64,000 bases of DNA, from contig JAUIKY010000012.1 in assembly GCA_030430535.1 (NCBI GenBank), positions 1 through 64,000 on the forward strand, written 5' to 3'. Origin of the DNA: Bacteroidia bacterium. Lineage in GTDB: Bacteria > Bacteroidota > Bacteroidia > Flavobacteriales > Flavobacteriaceae. This document shows, one piece after another, positions 1-64,000 of the stretch (positions within the stretch are counted from its first letter, which is position 1; the number at the start of each line of letters is the position of its first letter). The position numbers and the translations under genes are program-made. The notes under the pieces are model-generated. The model was given only the letters and a program-made list of their open reading frames with translations. It was not told the DNA's origin and ran no database searches.

Positions 1-433
1 CAATGGAAAGCTCGCTGCTTATCCTTGGGCCTTTGGTAGAGATTGGTTCTTTAACGATTTGTACCAATAGCGATTGATTAGATTTTAAGGCGTCGGTAAT
101 TTTACCGTCTTTCTCAATATCTTTTTCAAATGGGAAATTTTTTAAAGAAAAATCTTTTAGTTTACCTGTGCTTACACGTTTTGTGAATTTTAAAAGCGAA
201 GGTAGTTTTGGCCCTAAATCGTGATAGTGCAAAAATGCATCTTTCTCGTAGCCCACATTAACGAATGCAGCATTTAGTCCAGGAACGGCTTTTCTAATTT
301 TGGCTATAAACACATCACCAACCGAAAAGTCGTTACTATCTTCATCCTTTTGTAATTCAATAAGTTTTCCATCTTTCAATAAGGCAAAATCAACATTTTC
401 GGAACTAGATCTAATGATCAATTCTTTATCCAT
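1..433 (-). CDS. rng: Ribonuclease G/E family protein, N-terminal part (truncated by window edge)
   Basis: Reverse-strand reading from ATG at 433: MDKELIIRSSSENVDFALLKDGKLIELQKDEDSNDFSVGDVFIAKIRKAVPGLNAAFVNVGYEKDAFLHYHDLGPKLPSLLKF..., characteristic RNase G/E S1-domain start; open to window edge. Confidence 0.88.
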   Translation of the reverse strand, partial: MDKELIIRSSSENVDFALLKDGKLIELQKDEDSNDFSVGDVFIAKIRKAVPGLNAAFVNVGYEKDAFLHYHDLGPKLPSLLKFTKRVSTGKLKDFSLKNFPFEKDIEKDGKITDALKSNQSLLVQIVKEPISTKGPRISSELSI

Positions 434-460
434 TTTGTTAATTTTTATCCATACGGTCCA

Positions 461-496
461 GTTAAAAGTTAAAAGTTTAAAGTTAAAAGTTAAAGC
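461..496. repeat. Short A/T-rich iterated motif (gttaaaagttaaaagtttaaagttaaaagttaaa)
   Basis: Repeated (A)GTTAAA units visible upstream of rng. Confidence 0.5.
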
Positions 497-670
497 AAAT
501 GCTTAAGAACTAGCAACTAAAAACCATCAACTAAAAACCAAATGGTACAGATGGATTATACATTATTTTTTCACAGGATTTTTTAGTATCCGTGGAGTTC
601 ATTAAGCACCAAAACCGGTGCCCAAAAAAATAAATGAACTCATTTCAAAGAACTTTTGTTTTAAAACCAA

Positions 671-697
671 AAAAAGTAGCTGTTCTAACTACTTTTT
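671..697 (-). terminator. Rho-independent-type hairpin downstream of the small basic ORF
   Basis: aaaaagtag...ctacttttt inverted repeat. Confidence 0.55.
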
Positions 698-702
698 CTG
701 GT

Positions 703-795
703 TTATTTTTTCTTTTTGTGACGGTTAGCGCGTCTACGTTTCTTTCTCTTGTGCGTCGCTACCTTATGTCTTTTACGTTTTTTACCACTTGGCAT
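703..795 (-). CDS. 30-aa very basic small protein (candidate ribosome-associated protein)
   Basis: Translated by hand: MPSGKKRKRHKVATHKRKKRRRANRHKKKK*; 21/30 residues K/R/H; followed by a hairpin; below the ORF track size cut-off. Confidence 0.75.
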   Translation of the reverse strand: MPSGKKRKRHKVATHKRKKRRRANRHKKKK

Positions 796-856
796 AAATA
801 GTGTCTTTTAAATTAATGATTTATTTTAATGCCAGAACAGTGCTGGCTATGTGTTG

Positions 857-1147
857 TTATTTTACGTCAACATTAGTTTTTACTCCCTCTACAAAAACTT
901 TAGCAGGCTTAAATGCAGGAATATTGTGCGCAGGAATTTTAATGGTAGTGTTTTTAGAAATATTTCTACCTGTTTTTTCCGCTCTTGTTTTTATGATAAA
1001 ACTTCCAAAACCTCTTAAATAAACATTATCTCCGCTTTCTAAAGAAGTCTTTACTTCTTCCATAAATGTCTCAACAGTTGCTTGAACATCGCCTTTTTCA
1101 ATTCCTAACTTCTCAGAAATTTTTGCTACTAAATCAGCCTTCGTCAT
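857..1147 (-). CDS. HU/IHF family DNA-binding protein
   Basis: MTKADLVAKISEKLGIEKGDVQATVETFMEEVKTSLESGDNVYLRGFGSFIIKTRAEKTGRNISKNTTIKIPAHNIPAFKPAK; HU signature. Confidence 0.95.
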   Translation of the reverse strand: MTKADLVAKISEKLGIEKGDVQATVETFMEEVKTSLESGDNVYLRGFGSFIIKTRAEKTGRNISKNTTIKIPAHNIPAFKPAKVFVEGVKTNVDVK

Positions 1148-1285
1148 TTTAATATTATATTTTATGTTACTATTAATTATAAAAGGGATGCAAATATAGG
1201 AATTAAATATTCAATATTTCAAACCTAATTAATTAAAATTTAATATTATAAAGGTTTACTTTTGTTTGATTTATTTCAAGATTTG

Positions 1286-2326
1286 ATGAATTTTTCAAAA
1301 AACTTAACTAATTGGTATTCAGCAAACAAGAGGTGTTTGCCTTGGCGGAAAACCACGAATCCATACTGCATTTGGCTATCGGAAATTATTTTACAACAAA
1401 CACAAGTTAAGCAGGGTTTACCATATTATGAAGCTTTTGTTGCTCAGTATCCGTCAGTTTTTGATCTGGCTTCCGCCGAAGAAAGCGAGGTTTTAAAATT
1501 ATGGCAGGGTTTGGGGTATTATTCGCGTGCCCGAAATTTGCATGCCACGGCTAAATATGTAGCCAACGATCTGGGCGGTGTTTTTCCTAATACATATAAT
1601 GAACTTTTAAAACTAAAAGGTGTTGGCGATTATACGGCCAGCGCCATAGCATCCATTTGCTTTGGTGAAGCGGCCGCCGTGGTTGATGGAAATGTGTATC
1701 GTGTACTTTCGCGTTATTTTGGAATCGATACACCTATAAATACTTCGCAGGGCGCAAAGGAATTTAAAACCTTGGCGCAAGAACTGATTGATAAAAAGAA
1801 TCCGGCCGAATTCAACCAGGCTATCATGGAATTTGGTGCTACGCAATGTAAGCCCAAAAACCCCGATTGCAATAGTTGCCCGTTTCAAAACAAATGTGTG
1901 GCTTTCAATAGTAAACGGATTGATGAATTACCAGTGAAAAACAAATCCGCGAAAGCGAAAAAACAATATTTCAATTTTTTGGTGTTTGTTTCAGACGATG
2001 GAAAAACCATTTTGCAAAAAAGGGAAGGGAAAGGCATTTGGCAGAATTTATATCAATTTCCGTTAGTGGAGACCAACAAAAATTATGATGCTAATTCGTT
2101 TAAATCACTAATAGAAAGCCACGATTTGGTAAAAGGAAGCGATTTTACCTTTACACTATATAATAAGGACTGTGTGGTTCATAAATTGTCGCATCGCCAT
2201 CTATACACTAAATTCTGGATTGTAAATGTTGAAAAGTTGTCCGAACCGGGGATTCCCTTAGGCGAAGTGCGCCAATATGCCGTTCCGGTTTTGATTGACA
2301 ATTTTATAGAGTCGTTTAATTTTTGA
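1286..2326 (+). CDS. mutY: A/G-specific adenine glycosylase
   Basis: HhH-GPD LKGVGDYTASAIASICFGEAAAVVDGNVYRVLSR, FeS cluster C-x6-C-x2-C-x5-C, NUDIX-like C-terminus. ATG at 1286 preferred over TTG at 1262. Confidence 0.93.
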   Translation: MNFSKNLTNWYSANKRCLPWRKTTNPYCIWLSEIILQQTQVKQGLPYYEAFVAQYPSVFDLASAEESEVLKLWQGLGYYSRARNLHATAKYVANDLGGVFPNTYNELLKLKGVGDYTASAIASICFGEAAAVVDGNVYRVLSRYFGIDTPINTSQGAKEFKTLAQELIDKKNPAEFNQAIMEFGATQCKPKNPDCNSCPFQNKCVAFNSKRIDELPVKNKSAKAKKQYFNFLVFVSDDGKTILQKREGKGIWQNLYQFPLVETNKNYDANSFKSLIESHDLVKGSDFTFTLYNKDCVVHKLSHRHLYTKFWIVNVEKLSEPGIPLGEVRQYAVPVLIDNFIESFNF

Positions 2327-2416
2327 TTGATAATTTATGCCAATCACAAAAATTTATTAATTTTAAAAAAATGAAGGGCTTTTAGTTACATTTGCTCTCT
2401 TGAAATAAGAAAAAAT

Positions 2417-2869
2417 ATGTCTGGAACGTTAAATAAAGTGATGCTTATAGGGCATTTGGGAGATGAAGTAAAAATGCACTATTTTGAAGGAGGTGGGTGC
2501 ATTGGGCGTTTTCCGTTGGCAACAAACGAAACCTATACCAATAGGCAAACAAACGAACGCATTACAAATACCGAGTGGCACAATATTGTGGTAAGGAACA
2601 AGGGTGCCGAAATTTGTGAAAAATATTTGAGCAAGGGCGATAAAGTTTATATTGAAGGCCGGTTAAAAACCCGAAAATGGCAGGACGACAATGGAAACGA
2701 TAGGTATTCTACCGAAATACAGTGTACCGATTTTACTTTCCTCACTACCAAAAAGGAAAGTGAAAACAATGCGGCGGCATCAAATGCTCCAATGCCACAA
2801 AAGCCAGCTGAAGGCTCATCATCAGCCAATCAACCCATTCAAGACGATAATGATGACCTGCCGTTTTAA
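2417..2869 (+). CDS. ssb: Single-stranded DNA-binding protein
   Basis: MSGTLNKVMLIGHLGDEVKMHYFEGGGCIGRFPLATNETY..., acidic tip DDNDDLPF. Confidence 0.95.
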   Translation: MSGTLNKVMLIGHLGDEVKMHYFEGGGCIGRFPLATNETYTNRQTNERITNTEWHNIVVRNKGAEICEKYLSKGDKVYIEGRLKTRKWQDDNGNDRYSTEIQCTDFTFLTTKKESENNAAASNAPMPQKPAEGSSSANQPIQDDNDDLPF

Positions 2870-2922
2870 TTTTATGCTCGGTAGTTTATCGAGAAACCTA
2901 TGTTTAACTAAAGCACCAGTAG

Positions 2923-4239
2923 TTGGATCCTGACCCTGCGAGTTTTATAAGTTTAATTGCAACCATCGATTATTCGGTGGCATTCAGTTTGGCACTCTTG
3001 TTTGTGCTTTTGGTGTGTTCTGCGCTCATTTCTGGTGCCGAAGTGGCCTTGTTTTCATTAACTGCCGAACAGATTAAGGAAGGTCTGGAGCAAAAATCCA
3101 AACGCATAGAAATTATTGCCAAACTGTTAGAACGCCCCAAAAAACTCTTGGCCACCATTTTAGTGGCCAACAACTTTATAAACATTGCCATTGTTATTTT
3201 GTTTGCCTTTTTGGGCGATTTTCTTTTCGGAAATTTAAAAAGCCCAGAAATTAAATTTGTGGTAGAAGTAATAGTGGTGACCTTCTTAATTTTGCTTTTT
3301 GGCGAAATTCTGCCAAAAATTTATGCCAGTCGAAACAACCTAAAGTTTGCTACATTTATGGCTTATCCGCTTAAGGTTTTGGATGTGCTTTTGTCGCCTA
3401 TTAGTTTGCCTATGCGCGGCGTTACATTGGCCATTCACAATAAATTGGGAAAGCAAAAATCGGGTATTAGTGTCGATCAGCTTTCGCAAGCTTTGGAACT
3501 GACCAGCGAAGAAGACACCACCAAAGAAGAACACAAAATTCTGCAAGGCATTGTTTCTTTCGGAAATACCGATACCAAACAAGTGATGCGTCCGCGTATT
3601 GATATTTTTGCGCTCAACATTGAGTTGAAATATCAAGAGGTAATGGCCAGCATTGTTGAAAATGGTTATTCCAGAATTCCGGTTTACCGGGATAATATTG
3701 ATACCATTGAAGGCATTCTTTATGTAAAGGATTTGCTGCCCCATATCGATAAAAAACAATTCGATTGGACCTCATTGATAAGGGAACCATTTTTTGTGCC
3801 GGAAAACAAAAAATTGGACGATTTAATGGCCGAGTTCCAAGATAAAAAAGTGCATTTGGCCGTTGTGGTTGATGAGTATGGAGGTACTTCGGGATTGATT
3901 TCGTTGGAAGATATTATTGAAGAAATTGTAGGCGATATAAGCGATGAGTTTGATGATGAAGATTTAACCTATTCTAAACTTGATGAAAACAATTATGTTT
4001 TCGAAGGAAAGACGGCTTTAAAGGATTTTTATAAAATCATAAAATTGGAAGACGAAACCTTGTTTGAAAACAAAAAAGGCGAGGCTGAAACCATTGCCGG
4101 TTTTGTGTTGGAAATTTCGGGAAGTTTTCCAAAGCTGAACAGTAAAATAAATTTTGAAAATTACGTTTTCACAATTGAAGCATTGGATAAAAAACGCATC
4201 AAACTCGTTAAGTTCACCATACTTTCAACATCAAGTTAA
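2923..4239 (+). CDS. gldE: Gliding motility-associated protein GldE (DUF21/CBS/CorC_HlyC)
   Basis: DUF21 membrane domain, CBS pair, transporter-associated domain; directly upstream of gldD; TTG start immediately after an in-frame TAG. Confidence 0.88.
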   Translation: MDPDPASFISLIATIDYSVAFSLALLFVLLVCSALISGAEVALFSLTAEQIKEGLEQKSKRIEIIAKLLERPKKLLATILVANNFINIAIVILFAFLGDFLFGNLKSPEIKFVVEVIVVTFLILLFGEILPKIYASRNNLKFATFMAYPLKVLDVLLSPISLPMRGVTLAIHNKLGKQKSGISVDQLSQALELTSEEDTTKEEHKILQGIVSFGNTDTKQVMRPRIDIFALNIELKYQEVMASIVENGYSRIPVYRDNIDTIEGILYVKDLLPHIDKKQFDWTSLIREPFFVPENKKLDDLMAEFQDKKVHLAVVVDEYGGTSGLISLEDIIEEIVGDISDEFDDEDLTYSKLDENNYVFEGKTALKDFYKIIKLEDETLFENKKGEAETIAGFVLEISGSFPKLNSKINFENYVFTIEALDKKRIKLVKFTILSTSS

Positions 4240-4264
4240 CTTGTAAACGCATCAAAAAAAACGA

Positions 4265-4870
4265 ATGGCTCTAAATATTAAAACTTCCCTTTTTTTTAAA
4301 ACGTTTGCTGTTGTTGGCGTAATGTGTTTTCTGTCCTGTGGAGGCGATTATGTGCCCAAGCCCAAGGCGCAATTGAGGTTGGAATACCCTAAAGCCCAAT
4401 ATGCTGAAGACAATTTAGAATTGCCATTTTCATTTGAAGTCAATACCTTGGCTCAAAACATTGAAGTTTCAGAAGTGCCGTCGTCAACAAAAAGTTTTGG
4501 TGTAAATTTAGAATATCCCTCCATGAAGGGCACTATTTTTTTAACCTATAAAGCTGTTGAAGGTAATGAAGAGCATCTACACGATTTTTTAAGGGATGCT
4601 CAAAACTTTACTCAAAAGCACACCATTAAGGCTGATGAAATTCCCGTAACGGCTTATGAGAATAAAGAAAGAAAAGTGTATGGTGCCTTTGCCGAAGTAA
4701 AAGGCGATGTAGCTTCACCGGCACAGTTTTATGTTACCGATAGCGTAAACCATTTTTTAACCGGGTCGCTATATTTTTACGCTAAACCCAACTACGACTC
4801 CATTTTACCGGCTGCCCATTATTTGCAAAAGGATATTAAGCATATTATGGAAACCGTGCGATGGCAATAA
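4265..4870 (+). CDS. gldD: Gliding motility lipoprotein GldD
   Basis: Lipobox ...CFLSCGGDYVPKPKAQLRLEYPKAQY; context gldE-gldD. Confidence 0.9.
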   Translation: MALNIKTSLFFKTFAVVGVMCFLSCGGDYVPKPKAQLRLEYPKAQYAEDNLELPFSFEVNTLAQNIEVSEVPSSTKSFGVNLEYPSMKGTIFLTYKAVEGNEEHLHDFLRDAQNFTQKHTIKADEIPVTAYENKERKVYGAFAEVKGDVASPAQFYVTDSVNHFLTGSLYFYAKPNYDSILPAAHYLQKDIKHIMETVRWQ

Positions 4871-4997
4871 TCGCTAAAGAGCATAAAATTGCTATGCACA
4901 TTTTATCTGTTTAAAGTGTTGCTCTGTTATTTTTTGGAAAATTGTATATTGCATGAAAGTAGTCGACTTGTTTTTATGAATTGTAGAAATATTTCAA

Positions 4998-5714
4998 TTG
5001 GGTTTGGGAACATTTAGGAATGCGGTTAAAGAGGAATTGCTAGAACTGTTCAGCCAAAAGAAACTAGCAAACCTAATGTTTTTCGGAATCGTTTTTTTAG
5101 ATGCCTTGGGAGCTATTTTTCCTGAGTATTTAAATAGGAAGATAACCATATTTGTGCCTTTCCCTCTTCTTTTAGTTATTTATTTGGTAAACACCCGCAA
5201 GGTCAATAAGTGGTTTGTATTGGCTTTGGTGCTTAACTTTTTTGGGATTTGTTATTTTAATAACCCTTACCAACGATACGATTCCACTGGGTTGGTTTTC
5301 CATGCCATGGCCTATTTTGTTTATTGTTTTATTTTGTTTAGGCCATTTAAAACTATAGGAATAAAGAAGGTTTTGTTTGTTTTGGCTGCGTTAGCGCTAT
5401 TAGTGTTGGTGCCCTTGGCATTTTATTACGATGGCATAAAGCAAACCGTTGTTTTTAATGCCACTATTTTATACGTATGCCTCACAGCTTTATATATTTT
5501 GTCGGCTGTGTTGGTTTATATTTCACGAAAAACCGAAACCCATCGGTTTTTATTGTTTTCCGCAATTTCTATACTGTTGAGTTCCTATTTCCAGGGATAC
5601 AATCTTTTTATGGACAAAAACGATTTGCTCAATTTTTTTGCCGTAATATGCTTTAATCTTGCCCACTATTTATTGTGTTGTTACTTAGTACAGCGCTCTG
5701 AGGAAGTTGGGTGA
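4998..5714 (+). CDS. Multi-pass membrane protein, possibly YhhN-like
   Basis: 238 aa, about 7-8 hydrophobic helices; family assignment tentative. Confidence 0.55.
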   Translation: MGLGTFRNAVKEELLELFSQKKLANLMFFGIVFLDALGAIFPEYLNRKITIFVPFPLLLVIYLVNTRKVNKWFVLALVLNFFGICYFNNPYQRYDSTGLVFHAMAYFVYCFILFRPFKTIGIKKVLFVLAALALLVLVPLAFYYDGIKQTVVFNATILYVCLTALYILSAVLVYISRKTETHRFLLFSAISILLSSYFQGYNLFMDKNDLLNFFAVICFNLAHYLLCCYLVQRSEEVG

Positions 5715-5739
5715 AGAACAAATAATACTCTAAAAAGAA

Positions 5740-5768
5740 AAAGCTTTTCCGTTGGAAAAGCTTTTTTT
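5740..5768 (+). terminator. Intrinsic terminator
   Basis: aaagcttttcc-gtt-ggaaaagctttttttt. Confidence 0.8.
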
Positions 5769-5786
5769 GATTAAGGTGTTTTTTTA

Positions 5787-6170
5787 TTATTTCGAAAAGG
5801 TTTCAACCGTTTTCATATCGCTTACTTTATAGATTTCAGAAACATCTGTTACGGTTTCTGTCAACAGCGCTGGGTTTACTTTAGCCTCGTCGTATTCCAC
5901 CATGGCTAACTTTTTGTCGAAATCGACTGTGGCCGACTTTACGCCGTCCATTTTCGAAATTTTCTTTTGTATCGTAGCAGCGCAACCTATCTGGCAGGTC
6001 ATGCCATCAATGGTAAATTCTGCTTTGGCATAAGTGGCGTTGGGGTCCAATTCCTTGGTTTCCTCTGCGGCAACTTCAACCGTTTTAACCTCGGGCTTAA
6101 TTTCGTTTTTACAACTTAAAACAACAGCGGCTAGGGTTGCAAAAGCTAAAATATATTTAATGGATTTCAT
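5787..6170 (-). CDS. Heavy-metal-associated (HMA) domain lipoprotein
   Basis: MKSIKYILAFATLAAVVLSCKNE lipobox; AEFTIDGMTCQIGCAATIQKKISKMDGVKSATVDFDKKLAMVEYDEAKV = HMA fold with GMTCxxxC-like motif. Confidence 0.82.
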   Translation of the reverse strand: MKSIKYILAFATLAAVVLSCKNEIKPEVKTVEVAAEETKELDPNATYAKAEFTIDGMTCQIGCAATIQKKISKMDGVKSATVDFDKKLAMVEYDEAKVNPALLTETVTDVSEIYKVSDMKTVETFSK

Positions 6171-6378
6171 TGAAATAGTGTTTAAATGATTAAAATCCAA
6201 AATTACTAAATATATGTTTTTAGGAGTTGGGTAATGCCGTTTTTTTATGGCTTTTATAGAAATATTTAACAGTTTTTGGTGACTGATATATAGGTGCTAA
6301 AATGAAAAATTAACGATGAAATTATTTTTTTCAAAGATTTTTTCCGAAATTTAAGTGAACCAATTCAAGCTAACTATT

Positions 6379-6450
6379 ATGAAATGCCCATTTGCAAATT
6401 ATTGCGAACAAGCCAAAGCGGATAGTTTGGGCATTACATATGACCATTAA
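6379..6450 (+). CDS. Possible 23-aa small ORF (MKCPFANYCEQAKADSLGITYDH)
   Basis: ATG..TAA just upstream of the DUF4199-type gene; CPFANYC motif; not in ORF track. Confidence 0.35.
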   Translation: MKCPFANYCEQAKADSLGITYDH

Positions 6451-6471
6451 AAAAACAATAAATATTAACAG

Positions 6472-6918
6472 ATGAAAAACATATCCCTTCCTATTCGTTT
6501 CGGTTTAGTAACCAGCGCTGTTTTAATAGCCTATTTTTTAGTTTTGGCCTTAGTTGATAAGCATACCAACCCAGCATTTAGCTTCTTTAATGCATTGATA
6601 ACAGGTTTGGGCATTTATGAGGCAGTGAGACTAAGGAAACTACAGAACTTCAGCGATTTTTCGTATGGCGAAGGATTCAAAACGGGAATTGTTACAGGAG
6701 CTGTCGCTACCATTGTTTTTACCATTTTCTTCCTGTTTTATGCTACCGAAATTAATAGTGGCTTTTTGGATGAGTTATTACGCACCGTAAATGGCGGTTT
6801 TAATGCCGATATTGGTATGGTAACTTTTGTTGTGGCCATTATGGGGTTTGCAACTACCGTTGTGGCATCGCTTACCGTTATGCAGTACTTCAAAAAAACA
6901 GGAAATATTCCTCATTAA
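6472..6918 (+). CDS. DUF4199-like membrane protein
   Basis: Four hydrophobic segments, 148 aa. Confidence 0.5.
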   Translation: MKNISLPIRFGLVTSAVLIAYFLVLALVDKHTNPAFSFFNALITGLGIYEAVRLRKLQNFSDFSYGEGFKTGIVTGAVATIVFTIFFLFYATEINSGFLDELLRTVNGGFNADIGMVTFVVAIMGFATTVVASLTVMQYFKKTGNIPH

Positions 6919-6930
6919 TACATAAAACGT

Positions 6931-6960
6931 TTGCAGTTTAATTAATTAGCAGTATATTTG
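6931..6960 (+). promoter_or_regulatory. Bacteroidetes-type promoter for rplU-rpmA
   Basis: TTG-N19-TATATTTG matches the flavobacterial -33/-7 consensus (TTG ... TAnnTTTG). Confidence 0.75.
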
Positions 6961-7002
6961 CACTCATTTTTTGAACAAATTAATTAATAAAAACGTTACG
7001 CT

Positions 7003-7497
7003 ATGTACGCAATTGTAGAGATAGCAGGGCAACAATTTAAAGTTGAAAAAGACCAAAAAGTTTTTGTTAACCGTTTACAAACAGAAGAAGGTAAGGAAGT
7101 TTCTTTCGATAACGTTCTTTTAGTAGGTGACGGCGACAATGTAACTGTAGGCGCCCCGGCTATAGACGGAGCTCAAGTAGGAGCAAAAGTCTTAAAGCAC
7201 CTTAAAGGTGATAAGGTTATAGTTTTCAAAAAGAAGAGACGTAAAGGTTACCGTGTAAAAAATGGTCACCGTCAAGCCCTTTCTGAAATCGTAATCGAAA
7301 GTATAGTAGCTTCAGGAGCTAAAAAAGCAGCCAAAGCTGAAAAGAAAGCTGCTCCAGCTAAAGAAGAAACCAAAACAGAAGCCACTCAAGATTTAAGCAG
7401 CTTAACTGTTGCTGAATTGAGAGATTTAGCTAAAGCAAAAGATATTACTGGATACTCTTCAATGAAGAAAGCCGAATTAATCGAAGCTTTAAGTTAG
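7003..7497 (+). CDS. rplU: 50S ribosomal protein L21 with C-terminal SAP/Rho-N-like extension
   Basis: [25 protein letters not shown]...[16 protein letters not shown]; tail [35 protein letters not shown]. Confidence 0.95.
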
Positions 7498-7522
7498 TAT
7501 AACAATATAAAATCGAAATAAA

Positions 7523-7783
7523 ATGGCACATAAAAAAGGAGTCGGAAGTTCGAAAAACGGTAGAGAATCAGAATCGAAACGCTTAGGTGTTAAGATTTTT
7601 GGTGGACAAGCTGCTGTTGCTGGAAACATTATCGTAAGACAAAGAGGAAATACACACCACCCAGGTGAAAACGTATATTCTTCAAAAGACCACACTTTGC
7701 ATGCCCAAGTTGACGGTATTGTAAAGTTTACTAAGAAAAAAGATAACAAATCTTATGTTTCTATCGAGCCTTTTGAGGCTTAA
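7523..7783 (+). CDS. rpmA: 50S ribosomal protein L27
   Basis: [29 protein letters not shown]...[14 protein letters not shown]. Confidence 0.97.
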
Positions 7784-7810
7784 GAAATACTTTTCTTAAA
7801 TTAGAATTTA

Positions 7811-7845
7811 AAGCCCTTTCTGAACATCCAGAAAGGGCTTTTTAC
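7811..7845 (+). terminator. Intrinsic terminator after rpmA
   Basis: aagccctttctg-aacatc-cagaaagggcttttt. Confidence 0.85.
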
Positions 7846-7994
7846 TTTCCATTAAGGTTATCTTTTTTTAATGTTACCACAACTTAAATTCTTAAATAAA
7901 GTCCCATTATCAATAACCTTAATTTAATAGATGCTTAAACGGCATGGTTGGATCGTTTTGTTATTTGCGCCCTTTAAAAGCAAACTAACAAAAC

Positions 7995-10838
7995 ATGAAA
8001 AAAAATTATTTATTATTACTATTTATAGCTTTAAGTACGGTCTTTGGTTTTGGCCAAGGAGGAAACATTAAAGGTGTTGTGGTCGATAATGACGGACTGC
8101 AAGTACCTTTCAGTAATATTTTAATTGAATCCTTAAGCAAAGGAACCTATTCTGATGTTGACGGTAACTTTTTGTTGCTCGATGTGCCGGAAGGAAACCA
8201 AATCTTAACGGTAAAGTACTTGGGTTATGAGGATGCCAAAGCTGAGGTTTTGGTTGAAGCTGGAAAAACAGCAACCGTAAAAATCAGTATCGCTTCAAAA
8301 GCATTGGAGTTGGATGGAGTGGTAATTAACGGTTTTAATAGCGGACAGGCGAGAGCCTTAAACACCCAGAAGAACAAAACGAATATAACCAACATTGTAT
8401 CGACCGACCAGATTGGTAAATTCCCCGACGCCAATATTGGCGATGCCGTTAAGCGTATTCCGGGAATTACGATGCAAGTGGACCAAGGTGAGGCACGAAA
8501 CATTATTGTTCGTGGTTTGGCGCCACAATTAAACTCGGTGACTTTAAACGGAAGCCGTATTCCTTCGGCCGAAGGCGATAACAGAAATGTACAAATGGAT
8601 TTGATCCCCTCTGATATGATCCAGACCATTGAAGTGAACAAAGCCGTTACACCCGATATGGATGCCGATGCTTTGGGTGGATCTGTAAACTTAATTACCA
8701 GAACGTCGCCACAAGGGTTCCGTTTTTCTGCGACTGGCGGTTCGGGGGTGAATTTCATTACCGATAAACGAATCTTAAACGGGTCGTTTTTATTGGGCGA
8801 CCGAAGTGATAACGGAAAGTTGGGCTGGATGGTTTCGGCCTCTTTCAACGATAATGATTTTGGAAGCGACAACTTTGAAGCCGAATGGACCGATGAGTTT
8901 GAATACAATGCCTTTGACGACGAAGATAATTTAGAAGAAGTCGATGTAAATCCGTATGCCAACGTATTCGAAATTCGAGAATATTTGGTGCAACGTATCC
9001 GAAGAAGTTTTTCGGCCAACCTTGATTACAAACTGAACAAAAACAACAATATTTATTTTAAATCGATTTACAACTGGCGTGACGATCGCGAAAATAGATT
9101 CCGTTTAGAACATGAAATCTTAGATGGTGAAGATATTGAGCCGGGTGATTTTTCAGTGGATGGGAGTGGTAATTTAACTAGTTTTCCAGTAGAAGCCAAA
9201 AGACAATCTAAAGGTGGTATTGACAATAGCCGAAATAAAAACAGACGTTTGGAAGATCAACGCATGTTCAACTTCAGTTTAGGCGGCGAGCACTTGGTCA
9301 ACGATTTACAAATCGATTGGATGGCATCGGTTTCAAAAGCTTCCGAAGAGCGATTGAATGAGCGCTATTTAGAATACGAAAGTGAATATGGTGTTAACTT
9401 CAATAATAATTTGGAGAATCCGTTATTTACGCCGCAAGATGCAAACGATGCGCTTTTCAGTGATTTTGAATTTGGCGAGTTAACCGAGGAAAACCAATAC
9501 ACCGAAGAGCGCGACATCAACTTATTTGTAAACTTCCAGTTGCCACTTAATTTGTTCGGACATGAAGACGGTTTCTTAAAATTTGGAGCTAAGTCCCGCT
9601 TTAAAAACAAAAATAGAGATAACGATTTTACCGAGTATAGTCCGCTAACCAGTGCTTTAGATATGTTAGGCGATGTACCTACACGCAACTATTCCGATGC
9701 CGATTTCTTAGCGGGTAGCCAATATGCGGTGGGTGCTTTTGCTACTCCAGAATTTATTGGTAGCCTAAACCTAAATGATGTAGCTCAATTTGAAAGCGAA
9801 AACCTTCCGGAAGAATATTTAACGGCCAATTTTGATGCCGATGAAAACGTTTATGCGGCCTATGCCATGACCAACCAAAAGCTGTCTAGTCAATTAAGTA
9901 TGTTGTTTGGTGTTAGGGTAGAACACACCCAAATAAACAGTTTGGGTAACGAACTCATTTTTGATGTTGATGGCGACTACGCCGGAACCAACCAGCTTAA
10001 AGACGAAAACTCGTATACCAATGTAATGCCTGGATTGCACTTAAAATACAACTTAAAGAACGACCACACGGTGTTGCGTTTTGCATGGACCAACACTTTG
10101 GCGCGTCCCAATTATGTGGATTTGGTGCCCTACCAAGAAACCAACAACGAAGATGAGGAAATCTATTTAGGAAATTCTGAACTCGATCCCACAACCTCGA
10201 TGAACTTTGATGTAATGGCCGAGCATTATTTCAAGTCGGTTGGTATCGTTTCAGGAGGTGTTTTCTATAAAAATATCCAGGATTTTGTTTACACCAGTCA
10301 ATCTGAAGATAACAACGGTTACGAGGTTTATCAGCCATTGAATGGCGACGGAGCTACTGTTTTCGGTGCAGAAGTGTCGCTGCAACGTAAACTGGACTTT
10401 TTGCCAGGCTTCGCTAAAAACTTTAGCGTTATGCTTAATTACACTTACCTAACGTCAAGTGCAGACGGTATTAAAAACGAAGACGGCGACGAGCGTACCG
10501 ATTTAGATTTACCGGGTACGTCGCCAAACATGTTCAACGGTTCGTTGGCCTATGCTACCAAGAAAATGAGTTTCCGCCTGTCGGCCAATTATTCCGATTC
10601 ATACATTGATGAAATTGGTGGTAGTGCTTTTGAAGACAGATACTACGACGAGCAGTTCTTTTTAGATTTCAATGCAAACGTGTCGATCAATAAAAATTTA
10701 AGTCTGTATTTGGGTGTCAATAACATTACCGACCAGCCTTTGCGATATTTCCAAGGCGTAAAAGCCAGAACCATGCAAAAGGAATTTTACGGACAACGAT
10801 TGACTTTCGGATTAAAATACGATGTGTTTAAAAATTAA
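7995..10838 (+). CDS. TonB-dependent receptor with carboxypeptidase-regulatory-like N-terminal domain
   Basis: Signal peptide, GNIKGVVVDNDGLQVPFSNILIESLSKGTYSDVDGNF, plug domain IPGITMQVDQGEARNIIVRGLAPQLNSVTLNG, terminal barrel strand FYGQRLTFGLKYDVFKN. Confidence 0.92.
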   Translation: MKKNYLLLLFIALSTVFGFGQGGNIKGVVVDNDGLQVPFSNILIESLSKGTYSDVDGNFLLLDVPEGNQILTVKYLGYEDAKAEVLVEAGKTATVKISIASKALELDGVVINGFNSGQARALNTQKNKTNITNIVSTDQIGKFPDANIGDAVKRIPGITMQVDQGEARNIIVRGLAPQLNSVTLNGSRIPSAEGDNRNVQMDLIPSDMIQTIEVNKAVTPDMDADALGGSVNLITRTSPQGFRFSATGGSGVNFITDKRILNGSFLLGDRSDNGKLGWMVSASFNDNDFGSDNFEAEWTDEFEYNAFDDEDNLEEVDVNPYANVFEIREYLVQRIRRSFSANLDYKLNKNNNIYFKSIYNWRDDRENRFRLEHEILDGEDIEPGDFSVDGSGNLTSFPVEAKRQSKGGIDNSRNKNRRLEDQRMFNFSLGGEHLVNDLQIDWMASVSKASEERLNERYLEYESEYGVNFNNNLENPLFTPQDANDALFSDFEFGELTEENQYTEERDINLFVNFQLPLNLFGHEDGFLKFGAKSRFKNKNRDNDFTEYSPLTSALDMLGDVPTRNYSDADFLAGSQYAVGAFATPEFIGSLNLNDVAQFESENLPEEYLTANFDADENVYAAYAMTNQKLSSQLSMLFGVRVEHTQINSLGNELIFDVDGDYAGTNQLKDENSYTNVMPGLHLKYNLKNDHTVLRFAWTNTLARPNYVDLVPYQETNNEDEEIYLGNSELDPTTSMNFDVMAEHYFKSVGIVSGGVFYKNIQDFVYTSQSEDNNGYEVYQPLNGDGATVFGAEVSLQRKLDFLPGFAKNFSVMLNYTYLTSSADGIKNEDGDERTDLDLPGTSPNMFNGSLAYATKKMSFRLSANYSDSYIDEIGGSAFEDRYYDEQFFLDFNANVSINKNLSLYLGVNNITDQPLRYFQGVKARTMQKEFYGQRLTFGLKYDVFKN

Positions 10839-10846
10839 CAGTAAAA

Positions 10847-11863
10847 ATGAATAAATTAAAAGCAAATATAATTTTAGTGATAACTTTGGTGGTAGTAGGA
10901 TGTGGCAGTAAGTTGCCCGAAATCATCGCCACCATCGTTACCGAGCAAACCCCGCATGATACCGACGATCCCGCTATTTGGGTGAATGCTGAAAATCCTT
11001 CGGAAAGTATCGTTTTTGGAACCGATAAAAATACCGATGGTGGGGTGTATGCTTTCGATTTAAACGGAAAAATAATTGAAAGCAAAAGCATTAAAAGTAT
11101 AAAACGCCCCAATAATGTGGACGTGGAATACGGTTTTAAATTAACCGATTCCACGGAAACGGACATCATTGCCTTTAGCGAAAGAGAGCGCCAGCAATTC
11201 CGTGTATTCTCTGTGCCAGATATGAACCCATTGGATAACGGTGGATTTAAGGTTTTTGAAGGAGAAACCGAACTGGAGCATAATTTGCCCATGGGTATTG
11301 CGTTGTACAAATCGCCAAAAACGCGAGCTGTTTATGCTATTGTTGGGCGAAAGGCCGGACCAAAATTAGGTTACTTACACCAATACGAATTGGTTTCCGA
11401 TAGTTTGGGCGTGCATGCCAATTTGGTGCGTAAGTTTGGTGCATTCAGCGGAAAAAAGGAAATTGAAGCCATTGCGGTCGATAACGAAAATGGTATCGTT
11501 TATTTTTCAGATGAAGGACATTGCATCCGTAAATACTATGCTGAGCCTTCAATGGGCGACGAAGAAATTAGCTGTTTTGGTGGCGAGTATTTTAAAGAAG
11601 ATATTGAAGGCATAGCCATTGCAAAATATGCCGATAAAGGTTTTTTAATTGTGTCGAACCAACAAGCACACAGTTTTAATATTTTCGATTTAGAAACCAA
11701 TGCCTTTATAAAAGAACTGAATTTAGGAACGGTTGAAACCGATGGCTGCGAAGTAACAACGTCAAATTTGGGCAACCAATTTCCAAATGGATTGTTCGTG
11801 TCGATGAACAACGACCGTAATTTTTATTTCCACGATTTGGCCTTGCTAAAATTAGAGGAATAA
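10847..11863 (+). CDS. Beta-propeller (3-)phytase, lipoprotein
   Basis: Lipobox VVGCG; TPHDTDDPAIWVNAENPSESIVFGTDKNTDGGVYAFDLNGK; IVYFSDEGHCIRKY; 8 nt after the TonB receptor. Confidence 0.87.
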   Translation: MNKLKANIILVITLVVVGCGSKLPEIIATIVTEQTPHDTDDPAIWVNAENPSESIVFGTDKNTDGGVYAFDLNGKIIESKSIKSIKRPNNVDVEYGFKLTDSTETDIIAFSERERQQFRVFSVPDMNPLDNGGFKVFEGETELEHNLPMGIALYKSPKTRAVYAIVGRKAGPKLGYLHQYELVSDSLGVHANLVRKFGAFSGKKEIEAIAVDNENGIVYFSDEGHCIRKYYAEPSMGDEEISCFGGEYFKEDIEGIAIAKYADKGFLIVSNQQAHSFNIFDLETNAFIKELNLGTVETDGCEVTTSNLGNQFPNGLFVSMNNDRNFYFHDLALLKLEE

Positions 11864-11917
11864 AAATTTACATATCATACTGTCCCGATAGTTCTCGGGG
11901 TTAAGAATGACACCTTT

Positions 11918-12421
11918 TTAAGCCCTCCCCGCATTTCGGAGAGGGCTTTCGCTTTTCAAAATATCCCGCACAATTTTCAAATGGTGGTTGGTGTGTATGG
12001 CCAAAAAACGAAGGGTTTGTTTTTTATTTAGCATACCAAAAATATGATGTATAAAATAGGTCTTTTCGGGAAGTTGCTTTGCGACTTCAACTTGTTTTCT
12101 GGCAAATTTTAATTTTTCTTTTAAATCTTCAGCGGTAATGGTTTGAGTTGGGACGACTACTTCAGGCGCTTTGCCCATGCCACGAGGTATATAGCCTAAT
12201 GGAAATATAATGGTTCGCTTTATGTTGAAATTCCGTTTATAGTTTTCGGGCTTGGTTTTGGCCAATATGCCGCAAACGCCATTAATCACCATTAAAATAT
12301 GCGATAAATGCCAACCGATACTGCTTTTCGAAACTTTTTTTTCGGTAAGTCCGTGATTGGGGATATATGCTTCTATTTGTGCCAGTTGCTGTTTTAAAGT
12401 GTCGAAATGTTTATGGTCCAT
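11918..12421 (-). CDS. DinB-like / DUF1569 family protein
   Basis: MDHKHFDTLKQQLAQIEAYIPNHG...SIGWHLSHILMVINGV...LAIHTNHHLKIVRDIL; histidine pattern of the DinB/YfiT superfamily. Confidence 0.6.
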   Translation of the reverse strand: MDHKHFDTLKQQLAQIEAYIPNHGLTEKKVSKSSIGWHLSHILMVINGVCGILAKTKPENYKRNFNIKRTIIFPLGYIPRGMGKAPEVVVPTQTITAEDLKEKLKFARKQVEVAKQLPEKTYFIHHIFGMLNKKQTLRFLAIHTNHHLKIVRDILKSESPLRNAGRA

Positions 12422-12516
12422 CTCCAAAATTTACTTAAAAGATATAAATTAAATCCTTAACTTTAAGCAATTGCTTTTGCAAAAGGTATATTGTATCACT
12501 TGAAAATTATTTAAAT

Positions 12517-12789
12517 ATGCTTCCGTTTAGATCAGAAATTAGAAATTCCCCCAAACAGCCCACCATTAAGATTTTTTTAAGTGACGAGTCGTTAGACGAA
12601 CGCATTAAAAAGCATTTGGAGCATTTTAAAGAAATTGAAGCCATTGAAATTCGTGAAAGTGTGGGTCAAAATCGTGCCAACGAAAACATAACCGTGTTTT
12701 TAAACGAAGATGTCGATATAGAAAAAATGAAAAAAGCCATAGATTCTAGTCTGTGGTGGTATTTTGAAGAAGACTTGGTGGATGAGTGA
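12517..12789 (+). CDS. Hypothetical protein (90 aa)
   Basis: Intact ORF, Bacteroidetes-like codon usage. Confidence 0.55.
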   Translation: MLPFRSEIRNSPKQPTIKIFLSDESLDERIKKHLEHFKEIEAIEIRESVGQNRANENITVFLNEDVDIEKMKKAIDSSLWWYFEEDLVDE

Positions 12790-12955
12790 TTTTTGTTTGC
12801 CACGAATGCACGAATAAATTTTTTCGAGTTTAATTGTTGCTTTCAGCTAATTTGTGACCACCGTGAGCCCTGTGCAATGAAGAACCGAAATATTGCTATG
12901 GGCTTCAAAATTGGTGAATGATATTCAGAAATAAATTCAGAATGATGCGTAAAAA

Positions 12956-13426
12956 TCAAAAATCGTATCCCGTAGAAATATAAACCATAACATCATTGAT
13001 GCATTGGTTGAGATTCTGTTTAATTTCTCGGCTCCAAAACCTAAAAACGGTATAATCCATATCGGCCAATTGTTGGTTTACTTCTTTATCGCGTTGCATG
13101 TTGCGCTCTATTTTTGGTATCCAAAATGCACGGTTACTTTTTATGGTTTGCTTGCGTTCGTCCCAATTGTAGCCATGCCAAAACTCGCCATCGATAAAAA
13201 TGGCTAATCTGTATTTTTTTATAGAAACATCGGGTTTGCCCGGTAGCGTTTTGTTGTCTACTCGAAACCGAACGCCTCGAGCCCAAAGCGCACGCCGAAA
13301 CAGTAGCTCGGGTTTGGTGTTTTTGCCCCGTATTTTGCCCATGATTTTCGAGCGCTTTTTAGTGGTATAAAAACCGGAAGCTTCGTTAAAGCGTGGGACT
13401 TTTATTTTATTATCTTCGTAGGACAT
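12956..13426 (-). CDS. vsr: Very short patch repair endonuclease
   Basis: RSKIMGKIRGKNTKPELLFRRALWARGVRFRVDNKTLPGKPDVSIKKYRLAIFIDGEFWHGYNW...FWIPKIERNMQRDKEVNQQL. Confidence 0.94.
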   Translation of the reverse strand: MSYEDNKIKVPRFNEASGFYTTKKRSKIMGKIRGKNTKPELLFRRALWARGVRFRVDNKTLPGKPDVSIKKYRLAIFIDGEFWHGYNWDERKQTIKSNRAFWIPKIERNMQRDKEVNQQLADMDYTVFRFWSREIKQNLNQCINDVMVYISTGYDF

Positions 13427-13446
13427 TTATTAAAAATAAGAATTTA

Positions 13447-14223
13447 ATGGGGCAATCGAAAAATAAATATGTTGATTTCGTTTCAGATGAACACCTTCTA
13501 AAGTGCATTTCAAACCTTTACAATTCCTATAATCAAGCCAAAAAGGAATTTACAAAAACGAAATTTTATAACAATAAGGTAGATACCTTCAAATTGACTT
13601 TCGATTCAAAATTCAATGAGCTTTCGGAAGAGGAATTGATTAAATTGGAAATGTCCCGTCAAATTGATAAATCGGTCAATAATGCTATTGGCACTTTTCA
13701 CGAAGAGGTGCTTGGCGGCATTGAAGGTTATTCCAGTGGCAAGTTAAGCGGTTATGATGTTAAGGCCGATGATGACAGTTTATTTGCTGAAATAAAAAAT
13801 AAACATAATACAATGAACAGCAGTTCGGCAGAAAGTGCATTTCAAAAGTTAGCGCGTTTTGCTGATGATAACAGGCAGGCAACATGCTATTTGGTTCAGG
13901 TTTTGGCAAAGAAAAGCTTTCTTAAAAAGTGGGAGGGCATTATAAACCGAAAAGAGTACAGTCATAGCCGAGTGTTTATTATTTCCGGTGATAAATTTTA
14001 TGCCATGCTTACTGGCGATGAAAATGCTTTCTTCAAACTTTACAAAACTTTGCCCGTTGCCATAAACGATTTTTTAAAAACCATTGATGCCGTTTCCGTA
14101 AAGGAAAACAATATTCTTTCTGATATTTCTGAGAGTGCCAAAACATCTGAAAGAACAATAATTGACGAAATAACTTTTGAGAATTTCTATTATTATGATG
14201 GTTTTGAAGGCTTAGGCAGTTAA
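13447..14223 (+). CDS. Type II restriction endonuclease, probably Eco47II/Sau96I-like
   Basis: NAIGTFHEEVLGGIEGYSSGKLSGYDVKADDDSLFAEIKNKHNTMNSSSAESAFQKLARFA; context vsr and C5-methylase. Confidence 0.72.
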   Translation: MGQSKNKYVDFVSDEHLLKCISNLYNSYNQAKKEFTKTKFYNNKVDTFKLTFDSKFNELSEEELIKLEMSRQIDKSVNNAIGTFHEEVLGGIEGYSSGKLSGYDVKADDDSLFAEIKNKHNTMNSSSAESAFQKLARFADDNRQATCYLVQVLAKKSFLKKWEGIINRKEYSHSRVFIISGDKFYAMLTGDENAFFKLYKTLPVAINDFLKTIDAVSVKENNILSDISESAKTSERTIIDEITFENFYYYDGFEGLGS

Positions 14224-15480
14224 AGCCTGTTCGCCGTTTACTTTTAGTTCATGCAATTCAACCTTATTCAAAAAGGCAATAATGGAATACCCAATTTCCT
14301 TGGCCAGATTTACCGGAACGGCATTTCCAATTTGTCTGTACTGTTGTGATACCGAGCCTGCAAATTTCCACTCGTCAGGAAAAGTTTGTATTCTAGCATA
14401 TTCACGCACTGTAAATGGTCTGGTTTCATCTGGGTGACAGCGTTCGGTTTGTTTTTGAGCAGGGCTACAGGTTAACGTCAAACAAGGCTCGTCCCACCCA
14501 ATGCGGCGTGCCATGCCTGTTTTTCCACCACCTAAATAGAAACTTTTTTGCATGTACTCTTTTTGGATGTCTAACGGTAAATCGCGCCAATAGCCTTTTG
14601 GAGGTACCAAATCCAATACTTTCTTTTTGTGTTCTGGATAGGTTGAACCTTTTGATTTAGGAACATTTTTATCGAACAACCGTCCCTTTTTTAGAGCATC
14701 TTTTAAAGTATATATTTCAGAAAACGGCTTGGGGTATGTATAGTTTTCTTCAATGTCTTTCCTCACGGCAACCAAAATTAATCGTTCCCGCTTTTGGGGT
14801 ACATTGTAATGAATAGCCTTTAAAACTTCAACGGGAGAAACCACGTTATATCCTATCTCATCCAAAATGGAAATCATGCCTTCCAATGTGCGTCCTTTAT
14901 CATGGTTTAAAAGTCCTCTAACATTTTCGCCAATACATATTTTGGGTTGAACTTCTTTAACAACCCTAGCGAATTCGTAAAAAAGTGTACCTCGAGCATC
15001 ATTAAAACCCAGTTTTTTCCCCGCATAGCTGAACGCTTGGCACGGAAAACCGCCGGTTACAACATCAACTTCATTTTTAAACTTTGAGAAATCATGGTTT
15101 TTGATGTCGCCCTCCAAAACATTCCAATGCGGACGGTTCTCGCGAAGGGTTTGGCAGGCCCATTTGTCGATTTCATTCAATGCTGTACATTTTAAACCGG
15201 CTCGCTCTAATCCAATAGCTAAGCCGCCTGCTCCGGCAAACAATTCCAAAACCGAAAAATCCTTAATTGGTTTCACAAAGTTGCCTTGGTCAATGGTTTC
15301 GAAGTAGCGTTTAAATTCAGGGAAAATTTCAAGTTGCTTCTTTTTGTAAACCCTATAATTGCTCATGGGTTCCCTAACAGCTTTTAATTTGCCCTCGTTG
15401 TCCCAGCGACGTAAAGTTTCTGGGTTTTTATCTAAAATTTCTGCTGCTTCCGAAACCGAATAACTGTCTTTAATAACCAT
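14212..15480 (-). CDS. dcm: DNA (cytosine-5-)-methyltransferase with N-terminal MerR-like HTH
   Basis: YSVSEAAEILDKNPETLRRWDNEGKLKAVREP HTH, then SVLELFAGAGGLAIGLERAG, GGFPCQAFSYAGKK, ENVRGL, QRERL, RQIGNAVPV motifs. Confidence 0.93.
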   Translation of the reverse strand: MVIKDSYSVSEAAEILDKNPETLRRWDNEGKLKAVREPMSNYRVYKKKQLEIFPEFKRYFETIDQGNFVKPIKDFSVLELFAGAGGLAIGLERAGLKCTALNEIDKWACQTLRENRPHWNVLEGDIKNHDFSKFKNEVDVVTGGFPCQAFSYAGKKLGFNDARGTLFYEFARVVKEVQPKICIGENVRGLLNHDKGRTLEGMISILDEIGYNVVSPVEVLKAIHYNVPQKRERLILVAVRKDIEENYTYPKPFSEIYTLKDALKKGRLFDKNVPKSKGSTYPEHKKKVLDLVPPKGYWRDLPLDIQKEYMQKSFYLGGGKTGMARRIGWDEPCLTLTCSPAQKQTERCHPDETRPFTVREYARIQTFPDEWKFAGSVSQQYRQIGNAVPVNLAKEIGYSIIAFLNKVELHELKVNGEQALTA

Positions 15481-15572
15481 ATTGCACAACCTTATATATG
15501 GTTACAAATTTAAAGTTTTATTTTTAGAATGAAAATTAAGTTATCAACATTGCTTTAAGAAGCAAAAAAACA

Positions 15573-15613
15573 AAACCCTCACATCTCGATAGCTATCGGG
15601 ACTGCAAGGGTTT
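15573..15613 (-). terminator. Hairpin downstream of ahcY
   Basis: aaaccct...agggttt enclosing cgatagctatcg palindrome. Confidence 0.45.
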
Positions 15614-15642
15614 CTAAATATCTTAAAAGTTTTAATTGATGA

Positions 15643-15666
15643 GATTCCTGCCTTCGCAGGAATGAC
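15643..15666. repeat. Dispersed palindromic repeat gattcctgccttcgcaggaatgac
   Basis: Near-identical copy at 39540..39563. Confidence 0.7.
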
Positions 15667-15672
15667 ACAAAC

Positions 15673-16989
15673 TTAGTAACGATAGTATTCTGGCTTATAA
15701 GGGCCTTCTACTTCTACGCCAATATATTCCGCTTGGTCTTGCTTTAACTCGGTTAACTCCACACCAATTTTGTCTAAGTGCAATTTGGCTACTTTTTCAT
15801 CGAGGTGCTTTGGTAGCATGTACACTTTGTTTTCGTATTTGTCGCTGTGCTTCCAAAGTTCAATTTGTGCCAAAGTTTGGTTAGTAAACGAGTTACTCAT
15901 TACAAAACTTGGGTGGCCTGTGGCACAACCTAAATTGACTAAACGACCTTGTGCCAAAATGATCACATCTTTTCCGTTAAGGGTATATTTATCAACCTGT
16001 GGCTTGATAACGTTTTTGGTGTTTCCGTAGTTTTTGTTCAGCCATGCCATGTCGATTTCATTATCGAAATGCCCAATGTTACATACTATGGTTTTGTCTT
16101 TCATGGCTTCAAAATGCTCGCCACGAACAATATCTTTGTTTCCTGTGGTTGTGATTACAATATCCGCTTTTCCAATTACGGTTTCCAGTTTTTTAACTTC
16201 GTAGCCGTCCATGGCAGCTTGCAATGCACAAATCGGATCGATTTCGGTAACGGTTACAATACTTCCAGCACCTCTAAACGAAGCAGCTGTTCCTTTACCA
16301 ACATCACCGTAACCACAAACTACAACGCGTTTTCCGGCCAACATCACATCGGTAGCACGACGGATAGCATCAACAGCGCTTTCACGACAACCATATTTAT
16401 TATCAAATTTCGATTTAGTAACCGAGTCGTTTACGTTAATGGCCGGCATAGGCAAAGTGCCTTTTTGCATACGCTCGTACAAACGGTGAACACCAGTGGT
16501 GGTTTCTTCGCTCAATCCTTTTATGCCCGGCACCAATTCTGGGTATTTATCTAAAACCATGTTGGTTAAATCGCCACCATCATCCAAAATCATATTTAAT
16601 GGCTTTCGGTCTTCACCAAAGAATAAAGTTTGCTCGATACACCAATCAAATTCCTCTTCGGTCATGTCTTTCCAAGCGTAAACGGCAGTTCCGGCAGCAG
16701 CAATAGCAGCAGCAGCTTGGTCTTGTGTAGAGAAAATGTTGCAAGAGCTCCAAGTCACCTCAGCACCCAAAGCTTGAAGGGTTTCAATTAACACTGCAGT
16801 TTGGATGGTCATGTGCAAGCAACCCGCAATACGAGCGCCTTTTAAAGGTTGCTCATTTTTATACTCCTCGCGAAGGCTCATCAAGCCTGGCATTTCGGCC
16901 TCGGCCAACTCAATTTCTTTTCTTCCCCAATCGGCAAGCGATAGGTCTTTTACTTTATGGGCCACGTAAGGAACTGTTTTTGTACTCAT
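15673..16989 (-). CDS. ahcY: Adenosylhomocysteinase
   Basis: [42 protein letters not shown] ... [44 protein letters not shown]; ends KPEYYRY. Confidence 0.97.
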
Positions 16990-17119
16990 AGTATTTTTCT
17001 TTAGTTTTTAAACCCCAACTTGATTGCTAATAGCTATTAAAATACTTAAATTCGCTACCACAATAAGCAAGAACTTTATTAGGCGGTGCAAAGATAATCA
17101 ATAACTTTCAGAATACTAA

Positions 17120-17746
17120 ATGCCACTTTATAAATCCATTAGTCCAAACTCACAAACTACTGTTAAAATCTGGAAGATTACAGAATCTTTTGATGATTTG
17201 ATGCTATCGGTAAATTTAAAACCCGAAAGTTTAAAACGTGTTATGGGCATGAAAAGCGAACTGCACCAACGTGGTTTTTTAAGTGTTAGGCGATTGTTGC
17301 AGGAGTTTGGTTATGAGGATGCCGATTTGTTTTATGATGAAAACGGAAAACCCCACTTAAAAGACGGCAAACAAATATCTATAACCCATTCTTTTAATTT
17401 TGCTGCAATTATAATCAGCGATTTGGTTATTGGGATTGATATTGAAAAACAGCGCGATAAAATCCAGATTATCGCCCATAAATTTATTGACTACGAAAAT
17501 GATTATTTGGATAAAGCTGCTTCTGACTACGTTGAAAAATTAACCGTTATTTGGTGCGTCAAAGAATCTTTGTACAAATTATTCGCCACACCGGGGTTAA
17601 GTTTTAAACAGCATTGTTTGGTGATACCTATATCGGACGGCGCAAACGAAACCGTGGCGTGGATTGATTATGAGGGCAGAAAATGCAGCTACAACATTGA
17701 ATTTTTAGAGTTTGAAGGTTTTACTTGTGCTTATGCTATTGCCTAA
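17120..17746 (+). CDS. 4'-phosphopantetheinyl transferase superfamily protein
   Basis: ITHSFNFAAIIISDLVIGIDIEKQRDK ... IWCVKESLYKLFATPGLSFK (WxxKEA/S motif). Confidence 0.88.
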   Translation: MPLYKSISPNSQTTVKIWKITESFDDLMLSVNLKPESLKRVMGMKSELHQRGFLSVRRLLQEFGYEDADLFYDENGKPHLKDGKQISITHSFNFAAIIISDLVIGIDIEKQRDKIQIIAHKFIDYENDYLDKAASDYVEKLTVIWCVKESLYKLFATPGLSFKQHCLVIPISDGANETVAWIDYEGRKCSYNIEFLEFEGFTCAYAIA

Positions 17747-18474
17747 TGGAAAATAGTCTCTACAATAGTCTCTACGAAGCATCCGAAAAAGGAAAAAAAC
17801 TCTTAGCAGTTTTAATAGATCCCGATAAATTTGAACTTTCCAACACCAAAAATTTTATCGAAAAAGTAAACCAATCGGTAGCTACACATATTTTTGTTGG
17901 GGGAAGTTCAGTTGCAGAACATCTTACTGATATTTTGGTGTCCGAAATAAAAGAACACACCCAATTGCCCGTGGTGCTTTTTCCGGGCGATGTTACCCAA
18001 ATCACCAATAAAGCTGATGCCTTGTTGTTTTTAAGTTTGATTTCAGGACGAAATCCAGAATATTTAATTGGTAAGCATGTAGCTTCGGTTTCAAAACTAA
18101 GAGGAGCTAATCTCGAAATTATTCCAACGGGCTATATTTTAGTTCAAAACGGAAAGGAAACTGCCGTACAGCGCATTACCGCAACAGTACCCATGCCTCG
18201 AAACAATATCCAAAGCATTGTTGATACCGCATTGGCCGGCCAACTTTTGGGAATGAAGTTAATCTATTTGGAAGCAGGTAGTGGAGCGCTTCACCCCATA
18301 ACTCCAGAAATTATTCAATCGGTTAAAAGCGAGTTGCAAATCCCGTTAATAGTTGGTGGTGGCATTCGTAACAAAAGCCAGTTGGAAACAGCCTACAAAG
18401 CTGGCGCCGATTTGGTAGTGATTGGTACAGCTTTTGAAAATGACGAATCTTTTTTTGATGATTTAAAGTTATAA
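17746..18474 (+). CDS. Geranylgeranylglyceryl/heptaprenylglyceryl phosphate synthase
   Basis: LAVLIDPDKF...HIFVGGSSVAEH...PVVLFPGDVTQITNKADALLFLSLISGRNPEYLIGKHV...IPTGYILV...IYLEAGSGA...IVGGGIRNKSQ. Confidence 0.92.
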   Translation: MENSLYNSLYEASEKGKKLLAVLIDPDKFELSNTKNFIEKVNQSVATHIFVGGSSVAEHLTDILVSEIKEHTQLPVVLFPGDVTQITNKADALLFLSLISGRNPEYLIGKHVASVSKLRGANLEIIPTGYILVQNGKETAVQRITATVPMPRNNIQSIVDTALAGQLLGMKLIYLEAGSGALHPITPEIIQSVKSELQIPLIVGGGIRNKSQLETAYKAGADLVVIGTAFENDESFFDDLKL

Positions 18475-18476
18475 AA

Positions 18477-20399
18477 CTATTTGGCTTTATTGGTTTTTAC
18501 CAGTGAAATGTCGGGTGTTTTTGGCTTTTTCATGCCGGCGCCCAAATAAAAACCAGTGTGAGCCGGTTGGTTATAGGCTACGTTTTGCCAAGCGATACTA
18601 ACACGGTACAGTGGGTCGTGCATTAAGGTGAAGATTCGTTCTTCGGTGGGGTATGGGGTTGAAAATAGCACGAGTTCTGTGTTTTCTTCATTTCTCCAAA
18701 TAATTTCTTCGCGCCAGTCGCCTAAAATATCAGCAATTAAACATGGGTTGGATTTTGTCCAGTTATTACTTCTTAATTGCATGCCGTCATAATCATAAGC
18801 TTTTAAAAGCATGTCTGTGCTTTGTGTGCTGGCATTCCATTTGGTGATGACCGTTTTGTCAACTATTTCACGAAGTAAATCGCCATCCCACCAAGCGAAC
18901 ATGTTGTAGCTTGCGCCCCGCCGCCCCGCAGTGGGATAGTTTGTTGACACTATATCGCCTTTCGTGTTATGGACTCCCGAGCCGTTGGAGGCCCAACTTT
19001 CAGTTCCAATATGGTTGGGGTCTATGTCGGCCGTAACACCCCGGCCAATATCGCCTTTTCCTTTAACGCTCCAAAGTACTTGTCCGTTTTTAGGGTCTCT
19101 AAAATCAATGGTGGGAATGGTTGTGCCATTGGCCACTTCGTGAGGCATAAAAAATTCCAAGCCTTCCCGGTTGGGGTCGAAATCCCCTAAATGACTAGCG
19201 TCTCCGTGCCCAAGTCCGGTTGAATAAAGTCCGGTGCCATCATCATCAATAGCGCAGGAGCCAAACTGTATTTCGTCTTTGCCATCGCCGTCTAAATCGC
19301 CCACACCAATATTGTGGTTGCCCTGCCCGTAGTATGCTTCGTTACCCTTATCGTTACTGTCAAAAACCCAGCGGTTGGTTAGTTTTCCATTTCTATAATC
19401 AAAAGCAGCCAAAACCGTGCGGGTATAATACCCTCTTGAAAACACAAGACTTGGTTTTTTGCCATCAAGGTAGGCGACACAAGCTAAAAACCGATCAACC
19501 CTATTACCGTAATTATCCCCCCAATCTGAAACTTTTCCTCTTGCGGGGATGTAATTGGTGGTTGCCAAAAATTCTCCAGTGAAACCCGAAAAAACGCTAA
19601 GAAATTCTGGGCCTTCCAAAATGTATCCTCTGGAATTTCGGTAATCGGCATCAGCATTGCCTAATACTTTGCCAAGTCCATCCACTGTGCCATCTGCGGT
19701 TTTACAAGCCACTTCGGCTTTGCCATCTCCATCTAGGTCGTAAACCATAAATTGGGTGTAATGCGCTCCAGAACGTATGTTTCTGCCTAAATCTATACTC
19801 CATAAAACGGTACCGTCAAGTTCAAGGCCTTGTAGAATGGTGTTTCCTGTATAGCCCCTATGCGCATTGTCGTGGGCATTTGATGGCTGCCATTTTAAAA
19901 CGAGTTCGTATTGGCCATCGCCGTCCAGGTCGCCCACGGAGGCATCATTCGCCATGTAAATGTATTCCCTGCCATCGGGGCTAGTGCCGCCTTTAGGCGC
20001 TTGAATTGGGATTTTTTTATAAATATCCTTCCAAACTTTTACTGGTTGTGATGAGTTTTGTTCTTTTCCATCAACGATGGCGGAAACACTGTAACTTGAA
20101 TCTTCATTAGTTTCGTCAACAAAATTGCTCGCTCCAGAAATGGGCGTTTCATTAAGCAAAACATTATTTTTATATACGTTGAATGACACCTTTTCAAATT
20201 CATGAGCAAGAATGCGCCAGCTTACCAATACTTGGTTTTTATCTGTTCTAACGGCCAATACACCTCGGTCTAAATTTTCCATTTGTTTTTGAGCTAATAA
20301 GGCCGATGGAAGTAATGTGTAAAAACAAAAAAGCAAGCTAATTTTGATAACTGAATTAGCTTGCATTGATTTATGGGATTTATGTTTGTCGATTTTCAA
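18477..20399 (-). CDS. Rhamnogalacturonan lyase (PL11), no T9SS tail
   Basis: MENLDRGVLAVRTDKNQVLVSWRIL; ANDASVGDLDGDGQYELVLKWQPSNAHDNAHRGYTGNTILQGLELDGTVLW...; YesW/X-like. Confidence 0.9.
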   Translation of the reverse strand: MKIDKHKSHKSMQANSVIKISLLFCFYTLLPSALLAQKQMENLDRGVLAVRTDKNQVLVSWRILAHEFEKVSFNVYKNNVLLNETPISGASNFVDETNEDSSYSVSAIVDGKEQNSSQPVKVWKDIYKKIPIQAPKGGTSPDGREYIYMANDASVGDLDGDGQYELVLKWQPSNAHDNAHRGYTGNTILQGLELDGTVLWSIDLGRNIRSGAHYTQFMVYDLDGDGKAEVACKTADGTVDGLGKVLGNADADYRNSRGYILEGPEFLSVFSGFTGEFLATTNYIPARGKVSDWGDNYGNRVDRFLACVAYLDGKKPSLVFSRGYYTRTVLAAFDYRNGKLTNRWVFDSNDKGNEAYYGQGNHNIGVGDLDGDGKDEIQFGSCAIDDDGTGLYSTGLGHGDASHLGDFDPNREGLEFFMPHEVANGTTIPTIDFRDPKNGQVLWSVKGKGDIGRGVTADIDPNHIGTESWASNGSGVHNTKGDIVSTNYPTAGRRGASYNMFAWWDGDLLREIVDKTVITKWNASTQSTDMLLKAYDYDGMQLRSNNWTKSNPCLIADILGDWREEIIWRNEENTELVLFSTPYPTEERIFTLMHDPLYRVSIAWQNVAYNQPAHTGFYLGAGMKKPKTPDISLVKTNKAK

Positions 20400-20409
20400 A
20401 TTCTAAAGA

Positions 20410-22569
20410 TTATTTTAGTAAGACTTTGAACGTTTTGGATTTGTTTTTTTCTGTCACTTTAACAAAATACAATCCATTGGGGTAATGGCCCAAATCTATG
20501 TTTTTAGTACTGTTCAAATGGGTCTGAGTCAGTAATCGGCCTATATTATCGTAAACTTCAACTTCCCCTTTGTCAATACCAGAAAAATATAGTTTTCCGG
20601 ATGTGGGGTTAGGAAATATTTTTATTGAAGACTCTTCAATTTCATTATTGGTTGAAAGTGTGCCCTCGCCAGGATAATAAATATTAGGGGTTGCTGGTGT
20701 TTCCATACCATGCCCCAAAAAGAAACCAGTATGAGCCGGTTGGTTGTAGCCTACATTTTGCCAAGCAATGCTAGTTCTGTAAACCGGGTCATGCATTAAG
20801 GTGAAAATGCGTTCTGTTGGCATATCGGTTGATGAAACGATGGCTAAATATGTATTATCAGATGAACGCCAAATTATTTCTTCCCGCCAGTCACCAATAA
20901 TGTCGGCAATTAAACAGGGGTTGGATTTAGAGCCGTTATTGCTTGCTAATGCTAGGCCATCGTAGTTGTATGCGGTTAATGTCCTGTCTGTGCTTTGGGT
21001 GGCAGCGTTCCATTTGGTTATTACGGTTCTGTCTACTAATTCTCTTAACAAATCACCATCATACCAGGCACACATGTTGTAGGTTCTTCCATTTCCTGCA
21101 GTAGTAGGGTAGGTGGTTGAAATAACATCGCCATTGGTATTGTGAATTCCAGACCCGTTAGAGGCCCACATTTCTGCGCCAACATGGTTTGGGTCTATGT
21201 CAGCAATGATACCTCGGCCTATATCGCCGCTTCCTGGTACGCTCCAAAATACTTCGCCCGTGGCAGGATCTCTGTAATCGATTTGTGGTACTTGTGGGTT
21301 GTTGGCTTCTTCGTGTACCATAAAGTATTCCAACCCTTCTCTTGTGGGATCGAAATCGCCCAAATGACTGGCGTCACCGTGACCGAATCCGGTAGAGTAT
21401 AACACCGTGCCATCATCATCAATAGCTGCGGAACCGTACTGTATTTCGTCTTTTCCGTCGCCATCAACATCGCCAACGGTAATACTGTGGTTGCCTTGCC
21501 CGTAAACCGCTTCGTTGCCACCGCCTTGATTGGTGTCGAACAACCAACGGGTTGATAGTTGCCCATCTCTGTAATCAAAAGCGGCTATAAAAACACGAGT
21601 GTAATAACCTCTGGCGAAAACCAGACTGGGTCGCTGTCCATCAAGGTATGCAATGCAGGCTAAGAAACGGTCAACTCTATTTCCATAATTGTCTCCCCAT
21701 CCAGAAACAGTAGATCTTGGCGGGATGTAGTCGTGGTTCACAATAAAAGCACCTGTTTCACCAGAAAAAATACTGAAATATTCTGGTCCAGATAGAATAT
21801 AGCCATTCGAATTTCGGTAATCGGCGTTAGCATCGCCCAGCACAGCACCAGTGCCGTCAACAGTGCCGTCGGCAGTCTTACAAGCTACTTCAGCTTTGCC
21901 GTCGCCATCAAGATCGTAAACCATAAACTGGGTATAATGAGCGCCAGAGCGAATATTTTTGCCTAAATCAATAGTCCATAGAACTGTGCCGTCCATTTCC
22001 AGCCCCTGTAAAATGGTGTTTCCAGTATAGCCGCTTTGGGCATTGTCTTTTGCATTTGTAGGGTACCATTTTAAGACCAGTTCGTAATCGCCATCACCAT
22101 CAAGGTCCCCAACAGAGGCGTCATTGGCCTCGTAAGTGTAAGTAACATTATCTGGAGTTGTGCCGCCAGCTGGAGCGGTTATAGGGATGGTTTTGTATAT
22201 GTCATCCCATGGGTCAACGGCTTCAGAGCGTTCTTGCTCTTCTCCATTAACAACGGATGCGACACTATAAGCTCCTGGAAAAAAAGCATTATTGTCTTCA
22301 AAATTACTTGCCCCAGATATGGGTGAAGCGTTCAATTTAGTTGAGCCTCGATATACATTATACGAGGCATTTTCAAATTCGGTTGCCAATATACGCCAGC
22401 TAACCATAACACTACTGGGGCTGGTTCTTATTGCTAGAACCCCTCTGTTCAAATCTTCCATTTGTCGTTGGGCTGAAGCTTGTAGGCTGATGAGGCAAAA
22501 TATAAAAGCACAAATTTTTAATGCGTGATTGATGGCGGTGTAATTTTTTTGCATACGTTTAGTTTTCAT
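20410..22569 (-). CDS. Rhamnogalacturonan lyase (PL11) with C-terminal T9SS sorting domain
   Basis: Paralogous to 18477..20399; C-terminus IKIFPNPTSGKLYFSGIDKGEVEVYDNIGRLLTQT...LPNGLYFVKV-like type A sorting domain. Confidence 0.92.
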   Translation of the reverse strand: MKTKRMQKNYTAINHALKICAFIFCLISLQASAQRQMEDLNRGVLAIRTSPSSVMVSWRILATEFENASYNVYRGSTKLNASPISGASNFEDNNAFFPGAYSVASVVNGEEQERSEAVDPWDDIYKTIPITAPAGGTTPDNVTYTYEANDASVGDLDGDGDYELVLKWYPTNAKDNAQSGYTGNTILQGLEMDGTVLWTIDLGKNIRSGAHYTQFMVYDLDGDGKAEVACKTADGTVDGTGAVLGDANADYRNSNGYILSGPEYFSIFSGETGAFIVNHDYIPPRSTVSGWGDNYGNRVDRFLACIAYLDGQRPSLVFARGYYTRVFIAAFDYRDGQLSTRWLFDTNQGGGNEAVYGQGNHSITVGDVDGDGKDEIQYGSAAIDDDGTVLYSTGFGHGDASHLGDFDPTREGLEYFMVHEEANNPQVPQIDYRDPATGEVFWSVPGSGDIGRGIIADIDPNHVGAEMWASNGSGIHNTNGDVISTTYPTTAGNGRTYNMCAWYDGDLLRELVDRTVITKWNAATQSTDRTLTAYNYDGLALASNNGSKSNPCLIADIIGDWREEIIWRSSDNTYLAIVSSTDMPTERIFTLMHDPVYRTSIAWQNVGYNQPAHTGFFLGHGMETPATPNIYYPGEGTLSTNNEIEESSIKIFPNPTSGKLYFSGIDKGEVEVYDNIGRLLTQTHLNSTKNIDLGHYPNGLYFVKVTEKNKSKTFKVLLK

Positions 22570-22771
22570 GGGTGAATTGGGTAAAAATACATTTAAAGGT
22601 AAAATATACCATCCTGCTCCTACATGCCTGTTGGCGAAGAACGAATGTTGAGGTTTTTTTCGATTAATTAAAGAGTCAATAATCGAATTAATGATTTCTT
22701 AGTCTAAAAGTCACATTGGTTTTTCATTGCTTCGGTTTAGAGTGCTATATTTACGTACAAAAAATAAAAGC

Positions 22772-24319
22772 ATGTTTTCAGATAAAGATATTCAGCAAAT
22801 TCAGGGTAAGGGCATAACAGTAGATGGTGTAAATGCACAGGTAAACCGAATCAAAAACGGCATGTCGTATTCCAATTTGCTATCGGCAGCCACCATAGGT
22901 AAAGGGATTGAGAGTTATGGCGATTCTGATATTCAAGGGTTTGTTGATTTTTATGAAGACAAAAAGAAAGATTTGAACCTTCTGAAATTCGTGCCGGCCT
23001 CTGGGGCAGCGACACGTATGTTCAAGTTCTTGTTTCAGTTTTTGAAAAATTTCAACCCTCAAACGGATACATTGAAAGCTTATGCCGAAAGACAGAGCGA
23101 TAGCTTGATTGTGAAATTCTTTTCCAATTTGGAGCGTTTTCCGTTTTATGATGAGGTTATTTCAAAATTGAAAGAAACCATACCCCAATACGATAGCTTA
23201 AGCGAACCTGAAAAAAAGTTTGAATTTGTGAAAACCATTCTCGATGAAAATGGATTGAATTACAGTTTTCTACCAAAAGGTTTGTTGCCTTTCCATAAAT
23301 ATGATGACCAAGTGGTGACCGCATTTCAAGAGCATCTGTTCGAATCTACTTTGTATGCCTCATCAAATGGTGAGGCTAATTTACACTTTACCGTATCTGA
23401 AAAGCATCATGAATACTTCTTGAAAGAATTCAACAAAATAAAGGCCGATCTACAGAAGAAAACCAACACTACATTCAACGTGTCGTTCTCCTATCAAAAG
23501 GAAGCTACCGAAACCATCGCACTAACCACAAAAGATCAAGTTTATAGAAATGAAGATGGTTCTATTTTGTTCCGCCCGGCTGGACATGGTGCCCTTTTGG
23601 AAAATTTGAACGATTTAAAAAGCGACCTCGTTTTTATAAAGAACATCGACAATATTGTTGTGGCCAACCGGAATATTGAGGTTTCAAAATATAAAAAGCT
23701 ACTCGCCGGAGTTTTGTTGGAAGCCCAAGAAACCGTGTTTTCATATTTGCATAAATTGGACGAAGGGAAGGTACAGGAAACCGATTTAAAAATTATGTTA
23801 CTGTTTTTGCGCTACCGATTGAATATTTCAATTCCTGCTGAAATGGAAAACAGTAGTGAAGAAGAAAAAATAGCCTTTTTAAAGGAAAAACTTAACCGCC
23901 CCATCCGTGTTTGCGGTATGGTAAAAAATGAAGGGGAACCCGGAGGTGGCCCTTTTTGGGTAAAGGACAAAAACGGAAACATTTCTTTACAAATTGTTGA
24001 GTTTGCCCAAATCAACTTCAGTAAAACGCGCCAACAGGAATTGGTGTATAAGGCTACCCATTTTAATCCTACCGATTTGGTTTGTGGAATAAAAAACTAC
24101 AAAGGAGAAAAATTTAATTTAACCGATTTTGTGGATCCCGAGGCAGCATTCATCACCATGAAAACCCAAAACGGCACCGATATTCAAGCGTTGGAATTGC
24201 CCGGTCTTTGGAATGGTAGTATGGCATATTGGAATTCCATTTTTGTTGAAGTGCCCATTGAAACCTTCAATCCGGTAAAAACGGTTAACGACCTGTTAAA
24301 ACCGGAACACCAAGCTTAA
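22772..24319 (+). CDS. DUF4301 family protein
   Basis: NLLKFVPASGAATRMFKFLFQFL...LFRPAGHGALLENLNDLKSDLVFIKNIDNIV...GEPGGGPFWVKDKNG; ATG at 22772. Confidence 0.82.
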   Translation: MFSDKDIQQIQGKGITVDGVNAQVNRIKNGMSYSNLLSAATIGKGIESYGDSDIQGFVDFYEDKKKDLNLLKFVPASGAATRMFKFLFQFLKNFNPQTDTLKAYAERQSDSLIVKFFSNLERFPFYDEVISKLKETIPQYDSLSEPEKKFEFVKTILDENGLNYSFLPKGLLPFHKYDDQVVTAFQEHLFESTLYASSNGEANLHFTVSEKHHEYFLKEFNKIKADLQKKTNTTFNVSFSYQKEATETIALTTKDQVYRNEDGSILFRPAGHGALLENLNDLKSDLVFIKNIDNIVVANRNIEVSKYKKLLAGVLLEAQETVFSYLHKLDEGKVQETDLKIMLLFLRYRLNISIPAEMENSSEEEKIAFLKEKLNRPIRVCGMVKNEGEPGGGPFWVKDKNGNISLQIVEFAQINFSKTRQQELVYKATHFNPTDLVCGIKNYKGEKFNLTDFVDPEAAFITMKTQNGTDIQALELPGLWNGSMAYWNSIFVEVPIETFNPVKTVNDLLKPEHQA

Positions 24320-24322
24320 TAC

Positions 24323-24730
24323 ATGTTTAATTCGGAAGCATTAATAAAAGAATTAACTTTTAAGGCTGTTAGAAGTTCGGGCAGTGGCGGGCAGCACGTC
24401 AATAAAACGTCCACTAAAGTGGAATTGGTATTCAATATTAAAGATTCGTTGGTTTTGAAAGAAACCCAAAAAGAACGTTTGTTGAATAAAATGGAACACC
24501 GACTGACCAAAGATGGCATTTTGATTTTGCAATGCGACGAAAGCCGTAGCCAACACCAAAATAAAAACTTAGTGATTGCCCGTTTTTTAAGTCTTGTAAA
24601 ATCGAATTTAGCAAAACCAAAACCACGAAAACCAACAAAAATTCCGAAATCGGCCATCCGTAAGCGATTAAAAAACAAACGCACCCAATCTGAAAAAAAG
24701 GCCAGCCGCAGGAAGCCCGATATCGATTAA
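24323..24730 (+). CDS. arfB: Peptidyl-tRNA hydrolase ArfB / release-factor-like (GGQ)
   Basis: VRSSGSGGQHVNKTSTKVELVFNI; basic C-terminal tail. Confidence 0.9.
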   Translation: MFNSEALIKELTFKAVRSSGSGGQHVNKTSTKVELVFNIKDSLVLKETQKERLLNKMEHRLTKDGILILQCDESRSQHQNKNLVIARFLSLVKSNLAKPKPRKPTKIPKSAIRKRLKNKRTQSEKKASRRKPDID

Positions 24731-24747
24731 AAAATGATGAATAATAA

Positions 24748-24777
24748 TTGAAGTTCGGTAATTGGTTGCTATCTTTG
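24748..24777 (+). promoter_or_regulatory. Bacteroidetes-type promoter upstream of the TPP riboswitch
   Basis: TTG-N19-TATCTTTG. Confidence 0.75.
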
Positions 24778-24784
24778 CGGCGTT

Positions 24785-24875
24785 CTCATAAAGGGGTGCC
24801 CATTATTGGCTGAGATCATACCCATAGAACCTAGAACAGATAATGCTGTTTAGGGAGGTGGATTTATAATGTTAT
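24785..24875 (+). ncRNA. TPP (THI-element) riboswitch
   Basis: aaggggtgcccattattggctgagatcatacccatagaacctagaacagataatgctgtttagggagg: contains GGGGUGCCC, GGCUGAGAUCAUACCC, GAACCU and AUAAUGCUG conserved blocks. Confidence 0.92.
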
Positions 24876-24987
24876 TGCGCAGAGTTCAAGAAACGATGCG
24901 GTAATGTTTCGGAATAAATTCAAAAAATAGTTTTAACCATTAAAGAATAATTACCTCTTTTTATTCGATTATAAATTCGTAATCGAG

Positions 24988-27183
24988 ATGAAAAATTGTT
25001 TTCTTTTTTTAACACTTTGGGTGTTGTCAGTCAACGCTGCGGCACAACAAAATCCAACCACACAAGATTCAACAAAAACAGAAAATTTGGATGAAGTATT
25101 GGTAAAAGCCGTGCGTGTGGATGCCGATTCGCCCATTACCCATACCAATATTTCTAAAGAAGAATTGGCAAAACGTAATTTGGGGCAGGATATTCCTGTG
25201 TTATTAAATTATTTGCCTTCGGTAGTGACCACGAGTGATGCCGGCGCCGGTATTGGTTATACAGGAATTAGAGTGCGTGGCACCGATGCCACAAGGGTTA
25301 ATGTAACCATAAATGGTATTCCGTATAACGATCCAGAGAGTCAGGGCTCGTTTTGGGTGAATTTGGGCGATTTTGCTTCATCGACCGAAAGTTTACAATT
25401 GCAGCGCGGTGTGGGTACATCTACCAATGGGTCTGGTGCATTTGGGGCGAGTTTAAATTTGCTAACCGATGCTGTTTCTGAAGAGGCTTATGGCGAAATT
25501 TCCAATAGCTTTGGTAGCTTCGGAACACGCAAACACACCGTAAAATTGAGTTCTGGACAATTATATTCGGGTGCTGAGCGTAGTCGAAGTATTGAAATAT
25601 CTGGACGTTTTTCTAAAATTGATTCTGATGGGTATGTTGATAGGGCGTTTACAGATTTAAAATCATATTTCCTTCAAGGGGTTTATAAGGATGGAAACAC
25701 TTTAATCAAGGCGTTAACCTTTGGTAATAAAGAGTACACTTACCAAGCATGGTTTGGCCTTACGGCAGAACAATTGGAAGAAGACCGCCGCCAAAATCCA
25801 TACACTTACGAAAACGAAACCGATAATTATTGGCAGGATCACTACCAGTTACATTGGAACCAACGATTCAATAATAATTGGTCCACAAACTTAGGATTGA
25901 ATTATACCAAAGGAAAAGGCTATTTTGAGCAATTTGAAGATGGCACCGAAGCCATTGGGCTATACAATGGCATTGTTGTAGCCACCGATTCTTATGTGAA
26001 CGACGAAGGCGAAACCATCCCAATTACAGATGTGATTAGAAGACGATGGTTGGACAATGATTTTTATGTGTTGAATGCCAACGTAACCTATAAAAATACA
26101 GGTCTGGAAATTATTACCGGGCTTTCAACAAGTAGTTACACCGGCGATCATTTTGGCGAGGTAATTTGGGCGAGGCAGTTTTCAGAAACTGGCAATATTC
26201 GCGACCATTATTATAATGGCGATGCTACTAAAAACGATTTCAGTGTATTTTCAAAAGCCACTATAAAGTTGGATGAAAAGCTCACTGGATTCATCGATTT
26301 ACAGGGACGTTTTGTAAGCTACAAAACCAATGGGCTAAACTCCGACAGGGAAGTGTTCAATACCGATGCCGATTTTAGTTTTTTCAACCCTAAAGTAGGC
26401 TTGACTTATAAGAGTTCGGATTTTAATAGTTTTTATACCTCGTATGCAAGAGCGAACAGAGAGCCCAATCGCGACGATTTTAAAGCAGGCGTTACCGAAA
26501 ACGAAACGCTCAACGATATCGAGTTAGGGTGGAGGCACCAAAAAAATAACATGAGCATAAATACAAATTTGTACTATATGTTTTACCAAAACCAGTTAGT
26601 TTTGACGGGTGAGTTGGACGATGTGGGAAGCCCCATAAGAGCCACCAGCGGAAAAAGCTACAGGTTAGGTTTGGAGGTCGATGCCAATATTCAGTTTTGT
26701 AAATCGTTCGGCACATCAACAAATGTAGCTTTAAGTACCAATAAAAATATAGATTTCAATTCTTCCATAAATGGGGAGGTGGTCGATTTGGGCAATACCA
26801 ATATTTCGTTTTCGCCAAATGTGGTAGTTGGTAATGCGTTTAACTTTTATCCAGTGGAGCGTTTGCAGTTATCGTTTTTAAGCAAATACGTGGGCGAGCA
26901 GTACATGGGTAATACCGATAATGAAGAATCTAAATTGGAAGGCTATTTTGTGAGTGATTTCAATGTAAACTACGAAATAAAACCCAAGTCTATTTTTAAA
27001 TCCATTGTACTGTCTGGTTTGGTCAATAACGTGTTCAACAAGGAATACGTTTCAAATGGCTACTTCGGGTCGTTCGATTATGAGGATGATACGAGTTCAA
27101 CCGGAATAACTACAGGCTATTATGCAGGTTACTACCCGCAGGCAACCATAAACTTTTTAGTAGGGGCTACTTTAAAATTTTAA
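24988..27183 (+). CDS. TonB-dependent receptor (probable thiamine/thiamine-precursor outer membrane transporter)
   Basis: Signal peptide; LGQDIPVLLNYLPSVVTTSDAGAGIGYTGIRVRGTDATRVNVTINGIPYNDPESQGSFWVNLGDF; under TPP riboswitch. Confidence 0.9.
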   Translation: MKNCFLFLTLWVLSVNAAAQQNPTTQDSTKTENLDEVLVKAVRVDADSPITHTNISKEELAKRNLGQDIPVLLNYLPSVVTTSDAGAGIGYTGIRVRGTDATRVNVTINGIPYNDPESQGSFWVNLGDFASSTESLQLQRGVGTSTNGSGAFGASLNLLTDAVSEEAYGEISNSFGSFGTRKHTVKLSSGQLYSGAERSRSIEISGRFSKIDSDGYVDRAFTDLKSYFLQGVYKDGNTLIKALTFGNKEYTYQAWFGLTAEQLEEDRRQNPYTYENETDNYWQDHYQLHWNQRFNNNWSTNLGLNYTKGKGYFEQFEDGTEAIGLYNGIVVATDSYVNDEGETIPITDVIRRRWLDNDFYVLNANVTYKNTGLEIITGLSTSSYTGDHFGEVIWARQFSETGNIRDHYYNGDATKNDFSVFSKATIKLDEKLTGFIDLQGRFVSYKTNGLNSDREVFNTDADFSFFNPKVGLTYKSSDFNSFYTSYARANREPNRDDFKAGVTENETLNDIELGWRHQKNNMSINTNLYYMFYQNQLVLTGELDDVGSPIRATSGKSYRLGLEVDANIQFCKSFGTSTNVALSTNKNIDFNSSINGEVVDLGNTNISFSPNVVVGNAFNFYPVERLQLSFLSKYVGEQYMGNTDNEESKLEGYFVSDFNVNYEIKPKSIFKSIVLSGLVNNVFNKEYVSNGYFGSFDYEDDTSSTGITTGYYAGYYPQATINFLVGATLKF

Positions 27184-27206
27184 AACAGCTTTTTCTGAAA
27201 AAACAG

Positions 27207-27236
27207 AAAGCCTTTCCAGTTCGGAAAGGCTTTTTT
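27207..27236 (+). terminator. Intrinsic terminator
   Basis: aaagcctttcc-agttc-ggaaaggctttttt. Confidence 0.85.
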
Positions 27237-27237
27237 A

Positions 27238-27666
27238 TTAATTATAAATCGTTAAAATATTGCCACTTTTTTGTACGCGATAATTTCTGAGGGGGCAACG
27301 CAATCCTTCATTGCCATCGGGGGTGCCCGTTACAAAATTGTAGGTGTTGCCATCGTCACATCCGCAGGTGCCATTAAGGCCATTTGGAACCAGAGCAGAG
27401 CATTCGCTGGGCGCATGGTTGGGGTCGCTGGCATCCCATGCATAGAAATCAAAGCTTGTACTGGCCACAATTATTCCGGCGTTGCCCACATTGGGAATAT
27501 AAACCGAATTTCCTGCAAATTGCAATTGGCTATAAGCCGGTAAGCTAAGGTCTATGCTCAAATTAACATTAATATCTAGCAGAAAACGGCAGTTTTTGTC
27601 ATCAACTTGGTTGCCGCTGCAAGACCATAAAAAAATAAAACAGGCTAAATAGAAAAAGGGCTTCAT
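27238..27666 (-). CDS. Lipoprotein, possibly Rieske-like
   Basis: Lipobox FLWSCSGN; C-terminal half with Cys/His spacing (CGCDDGNTYNFVTGTPDGNEGLRCPLRNYRV). Confidence 0.55.
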   Translation of the reverse strand: MKPFFYLACFIFLWSCSGNQVDDKNCRFLLDINVNLSIDLSLPAYSQLQFAGNSVYIPNVGNAGIIVASTSFDFYAWDASDPNHAPSECSALVPNGLNGTCGCDDGNTYNFVTGTPDGNEGLRCPLRNYRVQKSGNILTIYN

Positions 27667-27815
27667 GCTGCAATGAAAAATTTAGTAGTGCAATTTACGA
27701 TAAAAAGCAAACTCACATAAAAAATTTGTATATTTGGGATTGAAATCTCGTATATGCGGGATTTTTTTTATGCTGAACCTGTTCAGCATCTTTATTATTA
27801 ATAAACGATGAAGTT

Positions 27816-28289
27816 ATGAGTAAAGTATCTTACTACACAGCAGAGGGGTTAAAAAAATTAAGAGCCGAATTAAACCAATTAAAAGATGTGGAACGGCCAA
27901 AGGCATCTCAAGCGATTGCTGAGGCGAGGGATAAAGGCGATTTGAGTGAAAATGCAGAATACGATGCCGCCAAAGAGGCACAGGGACTTCTGGAAATGAA
28001 AATTTCCAAATTGGAAGCCACGCTTGCCAATGCTCGATTGATTGACGAATCGCAATTGGACACTTCAAAAGCGTTGGTGCTATCTACCGTTAAAATAAAA
28101 AACCAAACCAATGGTATGGAAATGAGCTATACGTTGGTAGCCGAGAGTGAAGCCGATTTAAAATCGGGGAAAATTTCGGTGAACTCGCCTATTGGAAAAG
28201 GATTGTTGGGCAAATCGGTTGGCGATGTGGCCGAAATACAAGTGCCCAACGGCGTTATGAAATTTGATATTGTAGAAATTACAAGATAG
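27816..28289 (+). CDS. greA: Transcription elongation factor GreA
   Basis: MSKVSYYTAEGLKKLRAELNQLKDVERPKASQAIAEARDKGDLSENAEYDAAKEAQ; SPIGKGLLGKSVGD. Confidence 0.96.
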   Translation: MSKVSYYTAEGLKKLRAELNQLKDVERPKASQAIAEARDKGDLSENAEYDAAKEAQGLLEMKISKLEATLANARLIDESQLDTSKALVLSTVKIKNQTNGMEMSYTLVAESEADLKSGKISVNSPIGKGLLGKSVGDVAEIQVPNGVMKFDIVEITR

Positions 28290-28347
28290 GTACGCGGCTT
28301 CCCAAAAGTAATTTGATTGTCTTTTAGAGCCTTTCGGCTTGAGCCTG

Positions 28348-28372
28348 TACCGAGCGCAGTCGAGATGCTCAA
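28348..28372. repeat. Dispersed repeat fragment (gtaccgagcgcagtcgagatgctcaa)
   Basis: GAGCGCAGTCGA core shared with copies at 42617 and 43695. Confidence 0.55.
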
Positions 28373-28423
28373 GATAAACTTAAGTCGAGAAATCTCAATA
28401 CATAGAAAATAGTAAAACACAAT

Positions 28424-28458
28424 AAAGATTCCTGATGAATTTCATTAGGAATCTTTTA
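28424..28458 (+). terminator. Intrinsic terminator-like hairpin after greA
   Basis: aaagattcct...aggaatctttta. Confidence 0.65.
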
Positions 28459-28495
28459 TATTTATGGTAGTTCAAAAAACATAATATCGAAAAGT

Positions 28496-28885
28496 ATGGC
28501 ATCCTTATTCACAAAAATAGTTAATGGCGAAATCCCTTGTTACAAGATTGCAGAAACCGACGAGTTTTTTGCGTTTTTAGACATCAACCCCAATGCCAAG
28601 GGGCATACATTGTGTATTCCGAAGAAAGAAGTCGATAAAATTTTCGATTTAGATGAGGCCACCTACACGGGGCTGATGAAATTTTCACGAAAAGTAGCCT
28701 TGGCCATTGAAAAGGCTGTGCCGTGCAACCGCATTGGCGTATCGGTAATTGGTTTGGAAGTGCCGCATGTACATGTGCATTTAATTCCGTTGCACAGCAT
28801 GGATGATGCCCGATTCATTAAAAAGGAAAAACTAACTCCCGAAGGTTTTGAGGCCGTTGCCGAAGCGATAAGGGCGCATTTATAA
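28496..28885 (+). CDS. HIT family protein
   Basis: FTKIVNGEIPCYKIAETDEFFAFLDINPNAKGHTLCIPKKE ... HVHVHLIPL. Confidence 0.94.
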   Translation: MASLFTKIVNGEIPCYKIAETDEFFAFLDINPNAKGHTLCIPKKEVDKIFDLDEATYTGLMKFSRKVALAIEKAVPCNRIGVSVIGLEVPHVHVHLIPLHSMDDARFIKKEKLTPEGFEAVAEAIRAHL

Positions 28886-29230
28886 CTCGGTGTAAAAAAG
28901 GTAGGAAAGGATAATAATTGCAATCAAAATAACCGCTACGACACCTATCCAAGTGGCTTTTTTAAGATAAGTGGAAGGCTTTTTTGGGGTAAACGCCTTT
29001 TTCTGATAATCTACAACGCGTTCAATATCGTCCGTCCATTGCACGGGGTAAATGATGGAATTACAGGTTTCGCAAGCCAGTTCGTTCTGAATTTCAGAAG
29101 TAACCGATTTGTATAGTGCTGTTTCCACAACCTTTTGTTTAAAGGTTAACCGCAACCCGTCTTTGCTGTAGCATTGCGGACAGTTGTTTTTTAAAACGAG
29201 AGCTTTAAATGCTATAAATTTTTCAGGCAT
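28880..29230 (-). CDS. Zinc-ribbon/TM hypothetical protein
   Basis: LKNNCPQCYSKDG...LACETCNSIIYPVQW; C-terminal TM helix. Confidence 0.6.
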   Translation of the reverse strand: MPEKFIAFKALVLKNNCPQCYSKDGLRLTFKQKVVETALYKSVTSEIQNELACETCNSIIYPVQWTDDIERVVDYQKKAFTPKKPSTYLKKATWIGVVAVILIAIIILSYLFYTEL

Positions 29231-30383
29231 AATTGTGGGCGCGTTTTAGGTTAATCTGTATTGTGGTGCCTTTTCCTTTTTCAGATTCCAGCACGCTGAT
29301 TTTTCCGTTGTGGAAATCTTCAATAATACGCTTGGTTAATGATAAACCAAGTCCCCAACCGCGTTTTTTGGTGGTAAACCCGGGCTCGAAAATTTTATGG
29401 AAATCTTTTTTGCTGATGCCTTTTCCCGTGTCGGTTACGCTTACCTTAACGTCATTTTCCAATTGCGAAATTTCAATGGTCAATTTGCCGCGGCCTTTCA
29501 TGGCATCAATGGCATTTTTTACCAAATTTTCAATGCACCAACTGTAGAGTTGTTTGTTCAATTCCACCGGAATCTCATCTTCTGGAGTGATGATTTCAAA
29601 TTCAATCAATTTTGACGACCGCGCCTTTAGGTAGTCGTACGATTCGATGGTTTCTTTTATGATGTCGGCGGTTTCCAAAGTGGGCAACGAGCCTATTTTG
29701 CTGAAGCGTTCGGTAATGGTTTTTAGCCGATCGATGTCTTTTTCCATTTCAGAAATATAATCGGCATTCACATTTTCAGTCTTTAAAATTTCAGTCCAAC
29801 CAATCAACGACGACAGCGGTGTGCCAATTTGGTGGGCGGTTTCTTTAGCCATGCCCGACCATAATTTGTTTTGTGTGGCGTTTTTGTTGCTTCGATAGAA
29901 AAAGAAAATAACGGCACCGAACAGAAAAACAATGAGTAGTAAAGCTAAGGGGTAATATTTCAGTTTGTTCAATAACGGGGAGTTTCCGTAGTAAATGGTA
30001 GAAAATACTTCGCCTTGGTATTTTATGTCAATGGGTTTGTTTTCACTTTTAAAAGTTTCGATAAGCTTGTCGATGGAGCGTTTGTTTTTTAACTTCCGTT
30101 CATCAATATTGTTCGAACTGCTCAAGTTGCCATCTTGATCAATCACTAACATGGGCGTAGTAGTGTTGCTATTTAAAATTTTCAAGGTGAGATTTAAATT
30201 CGTGTTGGTTTCGGCATTGACGAATTCGGTTTGGGCAAACGACCAATTTTCCATTTTTGTGCGCTCTTCATCCTTAAAGTGTTGAAAAAACTCGTAAGTT
30301 TTCCATAAAATAAGAGAAACAATTATAAAAGAAGATGCAATTATAATCCACCTAAAGGCATTGCTATGCTTGGTAAAAAACAT
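29223..30383 (-). CDS. Sensor histidine kinase
   Basis: MAKETAHQIGTPLSSLIGWTEIL H-box, NLVKNAIDAMKG N-box, VTDTGKGI, GWGLGLSLTKRI. Confidence 0.92.
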   Translation of the reverse strand: MFFTKHSNAFRWIIIASSFIIVSLILWKTYEFFQHFKDEERTKMENWSFAQTEFVNAETNTNLNLTLKILNSNTTTPMLVIDQDGNLSSSNNIDERKLKNKRSIDKLIETFKSENKPIDIKYQGEVFSTIYYGNSPLLNKLKYYPLALLLIVFLFGAVIFFFYRSNKNATQNKLWSGMAKETAHQIGTPLSSLIGWTEILKTENVNADYISEMEKDIDRLKTITERFSKIGSLPTLETADIIKETIESYDYLKARSSKLIEFEIITPEDEIPVELNKQLYSWCIENLVKNAIDAMKGRGKLTIEISQLENDVKVSVTDTGKGISKKDFHKIFEPGFTTKKRGWGLGLSLTKRIIEDFHNGKISVLESEKGKGTTIQINLKRAHNYA

Positions 30384-30506
30384 GGAAATTAATTTTATAA
30401 CTGGTAATATAATGTAAATCTGTTAATATTATTGTGCCAGTTGTTAGTAAATCGGTTTTTACATGAGTTTTAGTTTGGTTACATTTGTTGTTCATTAAAA
30501 AGTGTA

Positions 30507-31376
30507 ATGGCTTCAATAGACCCAAAACAGTTATCAACCAGCAAATTACACAGTTATTTGTTGAGCGCCGTGGCGCCCAGGCCCATAGCTTTTGCGAGTA
30601 CGGTTGATGCCAACGGAAACCCCAATTTGTCGCCATTTAGCTTTTTTAATGTGTTTAGTGCCAACCCGCCTATTATGGTATTTTCGCCAGCAAGACGGGT
30701 GCGCGATAACACTACAAAACATACTTTGGAAAATATTGAAATAACCAAAGAAGTGGTGATTAATGTGGTGAACTACGACATGGTTCATCAAATGTCGTTG
30801 AGCAGTACCGAATATCCTGCAGGGGTGAATGAGTTTGAAAAATCTGGGCTAACGATGTTGAAGTCCGATGTGGTGAAACCGTTCCGTGTAGGCGAATCGC
30901 CCGTTCAGTTTGAGTGTAAAGTGAACGAAATTATTAAACTGGGAAAAGAAGGCGGAGCCGGAAATTTGATCATTTGTGAAGTAGTCCGATTACACATTGA
31001 TGAAGAGGTGTTGGATGAAAACGAAGCCATCGACCAATTGAAATTGGATTTGGTAGCAAGGGCTGGCGGAAGTTATTACAGCCGAGCAAAAAAAGGCTTT
31101 TTTCAGATACCAAAACCACTAAGCACTTTGGGCATTGGGGTTGACAGTTTCCCAGAACACGTAAAGCACAGCATGGTGCTTACCGGAAACGATTTAGGCA
31201 TGTTGGGCAATGTAGAAGCCCTGCCAAGTGAAGAAAGCGTTAATGCTTTTATAGAAGATTTAGGGGAGCGTTATCCCAATATTAAAACGGCTACGCACCG
31301 ACAAAAACATAAATTGGCACGCAACTATTTAAGTTTTGGCGATGTAGAGAGTGCCTGGAAAATATTGTTATCGTAA
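30507..31376 (+). CDS. Flavin reductase family protein
   Basis: SAVAPRPIAFASTVDANGNPNLSPFSFFNVFSANPPIMVFSPARRVRD. Confidence 0.88.
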   Translation: MASIDPKQLSTSKLHSYLLSAVAPRPIAFASTVDANGNPNLSPFSFFNVFSANPPIMVFSPARRVRDNTTKHTLENIEITKEVVINVVNYDMVHQMSLSSTEYPAGVNEFEKSGLTMLKSDVVKPFRVGESPVQFECKVNEIIKLGKEGGAGNLIICEVVRLHIDEEVLDENEAIDQLKLDLVARAGGSYYSRAKKGFFQIPKPLSTLGIGVDSFPEHVKHSMVLTGNDLGMLGNVEALPSEESVNAFIEDLGERYPNIKTATHRQKHKLARNYLSFGDVESAWKILLS

Positions 31377-31411
31377 AAAAAGAATAATTAATTAAGTATA
31401 AATTAGAGTAA

Positions 31412-31789
31412 ATGGAAGTTCAAGGAAGAGTAAAAATGATTGGTGAAACCCAAACTTTTGGGAACAACGGATTTAGAAAAAGAGAAATTGTAGTGACTAC
31501 GGAAGAACAATACCCACAACACATTATGGTGGAATTTGTTCAAGATAAAACCGATTTGTTGAACAACTTTCAAGTAGGGCAACAAGTAAAAATTAACATC
31601 AACTTACGTGGCAGGGAGTGGGTAAACCCACAAGGCGAAACCAAATATTTCAACTCTATCCAAGGGTGGAGAATTGAAGCCTTACAGCCAGAAGCGGCTT
31701 CAGGAAATGTGCCACCGGTGCCACCAGCTGATGCTTTCGAGCCAGCAGGTGATTTAAACCAAGACGAGCACGACGATTTACCGTTTTAA
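31412..31789 (+). CDS. DUF3127 (OB-like) protein with SSB-type C-terminal tip
   Basis: MEVQGRVKMIGETQTFGNNGFRKREIVVTTEEQYPQHIMVEFVQDKTDLLNNFQVGQQVKININLRGREWVNPQGETKYFNSIQGWRIE; ends QDEHDDLPF. Confidence 0.88.
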   Translation: MEVQGRVKMIGETQTFGNNGFRKREIVVTTEEQYPQHIMVEFVQDKTDLLNNFQVGQQVKININLRGREWVNPQGETKYFNSIQGWRIEALQPEAASGNVPPVPPADAFEPAGDLNQDEHDDLPF

Positions 31790-31818
31790 ATGATTGTTGA
31801 GGATTAAAAGTGATTATT

Positions 31819-31849
31819 GTCATTTCGAGCGGAGTCGATAAATCTCATT
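31819..31849. repeat. Dispersed repeat fragment (gtcatttcgagcggagtcgataaatctcatt)
   Basis: Shares GAGCGGAGTCGA...TCTCAT with the segment inside leuS. Confidence 0.65.
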
Positions 31850-31876
31850 CTGTTTGGATGGCCTCCTTATAAAATT

Positions 31877-31911
31877 AACCTTTCAGTATTTAATATTGAA
31901 AGGTTTTTTAT
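31877..31911 (+). terminator. Intrinsic terminator
   Basis: aacctttca...tgaaaggtttttta. Confidence 0.7.
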
Positions 31912-31944
31912 TTTTATAAAAAGCAGAAAAATAATTTTAACCCC

Positions 31945-32457
31945 ATGGAAGTTGTACGGATAGGAATAAAAGATATTAATAGATTACAAAAAATTGGAAA
32001 GCAAACTTTTGCCGAAACGTTTTCTTCGGTAAACAGTGAAGAAAACATGAATGAATATTTGGAAAGCAGATTTTCGGAAACTAAATTGAAGAATGAGCTG
32101 TCCGACGAAAATTCAGAATTTTACTTTGCTGAAAGCGGCGGAGAGGTAGTTGGTTATTTGAAGGTGAATTTCGGGCAATCGCAAACCGAAATAAAAGACC
32201 ATAATGCGCTTGAAATTGAACGGATTTATGTTCTTAAAAATTTCCACGGAAAAAAAGTAGGGCAAATGCTTTATAAAAAAGCACTTGAGTTAGCCAAAAA
32301 ACGACAAGTAGATTATGTTTGGTTGGGTGTTTGGGAACAAAACTTTAGGGCCATCCGGTTTTATGAAAAAAATGGTTTTGTGCCTTTTGATAAACATATT
32401 TTTAAGTTGGGGAATGATGAACAAACCGATATCATGATGAAACTAAAACTGAATTGA
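31945..32457 (+). CDS. GNAT family N-acetyltransferase
   Basis: ALEIERIYVLKNFHGKKVGQMLYKKALELAKKRQVDYVWLGVWEQNFRAIRFYEKNGF. Confidence 0.92.
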   Translation: MEVVRIGIKDINRLQKIGKQTFAETFSSVNSEENMNEYLESRFSETKLKNELSDENSEFYFAESGGEVVGYLKVNFGQSQTEIKDHNALEIERIYVLKNFHGKKVGQMLYKKALELAKKRQVDYVWLGVWEQNFRAIRFYEKNGFVPFDKHIFKLGNDEQTDIMMKLKLN

Positions 32458-32492
32458 TGGGGCAATACGGCAAATTTCAGAATATTTACTAG

Positions 32493-33125
32493 ATGCATTA
32501 CCTGACCCCAAAATTATGGTTTCCCGATGTTAATCAAGCTACTGATGAAGGTTTGCTGGCCATCGGTGGCGATTTATCGGTTGAAAGGTTGCTGTTGGCA
32601 TATCGGTCTGGAATATTTCCATGGTTCGATGCGCAAAGTCCTATTTTGTGGTGGTCGCCAAACCCGCGTTTTGTGTTGTTTCCGCAGAAACTAAAAGTTT
32701 CAAAAAGTATGAAACAGGTGTTGCGGAACAAAGCTTTCAAGGTTACCGAAAACAAAGCGTTTGGGCAAGTGATTTTAGAATGCTCGAAAATAAAACGCAA
32801 GGGTCAGGACGATACTTGGATAACCAACGAAATGGTGGCAGCCTATCAAAAATTACATGAAATGGGCTACGCCAAATCGGTTGAGGTTTGGCAAAACGAA
32901 ACATTGGTGGGTGGTCTCTATGGTGTCGATTTGCAGAACGGTGTATTTTGTGGTGAAAGTATGTTTAGTAAGGTGAGCAATGCCAGTAAAGTCGGGTTTA
33001 TCACTTTTGTGCAAAACAGTCATTATAAATTGATTGACTGCCAAGTGTACACTAAGCATTTAGCGAGTTTGGGTGCCGAAGACATACCTCGAAAACAATT
33101 TATTGAATTTTTAAAAACTGACTGA
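32493..33125 (+). CDS. aat: Leucyl/phenylalanyl-tRNA--protein transferase
   Basis: FPDVNQATDEGLLAIGGDLSVERLLLAYRSGIFPWFDAQSPILWWSPNPRFVLFP. Confidence 0.96.
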   Translation: MHYLTPKLWFPDVNQATDEGLLAIGGDLSVERLLLAYRSGIFPWFDAQSPILWWSPNPRFVLFPQKLKVSKSMKQVLRNKAFKVTENKAFGQVILECSKIKRKGQDDTWITNEMVAAYQKLHEMGYAKSVEVWQNETLVGGLYGVDLQNGVFCGESMFSKVSNASKVGFITFVQNSHYKLIDCQVYTKHLASLGAEDIPRKQFIEFLKTD

Positions 33126-33129
33126 AAAC

Positions 33130-33891
33130 ATGGAGGCAAAAACCATTGACGAAGTTATCGTGTTGTTGGAAGAGATTATCGAAACCTCAAAAAAAGAGGA
33201 AAGCCCGTTGGGTTATTTTGCTGCGCTATATCAAAAAGTGACCATTTGTGTTAAAGAAAAGTTGGGGACAGGCTATTTTGATGATGACGCTCGAATGGAG
33301 CTGTTAGACGTGGTTTTTGCCAATCGGTATTTACTGGCCTATGCTAATTATAGGGCAAACAAAGCCAACACCCAATCTTGGGAAGTTGCTTTCAATCTTT
33401 CCAAATACAACGATTTAATTGTGCTTCAGCATTTAATTCTCGGAATGAATGCGCATATCAACCTCGATTTGGGTATTGCCGCCGCACAAATATCAAAACC
33501 GTCGAATATTCATTTGTTAGAATCCGATTTCAATAAAATCAATGATATATTGGGGGAGTTGGTTGATGATGTGAAAAGTAACTTGAGCTTAATTTGGCGT
33601 CCGTTGGTTTGGATTTTAAAAAAGCTAAAAAACGTCGATAATTTTTTAGTGAATTTTAGCATGGGCATAGCACGCGATGGTGCTTGGAAATTTGCCAACG
33701 AGCTGATTTTGGAAATGGAAAATTTGAATGACGAAAATTGTATTTTTATAAGGGACGGGAAAATTAAGATTTTGTCCGATCAAGTGGTTTCAAAAGGGAA
33801 ATTAGAAAAAATTATTTTTAAAATTATCCAATTTACCGAATGGGGCAGTGTATCAAATAGAATTGAAGTTTTAAGGAAAAAAGTGGGTTAA
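33130..33891 (+). CDS. DUF5995-like family protein
   Basis: SPLGYFAALYQKVTICVKEKLGTGYFDDDARMELLDVVFANRYLLAY...LQHLILGMNAHINLDLGIAAAQ. Confidence 0.7.
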   Translation: MEAKTIDEVIVLLEEIIETSKKEESPLGYFAALYQKVTICVKEKLGTGYFDDDARMELLDVVFANRYLLAYANYRANKANTQSWEVAFNLSKYNDLIVLQHLILGMNAHINLDLGIAAAQISKPSNIHLLESDFNKINDILGELVDDVKSNLSLIWRPLVWILKKLKNVDNFLVNFSMGIARDGAWKFANELILEMENLNDENCIFIRDGKIKILSDQVVSKGKLEKIIFKIIQFTEWGSVSNRIEVLRKKVG

Positions 33892-33912
33892 AAAAAGATA
33901 AAATTGAAATTG

Positions 33913-34731
33913 ATGAAACAGGCATTGGTGAAACTTATAAATGTAAAAAACTATTTAATCTTACTATTTTTAATGGCTTTTTCCGTTTTTGGCCATTCGC
34001 AGATTTTAAAAAAGAACATACCCGATAAGCTTGTGGTTTTAACTTTCGATGACGGCTGTGAAAGTCAGTATTCGGTGGTGGCACCTTTATTGAAAAAATT
34101 CAATTTTAAAGCCACGTTTTTTATGTGTGAGTTTCCGCCAAATTACAAGGACACTACAAAATATATGGCTTGGCAGAAAGTGAAACAACTTTCCGATTTG
34201 GGTTTTGAGATTGGAAACCATACGCTTTCACACAAAAAACTGAATAAAATAACCAAACAAGAAGCTATAAAGGAAATCAAGGCTATTGAGTATAAATGCG
34301 ATTCTATGGGCATAAAAAAGCCCAAATCGTTTGCATATCCTGCTTATCGTTTAAACGCTTCGTCTTTGGAAATCTTAAAAGAATTGGGTTATAAGTATGC
34401 CCGAGCAGGTGGGAGCAGGGCTTATAATCCTTTAAACGACCACCCGTATTTAATACCTAGTTGGGCCATGACAGCCGACAATAAAGATGAAATTATAGCA
34501 GCTTTTAATGAAGCTAAAAATGGAAACATTGTGGTGATAACTATTCATGGCGTGCCAGATATTGAGCATCCTTGGGTAAACACCCCTCCAGAGTTGTTTG
34601 AGGAACACCTTCAATATTTAAGCGACAATGGATTTAAGGTGGTTTCGGTTGACGATTTAAATGACTATATTAATGTTGATGAAGCTATTAAAGCCATAAC
34701 ACCCAATTTAGAAAAACAACTGAAAAATTAA
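33913..34731 (+). CDS. Polysaccharide deacetylase family protein (secreted)
   Basis: KLVVLTFDDGCESQYSVVAPLLKKFNFKATFFMCEF...EIGNHTLSHKKL. Confidence 0.92.
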   Translation: MKQALVKLINVKNYLILLFLMAFSVFGHSQILKKNIPDKLVVLTFDDGCESQYSVVAPLLKKFNFKATFFMCEFPPNYKDTTKYMAWQKVKQLSDLGFEIGNHTLSHKKLNKITKQEAIKEIKAIEYKCDSMGIKKPKSFAYPAYRLNASSLEILKELGYKYARAGGSRAYNPLNDHPYLIPSWAMTADNKDEIIAAFNEAKNGNIVVITIHGVPDIEHPWVNTPPELFEEHLQYLSDNGFKVVSVDDLNDYINVDEAIKAITPNLEKQLKN

Positions 34732-34734
34732 AAT

Positions 34735-35301
34735 TTATACCTGATTGTACCTAAAACAGTCTACCTCATGGTCGTTTACCATGCCCGTGGCTTGCATGTG
34801 GGCGTATATTACAGTAGTACCCACAAACTTAAATCCGCGTTTTTTTAAATCCTTGCTTATGGTGTCGCTTAAAGGCGTGTTTGCTGGGGCTTCTTTGTAG
34901 TTTGTTAGTGCGTTTTTAATGGGTTTTCCGTCCACAAACCCCCAAATGTATTCACTGAAACTGCCAAATTCTTGCTGTATTTTTATAAAGGCTTGGGCAT
35001 TGGTTACTGTGGCCTTTACTTTTAGTTTGTTTCTAATAATTCCGGCATCTTGTAGGAGCTCGTCAATTTTGTCCTGATTGTAATTGGCTATTTTTTTGTA
35101 ATTAAAATCATCGAATGCTTTCCTGAAATTTTCACGCTTCCGAAGTACGGTAATCCAACTTAGCCCCGCCTGAAAGGTTTCTAAAGTTAAAAATTCAAAA
35201 AGCGTATCGTCGTCATAAACCGGAACGCCCCATTCTTGGTCGTGGTAAGCTTCATAAAGTGCATCGCCTTCACACCAGCCGCATCGTTGTTTTTTGTCCA
35301 T
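34735..35301 (-). CDS. tag: DNA-3-methyladenine glycosylase I
   Basis: MDKKQRCGWCEGDALYEAYHDQEWGVPVYDDDTLFEFLTLETFQAGLSWITVLRKRENFRKAF. Confidence 0.96.
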   Translation of the reverse strand: MDKKQRCGWCEGDALYEAYHDQEWGVPVYDDDTLFEFLTLETFQAGLSWITVLRKRENFRKAFDDFNYKKIANYNQDKIDELLQDAGIIRNKLKVKATVTNAQAFIKIQQEFGSFSEYIWGFVDGKPIKNALTNYKEAPANTPLSDTISKDLKKRGFKFVGTTVIYAHMQATGMVNDHEVDCFRYNQV

Positions 35302-35410
35302 GATTCTACTCAAGTAAGGTTTAAAGTAAAAGTATGACAAAAATCATCTTAATTGAAATGGTAAGCCTTTAATTTTGAGGGCATCATTGTATCTGTTTAA
35401 ATTTTAACTT

Positions 35411-36028
35411 ATGGAACCAATAATAGAATCGAGTTTAGAACGCGGTATCTCTTACCAATCTTATAGGGAACTAGTGAAAAAATTGGCTGAAGAAAACGAT
35501 ACCACTGGCCCAGAAAAAACGGAAGCTTTGGTGAATTACACGAAGCTAAACGACCGCCGAATGAAACGTTGGGATAAAACCATTAAGGTTTCAGAAGGGC
35601 TGCAGAAAAAAATAACCGAATTCAACCATCCCGTTACTTGGTTGGTTATTACCGAAAGTTGGTGTGGCGATGCAGCGCATGTGTTGCCAGCGCTCCATAA
35701 AATAGTGGAATTAAACGAGAACCTTAATATGAAAATAGTGCTTCGTGACGATAACCCAGAACTAATGGAAGCCTTTTTAACAGAGGGTTCGCGGTCTATC
35801 CCGAAGGTTATTATGATTGACGACAAAACGGGTGATGTTTTGACTACTTATGGTCCGCGCCCTAGCGAAGCCACGGTTTATGTGAATAGATATAAAGCGA
35901 AATACGGCAAATTAACTCCCGAATTTAAAGAAGATTTACAGCATTGGTACAATAAAAACAAAGGACAAAACGTACTGGAAGATGTTACCGAAATGCTCTG
36001 CAAATTGGAGCCTAGCGTTTGCCAATAA
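35411..36028 (+). CDS. Thioredoxin family protein
   Basis: WLVITESWCGDAAHVLPALHKIVELNENLNMKIVLRDDNPELMEAFLTEGSRSIPKVIMID. Confidence 0.87.
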   Translation: MEPIIESSLERGISYQSYRELVKKLAEENDTTGPEKTEALVNYTKLNDRRMKRWDKTIKVSEGLQKKITEFNHPVTWLVITESWCGDAAHVLPALHKIVELNENLNMKIVLRDDNPELMEAFLTEGSRSIPKVIMIDDKTGDVLTTYGPRPSEATVYVNRYKAKYGKLTPEFKEDLQHWYNKNKGQNVLEDVTEMLCKLEPSVCQ

Positions 36029-36725
36029 AATTAAAAGTGATGGAGCCTATCTGACTGCTTTTCGATGGGTCGGCATTGAATTTTGATTTTTTTGCATACT
36101 CCAAAGCGTGTTCAATCAAGCATTCATTTGAAGAATTCGAAGAGGAATTTAGGTACGCATCGGTCACTTTCCCGTTGGCGTTAACGGTAATGTTTACTAC
36201 TATTTTACCATCTACTTCGCAAAGATAAACAGGAATGGGAATGTATACTTTTTTCCGATTTGAGAGCGAATAGCTAATGGTACTTTTGTGGTTGTTGTTT
36301 TCGGCCAATTGCTTTTTTAGCACTTCGTTCGCCTTATTGAACTTTGAAAGCTCGTCTGGGTTTAATTTCGAATCGTCGGGTATTGTATAGTCCCTTTTTG
36401 CAGCATGACTGTTTTCTGAAAAATCACTGCTTTTCGGTACGTAATCTTCAGGTGGCGCTATGCGTTTAAACGCTTGGGCAAAGTGCTTTTCCTTTTGGGT
36501 TTCGTTAAAGGCGCTGTTGGTTTCGGCCTTAGTTTTATTGGCTTCCTTTAAGTCTTCCAACTCCTCTAGCTTTTCTTCGGGTTCCTTTTCAGGGTCCAAC
36601 TCGTAGTAACTTTCAGAAATAAATTCGCTTTGTTTTTTAAGTCCGAGATTAAAAACAGAAAGGACAACCGTTCCAGAAATCAGGAAAGTAATCAATAGGG
36701 CTCTATGTTGATTTGTTAGGTGCAA
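36012..36725 (-). CDS. TonB C-terminal-like / energy-transducer-like protein
   Basis: Single N-terminal TM, acidic/helical linker, VVNITVNANGKVTDAYLNSSSNSSNECLIEHALEYAKKSKFNADPSKSSQIGSITFNF. Confidence 0.65.
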   Translation of the reverse strand: MHLTNQHRALLITFLISGTVVLSVFNLGLKKQSEFISESYYELDPEKEPEEKLEELEDLKEANKTKAETNSAFNETQKEKHFAQAFKRIAPPEDYVPKSSDFSENSHAAKRDYTIPDDSKLNPDELSKFNKANEVLKKQLAENNNHKSTISYSLSNRKKVYIPIPVYLCEVDGKIVVNITVNANGKVTDAYLNSSSNSSNECLIEHALEYAKKSKFNADPSKSSQIGSITFNFIGKR

Positions 36726-36776
36726 ATCTTTAAAATTACAATTGGGGTACGGTAAATATACGTAAAAATAAGTAGT

Positions 36777-37469
36777 TTAGTTCTTCAGGTTGGCTATAAA
36801 CCCTTCAATCGAAACCGCATCATCAACGTTGAAATCTCCAATTTTGGTCCTTCTTAGTGCTGATAAATGGGCACCCGAGTTTAGGGCTTTTCCAAAATCG
36901 TGAGCCAAAGAACGGATGTAAGTGCCTTTGCTGCACACCACTCTAAAATCGACATTCAATCCAGAAATATTGGTGATTTCAAATTCAGAAATACTTACCG
37001 TTCGGGATTTTACTTCAACACTTTCGCCAGCTCGGGCAAACTCATATAAGCGTTTGCCGTCTTTTTTTATGGCTGAAAATACAGGGGGAAATTGCTCAAT
37101 ATCACCCAAAAACTGTTTGGTCGTGTCGTGGATTAGTGATTCTGAAATGTGTTCCGTTGGGAAGGTTTCGTTTATTTCGGTTTCCAAATCGTACGAAGGT
37201 GTAGTGCTTCCCAAAACAAACGTACCGGTGTATTCCTTTATTTGCGCCTGAAAGCTGTCGATTTGCTTGGTCATTTTTCCGGTGCAAATTACTAAAAGTC
37301 CTGTGGCCAAAGGGTCTAAAGTACCGGCATGGCCTACCTTTATTTTTTTCAATTTAAAGGCCTGTTTCAATTCCCAGCGCAGTTTGTTTACCGTTTGGAA
37401 AGAGGTCCAATGCAATGGTTTGTCAATTAGAAAAACCTGTCCGGAAAGATAATCTTCAGCAGTTAGCAT
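36777..37469 (-). CDS. truB: tRNA pseudouridine(55) synthase
   Basis: LIDKPLHWTSFQTVNKLRWELKQAFKLKKIKVGHAGTLDPLATGLLVICTGKMTK. Confidence 0.95.
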   Translation of the reverse strand: MLTAEDYLSGQVFLIDKPLHWTSFQTVNKLRWELKQAFKLKKIKVGHAGTLDPLATGLLVICTGKMTKQIDSFQAQIKEYTGTFVLGSTTPSYDLETEINETFPTEHISESLIHDTTKQFLGDIEQFPPVFSAIKKDGKRLYEFARAGESVEVKSRTVSISEFEITNISGLNVDFRVVCSKGTYIRSLAHDFGKALNSGAHLSALRRTKIGDFNVDDAVSIEGFIANLKN

Positions 37470-37470
37470 A

Positions 37471-38265
37471 TCAATTGAAAAAAGTGAAAGCGATAGCAAT
37501 TAGTCCAACAATGGCGCAATATACCGCAAAATAGGTGAGTTTGCTTTTCTTTACCAGAGCAATCATCCAAGTGCAGGCAAATAACCCAGCTACAAATGCC
37601 GCGATAAACCCGACGGAAAGAGCTGTAAAATTTCCGCTATCGTAACTTAAATCGCCACTTAAAATATCCTTGGCTATTTTTCCGAAAATAAGTGGCACTA
37701 CCATTAAAAACGAGAAACGGGCGGCTTTGGTTTTGTCGTTGCCCAATAAAACCGAAGTGGAAATAGTAGCTCCCGAACGCGAAATGCCGGGCAGCATCGC
37801 AATGGCTTGCGAAATACCGATAACAAAAGCATTGGAAAACGATACTTTTTTATTGGTGTCTTTGGCTTTGTCTGCCAAAAAAAGAAGCACTGCGGTAACC
37901 AAAAGCATACAGCCCACTAAAAAAATGTTGCCACCAAAAAGCGCTTCCAATTGTTCCTCGAAAAATAGGCCGACAACCACAGCTGGAATCATAGACACGG
38001 CTATTTTTGCAATAAATTGTAAGTCTTCATTCCATTGAAATTTCAATGCACCTTTAATTAAATCAAGTATGTCTTTTCTAAAAACTACCATGGTGCTCAA
38101 TGCCGTGGCAAAGTGCAACACCACGGTAAACAGTAAGCTTTCTTCGGGTACGGAATGGTCGCCTAAAATGGCCTTTCCCAACTCCAAATGTCCGCTGGAC
38201 GAAACGGGCAAAAACTCAGTTAACCCTTGAATAATGCCCAGAATAATTGCGTCTATAATTTCCAT
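37471..38265 (-). CDS. uppP: Undecaprenyl-diphosphate phosphatase
   Basis: ILGIIQGLTEFLPVSSSGHLELG...IGISQAIAMLPGISRSGATIS. Confidence 0.96.
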   Translation of the reverse strand: MEIIDAIILGIIQGLTEFLPVSSSGHLELGKAILGDHSVPEESLLFTVVLHFATALSTMVVFRKDILDLIKGALKFQWNEDLQFIAKIAVSMIPAVVVGLFFEEQLEALFGGNIFLVGCMLLVTAVLLFLADKAKDTNKKVSFSNAFVIGISQAIAMLPGISRSGATISTSVLLGNDKTKAARFSFLMVVPLIFGKIAKDILSGDLSYDSGNFTALSVGFIAAFVAGLFACTWMIALVKKSKLTYFAVYCAIVGLIAIAFTFFN

Positions 38266-38342
38266 GGGGCAAAAATATTAAAATAGTGCTTCAAAATACT
38301 TTTTAGGTATTAAACTTTAAGAATTTACCTTATTTTAGAATC

Positions 38343-39473
38343 ATGAAGATTGTTGTTGCTCCCGATAAATTTAAAAATTCACTGACTGGATTTCAGTTTT
38401 GTGAAGCCGTTGAAGCAGGGTTGCTTTCGGTAAATCCGAATTTGGAAATTTTGAAATTACCATTGGCCGATGGTGGCGATGGTACTTTGGAAGTGGTCAA
38501 TTTTTATTTAAACGGAACAATGGTTGAGGTGCAAGTGAACAATCCTTTTTTTCAACCGATAACAGCGAAATACCTTTATGCCGAACATTCAAAAACAGCT
38601 TTTGTTGAAATGGCCGAATCCTCGGGGTTAAAATTATTGAATCCTGCACAATTCGATTGTAAAAATGCTACTACTTTAGGTACGGGCAAAATGATTGTTG
38701 ATGCCATTGAAAAAGGAGCAGAAACCATTATTTTGGGCATTGGTGGTAGTGCTACCAACGATTGCGGAATGGGAATGGCCACGGCTTTGGGCTATCGGTT
38801 TTTGGATAAAAATGGAAACGAAGTAAAACCCATTGGAGCCCATTTATCGTGGGTGGATTCGATTGACACTACTTTGCTGCCTCCGAAACTATTTCAAGTC
38901 GATTTCAAAATTGCATGCGATGTCAATAATCCGTTGTTTGGTGAAAATGGAGCGGCTTATGTGTATGCCGAACAAAAAGGCGCTTCGGCCGAAGATGTAA
39001 AAATGCTTGACCATGGTTTGCGAAGTTTTTCAAAAATTATTGAAGCCCAATTTGGTGTAAACCCCCAAAATGTAAAAGGTGCTGGTGCGGCAGGTGGTAT
39101 GGGCTTGGCGTCAAAAGTGTTTTTGAATGGGGATTTAAAACCTGGAATTGACTTAATAAAAGATTTGGCAGATTTCGATTCAAAAATTGCAGATGCCGAT
39201 TGGGTAATCACCGGTGAAGGCAAGCTGGATTTGCAAACTTTATCGGGGAAAACAATCAAGGGCGTAGTAACTTCGGCAAAAGCGCAGAACAAAAAAGTGG
39301 CGGCTTTTTGTGGAAGCATCGAATTAAATGAAAAAGAGATTAAAGACTTCGGAATTGACTATGCCGATGCGGTTTTAAACTACTCGGAAAATTTAGAGGA
39401 TGCGATGGAAAACAGCTATGCTTACGTTAAAAAAATGGCGAAAGGATTCGCTGAAAAATTGCTGTCATTATGA
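38343..39473 (+). CDS. Glycerate kinase
   Basis: MKIVVAPDKFKNSLTGFQFCEAVEAGL...LPLADGGDGTLEVV...GIGGSATNDCGMGMATALG. Confidence 0.95.
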   Translation: MKIVVAPDKFKNSLTGFQFCEAVEAGLLSVNPNLEILKLPLADGGDGTLEVVNFYLNGTMVEVQVNNPFFQPITAKYLYAEHSKTAFVEMAESSGLKLLNPAQFDCKNATTLGTGKMIVDAIEKGAETIILGIGGSATNDCGMGMATALGYRFLDKNGNEVKPIGAHLSWVDSIDTTLLPPKLFQVDFKIACDVNNPLFGENGAAYVYAEQKGASAEDVKMLDHGLRSFSKIIEAQFGVNPQNVKGAGAAGGMGLASKVFLNGDLKPGIDLIKDLADFDSKIADADWVITGEGKLDLQTLSGKTIKGVVTSAKAQNKKVAAFCGSIELNEKEIKDFGIDYADAVLNYSENLEDAMENSYAYVKKMAKGFAEKLLSL

Positions 39474-39505
39474 GGAGTGTCGAGAGGAACGACGTGAGAA
39501 CCTAT
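39464..39505. repeat. Dispersed repeat-like segment overlapping the 3' end of the glycerate kinase gene
   Basis: gtcattatgaggagtgtcgagaggaacgacgtgagaacct; GTCATT..GAG..GGAACGACG style. Confidence 0.5.
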
Positions 39506-39539
39506 TGTTTTAAAGCTACAATTGTAAGATGGCGATGTG

Positions 39540-39563
39540 GATTCCTGCTTCCGCAGGAATGAC
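39540..39563. repeat. Dispersed palindromic repeat gattcctgcttccgcaggaatgac
   Basis: 2 mismatches to 15643..15666. Confidence 0.7.
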
Positions 39564-39568
39564 ATAAG

Positions 39569-39820
39569 TTATTTATCCGGATTTAAAAGAATGGCGTACA
39601 TCTCGATGCCAAAACCTAAAAGCACCAACATAGGAGCCAATCGGATACGTCGCCAGCTAAAAATTTCTGGGCTAAACACATTGGGGTCGTCGCTGCCGCC
39701 ACCGGCCATCAAAATAAAACCAAGGGCTATAACGGCCAAACCAATAAACATGAATTTATAGTTTTTCTTCCCAAATACAAATGTGGGTTTTGCGTCTTCT
39801 TTTCGTTTTTGTTCTCCCAT
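39569..39820 (-). CDS. DUF3098 family membrane protein
   Basis: PTFVFGKKNYKFMFIGLAVIALGFILMAGGGSDDPNVFSPEIFSWRRIRLAPMLVLLGFGIEMYAIL. Confidence 0.85.
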   Translation of the reverse strand: MGEQKRKEDAKPTFVFGKKNYKFMFIGLAVIALGFILMAGGGSDDPNVFSPEIFSWRRIRLAPMLVLLGFGIEMYAILLNPDK

Positions 39821-39911
39821 GGTTTTAAAGCTAGTGCTGCAAATTAACGGAAATATTTAAAAAGCATTGTTAACGTGATCGTAAATTATACTTTTCAATA
39901 ATCAATAGTTG

Positions 39912-40790
39912 TTAGTAGTAAAGCTCATCTGTACGCAAATTCAAAAAGCGCTGTGTGGCAAAATGGGTGCTGATCCAGGTAATGACAATGCCCAAAGCGA
40001 ACACAAAAACAAAAAGACCAACCACTAAAATAGGCGTGTTCAGCAAGCCGAGTTCCGGGAAAGTTTTGTTAACGTAATACAAAACTACGGCCATGCCAAT
40101 TAGGGCTAAAATGGCGCCAATTATGCCCAAGCGCACACTGTTCCAAACAAATGGGCGACGGATGAATTGTTTGGTGGCGCCCACCATTTGCATGGTTTTT
40201 ATGGTGAAGCGTTTCGAGTAAACCGATAGCCTAATGGAACTGTTGATTAAAAGCACAGCAATCAAAGTGAAAATACCACTGATAACGAGCACCCAAACAC
40301 TGATTTTACGAACGTTGTCGTTCATTAAATTTACCAAGTCGTTATCGTAGGTCACTTCGTCCACAAAGTTTTTCGATGTGGCTTCCGCCGAAATTTTTTC
40401 CAAATGTTCCGAGGTTACAAAATCGGCTTTCAAATGCACATCGATGGAATTTTGCAATGGGTTGTAGCCCACAAAATCCATGAAATCCTCACCAGTTTCG
40501 GCCTTCATAAATTCGGCCGCCTTTTCTTTCGAAACGTATTCGGTCGATTTTACATATTCGGCCATAGCCAAACTTTTTTCAAGCTGATTAATTTCCACTT
40601 CTTTGGCGGTGTCTTTTAAATAAATGGTTAAAACCACCTGTTCCTTAAAATGGTCAGAAACCTTTTTGGCGTTCAAAACCAACATGCCCAAAAGTCCTAA
40701 TAAAAATAGCACCAAGGCAATACTGAGCACTACCGAAAAATAGGAAGAAATTAGTCTGCGTTTTTGGTGTTTTTCAAAAGATGAACTCAT
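39912..40790 (-). CDS. ftsX: Cell division protein FtsX / permease
   Basis: SYFSVVLSIALVLFLLGLLGMLVLNAKKVSDHFKEQVVLTIYLKDTAKEVEI...RFTIKTMQMVGATKQFIRRPF. Confidence 0.93.
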   Translation of the reverse strand: MSSSFEKHQKRRLISSYFSVVLSIALVLFLLGLLGMLVLNAKKVSDHFKEQVVLTIYLKDTAKEVEINQLEKSLAMAEYVKSTEYVSKEKAAEFMKAETGEDFMDFVGYNPLQNSIDVHLKADFVTSEHLEKISAEATSKNFVDEVTYDNDLVNLMNDNVRKISVWVLVISGIFTLIAVLLINSSIRLSVYSKRFTIKTMQMVGATKQFIRRPFVWNSVRLGIIGAILALIGMAVVLYYVNKTFPELGLLNTPILVVGLFVFVFALGIVITWISTHFATQRFLNLRTDELYY

Positions 40791-40968
40791 AAGGGCGGTT
40801 TGAATTGTGGTTGTAAAAATAATAAAAAGATGTACGATACCATGAATAAAACAAGTAATTACATGCTATAACTTTTGTTATTTGAAATTGTTGTTTGGAG
40901 TTCGATTTTTTTGAACTTGGCATAGTTGTTGAAACTGCACAACCAATAATTTTGAAAATAACTTAACT

Positions 40969-41538
40969 ATGAAAAAAACGCTACTTGTGGCCTTGTTAAT
41001 GGCCTTAGGATTTTTTGAAACGGTGCACGCCCAAACGGTTAATTTAGGAGCTAAGGCAGGAATGAATGTTTCGAGTTTTTATGGCAATCGTTCAGATAAC
41101 CAAATAGAACGGAATAGTTTGATTGGTTTTCATGCGGGTTTTATAGCTGAAGTAAAGTTTAGTGATGCTTTTGCGTTGCAGCCCGAATTGCTGTATTCCA
41201 GAGCAGGTGCCGAAGAAGAAAATGTAGTGGCGTTTCAGTTAGATTATATTTCGGTGCCCGTAATGGCCAAATTTTACATTGCCGATAGGTTTAGTTTAGA
41301 TGTTGGTCCGCAATTTAGTTTTTTGGTTGAAGATACGGCCAAGTTTCGCTTTGAAGAGATTCCCGATTACGATACCGATGCCAATACCTTCGATTTGGCC
41401 CTAAATGCAGGTTTAGGCATTGATTTTACCCAGAACTGGTTTTCGCAGCTGCGATATAGCTATGGAATTACCAAGGTTGGAGAAAACCCTGATGTTAACA
41501 ATGGTATATTCCAATTGTCCGTTGGCTATCGATTTTAA
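40969..41538 (+). CDS. Outer membrane beta-barrel (porin family) protein
   Basis: Signal peptide, VNLGAKAGMNVSSFYG..., C-terminal LSVGYRF. Confidence 0.85.
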   Translation: MKKTLLVALLMALGFFETVHAQTVNLGAKAGMNVSSFYGNRSDNQIERNSLIGFHAGFIAEVKFSDAFALQPELLYSRAGAEEENVVAFQLDYISVPVMAKFYIADRFSLDVGPQFSFLVEDTAKFRFEEIPDYDTDANTFDLALNAGLGIDFTQNWFSQLRYSYGITKVGENPDVNNGIFQLSVGYRF

Positions 41539-41539
41539 A

Positions 41540-42460
41540 TTATTTAGCGGTTTTGACTTTTGAAGGCTTGCTAATAATATAAACCCCAGCAGCTACCACA
41601 ACACAACTCAATATTTTAATAAGGTTAATGTCTTTGGCGTAAACATCGTTCATAAAAGTGTACGCCATTAAGGTTACTATAAGAAAGCTCACTACCGGTT
41701 GAAGGTAGGTGTAACTGCTGGTAATAGATGGCGGTAAATGTTTTAGCGCAAAAATATTAAACAGGTATGCGAAAAAGGTGGTAAACAATACCACATAGCC
41801 TATGGTTAAATAGGTGTTTATGGTAAACGCTTCGAAGTTGGTGTTTAAAAAATCATTTAAACCAAAGGGAAGCACGTACATAAACCCGAATAAAAATATC
41901 CAGCTTACCACGGTAATGGCATGGTATTTATTCATTAACGTTCTGGCCAAAACAAGGTACAAGCCGTAGCTGCTCGCATTCAGTAGTACAAAAAAGTTGC
42001 CCAAAAGCGAACTGGTGCCATCGGTTTTGTTACCGTATAAAATTAAAAATATGGCGCCGGCACCTGCCATAGCAATGCCTATCACCTTGTTTTTTGTAAT
42101 GCGCTCCTTCAAAATGAAATAACTAAAAATAAGTACAATTACCGGTGTGGCTGTGGTGATGATGGAGGCATCAATGGGTGAGGTTAAATTAATACCGTGG
42201 AAGAACAGCATTTGGTTGGCCGCACCGCCAAATAATCCGCAAAGGGCGAGCATTAAAAAATCTTTCTTTTCAACCTTTTCTTTAATGAAGAGCAATTTCA
42301 GTGTCCAAAACAGCAGAACGCAGCCCGCTAAACGGATAAATACAAAGGCGGTCGGACCAATTTTATTGGGCATTACGCCTTTGGCAATAATATAATTAGC
42401 ACCGTAAATAATGTTGGCGCCCAAAAGGGCAAGGTGGGCTTTTGTGGTATCTTTTATCAA
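41540..42460 (-). CDS. EamA/DMT family transporter
   Basis: Ten hydrophobic segments, two EamA repeats, SSYTYLQPVVSFLIVTLMAY. Confidence 0.9.
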   Translation of the reverse strand: MIKDTTKAHLALLGANIIYGANYIIAKGVMPNKIGPTAFVFIRLAGCVLLFWTLKLLFIKEKVEKKDFLMLALCGLFGGAANQMLFFHGINLTSPIDASIITTATPVIVLIFSYFILKERITKNKVIGIAMAGAGAIFLILYGNKTDGTSSLLGNFFVLLNASSYGLYLVLARTLMNKYHAITVVSWIFLFGFMYVLPFGLNDFLNTNFEAFTINTYLTIGYVVLFTTFFAYLFNIFALKHLPPSITSSYTYLQPVVSFLIVTLMAYTFMNDVYAKDINLIKILSCVVVAAGVYIISKPSKVKTAK

Positions 42461-42616
42461 AGCACGGGTTTTATGCCGCGAAATTACAAATTGCCGTTCA
42501 AATAGAACTTTAAATAAACGTCATTATTTATGCCTTTTAAAAATGATGGCATATTATGGACTAAACCTATTCTGTTTTTCGGTAGAAACCGTAAATTTGC
42601 AGCTTAAAATTCGTCA

Positions 42617-42752
42617 TTCCGAGTGTGTCACACTGAGCGCAGTCGAAGTGAATCGTGGGAATCTTATGAATGAAATTGTTTATCCAAAAGATTGCCGCAC
42701 TTCGGCTGAGCTCAGTACGGGCTGTGCCTCCTTCGCAATGACGTCATTATTT
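42617..42752. repeat. Composite dispersed intergenic repeat upstream of leuS
   Basis: gtcattccgag...cactgagcgcagtcgaagtgaatc...gattgccgcacttcggctgagctcagtacgggc...ccttcgcaatgacgtca. Confidence 0.65.
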
Positions 42753-42765
42753 TTAAAAACATACG

Positions 42766-45700
42766 ATGAATTACAATTTCAACGAGATAGAAGCCAAATG
42801 GCAAAAGTATTGGGCAGAAAATCAAACCTTTAAAGCCGAAAACCAAAGTGATAAACCCAAATATTATGTATTGGACATGTTTCCGTACCCCAGTGGTGCT
42901 GGGTTGCATGTTGGGCATCCTTTAGGGTATATCGCTTCTGATATTTATGCACGCTATAAACGTCACCAAGGGTTTAATGTGTTGCATCCGCAAGGTTACG
43001 ATAGTTTTGGTTTGCCGGCCGAGCAATACGCCATTCAAACAGGGCAGCATCCGGCCATTACCACGGCAGAAAACATAAAAACCTACCGCCGCCAGCTCGA
43101 CCAAATTGGGTTTTCGTTCGATTGGAGTCGTGAGGTGCGTACTTCAGATCCAAGTTATTATAAATGGACACAGTGGATTTTCATCCAATTGTTCAATTCA
43201 TGGTACAATAAAGATAGCGATAAGGCCGAAGATATTTCAGAGCTTATCAAAACTTTTGAAGCAGAAGGCAATGCGAACGTTAATGCCGCATGCGATGACG
43301 ATGTGGAATTTTTTACCGCTGCAGATTGGAATATTTTCGACGATGTAAAAAAACAGGAAATCTTATTGCAGTACCGTTTAACCTATTTGGCGGAAACCGA
43401 AGTGAATTGGTGTCCGGCTCTGGGAACTGTTTTGGCCAATGACGAAATAGTAAACGGCGTGTCTGAACGCGGTGGCCACCCCGTAGTTCGAAAAAAAATG
43501 ACCCAATGGAGCATGCGCATTTCGGCCTATGCCGAGCGTTTGTTGCAAGGTTTGGAAAAAATCGATTGGACCGACTCGCTAAAAGAAAGTCAGCGTAATT
43601 GGATTGGAAAATCGGTTGGGGCATCTGTAAAATTCAACGTCATTGCGAACGAAGCGAAGCAATCTGTTGAATCAGAAAACGGGGATTTCACCCTGAGCGG
43701 AGTCGAAGGGTCTCATCAAATAGAAGTTTTCACAACGAGGCCCGATACCATTTTCGGTGTGTCGTTCATGACCTTAGCACCCGAGCACGAATTGGTTTCA
43801 AAAATAACTACGCCCGAGCAAAAAGCGGAGGTGGAAGCCTATATCGAAGCCACTGCAAAACGTAGCGAGCGCGACCGTATGGCCGATGTAAAAACCATTA
43901 CCGGGGCGTTTACTGGGGCTTACGCCGAGCATCCGTTTACCAAAGAGCCGATCCCAATTTGGATTGGCGATTACGTGTTGGCAGGATACGGAACGGGGGC
44001 AGTAATGAGTGTGCCTTGTGGCGACCAGCGCGATTACGATTTTGCCAAACATTTTAATATTCCGATTCCGAATATTTTTGAAGGCGTCGATATTTCAAAA
44101 GAAGCCTTTTCAGATAAAGAAAACACCGTGATTGCGAATAGTGATTTCCTTAACGGTTTGAATTATAAAAAAGCCACCAAGCGCGTTATTTTCGAATTGG
44201 AAAAACTGGGGCAGGGCGAAGGAAAAACCAATTACCGTTTGCGCGACGCCGTATTTAGTCGCCAACGTTATTGGGGCGAGCCGTTTCCAGTGTATTACGT
44301 AAATGGTATGCCGCAAATGATTGATGAGAAACATTTACCAATTCAATTGCCCGAAGTAGAGAAGTATTTGCCCACCGAAACGGGCGAGCCGCCATTGGGT
44401 AACGCCACGGTTTGGGCATGGGATACCAATAAAAACGAAGTGGTTTCCAACGATTTAATCGATAACGAAACCATTCACCCGTTAGAATTAAATACCATGC
44501 CAGGTTGGGCGGGCAGTTCGTGGTATTTTAACCGTTACATGGATGCCAATAACAACGATGCTTTTGCCAGTCAAGAGGCACTGAACTACTGGAAGGACGT
44601 CGATTTGTACATCGGTGGGAGTGAGCACGCTACGGGGCATTTGCTCTACTCACGTTTTTGGCAAAAATTCCTGTTTGATAAAGGCCAAGTACCGGTTGAT
44701 GAGTTTGCTAAAAAACTGATTAACCAAGGGATGATTTTGGGGACTAGTGCTTTTGTTTATTTATTGCGGAAGGAAAAAAGAAATTACTTTTTGTCAAAAA
44801 CTCAGTATGATAGATATATTGAAAAAGAAAAAGTAAAGCCAGGGGATGAAAACTATGTTGATCCAACGGATTTTGATTGGGATAACTTTTTAACCTTAAT
44901 ACAAGAAGGAAAAGTTGCAGTGGAAAACAGTCAATACATGCATTGTGATGTTTCCTTTGTTAACGCTTCAGACGAACTAGATGTTAATGCTTTTAAAAAT
45001 TGGAGGCCTGAATTTAAAGATGCGATTTTCATCGGCGAAAAAGGCGAACTTATTGAAGGAGATAATGATGTCTACAAAGTAGGCCGAGAAGTCGAAAAAA
45101 TGTCCAAATCCAAATACAACGTGGTCAATCCCGACAACATTTGTAAAGAATACGGAGCCGACAGTTTACGCCTTTACGAAATGTTCCTTGGTCCGTTAGA
45201 GCAATACAAACCTTGGAATACTGCTGGTATTACGGGCGTACACAACTTCCTTAAAAAGCTTTGGAAATTATACCATCAAGGTGAAAACAGTAAATTTTAC
45301 GTTACTGACACCCCTCCTTCGGAGGGGAAGGGGGAGGCCCTAAAAACACTGCATAAAACCATTAAAAAGGTTCAGGAGGACATCGAGAATTTTTCATTCA
45401 ACACGTCGGTATCCACTTTTATGATTGCGGTAAACGAGTTAACGGCTCAAAAATGCACGTCAAAAGCGATTTTAGAACCTTTGTTGGTTTTGATTTCGCC
45501 GTATGCACCGCATATCGCTGAAGAATTGTGGAATCAGTTGGGGCATAGGGAGTCCATTTCAACGGCACCATTCCCCAAATTCGACGAAAGCCATTTGGTA
45601 GAAAGCAGTAAAAACTACCCGATTTCATTCAACGGAAAAATGCGTTTTACGCTAGAATTACCGCTAGATATGCCAAAAGATGAAATTGAAAAAACCGTTT

Positions 45701-45792
45701 TGGCACACGAAAAAACCCAAGATCAATTACAAGGCCGCACGCCTAAAAAAGTAATTGTTGTACCGGGTAAAATCGTGAATATTGTGGGCTAA
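42766..45792 (+). CDS. leuS: Leucine--tRNA ligase (with in-frame repeat-derived insertions)
   Basis: FPYPSGAGLHVGHPLGYIASD, VFTTRPDTIFGVSFMTLAPEHELV, VEKMSKSKYNVVNPDNICKEYGADSLRLYEMFLGPLEQ. Confidence 0.97.
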   Translation: MNYNFNEIEAKWQKYWAENQTFKAENQSDKPKYYVLDMFPYPSGAGLHVGHPLGYIASDIYARYKRHQGFNVLHPQGYDSFGLPAEQYAIQTGQHPAITTAENIKTYRRQLDQIGFSFDWSREVRTSDPSYYKWTQWIFIQLFNSWYNKDSDKAEDISELIKTFEAEGNANVNAACDDDVEFFTAADWNIFDDVKKQEILLQYRLTYLAETEVNWCPALGTVLANDEIVNGVSERGGHPVVRKKMTQWSMRISAYAERLLQGLEKIDWTDSLKESQRNWIGKSVGASVKFNVIANEAKQSVESENGDFTLSGVEGSHQIEVFTTRPDTIFGVSFMTLAPEHELVSKITTPEQKAEVEAYIEATAKRSERDRMADVKTITGAFTGAYAEHPFTKEPIPIWIGDYVLAGYGTGAVMSVPCGDQRDYDFAKHFNIPIPNIFEGVDISKEAFSDKENTVIANSDFLNGLNYKKATKRVIFELEKLGQGEGKTNYRLRDAVFSRQRYWGEPFPVYYVNGMPQMIDEKHLPIQLPEVEKYLPTETGEPPLGNATVWAWDTNKNEVVSNDLIDNETIHPLELNTMPGWAGSSWYFNRYMDANNNDAFASQEALNYWKDVDLYIGGSEHATGHLLYSRFWQKFLFDKGQVPVDEFAKKLINQGMILGTSAFVYLLRKEKRNYFLSKTQYDRYIEKEKVKPGDENYVDPTDFDWDNFLTLIQEGKVAVENSQYMHCDVSFVNASDELDVNAFKNWRPEFKDAIFIGEKGELIEGDNDVYKVGREVEKMSKSKYNVVNPDNICKEYGADSLRLYEMFLGPLEQYKPWNTAGITGVHNFLKKLWKLYHQGENSKFYVTDTPPSEGKGEALKTLHKTIKKVQEDIENFSFNTSVSTFMIAVNELTAQKCTSKAILEPLLVLISPYAPHIAEELWNQLGHRESISTAPFPKFDESHLVESSKNYPISFNGKMRFTLELPLDMPKDEIEKTVLAHEKTQDQLQGRTPKKVIVVPGKIVNIVG
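43638..43716 (+). repeat. Dispersed-repeat-like segment read in frame inside leuS
   Basis: cgtcattgcgaacgaagcgaagcaatct...caccctgagcggagtcgaagggtctcat; encodes NVIANEAKQSVESENGDFTLSGVEGSH. Confidence 0.75.
45309..45337 (+). repeat. Second palindromic repeat-like segment in leuS
   Basis: acacccctccttcggaggggaagggggag; encodes TPPSEGKGE. Confidence 0.6.
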
Positions 45793-45842
45793 TGTCATTG
45801 CGAGAAGTCCCAATAGAAATTGGGACGACGCGGCAATCTCAC
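45793..45842. repeat. Dispersed repeat copy directly after the leuS stop codon
   Basis: tgtcattgcgagaagtcccaatagaaattgggacgacgcggcaatctcac. Confidence 0.7.
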
Positions 45843-45882
45843 CATAAAACCCCTGTTTTTTTATTTTAAACAGTTTTAATAT

Positions 45883-45913
45883 CAAAAAGCATCCAGAAAC
45901 GGATGCTTTTTTT
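45883..45913 (+). terminator. Intrinsic terminator
   Basis: aaaaagcatcc-agaaac...ggatgcttttttt. Confidence 0.8.
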
Positions 45914-46146
45914 GTTTTCCTCAAATTGCAGTTGTAAAAATTTGGGTTTCCTAAAAAACTAAAGTGCAGAAATGCTAGTTTTCGAGGATTTGTTAAAACC
46001 CTACAAAATCGATGTGTTTTGTGTAATTGTTATAAAAAGGTTAAAATCGGTATTGATTTTTTAATAAAATCTGTGTTTTTGTGTTTTTTTTAAATCGAGT
46101 GTTGTAATATTGCAGAGTATTTAGACTAACTTAAATAATTGTGCCC

Positions 46147-47247
46147 ATGAAAATTGGAGTTCCTATTGAATTGAAAAACAACGAAAACCGAGTAGGTATG
46201 ACGCCTTCTGGTGTGTTTGAATTGACCAAAAGAAACCACGAGGTATTCGTGCAAAAAAATGCAGGTTTTAACAGTGGCTTTTTGGATGAAGATTATGCTG
46301 ATGCCGGAGCAACCATGCTTGAAACTATTGAAGAGGTTTACGCTATTGCCGACATGATTGTGAAAGTAAAAGAGCCTATCGAGCCTGAATATGGTTTAAT
46401 TAAACCAAACCAGGTAGTATTTACTTATTTCCATTTTGCATCAAGCGAAGCGTTAACACATGCCATGATTGACAGTAAGTCGGTTTGTATCGCTTACGAA
46501 ACGGTTGAGGATACCGATGGTACGCTGCCGTTGTTGATTCCTATGTCTGAAGTTGCCGGACGAATGTCAATTCAGCAAGGAGCCAAATATTTAGAAAAAC
46601 CCATTAAAGGTCGCGGTATTTTATTGGGCGGCGTTCCCGGAGTGCCACCGGCAAAAGTGTTGATTTTAGGAGCTGGTGTTGTGGGTATTCAAGCGGCTCG
46701 TATGGCTTCTGGTTTGGGGGCTAACGTTTTTATTTTAGATATTAATATGAAAGCCCTGCGCCATGTGAGCGAAACGATGCCGAATAACGTTATTAGTGAA
46801 TTTTCAAGTGAATATAACATCCGGAAGCATATCAAGGATTCCGATTTAATCATCGGTGGGGTGTTGATTAAAGGAGCAAAAGCTCCAAAATTAATCACCA
46901 AAGATATGTTGAAAGATATGCGACCAGGTACTGTAATGGTAGATGTAGCCGTTGATCAAGGCGGTTGTTTTGAAACCACAAAACCAACTACGCATCAAGA
47001 TCCTACCTATATTATTGATGAGGTGGTGCACTATAGTGTGGCCAACATGCCGGGTGCCGTGCCTTATACCTCAACTATGGCATTGACTAACGTGACCTTG
47101 CCTTACGTGATTAAGTTGGCCAATTTAGGCTGGGAGAAAGCCTGCAAAGAAAACAAAGATTTAGCTAAAGGATTGAACATTGTTAAAGGTGAAATTGTTT
47201 ACAAAGAAATCGCCGAAGCATTCGATTTGGAATACGCTGCATCATAA
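46147..47247 (+). CDS. ald: Alanine dehydrogenase
   Basis: MKIGVPIELKNNENRVGMTPSGVFEL...VLILGAGVVGIQAARMASGLGANVFILDINMKALRHV; ATG at 46147. Confidence 0.93.
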   Translation: MKIGVPIELKNNENRVGMTPSGVFELTKRNHEVFVQKNAGFNSGFLDEDYADAGATMLETIEEVYAIADMIVKVKEPIEPEYGLIKPNQVVFTYFHFASSEALTHAMIDSKSVCIAYETVEDTDGTLPLLIPMSEVAGRMSIQQGAKYLEKPIKGRGILLGGVPGVPPAKVLILGAGVVGIQAARMASGLGANVFILDINMKALRHVSETMPNNVISEFSSEYNIRKHIKDSDLIIGGVLIKGAKAPKLITKDMLKDMRPGTVMVDVAVDQGGCFETTKPTTHQDPTYIIDEVVHYSVANMPGAVPYTSTMALTNVTLPYVIKLANLGWEKACKENKDLAKGLNIVKGEIVYKEIAEAFDLEYAAS

Positions 47248-47270
47248 AAAATGATATTGATATTTTATAT

Positions 47271-47294
47271 AGCCCTCTTTTGAGGGCTTTTTTT
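47271..47294 (+). terminator. Intrinsic terminator after ald
   Basis: agccctctttt-gagggctttttt. Confidence 0.8.
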
Positions 47295-47401
47295 ATGCTT
47301 TATTTTTAACAGAATTTTAATGACTGACAGAATATCATGCAGCAAAAATTGGCGTTATTTTTGCTATCTTTATTTTGTTATAATCAATTTAAAATAGAAC
47401 A

Positions 47402-48097
47402 ATGATTGGATATTATATATTATTAGGAGGAATAGCATTAGTAAGCTGGTTGGTGAGCAGTACCTTAAAACGAAAGTTTGAAAAATACTCTAAGGTGCAG
47501 CTTCGAAACGGTATGAGTGGTGCCGAAATTGCTGAAAAAATGTTGGCCGATAACGGTATTTACGATGTTGAGGTGATTTCTACTCCCGGCCGATTGACCG
47601 ACCACTACAACCCAAAGAATAAAACCGTAAATTTAAGTGAAGCCGTTTACCACCAACGTAACGCCGCCGCCGCTGCTGTAGCTGCCCACGAATGTGGTCA
47701 TGCCGTACAGCACGCCCAAGCCTACGATTATTTAAAAATGCGTTCGGCATTGGTGCCTGTGGTTAGTGTGACTTCGGGTATGTCGCAATGGTTGGTCATT
47801 GGTGGTTTGGTATTGGGTGCCGCCGCTGGTGTGGGCATGGGCTATTGGGTAGCCGTTGCTGGATTGGTAATGATGGGCTTTGCTACGCTATTTAGTTTTA
47901 TCACCCTTCCTGTGGAGTACGATGCCAGTAACCGCGCCTTGGCTTGGTTAAAAAATAAAAATATGGTAACGCCCGAAGAATACAAAGGTTCTGAAGATGC
48001 CCTAAAATGGGCCGCCCGAACCTATTTGGTAGCAGCCATTGGTGCCTTGGCTAACCTAGTATATTGGGGCTTCCAAGTGTTTGGGGCTAGAGATTAA
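47402..48097 (+). CDS. Zinc metallopeptidase (YugP-like)
   Basis: GMSGAEIAEKMLADNGIYDVEVISTPGRLTDHYNPKNKTVNLSEAVYHQRNAAAAAVAAHECGHAVQHAQ (HEXXH-type HECGH). Confidence 0.93.
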   Translation: MIGYYILLGGIALVSWLVSSTLKRKFEKYSKVQLRNGMSGAEIAEKMLADNGIYDVEVISTPGRLTDHYNPKNKTVNLSEAVYHQRNAAAAAVAAHECGHAVQHAQAYDYLKMRSALVPVVSVTSGMSQWLVIGGLVLGAAAGVGMGYWVAVAGLVMMGFATLFSFITLPVEYDASNRALAWLKNKNMVTPEEYKGSEDALKWAARTYLVAAIGALANLVYWGFQVFGARD

Positions 48098-48121
48098 TTC
48101 AAAAGTTAAAAACAGAAAAAT

Positions 48122-48158
48122 AAAAACTCCCAAAGAAACTTACTCTTTGGGAGTTTTT
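48122..48158. terminator. Bidirectional hairpin between convergent genes
   Basis: aaaaactcccaaag...ctttgggagttttt. Confidence 0.8.
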
Positions 48159-48179
48159 GTATTGTAGCTATTTACGGTT

Positions 48180-48611
48180 TTATTGGTTTATAATGGTGCC
48201 ATCACTTGTAAACTCAATATCTTTGTTTTTCCCTTTTCGCTTAAACTCCACATCGTAAAATGTACCTTTACTATGGTGCTCCACTTTTTCAATTTCCGTT
48301 ATTTTTCCATCGAAATCATTTTCAATGCGTTCTTTTATCGCTTTAGGTAAATCAGATTCGTCGATATTAGTTTCAGTTTCAATCCAAGAGCCGTCAGCGT
48401 TAAAGTCAGCACGATATTTTATACCGTCAATTTTGAAATGAGATTCGTAGTTCCCGTGGTCGTCTTTGTGCCAATCGGGGTCATTTTCTCCGGGATATTT
48501 AGCTTGGAAGGTTTTCTTAACCGCATCGGGTGCCTGGCTATTCAGTCTATCGTTACAATTGAAAATAAAAATCAGCACGAATGATACGGCTATTTTTACT
48601 ATAATTTTCAT
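48180..48611 (-). CDS. PepSY-like periplasmic protein
   Basis: VKKTFQAKYPGENDPDWHKDDHGNYESHFKIDGIKYRADFNADGSWIETETNIDESDLPKAIKERIENDFDG. Confidence 0.82.
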   Translation of the reverse strand: MKIIVKIAVSFVLIFIFNCNDRLNSQAPDAVKKTFQAKYPGENDPDWHKDDHGNYESHFKIDGIKYRADFNADGSWIETETNIDESDLPKAIKERIENDFDGKITEIEKVEHHSKGTFYDVEFKRKGKNKDIEFTSDGTIINQ

Positions 48612-48771
48612 GGTTTAAGATGTTTATGATTTTGTTTTTACAATGTTATAAAAAATCGAACTGATATGTTAGCGTAAACGGAATCCTTCTTAGCTCATAC
48701 AAATTGGGGTAAAACCACGGCTGTTTTGTTAAAATTCATTAAATTCGCGAACTTAAAAGAATTACCAGTAA

Positions 48772-51700
48772 ATGAGCGCTAAATTTCCTGAATATAAAGG
48801 ACTTGACTTGCCGAAAGTAGCAGAAGAAATTCTGAGCTATTGGCAGGAAAACAACATATTTGAAAAAAGTATATCTTCAAGAGAAGGCAACGAAACTTTT
48901 GTGTTTTTTGAAGGGCCACCTTCTGCAAACGGCTTGCCGGGCATTCACCACGTGATGGCGCGTGCCATTAAAGATATTTTTTGCAGATATAAAACCCAAA
49001 AAGGATACCAGGTTAAGCGTAAAGCCGGATGGGATACCCACGGGCTGCCGATTGAACTCGGTGTTGAAAAGGAATTAGGCATTACCAAAGAGGACATTGG
49101 TAAAACCATTTCGGTTGAAGATTACAACAAAGCCTGCCGTAAAGCGGTAATGCGCTATACCGATATTTGGAACGACCTTACTGAAAAAATGGGCTATTGG
49201 GTAGATATGGACGATCCGTACATTACCTACGAGCCCAAATACATGGAAAGTGTTTGGTGGTTGCTCAAACAAATTTACAACAAAGATTTACTGTATAAAG
49301 GTTACACCATCCAACCGTATTCGCCAAAAGCGGGAACGGGATTGAGTTCACATGAGTTGAACCAACCGGGAACCTATCAAGATGTTACCGATACAACCGT
49401 AGTTGCTCAGTTTAAAGCGGTAGAAGAAACCCTTCCTGAGTTTTTAGAGAACGAAGGTGATATTCACTTTTTAGCTTGGACGACCACACCTTGGACGTTG
49501 CCAAGTAACACGGCATTAACCGTTGGGCCAAAAATCGACTATGTGTTGGTAGAAACTTATAATCAATACACGCACCAGCCCATCAATGTAGTTTTAGCCA
49601 AGAAGTTGGTAAACTACCAATTCTCTGGAAAATTCAAGCAAGTTGAAGATAAATCAGAGTTATTGGCGTACAAATCGGGCGATAAAAAAATTCCATTTTA
49701 CGTTGTAAAAGAATTTGTTGGAAAAGATTTAGTCGGAATAAAATACGAACAATTGTTGCCCTACGCACAACCTAACGACAATCCTGAAAATGCCTTTAGA
49801 GTCATTTCCGGAGATTTCGTAACTACCGAAGACGGTACGGGAATTGTGCATACCGCACCTACTTTTGGTGCCGATGATGCCTTGGTGGCCAAACAAGCCA
49901 CTCCTGAAGTGCCACCTATGTTGGTGAAAGATGAAAGCGGCAACTTGGTGCCTTTGGTAGACTTGCAAGGAAAGTTCAGACCAGAAATGGGCGAACATGC
50001 CGGTAAGTACGTAAAAAATGAATATTACAATGATGGCGAAGCACCTGAGAAGTCTGTAGATGTTGAAATAGCTATCAAATTAAAAGAAGAAAATAAAGCC
50101 TTTAAGGTTGAAAAATATAAGCACAGCTACCCGAACTGTTGGAGAACCGATAAACCCATTCTTTACTATCCGCTGGATTCGTGGTTCATCAAAGTAACCG
50201 ATATAAAAGACAAAATGGTGGCGCACAACGAAACCATCAATTGGAAGCCAAAAGCTACCGGAACCGGACGTTTTGGTAACTGGTTGGCCAATGCCAACGA
50301 CTGGAACTTGTCGCGTTCGCGCTACTGGGGTATTCCGTTGCCTATTTGGAGAACTGAGGATGGAAAAGAAGAAATCTGCATCGGTTCGGTGGAAGAATTG
50401 AAAAATGAGATGGCCAAAGCGGTTGAAGCTGGTGTGCTTTCAAAAGATATTTTTGAAGATTTTGAAGTCGGAAATAATTCCGAAGACAACTATGCTAAAA
50501 TCGATTTGCACAAAAACATCGTAGACGATATTGTTTTGGTATCGCCATCGGGGCAAAAAATGTTCCGCGAAAGCGATTTAATTGATGTGTGGTTCGATTC
50601 GGGTTCCATGCCTTATGCGCAATGGCACTACCCGTTCGAGAACAAAGAATTAATTGATGAAGGCACCACATATCCAGCCGATTTTATTGCTGAAGGTGTC
50701 GATCAAACCCGCGGATGGTTCTATACCTTGCACGCTATCGGAACGATGGTTTTCGATTCTGTGGCCTATAAAAATGTGGTGTCCAACGGATTGGTGTTGG
50801 ATAAAAACGGACAAAAAATGTCGAAACGTTTGGGCAATGCTGTCGATCCATTTGAAACCCTGGGGAATTACGGTGCCGATGCTACACGTTGGTACATGAT
50901 AAGTAACGCCAACCCGTGGGATAATTTGAAGTTCGATTTAGAAGGTGTTGAGGAAGTAAAACGTAAATTCTTCGGAACGCTTTATAATACCTATTCGTTC
51001 TTCCAATTGTATGCCAATTTGGATAATTTCAACTATAGCGAATCCGATATTGCTATTGACGACAGACCAGAAATAGACCGTTGGATCCTTTCAGAATTGC
51101 ACACGCTTATTAAAAAAGTGGATGCCTTTTACGCCGATTACGAGCCAACAAGGGCAGCAAGAGCGATTTCAGACTTCACTCAGGATTATTTGAGTAACTG
51201 GTTTGTGCGCTTAAGCAGAAGACGTTACTGGAAAGGCGATTATGGGCAGGATAAAATTTCGGCCTACCAGACGCTGTACACTTGTATGGTGACCATTGCC
51301 AAGTTGGGTGCGCCTATTGCACCGTTCTTTATGGATCGCTTGTATTTGGATTTAAATGCCGTTACTCAAAAAGAAGCCTTTGCTAGTGTGCATTTGGCCG
51401 ATTTCCCAATGTTCGACGAAAGTTTTGTTGATAAGGCTTTGGAGCGTAAAATGGAGGCCGCGCAAACAATATCTTCATTGGTATTGTCGTTAAGGGCTAA
51501 AGAGAAAATTAAAGTGCGCCAACCGCTGCAAAAAATAATGATTCCTATTGATAGCGAGCAGCAAAAAGAGGAGATCTTGGCGGTTCAGAATTTGATAAAA
51601 CACGAGGTTAACGTTAAGGAAATTGAGCTTTTAGATGATGCTTCGGGCGTTTTGGTAAAACAGATAAAACCGAATTTTAAAGCTCTTGGGCCACGCTTCG

Positions 51701-52176
51701 GAAAGGATATGAAAGCCATTGCCAATGCAGTAATTAACTTTTCACCTGAAGATATTAACAAAATTGAGCAAAATGGCAGTTTAGAGGTTGATGTTAATGG
51801 AAAAAATATTACATTAGAACGCTCGGATGTAGAAATCACCTCTCAGGATATTGAAGGGTGGTTGGTAGCCAAAGAAGGCGCATTTACTGTGGCTTTGGAT
51901 GTTACCATTACAGATGATTTACGTAGAGAAGGCATTGCTCGCGAATTGGTTAACCGCATTCAGAATTTACGTAAGGATTCTGGTTTTGAAGTGACTGACA
52001 GGATAGATGTTAGGCTTCAAAAAGACGAGCAGGTGGTAAGTGCCGTTGATGCAAATATCACTTATATTAAGTCGGAAACCCTAACAAATGAATTGGAAAT
52101 TATCGATAAATTAGACGATGGTATAGAAATTGCTTTTGATGATGTAAATACCAAGCTATTTATCCAAAAACATTAA
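48772..52176 (+). CDS. ileS: Isoleucine--tRNA ligase
   Basis: FFEGPPSANGLPGIHHVMARAIKDIF...GWDTHGLPIE...DKNGQKMSKRLGNAVDPFE. Confidence 0.97.
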   Translation: MSAKFPEYKGLDLPKVAEEILSYWQENNIFEKSISSREGNETFVFFEGPPSANGLPGIHHVMARAIKDIFCRYKTQKGYQVKRKAGWDTHGLPIELGVEKELGITKEDIGKTISVEDYNKACRKAVMRYTDIWNDLTEKMGYWVDMDDPYITYEPKYMESVWWLLKQIYNKDLLYKGYTIQPYSPKAGTGLSSHELNQPGTYQDVTDTTVVAQFKAVEETLPEFLENEGDIHFLAWTTTPWTLPSNTALTVGPKIDYVLVETYNQYTHQPINVVLAKKLVNYQFSGKFKQVEDKSELLAYKSGDKKIPFYVVKEFVGKDLVGIKYEQLLPYAQPNDNPENAFRVISGDFVTTEDGTGIVHTAPTFGADDALVAKQATPEVPPMLVKDESGNLVPLVDLQGKFRPEMGEHAGKYVKNEYYNDGEAPEKSVDVEIAIKLKEENKAFKVEKYKHSYPNCWRTDKPILYYPLDSWFIKVTDIKDKMVAHNETINWKPKATGTGRFGNWLANANDWNLSRSRYWGIPLPIWRTEDGKEEICIGSVEELKNEMAKAVEAGVLSKDIFEDFEVGNNSEDNYAKIDLHKNIVDDIVLVSPSGQKMFRESDLIDVWFDSGSMPYAQWHYPFENKELIDEGTTYPADFIAEGVDQTRGWFYTLHAIGTMVFDSVAYKNVVSNGLVLDKNGQKMSKRLGNAVDPFETLGNYGADATRWYMISNANPWDNLKFDLEGVEEVKRKFFGTLYNTYSFFQLYANLDNFNYSESDIAIDDRPEIDRWILSELHTLIKKVDAFYADYEPTRAARAISDFTQDYLSNWFVRLSRRRYWKGDYGQDKISAYQTLYTCMVTIAKLGAPIAPFFMDRLYLDLNAVTQKEAFASVHLADFPMFDESFVDKALERKMEAAQTISSLVLSLRAKEKIKVRQPLQKIMIPIDSEQQKEEILAVQNLIKHEVNVKEIELLDDASGVLVKQIKPNFKALGPRFGKDMKAIANAVINFSPEDINKIEQNGSLEVDVNGKNITLERSDVEITSQDIEGWLVAKEGAFTVALDVTITDDLRREGIARELVNRIQNLRKDSGFEVTDRIDVRLQKDEQVVSAVDANITYIKSETLTNELEIIDKLDDGIEIAFDDVNTKLFIQKH

Positions 52177-52180
52177 GACT

Positions 52181-52558
52181 ATGGCAGATACAGTAAGATA
52201 TTCAGACAAGGATTTAGCTGAATTTAAAGAAATAATACAGGACAAAATCCAAAAGGCACAACACGATTTAGATCTTATTAAAAGTGCCTATATGAACGAC
52301 CATAATAACGGTACGGACGATACTTCGCCTACATTTAAGGCTTTTGATGAAGGTAGTGAGGTAATGAGCAAAGAGTCTAACTCGCAATTGGCCATTCGCC
52401 AGGAAAAGTTTATCCGCGACCTTAAAAATGCGTTGATTAGGATTGAAAACAAAACCTATGGCATTTGTCGTGTTACCGGAAAACTGATTAACAAAGAGCG
52501 CTTAAAATTAGTGCCGCATGCTACTTTAAGTATCGAAGCCAAAAACATGCAGCAATAA
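52181..52558 (+). CDS. TraR/DksA family transcriptional regulator
   Basis: RIENKTYGICRVTGKLINKERLKLVPHATLSIEAK; DksA-like. Confidence 0.88.
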   Translation: MADTVRYSDKDLAEFKEIIQDKIQKAQHDLDLIKSAYMNDHNNGTDDTSPTFKAFDEGSEVMSKESNSQLAIRQEKFIRDLKNALIRIENKTYGICRVTGKLINKERLKLVPHATLSIEAKNMQQ

Positions 52559-52576
52559 ACGTTTACAATAATATGT

Positions 52577-52612
52577 TTCAAACGTCTCAAAAATAACATT
52601 TGGGACGTTTTT
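52577..52612 (+). terminator. Terminator-like hairpin
   Basis: aaacgtctcaaaaataacatttgggacgtttttt. Confidence 0.6.
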
Positions 52613-52656
52613 TGTTTGGAATACTGCCAAATTCAACATCGTTTTAAGAATTTTTA

Positions 52657-53277
52657 ATGTCACTAAAAAAATCCATCATTCTCATTATTGTGGTTTTGCT
52701 GATTGATCAAATCAGTAAAATTTACATCAAAACCCATTTTGTGCTCCACGAAAGTGTAGATGTGTTCAGTTGGTCTAAAATTTATTTTATTGAAAACGAC
52801 GGCATGGCTTGGGGGACAAAAATTAGTGATTTTGCCTCGTTTATTTCCGACAGGACCGCAAAAGTGGCTTTAACGCTTTTTAGGGTTGTGGCCATTTTTG
52901 GTATTGGTTATTGGCTATATAGCGCCACAAAAAACAAGGGGTCGCGCGTGCTCATTTTAGCCATAGCTTTAATATTTGCAGGGGCTTTGGGTAATATTAT
53001 CGATTCGGTGTTTTACGGTGTGTTGTTTGATGACAGCATGAGCCAAGTGGCCACCTTTTTGCCCGAAAACGGCGGTTACGATAGCTTGCTGCACGGTCGT
53101 GTGGTAGATATGCTCTATTTCCCTTTGTTTGAAATCGACTTACCACAATGGGTGCCGTTTTACGGCGGTAAGCGCTTTAATTTCTTCGAACCGGTTTTTA
53201 ATATTGCCGATGTTGCCATTAGCACGGGTTTTATTATGCTTATTGTGTTTAATAAAAAGGCATTCTCGAAAGTTTGA
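52657..53277 (+). CDS. lspA: Lipoprotein signal peptidase
   Basis: LIDQISKIYIKTHFV...IENDGMAWG...GALGNIIDSVFYG...VVDMLYFPLF...FNIADVAISTG. Confidence 0.95.
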   Translation: MSLKKSIILIIVVLLIDQISKIYIKTHFVLHESVDVFSWSKIYFIENDGMAWGTKISDFASFISDRTAKVALTLFRVVAIFGIGYWLYSATKNKGSRVLILAIALIFAGALGNIIDSVFYGVLFDDSMSQVATFLPENGGYDSLLHGRVVDMLYFPLFEIDLPQWVPFYGGKRFNFFEPVFNIADVAISTGFIMLIVFNKKAFSKV

Positions 53278-53308
53278 AATTAAGAAACATGAAAAGAATC
53301 TTCAATCT

Positions 53309-55354
53309 ATGTCATTTAAAAAATTAAGATTTCTGTGTTATTTGTTGGCAGTGTTTGTTCTTGCCTGCTCAGCCGACGATGATTCTGGTGAAAGTAGCAA
53401 CATACAAACGGATGTCAAAAAAGAAGATTTATTAGGAGTATGGACAATATATTCTGTTGAGTCGGGTGGTGTAAAAGCTGAGGTGCCTGTCAATTTTGAG
53501 ACTTGCGGTAGAGATTTTTTTATTTATAAGGAAGACTATTCTTATTCAGAATTTCAATTTTTAGAATCGTCAACCTGTCAGCCTTCAGAATTTCAATTGA
53601 AATGGAGCTTAAATGAAGGGGTAATTGAATTGTCAACAGTCAATGGAAGCGAATCCCAATTAATAGAAATCAATAGTTTAAATGCAACCTCTTTTATTTT
53701 TACCACGCGTATAGATTTAGATGGAGATGGGAGTTTAGAGGTTTATAAGCTAACTGCATTAAAATACAATCCGCCCAATGAAATGGATATTTACACAGAT
53801 TCCTTTTCGAGAATAACAGAGCCCCCGTTTGAAAACCATATAGAATTTCGTTGGGATATTTACACTGGGTATAACACGTTTTTACGGTACGAAATTTATA
53901 GAAGTACTGAGGAGTGCGATATCACCTCAGCCAAATTAGTTCAAACAATTGAAGATGTGAATGTGTCACGCTTCATTGACTATAATCCACCCGCAACTGA
54001 GGGAATCTGTTATTTTTTGAAGATTTATACCGATAAAGGTTTGTTAGGCATTAGCAACCCCCGTTATGTAGCAACGGAATTTATTCTGCCAGAAAGTGTA
54101 AAAATTATAAATGCCACAGATACTGAAAGCTCTGTTGCTCTTTCCTGGGAGAAATATAAAGGGTATTACTTTTCACATTATGAGGTTAGAGTACAAGATC
54201 AAAATCAAAATTCAATGCCGCATATCGAAACGGTTGCCATCATTGAAGATGTAAACACAACGTTTTACACTGATACAAACCCTCCCTATGTGAATAATCC
54301 AATCTATTCAATTTATGTGCACAATATTTTTGGAAGCACAAGCCAATTAAATCAAGATGGAAACTTGATTACAACGAACTTTAGCAGACCCGAATTATTG
54401 AGCTTTGACTATATAAGGTTTTTAAGTTTTGATCCCGATGAACAAGCGCTTTTCTTTTATGGAGTTAACCCCGACAACACTAGAAGACTCATTAAATATG
54501 ATTATATGAATCATAATGTTCTAGCTGAAGGTTATAAGTTGCCGTCAGTTCAAACAGACGTGGAAATGAAACTGATCGCATCAAATGAGGGGAAGGAACT
54601 TATTTTTGAGCAAGGCGGAGAGTATTGGGTGTATGACGCCTCCGACTTAACGTTTAAATACTCATTAAATCTTGATTTTATAGGGCCTCGAGATAGTTTC
54701 TCGTATTTGAAAAATGGTATTTGGATATTTTCAGATGACGACCATGTTTATACATATAAGCGTTCCGGTTCTACTATGGAAAAGATTGATGAAAAACTTC
54801 ATTTCACGGAGCATCAAGGGGGTGGGAACTACGAAATCACCAAATTAGATGATACTAATGTACTTTTAAGCCACAATAACGAAGGGAGAGCAATACATTA
54901 TAGTATTGACAATGGTGGTTTTATTGCTAAAAATGGTGTTATTCAAATTCCGTTGTTGGCAACTTTGAATAGCGATGTGTCTGTGAATATGGAATCTCAA
55001 CTGTTGCTTAATAAAAAAAGGAATTCAGTTTATTCCATCACAGATTTTTCAAAAACAGATAGTTATACTAATCCTAGAGTTACCTTTAATTTCAATAGAT
55101 TAGGAACAAAAATTTTCGGGGTAGATAAAAACGAGAAATATACGGGCTTTTATGAGAATAATTCTAAAGAAATTGTGGTTTACGATATAGAAAAAAAATA
55201 TTCAGAAAAAATCACAACTAAAGGCTATCCCTTATATGTTGCTGAGGATGCGCAAGGAAACATTGTAAGTTTGTCTTCTGGTTTCCCGAGAGATGAGTAT
55301 TACGACTTGTACAATAATAATGTGCCAGATATGTTTGTTGAAATTGTAAAATAG
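53309..55354 (+). CDS. Large multidomain lipoprotein (lipocalin-like, FN3-like and propeller-like regions)
   Basis: MSFKKLRFLCYLLAVFVLACSADDDSG lipobox; LLGVWTIYSVES lipocalin-like start; ATG at 53309 preferred to ORF track start inside lspA. Confidence 0.7.
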   Translation: MSFKKLRFLCYLLAVFVLACSADDDSGESSNIQTDVKKEDLLGVWTIYSVESGGVKAEVPVNFETCGRDFFIYKEDYSYSEFQFLESSTCQPSEFQLKWSLNEGVIELSTVNGSESQLIEINSLNATSFIFTTRIDLDGDGSLEVYKLTALKYNPPNEMDIYTDSFSRITEPPFENHIEFRWDIYTGYNTFLRYEIYRSTEECDITSAKLVQTIEDVNVSRFIDYNPPATEGICYFLKIYTDKGLLGISNPRYVATEFILPESVKIINATDTESSVALSWEKYKGYYFSHYEVRVQDQNQNSMPHIETVAIIEDVNTTFYTDTNPPYVNNPIYSIYVHNIFGSTSQLNQDGNLITTNFSRPELLSFDYIRFLSFDPDEQALFFYGVNPDNTRRLIKYDYMNHNVLAEGYKLPSVQTDVEMKLIASNEGKELIFEQGGEYWVYDASDLTFKYSLNLDFIGPRDSFSYLKNGIWIFSDDDHVYTYKRSGSTMEKIDEKLHFTEHQGGGNYEITKLDDTNVLLSHNNEGRAIHYSIDNGGFIAKNGVIQIPLLATLNSDVSVNMESQLLLNKKRNSVYSITDFSKTDSYTNPRVTFNFNRLGTKIFGVDKNEKYTGFYENNSKEIVVYDIEKKYSEKITTKGYPLYVAEDAQGNIVSLSSGFPRDEYYDLYNNNVPDMFVEIVK

Positions 55355-55376
55355 AACAAGCTATTGGGTTAAACTA

Positions 55377-55940
55377 TTAAAACTCAAAAACCCGCTCTGG
55401 CGTTACACAAAAATCCAACTTAATATCACCTTCAAAAACATCGGTAATTCCCGTTTCGGCTTCAAAAAAAGACAGTCCGATTTTTAGGGTTTCGGGTTTG
55501 CATTTGGCTAAAAAGCGATCGTAAAAACCTTTGCCATAACCTACGCGATTCCCTGTTTTGTCGAAAGCCAACAGCGGAATAAACACCACATCAACTTTAT
55601 CGTTGGCTATTTCAATACCATCAATCGGTTCGGGGATGTTATAGGCATTCTTTTTTATTTTGGTGCTGTCGGTGAGCAAAAAATGAATCATTTCGCCCGT
55701 TTTAAAATCACTTTTCGATACCAAAATGTTTTTGTCCTTCCCCGATAAAATATTCAGTATGTAATCAGTGTTTACCTCTTTTTGTTCTTCAATGGAAAGA
55801 AAAATATGGAAAAACGAAGCTTCCCAAATGGGCAGTTTCAAAACCTGATTGGCGATGGACAAACTTAAATCTTCCACCTCGTTTAACGAAAGGCCGTTTC
55901 GAAGGGCTTTATATTTTTTTCGCAGTTCATTTTTGGTCAT
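55377..55940 (-). CDS. 5-formyltetrahydrofolate cyclo-ligase
   Basis: MTKNELRKKYKALRNGLS...DVVFIPLLAFDKTGNRVGYGKGFYDRFL. Confidence 0.95.
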   Translation of the reverse strand: MTKNELRKKYKALRNGLSLNEVEDLSLSIANQVLKLPIWEASFFHIFLSIEEQKEVNTDYILNILSGKDKNILVSKSDFKTGEMIHFLLTDSTKIKKNAYNIPEPIDGIEIANDKVDVVFIPLLAFDKTGNRVGYGKGFYDRFLAKCKPETLKIGLSFFEAETGITDVFEGDIKLDFCVTPERVFEF

Positions 55941-56920
55941 GTTGCCGCCCTTTTTAGTTTCGTAGAAATATGGAACAGCGCGTCGCCTTGATATACAATG
56001 GGCGATTCGTTTACATTGATAATATAACCGGCGTTCGAAGCCCGAACAAAATAATTGAACTTGCCGTAAGGGTCGGTAATATTGCCTAGCATGTCATCCT
56101 TTTTTACATAAGATCCAATGGGGATGGAGGCCTTAAACATACCTGAGTATTTGGCGCGTTGCCATTTGCTGTCGTTTATAAAAACGCATTCGGTTTTGGG
56201 TTTCGACGATTTAAAAACGGTTCGCAACATACCGAAATGTTTTAAAATACGTTTGGAGCCGTTAACACCCGAGTTGGTAACTACATCGTCAATGTGGAAC
56301 GACTTGCCGCCTTCAAAAAGCAGTAAAGGCTTGCCCAATTTATTACAGGTCGCCCGAAAGGATTTGGATAGGTTTTTGGAATACAGTACAAACGGTGCGC
56401 CGAACACTTTGGCTAATACGTCCAAGTCTTTCTTTTCTTTAGCGTAGCGCAGTTGCGGTGCATTAAATCGACCTGAACCACCGGTGTGGAAATCGATGAT
56501 TAAATCGGCGTGCGGAATCACTTCGTCCATCAGTTTGTAGGCCACGCGACCAGCCAATGATCCCGACGGACTCCCCGGAAACACACGGTTTAAATCGCGC
56601 CCATCGGGAAATTCACGCTTGAGGTTGATGAACCCAAAAATATTGATGACGGGCATACAAATAATGGTGCCACATTTGGGCTTGTTGATGCCTTTGGCGA
56701 TGAGTTGCCTTATAATTTCAACACCATTAACCTCGTCGCCGTGAATGCCGGCCGTAAACAATACCGTTGGCCCCGGTTTTTTGGCGCGCTCGATAATGAC
56801 GGGAATGTGTACGGGCGATGAGGTATGTAAATTAGCAACATCAAAATTAACTTCCTTGCTTTCTCCAGGTTTTACCTGTTCGCCTAAAATATGAAGGACT
56901 TCAGTTTGTGTTACGGGCAT
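55937..56920 (-). CDS. Succinylglutamate desuccinylase/aspartoacylase family protein
   Basis: GPTVLFTAGIHGDEVNGVEIIRQLI...GRDLNRVFPGSPSGSLAGRVAYKLMDEVIPHADLIIDFHTGGSGRFNAPQLRY. Confidence 0.93.
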   Translation of the reverse strand: MPVTQTEVLHILGEQVKPGESKEVNFDVANLHTSSPVHIPVIIERAKKPGPTVLFTAGIHGDEVNGVEIIRQLIAKGINKPKCGTIICMPVINIFGFINLKREFPDGRDLNRVFPGSPSGSLAGRVAYKLMDEVIPHADLIIDFHTGGSGRFNAPQLRYAKEKKDLDVLAKVFGAPFVLYSKNLSKSFRATCNKLGKPLLLFEGGKSFHIDDVVTNSGVNGSKRILKHFGMLRTVFKSSKPKTECVFINDSKWQRAKYSGMFKASIPIGSYVKKDDMLGNITDPYGKFNYFVRASNAGYIINVNESPIVYQGDALFHISTKLKRAAT

Positions 56921-56994
56921 TTAGTGTTTTGTTAAAGAGTTAATATCCATATCCTGGTGCCGACAGCAATTTAATTAGTGTGGTAAAACCTTTT

Positions 56995-57363
56995 TTACTT
57001 CACTTTTACTATTTCAACATATTTTTTGCTAAATATATAAATCAAAATTCCGATTGTCAGAAATATTAATTTTTTAAATAAAACAGTTATTGGGATTTCA
57101 TTCCCAAACAGCGCTTTTATAAGTTTTGCTAAAAGGGAAATACCATTGCTTAAAACTAAAATTATAGCCCAAACTTCAATACCGATTTTTCCGAATTTAT
57201 TTTTTGTTAGGATTAGGAATAAAAGTAAACCTTGAATTCCACAGGTAATTATTCCGATTAAATTTCCTGTTCCGAGAGCATATAAATTCCGAACTAAGAG
57301 TATAATTAAGAAGCCAATCAGAAAATATTCGAATATTTTATTCTTTAATATTATTTTTTCCAT
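56995..57363 (-). CDS. Hypothetical membrane protein
   Basis: Four hydrophobic segments; A/T-rich. Confidence 0.5.
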   Translation of the reverse strand: MEKIILKNKIFEYFLIGFLIILLVRNLYALGTGNLIGIITCGIQGLLLFLILTKNKFGKIGIEVWAIILVLSNGISLLAKLIKALFGNEIPITVLFKKLIFLTIGILIYIFSKKYVEIVKVK

Positions 57364-57449
57364 CAGTTTCGGTCGAGAATTTTTTTTCTTTTATTGGATT
57401 AATGCTTGTTGCGATAACTTTCTTTTGAATGATTTTTAAGCGGGTAAAT

Positions 57450-57480
57450 GTCATTTCGAACGCAGTGAGAAATCCCATCC
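57450..57480. repeat. Dispersed repeat fragment (gtcatttcgaacgcagtgagaaatcccatcc)
   Basis: Same family style as 31819 and 61012. Confidence 0.6.
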
Positions 57481-57544
57481 TAAATTATGAAACTCCTTCT
57501 TTCGTCGGAAAGACAAGCTAATCTAAAAACATTTTGGCTTTAAA

Positions 57545-58432
57545 TTATTCGGTGATTTGCGGTACGTTCTTTTCAATATATCTAATAATGGCTTTGGCAA
57601 TATTACGGCCAGTTGCGGCCTCAATGCCTTCCAAACCTGGAGTGGAATTCACTTCCAATAACAAAGGCCCTCTGGCCGATTGCAACATATCCACACCACA
57701 AACAGGTAGTTTTAAAGCACGCGAGGCATTCATGGCCAGTTTCAGCTCATCGTGACTCAGTTTTATGATGTTGGCTTGTCCGCCACGGTGCAAGTTCGAA
57801 CGGAATTCGCCTTCCTTTCCTTGGCGTTTCATCGCACCTACCACTTGTCCGTCAACTACCAAAGCTCGCAAGTCGGCACCACCAGCTTCTTTAATAAATT
57901 CCTGAACGATAACTCGGGCTTGGAGTCCGTTAAAAGCTTCCAAAACGGATTCTGCAGCATTTTTAGTTTCGGCCAAAACCACGCCCAAACCTTGTGTGCC
58001 TTCCAATAATTTAATGATTACGGGCGTACCGCCAACATGTTCAATCACTTCCTCAACATCACGTGAGTAGTTGGTAAATACCGTTTTGGGCATGCCAATT
58101 CCAGCTTTACTTAAACGCTGTAAACTACGCAGTTTATCGCGCGAACGTTGTATCGCATCCGACGTACAAATGGTAAAAACTCCCATCATTTCAAACTGCC
58201 GCACCACGGCACAGCCATAAAAGGTTACCGAGGCACCAATACGCGGTATAATGGCGTCAACGTAATCCAAATAACGGTCTTTGTAATAAATGGTAGGTTT
58301 TTCCTTTTCGATGATGATATCGCATTTTAGCGGATCGATCACTTCAACTTTATGTCCCCGTTTTTCGCCTTCTTCAATAAGCCTTTCGGTGGAATACAGT
58401 TGGTTGTTTCTAGACAGAATAACTATGTTCAT
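57545..58432 (-). CDS. rimK: RimK-type ATP-grasp ligase (ribosomal protein S6--L-glutamate ligase family)
   Basis: [39 protein letters not shown]...[20 protein letters not shown]...[19 protein letters not shown]. Confidence 0.95.
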
Positions 58433-58851
58433 GCTTTGCTTGTTAGGTGCGAAAGGTTTTCCTGGTCTACATCAACCAAAAATTTTTGTTTTAAAAACTG
58501 CCTGCCAATCAAAACAGGAAACCTCATATCGTCTCTAGTGCTTAAAGTTAAGTTAATCTTGTACGTTTTTCCAAAAAATACCACTTCAGATTTTACTTTA
58601 TAGCGGTTTTCCTTAAATCCGTTGCTGCTTTTTACGTCGGTTCTCGAAAATTCCTCAAAAACAATTTCGGTCTTGCCGAAGTTTTTGTGGGTTTTACTAT
58701 TAAAAATACAGCGCAGCGTATGGTTTTCCTCGATAATTTTCGAGCAATGGATGGCCGAGGTGTAAGCCCCGGTGTCGATTTTTACGTCAATATTAAAGAG
58801 TCCTAGTTTTGGGAAATCAACAATATCAACACGTCCTATAATTTTTTTCAT
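58429..58851 (-). CDS. Retropepsin-like ATP-dependent zinc protease (RimB-like)
   Basis: [38 protein letters not shown] (DTGA motif); [15 protein letters not shown]. Confidence 0.92.
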
Positions 58852-58947
58852 TCTAAATTTTTGTTCAATTGTTATGGCGTTGGCCGGGCTATCCGCTGTA
58901 TCTTTTTAAAACGTCATGGCGAAGGAAATTTTTAATTTCCTGTGGCA

Positions 58948-59103
58948 ATGGCTTTCAATAATCAGAAAACCACTTTACATCAAGGTTTTAAAAAGGATGT
59001 CGCTACTATCCCTAACGTGCCAGCCCGCATTTTACTGGGTGGTTTCAAACTTTTTGCCTGTTTGTTTAGGTTTTTCAAAAAGTGGCGCAATGTAGATAAA
59101 TAA
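58948..59103 (+). CDS. Possible 51-aa small protein
   Basis: MAFNNQKTTLHQGFKKDVATIPNVPARILLGGFKLFACLFRFFKKWRNVDK*; not in ORF track. Confidence 0.4.
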   Translation: MAFNNQKTTLHQGFKKDVATIPNVPARILLGGFKLFACLFRFFKKWRNVDK

Positions 59104-59196
59104 TTAATCTATCGGCCAAAAACTTTTATAAAATATAAGCATTTATTCGGAGTTGATTTTACGAATGGAAAAATTAAAATAATTACCTTTACAACA

Positions 59197-60990
59197 ATGG
59201 ATACCCCCAACTTAGAGATACAGATAAAAACGCTGCCAAACCTACCTGGCGTTTATCAATATTACGATAAAGAAGGCACTATTATTTACGTTGGCAAAGC
59301 CAAAAATTTAAAAAAACGGGTCAGTTCTTATTTCAATAAAACCCACGATAGCGGTAAAACCCGAGTGCTGGTTAAAAAAATAGCCAAAATAAAGCACATT
59401 GTGGTCGATACCGAAACCGATGCACTGCTACTGGAAAATAACCTCATTAAAAAATACCAGCCGCGATATAATGTCATGCTGAAGGACGATAAGTCCTATC
59501 CGTGGATCTGCATAAAAAACGAACGTTTCCCACGGGTGTTTTCTACCCGTCGCGTTTTTAAGGACGGCAGCGAATATTTTGGGCCGTACACCAGCGGAAA
59601 AACCGTGCACACACTGCTCGATTTAATAAAAGGGCTGTACAGTTTGCGTACCTGTAATTATAACCTTTCGGAAGAAAAAGTGGATGCCGGAAAGTACAAA
59701 GTGTGTTTAGAGTACCATTTGGGCAATTGTAAAGGCCCGTGCGAAGGCTTGGAATCTGAAACCGAATACAACGAAAACATAAAAGCGATTAAAGAAATTT
59801 TAAAAGGAAATTTTAAGGATTCGCTACAGCAGTTTAAAGCGCAAATGCTCGATTTTGCCAATAATATGCAGTTTGAGGAGGCCCAAAAAATAAAGGAAAA
59901 ACTGGAGGTTCTGGAAAATTATCAGGCCAAATCGACTGTGGTGAACCCAAAAATCAGTAATGTAGATGTGTTCGCTATTGTGAGTGACGAAAGTTATGGC
60001 TACATCAATTTTTTACAGCTATCGTATGGTTCCATCATTCGGGCGCACACACTCGAAATTAAAAAGAAGCTCGACGAAACCGACAAAGAATTGTTGGAGT
60101 TGGCCGTTACCGAAATCAGGCAACGGTTCAATTCCAAATCCAAAGAAATTTATGTGCCGTTTAAAGTTGATTTGGGAGAGGATGTGAAAGTCACCGTTCC
60201 AAAGTTGGGCGATAAAAAACACATTTTAGACCTATCGCTCCGCAACGCCAAATATTTCAGGATGGAGCGTTTCAAACAAATAAAAATTGTAGACCCCGAC
60301 AGGCACGCCAACCGTATTATGGCGCAAATGAAAGCCGATTTAAGGCTCAGTGAAGAGCCGCGGCATATCGAGTGTTTCGATAATTCGAACATTCAAGGCA
60401 CCAATCCGGTAGCGGCCTGTGTGGTGTTTAAAAACGGCAAGCCCAGTAAAAAAGATTACCGCCATTTTAACATTAAAACCGTGGAAGGTCCAGATGATTT
60501 CGCTTCTATGGAAGAGGTGGTGTATCGTCGTTATAAACGCCTTTTGGACGAAGAGCAACCCTTGCCGCAACTCATTATTATTGATGGAGGAAAAGGGCAG
60601 TTGTCATCGGCTTTAAAAAGTCTCGATGCGCTCAATTTAAGAGGTGAAATTGCCATCATCGGAATTGCTAAACGTTTGGAAGAATTATTTTACCCAAATG
60701 ATCCAATTCCCTTATATTTAGATAAGAAAAGTGAAACGCTAAAAGTGATTCAGCAGTTGCGAAACGAAGCGCACCGTTTTGGTATTGAACACCATCGTAA
60801 CAAACGCAGCAAAACCGCGTTGAATACCGAATTGGAAACCATTCCGGGGGTGGGTGAAAAAACGGTTGTGGAATTGCTTAAGAAGTTCAAATCGGCCAAA
60901 CGCGTGGCGCATGCCAAACTAGACGAGCTGGAAGATGTGGTTGGCGTATCGCGGGCTAAGAAAGTTTATGATTATTATCATGGGAACTAA
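59197..60990 (+). CDS. uvrC: Excinuclease ABC subunit C
   Basis: LPNLPGVYQYYDKEGTIIYVGKAKNLKKRVSSYF (GIY-YIG); HIECFDNSNIQGTNPVAACVVF. Confidence 0.97.
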   Translation: MDTPNLEIQIKTLPNLPGVYQYYDKEGTIIYVGKAKNLKKRVSSYFNKTHDSGKTRVLVKKIAKIKHIVVDTETDALLLENNLIKKYQPRYNVMLKDDKSYPWICIKNERFPRVFSTRRVFKDGSEYFGPYTSGKTVHTLLDLIKGLYSLRTCNYNLSEEKVDAGKYKVCLEYHLGNCKGPCEGLESETEYNENIKAIKEILKGNFKDSLQQFKAQMLDFANNMQFEEAQKIKEKLEVLENYQAKSTVVNPKISNVDVFAIVSDESYGYINFLQLSYGSIIRAHTLEIKKKLDETDKELLELAVTEIRQRFNSKSKEIYVPFKVDLGEDVKVTVPKLGDKKHILDLSLRNAKYFRMERFKQIKIVDPDRHANRIMAQMKADLRLSEEPRHIECFDNSNIQGTNPVAACVVFKNGKPSKKDYRHFNIKTVEGPDDFASMEEVVYRRYKRLLDEEQPLPQLIIIDGGKGQLSSALKSLDALNLRGEIAIIGIAKRLEELFYPNDPIPLYLDKKSETLKVIQQLRNEAHRFGIEHHRNKRSKTALNTELETIPGVGEKTVVELLKKFKSAKRVAHAKLDELEDVVGVSRAKKVYDYYHGN

Positions 60991-61011
60991 GAACATAAAA
61001 TTTAAAGTTTT

Positions 61012-61097
61012 GTCATTTCGACTTTAGGAGAAATCTCATTAAGAATTACAGGTTGGGATGATGTGATGTCTCAATCGTGCCTCATTTCGACATGACA
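61012..61097. repeat. Dispersed inverted repeat (gtcatttcg...cgacatgac)
   Basis: gtcatttcgactttaggagaaatctcatt ... gtgcctcatttcgacatgac. Confidence 0.55.
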
Positions 61098-61123
61098 AAC
61101 ATTTTGAAAATATACATTCGGAC

Positions 61124-63364
61124 TTGATTAAAAAAGCTACCATATTAACCCTTTGCCTACTCACGTTATTTTCCGCGAAAGCGCAAAACAGCGAGCCAGA
61201 GAATACTAAACCTAAAATCGGTTTGGTGTTAAGTGGGGGTGGTGCAAAAGGACTGGCTCATATCGGGGTTTTAAAGGTGGTTGACAGTCTGGGCATAAAG
61301 GTCGATTATGTGGCAGGAACTAGTATGGGGGCAATCATTGGCGGACTTTACGCTTCGGGGTACACCGGGAAACAGCTCGATTCTATTTTTCAGGAAGTCG
61401 ATTTCGATAATATTATAAACGACGATTTGCCCCGCGAATCGAAAGCCTTTTATGAACGTGATAATTCAGAGCGCTATGCCGTAACATTACCGTTTAACAA
61501 ATTTAAGGTGAAGTTGCCTTCGGCCTTGTCGAGAGGCCACAATGTGTACGGATTGCTTTTAAAATTGGCTTTAAACGTTAGCCATATTCAAGATTTTGAT
61601 AAACTGCCCATTCCGTTTTTCTGCATAGCCACCAACATGGAAACGGGGGAACAAGTGGTGCTAGATAAAGGAAATTTGGCCCAAGCGATGGTGGCCAGTG
61701 GCGCATTACCTTCGTTGTTTCAGCCGGTAATTATCGACGATAAAATTTTGATTGATGGCGGTGTGGTGAATAATTACCCCATTGATGAACTGCGCGATAA
61801 AGGGATGGATATCATTATTGGGGTTGATGTTCAAGATGGTTTGTCAAATAGAGAGGAATTAGCTTCGGCACCCGATGTGCTGATTCAAATCAATAACTTC
61901 AGGACCATTAACGCTATGAAGGAAAAGGCCCAAAAAACCGATGTTTACATAAAACCCAACATCAAGGATTTTAATGTGATTTCGTTTGACGAGGGCGATA
62001 AAATAATAGCCAAAGGGCAAGAAGCTGCATGGTCTAAGTTAGATATTTTGAGAACATTGGCATCCAAAAATAGAGAAAATAAACAACCGTTTTTTGAAAA
62101 ACCAATCGATAGTATAACCATTAAAAATTTTGAAATTGCTGGGAACGAAAACTATACCCGGGCATACATTTTAGGAAAACTGAAATTAAAAACCGATGAA
62201 AAAATAAGCTACAAAGATTTCAACGAGGGTATTTACAATGTGGTGGCCACCAATAATTTCGATGTATTTCAGTACGAATTAAAGCGTACGGAAAATGCTG
62301 GAGAATATAATTTTATGGCAAATGTTAAAGAGTCTAAGGTGAATACCTTTTTAAAATTGGGCATCCACTACGATGAGTTGTACAAAAGCGCCGCCTTGGT
62401 AAATTTAACCCAAAAACGCTTATTTTTTAAAAACGATGTGGCTTCGTTGGATTTAATGCTGGGCGATAACGTGCGCTATAATTTTGATTATTTAATTGAC
62501 AAAGGTTTTTACTGGAGCATTGGTTTGAGGTCGCGTTACAACCAATTCAACAAAAATATAAATGCCCAACTTTTGTTGAACGAAGAGGAAATAACAGCAA
62601 CAGGATTGAATAAAATTGATGTAAAGCTTAAAGACCAAACTAATCAGTTTTACGTGCAAACCCTGTTTAGGCGCGATTTTTCACTGAGTATGGGTGGGGA
62701 GCACAAACGTTTGGAGGTTGATTCAGAAACTATTTTGGGCAATAATCCTGATGACGAATTTTTATTTGAAAGTACCGATTATTTCAGTTTGTTTGGTAAT
62801 TTAAAACTCGATACTTACGATAATATATATTTTCCGAAAAAGGGCTTGTACTTCAATGGCCACTTAAATATTTATTTTCATGCTTCTCATTTTGCTGAAA
62901 ATTTTAAAAGCTTCTCCATAGCCAAAGCTGATATGGGGTATGCCTTTAGTGTTTCTGATAAGTTGTCGTTAAACCTTCAAACCAGTGGCGGATTTAAGTT
63001 TGGCGATAAATCTACGCGCACTTTAGATTTCGCTTTGGGAGGTTATGGCAATCATTTAATCAACAATTTTGTGCCCTTTTTGGGATACGATTTTGTTTCG
63101 CTTACTGGGAACAGTTATGTTAAAGCATTCATGGCTGCCGATTACGAAATCATAAAAAAGCACCACATTACTTTTGAAGGCAATTGGGCCAATATTGATG
63201 ATGATATTTTCGATACAGGGGAGTGGTTTACTTTGCCCGATTATCGGGGCTATGCGCTGGGTTACGCCATTGAAACCTTTTTGGGGTCCGTTCAGGCCAA
63301 ATACAGTTACTCGCCCGAACGCGGCCAAGGCAAATGGTTTTTCAATATAGGATTTTGGTTTTAA
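61124..63364 (+). CDS. Patatin-like phospholipase with C-terminal BamA/TamA-like barrel
   Basis: KIGLVLSGGGAKGLAHIGVLKVVDSLGIKVDYVAGTSMGAIIGGLYA; POTRA-like then barrel ending FFNIGFWF; TTG start with signal peptide MIKKATILTLCLLTLFSAKAQ. Confidence 0.92.
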   Translation: MIKKATILTLCLLTLFSAKAQNSEPENTKPKIGLVLSGGGAKGLAHIGVLKVVDSLGIKVDYVAGTSMGAIIGGLYASGYTGKQLDSIFQEVDFDNIINDDLPRESKAFYERDNSERYAVTLPFNKFKVKLPSALSRGHNVYGLLLKLALNVSHIQDFDKLPIPFFCIATNMETGEQVVLDKGNLAQAMVASGALPSLFQPVIIDDKILIDGGVVNNYPIDELRDKGMDIIIGVDVQDGLSNREELASAPDVLIQINNFRTINAMKEKAQKTDVYIKPNIKDFNVISFDEGDKIIAKGQEAAWSKLDILRTLASKNRENKQPFFEKPIDSITIKNFEIAGNENYTRAYILGKLKLKTDEKISYKDFNEGIYNVVATNNFDVFQYELKRTENAGEYNFMANVKESKVNTFLKLGIHYDELYKSAALVNLTQKRLFFKNDVASLDLMLGDNVRYNFDYLIDKGFYWSIGLRSRYNQFNKNINAQLLLNEEEITATGLNKIDVKLKDQTNQFYVQTLFRRDFSLSMGGEHKRLEVDSETILGNNPDDEFLFESTDYFSLFGNLKLDTYDNIYFPKKGLYFNGHLNIYFHASHFAENFKSFSIAKADMGYAFSVSDKLSLNLQTSGGFKFGDKSTRTLDFALGGYGNHLINNFVPFLGYDFVSLTGNSYVKAFMAADYEIIKKHHITFEGNWANIDDDIFDTGEWFTLPDYRGYALGYAIETFLGSVQAKYSYSPERGQGKWFFNIGFWF

Positions 63365-63689
63365 AGGTGCCTGAACTTGCTTTGAATTGAATTTATTTCG
63401 TGGTTTCATTGAATGAAAACTTTTCCCGATATTTGTGATGTTATGAAACTTTTTTGGAAAGATTTATTACAATTTCTTCATTTTCTTATCAAGAGAAATC
63501 CTGAATAAGCTGGCGTTTTTATTATTCCTGTTTGGTCTTTCAGCATAGTCATGGCCATTGATCGTAATCGAAATAAACGCAGGAATCCCTTAATTTTAGT
63601 ATCTTTATATAGTTGATTTTTAATCTGTTGTTGCTCTGATGATTCTGGGTAGTCATCCGGATTCAGAGTGAACCCTAAACTAAACAAAA

Positions 63690-64000
63690 ATGCCCATTTA
63701 TCATAAATTAGGAAACATTCCGCACAAGCGCCACACGCAATTTAGAAAACCTGATGGAAGCTTGTACTACGAACAATTGTTCGGCACTATTGGTTTTGAT
63801 GGCATGTCTACCAACAGTTACCACGAGCAACGCCCCACGCAAGTCAAAGTCATTAAAAAGCAGTACAGCGTTGCGCCGAAAATTGCAAAGGTCAATAATA
63901 TTCAATCGTACCGGTTTAGAGGGTTTCAAGTGAAGCCTGAAAACGATTATCTCGAAAGCCGAAAAACTGTTTTGGTGAATAGCGATTGTGCTATCATTTT
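63690..64000 (+). CDS. hmgA: Homogentisate 1,2-dioxygenase, N-terminal part (truncated by window edge)
   Basis: MPIYHKLGNIPHKRHTQFRKPDGSLYYEQLFGTIGFDGMSTNSYHEQRPTQVKVIKKQYSVAPKIAKVNNIQSYRFRGFQV. Confidence 0.9.
   Translation, partial: MPIYHKLGNIPHKRHTQFRKPDGSLYYEQLFGTIGFDGMSTNSYHEQRPTQVKVIKKQYSVAPKIAKVNNIQSYRFRGFQVKPENDYLESRKTVLVNSDCAII

Follow-up and report, generated by a model that had tools for sequence, protein, structure and literature searches.

DUF3127, a core protein of the Bacteroidia, as a likely second, tip-bearing relative of bacterial SSB

Introduction

Why does a small protein of the DUF3127 family end in the same residues as the single-stranded DNA-binding protein (SSB) of its own genome? 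The question is raised by a 64,000-nucleotide stretch of a Flavobacteriaceae genome (the window; GCA_030430535.1, contig JAUIKY010000012.1), which encodes both proteins. In bacteria, SSB and the tip at its C-terminus are generally regarded as universal and essential. The original prediction proposed that the DUF3127 protein may be a cryptic SSB-like OB-fold protein that takes part in the SSB interactome. Two outcomes that would have spoken against it, a tip that varies among homologues and the lack of a predicted OB fold, were checked by computation, and neither was observed. What we show by computation is an OB-fold prediction, homology to SSB, conservation of the tip, the setting of the gene in phages, and its distribution. 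We consider it likely that DUF3127 is a distantly related paralogue of SSB and serves as a second ssDNA-binding protein bearing the tip. If so, coating of ssDNA and recruitment of partners can be tasks of separate proteins, a core gene of unknown function in gut, oral, and marine bacteria acquires a role, and there are natural genetic backgrounds for testing which SSB function is essential.

Sequence features and predicted fold

The features of the 2 proteins are listed in Table 1. The DUF3127 product matches PF11325 in Pfam with an E-value of 3.4e-31 (107.7 bits, above the curated cut-off of 27), and the canonical SSB matches PF00436 (E 1.4e-30); IF3_C and DUF3221 also matched the DUF3127 protein, both below threshold. 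The C-terminal ends read DLNQDEHDDLPF and IQDDNDDLPF, respectively, such that the shared DDLPF tip first noticed at this locus is present in both ORF translations. In the AlphaFold2 model of the DUF3127 protein, pLDDT falls from the domain to a disordered P/A-rich linker.

Table 1. Features of the DUF3127 and SSB genes in the window
Feature	Position	Strand	Evidence
DUF3127 gene, 125 aa (PF11325 / phrog_4932)	31412..31789	+	ORF and profile matches
Predicted OB-fold domain, residues 1-92, b1-b2-b3-alpha-b4-b5	31412..31687	+	AlphaFold2 pLDDT about 90, fold search
P/A-rich disordered linker, residues 93-117	31688..31762	+	pLDDT 50-60, alignments
SSB-Ct-like tip DEHDDLPF, residues 118-125	31763..31786	+	Sequence and homologue alignments
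Canonical SSB (PF00436), 150 aa	2417..2869	+	ORF and Pfam; tip DDNDDLPF at 2843-2866

The model was built with an alignment of 37 close relatives, and its element order is that of an SSB-type OB fold. When it was compared with the PDB, the best 33 fold matches were all bacterial SSBs. The strength of these matches is modest (TM 0.43-0.47 by query length, rmsd about 7 Å), which counts against the second-SSB reading. With the fold taken from the model, the SSB features of an SSB-type OB fold, a disordered linker, and an acidic x-P-F tip are all present in DUF3127.

The first non-SSB match, at rank 34, is PriB, itself an SSB-like OB protein. DUF3127 might accordingly be a PriB-like adaptor. As an SSB paralogue dedicated to replication restart, it would bind both ssDNA and the primosome (PriA, DnaG, DnaB) without coating ssDNA in general, and its tip would dock it on PriA. 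We regard this as unlikely. PriB has neither linker nor tip, whereas the DUF3127 tip is present and conserved; PMC8509808 describes PriB as lacking the SSB C-terminal region.

The predicted OB domain carries conserved aromatic positions: F21, Y34, W70, Y79, F80, and W86. In an alignment of 39 diverse DUF3127 members, positions 21, 34, 79, 80, and 86 are aromatic in most, and 37 members have W, Y, or F at position 70; that this position is not strictly W was counted against a second SSB. The conservation of these positions argues against a further reading, in which DUF3127 is a decoy or regulator whose tip competes with SSB for partners and whose OB domain no longer binds ssDNA or has another ligand. 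DUF3127 usually coexists with a tipped SSB, as a decoy would, but we judge this reading very improbable in the light of the aromatic residues and of the phage and clade distributions described below.

Homology to SSB

The SSB-like OB-fold reading is backed by profile comparison as well as by the predicted fold. When domain-only profiles of DUF3127 and SSB, with the tip excluded, were compared by hhalign, the probability was 90% (P 1.6e-6); the reversed control gave 0.2%, and 20 column-shuffled controls gave at most 6.6%. In this alignment, W70, a candidate ssDNA-stacking residue, falls on an SSB Trp, which we take to be the counterpart of E. coli W88. The 17 best matches of the DUF3127 profile among PDB sequences were all SSBs, led by the Deinococcus radiodurans SSB (E 1e-7). 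In PHROGs, phrog_4932 was matched over the full length, residues 1-125 including the tip (E 9.2e-47), and phrog_44 matched the whole protein with an E-value of 1.6e-7; both are named “single strand DNA binding protein.” We rely on the PHROGs match, hhalign with its controls, the PDB profile search, and the HMM “a5” as clean comparisons. An iterated SSB HMM (also “sh1” of the G407 search described below) may have absorbed DUF3127 members, and its E-values for DUF3127 were therefore discounted.

Judged from these profiles, DUF3127 is distantly homologous to SSB. Its score against PF00436 (13.4 bits) lies under the curated cut-off of 26, which counts against the second-SSB reading; DUF3127 is thus a relative of the SSB family and no member by the PF00436 rule.

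Conservation of the C-terminal tip

The tip proved near-invariant when homologues were compared. We compared 110 distinct C-termini of homologues, taken from genomes and phages: PF closes 109 of them, DLPF closes 85, and the last 8 residues include 3.7 acidic ones on average. P124 and F125 are the sole invariant columns in the alignment of 39 members. The linker cannot be aligned across families and is conserved in part within the Flavobacteriaceae. In SSB, the tip is retained while the linker before it drifts, and the retained tip and drifting linker of DUF3127 follow this pattern. There are 2 exceptions to the tip: one homologue ends SIPPF (L053) and one has no tip (L052), the latter counting against a second SSB. 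The tipless homologue (L052:1387-1884, + strand, genome G006) ends NSTNVDDE, and the SSB of the same genome is tipped.

Short C-terminal motifs generally recur by chance, and the tip could be a coincidence or have some other function, for instance as a degradation signal. When the DNA of the window's own genome was scanned for [D/E]-x-P-F with TRR directly after it, there were 90 matches: 64 were read in context, 23 were TGG (no stop), one had an in-frame stop, and 2 (C96:4350 and C110:61979) are left out. Among the matches read, the only real proteins with an acidic run and tip were SSB, DUF3127, and the helicase DnaB. With only 3 such proteins found and a tip near-invariant across the phylum despite an unalignable linker, a chance tip was rejected, and coincidence or an unrelated role is, in our estimate, highly implausible.

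Phage relatives

A relative occurs in 122 phage records, and almost all of these bear the name of a Bacteroidota host. In Nonlabens phage P12024L, an Erf annealing protein is followed by a YqaJ exonuclease and then DUF3127, and a primase comes three genes later. The Cellulophaga phages phi18:3 and phi13:2 have RecT at a distance of a few genes upstream of DUF3127 and a DnaA-like gene downstream. Phages would use DUF3127 as the SSB of recombination operons. Its placement in this slot argues against a PriB-like adaptor, and its presence in phages argues against a decoy.

The phage members are already recognized in annotation, since RefSeq names many of them “single strand DNA binding protein.” The adjective “cryptic” in the original prediction is for this reason only partly apt: the SSB likeness stands, but PHROGs and RefSeq already apply the name to the phage relatives. 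What is already known, then, is the SSB superfamily and the annotation of phage relatives as SSB. The name is confined to phages, and chromosomal members remain “DUF3127,” even though the match to phrog_4932 places them in the same family. Our literature search found no paper discussing the chromosomal family; the sole paper found to name DUF3127 reports a domain match in the SSB of a Pantoea phage.

Distribution and chromosomal context

Of 397 genomes sampled from the phylum, 219 encode DUF3127. It occurs in all 46 genomes of the window's family (its own included), in 8/8 from the rest of the order, in 48/51 from the rest of the class, and in 117/292 beyond the class. Within the window's class, DUF3127 belongs to the core genes. 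A first new element is its likely role there as a core, tip-bearing second SSB encoded on the chromosome. Across 24 stretches, no conserved, telling neighbour of chromosomal DUF3127 was found, which counts against the second-SSB reading; in the same stretches, synteny of flavin reductase, DUF3127, and aat holds at the level of Flavobacteriaceae only. An anti-correlation between DUF3127 and SSB copy number was looked for across the phylum and was not clean. Most genomes retain a normal SSB, and the 2 proteins are therefore not simply interchangeable.

The window's own genome also encodes a second, short, tipless SSB, split over 2 contig ends (C80:7412-7681 and C39:2-166; L156 and L157). Full-length versions of such a tipless SSB occur commonly in the order.

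A sister family with tipless or undetected SSB

The second new element is the persistence of DUF3127 in genomes whose canonical SSB has lost the tip or went undetected. In one family of the window's order, probably Weeksellaceae (f2), all 30 genomes encode DUF3127, and the best copy in each ends in LPF. In 12 of the 30 (G012, G283, G329, G400, G401, G404, G412-G416, and G419), the only canonical SSB is short and tipless, ending straight after the OB fold; in G398, G406, and G407, no PF00436 protein was detected. In agreement with this, a repeat search that used an SSB alignment, at E-values up to 10, added only DUF3127, 2 stop-interrupted fragments, and noise in the 12 tipless-only genomes, returned DUF3127 alone in G406 and G407, and returned nothing in G398. 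The same search recovered a divergent tipped SSB in G409 that the first, filtered search had missed. It lies at L405:1336-1866 (+), between an rnhB-like gene immediately upstream and a ParB-like gene downstream, and is probably on a mobile element.

Since a filter can miss such divergent SSBs, G407 was searched without filters, over 1.45 of about 1.7 Mb (about 85%). In the searched portion, DUF3127 was the only protein matched by the clean model a5 (E 7e-5), and DUF3127 and DnaB were the only proteins with acidic tips. These 2 were also the tip carriers found in G398, which is 99% complete in 3 contigs; gaps are possible in G406 and G407. Phylum-wide, SSB is present in 395/397 genomes, so SSB-less genomes are over-represented in f2 (3/30 versus 2/389; Fisher p 0.003, with independence overstated because the genomes are related).

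We give roughly even chances to the proposal that, in this clade, canonical SSB has become tipless or been lost and DUF3127 is now the main, and in some genomes the only, ssDNA-binding protein, that is, an SSB displaced by a diverged paralogue. The retention of DUF3127 where SSB is tipless or not found speaks against a decoy, and genomes in which no SSB is detectable would still require some protein to coat ssDNA, a task that a PriB-like adaptor would not perform.

Proposed mechanism

For the second, tip-bearing SSB that we favor, we infer ssDNA binding, oligomeric state, partners, and replacement of SSB. The single OB domain would coat ssDNA through its conserved aromatic residues, probably as an oligomer, and the flexible linker would offer the acidic D-D-L-P-F tip to the SSB-Ct pockets of proteins such as RecO, PriA, RecQ, or RecJ. 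Docking of the tip would bring recombination and restart factors to ssDNA. In part of f2, the searches recovered no tipped SSB-fold protein other than DUF3127, and in a few genomes no other SSB-fold protein of any kind. A tipless SSB may share the work with DUF3127, the short SSB coating and DUF3127 recruiting; in the absence of SSB, both tasks would fall to DUF3127.

Relation to other SSBs

DUF3127 resembles bacterial SSB in OB-fold topology (predicted), disordered linker, and acidic x-P-F tip, probably also in its aromatic positions, and is distantly homologous to it in sequence. It differs in its shorter N-terminal half and in forming its own divergent family, usually present beside a normal SSB. 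Additional SSBs in one genome also occur in Firmicutes, as with SsbB and Staphylococcus aureus SsbC; both are close SSB paralogues, and SsbC is 33-38% identical to other SSBs (PMC5945547). In contrast, DUF3127 is far more diverged, and it keeps the tip where the short canonical SSB is tipless.

Acidic tips on other proteins

The replicative helicase DnaB of the window's own genome has an SSB-Ct-like tip, SFNDDDDSDVPF (G000:C10:6928, - strand; L182:1929-3527, - strand). In a set of 30 DnaB proteins, taken from the window's own genome and others in the phylum (including L183-L212), 29 end in F and 18 in PF; the ends are usually acidic (DDDIPF, DEVPF, DDAPF), and a long variable tail precedes them. 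Our literature search found no report of a DnaB with an SSB-Ct-like tip. The similarity suggests a docking site common to DnaB, SSB, and DUF3127; as a hint of a shared site at the replisome, it lends some weight to a PriB-like adaptor. A possible further tip carrier is a 148-aa protein in genome G329 (L445:1072-1515, +), which has no Pfam match and ends KTEDDDLPF.
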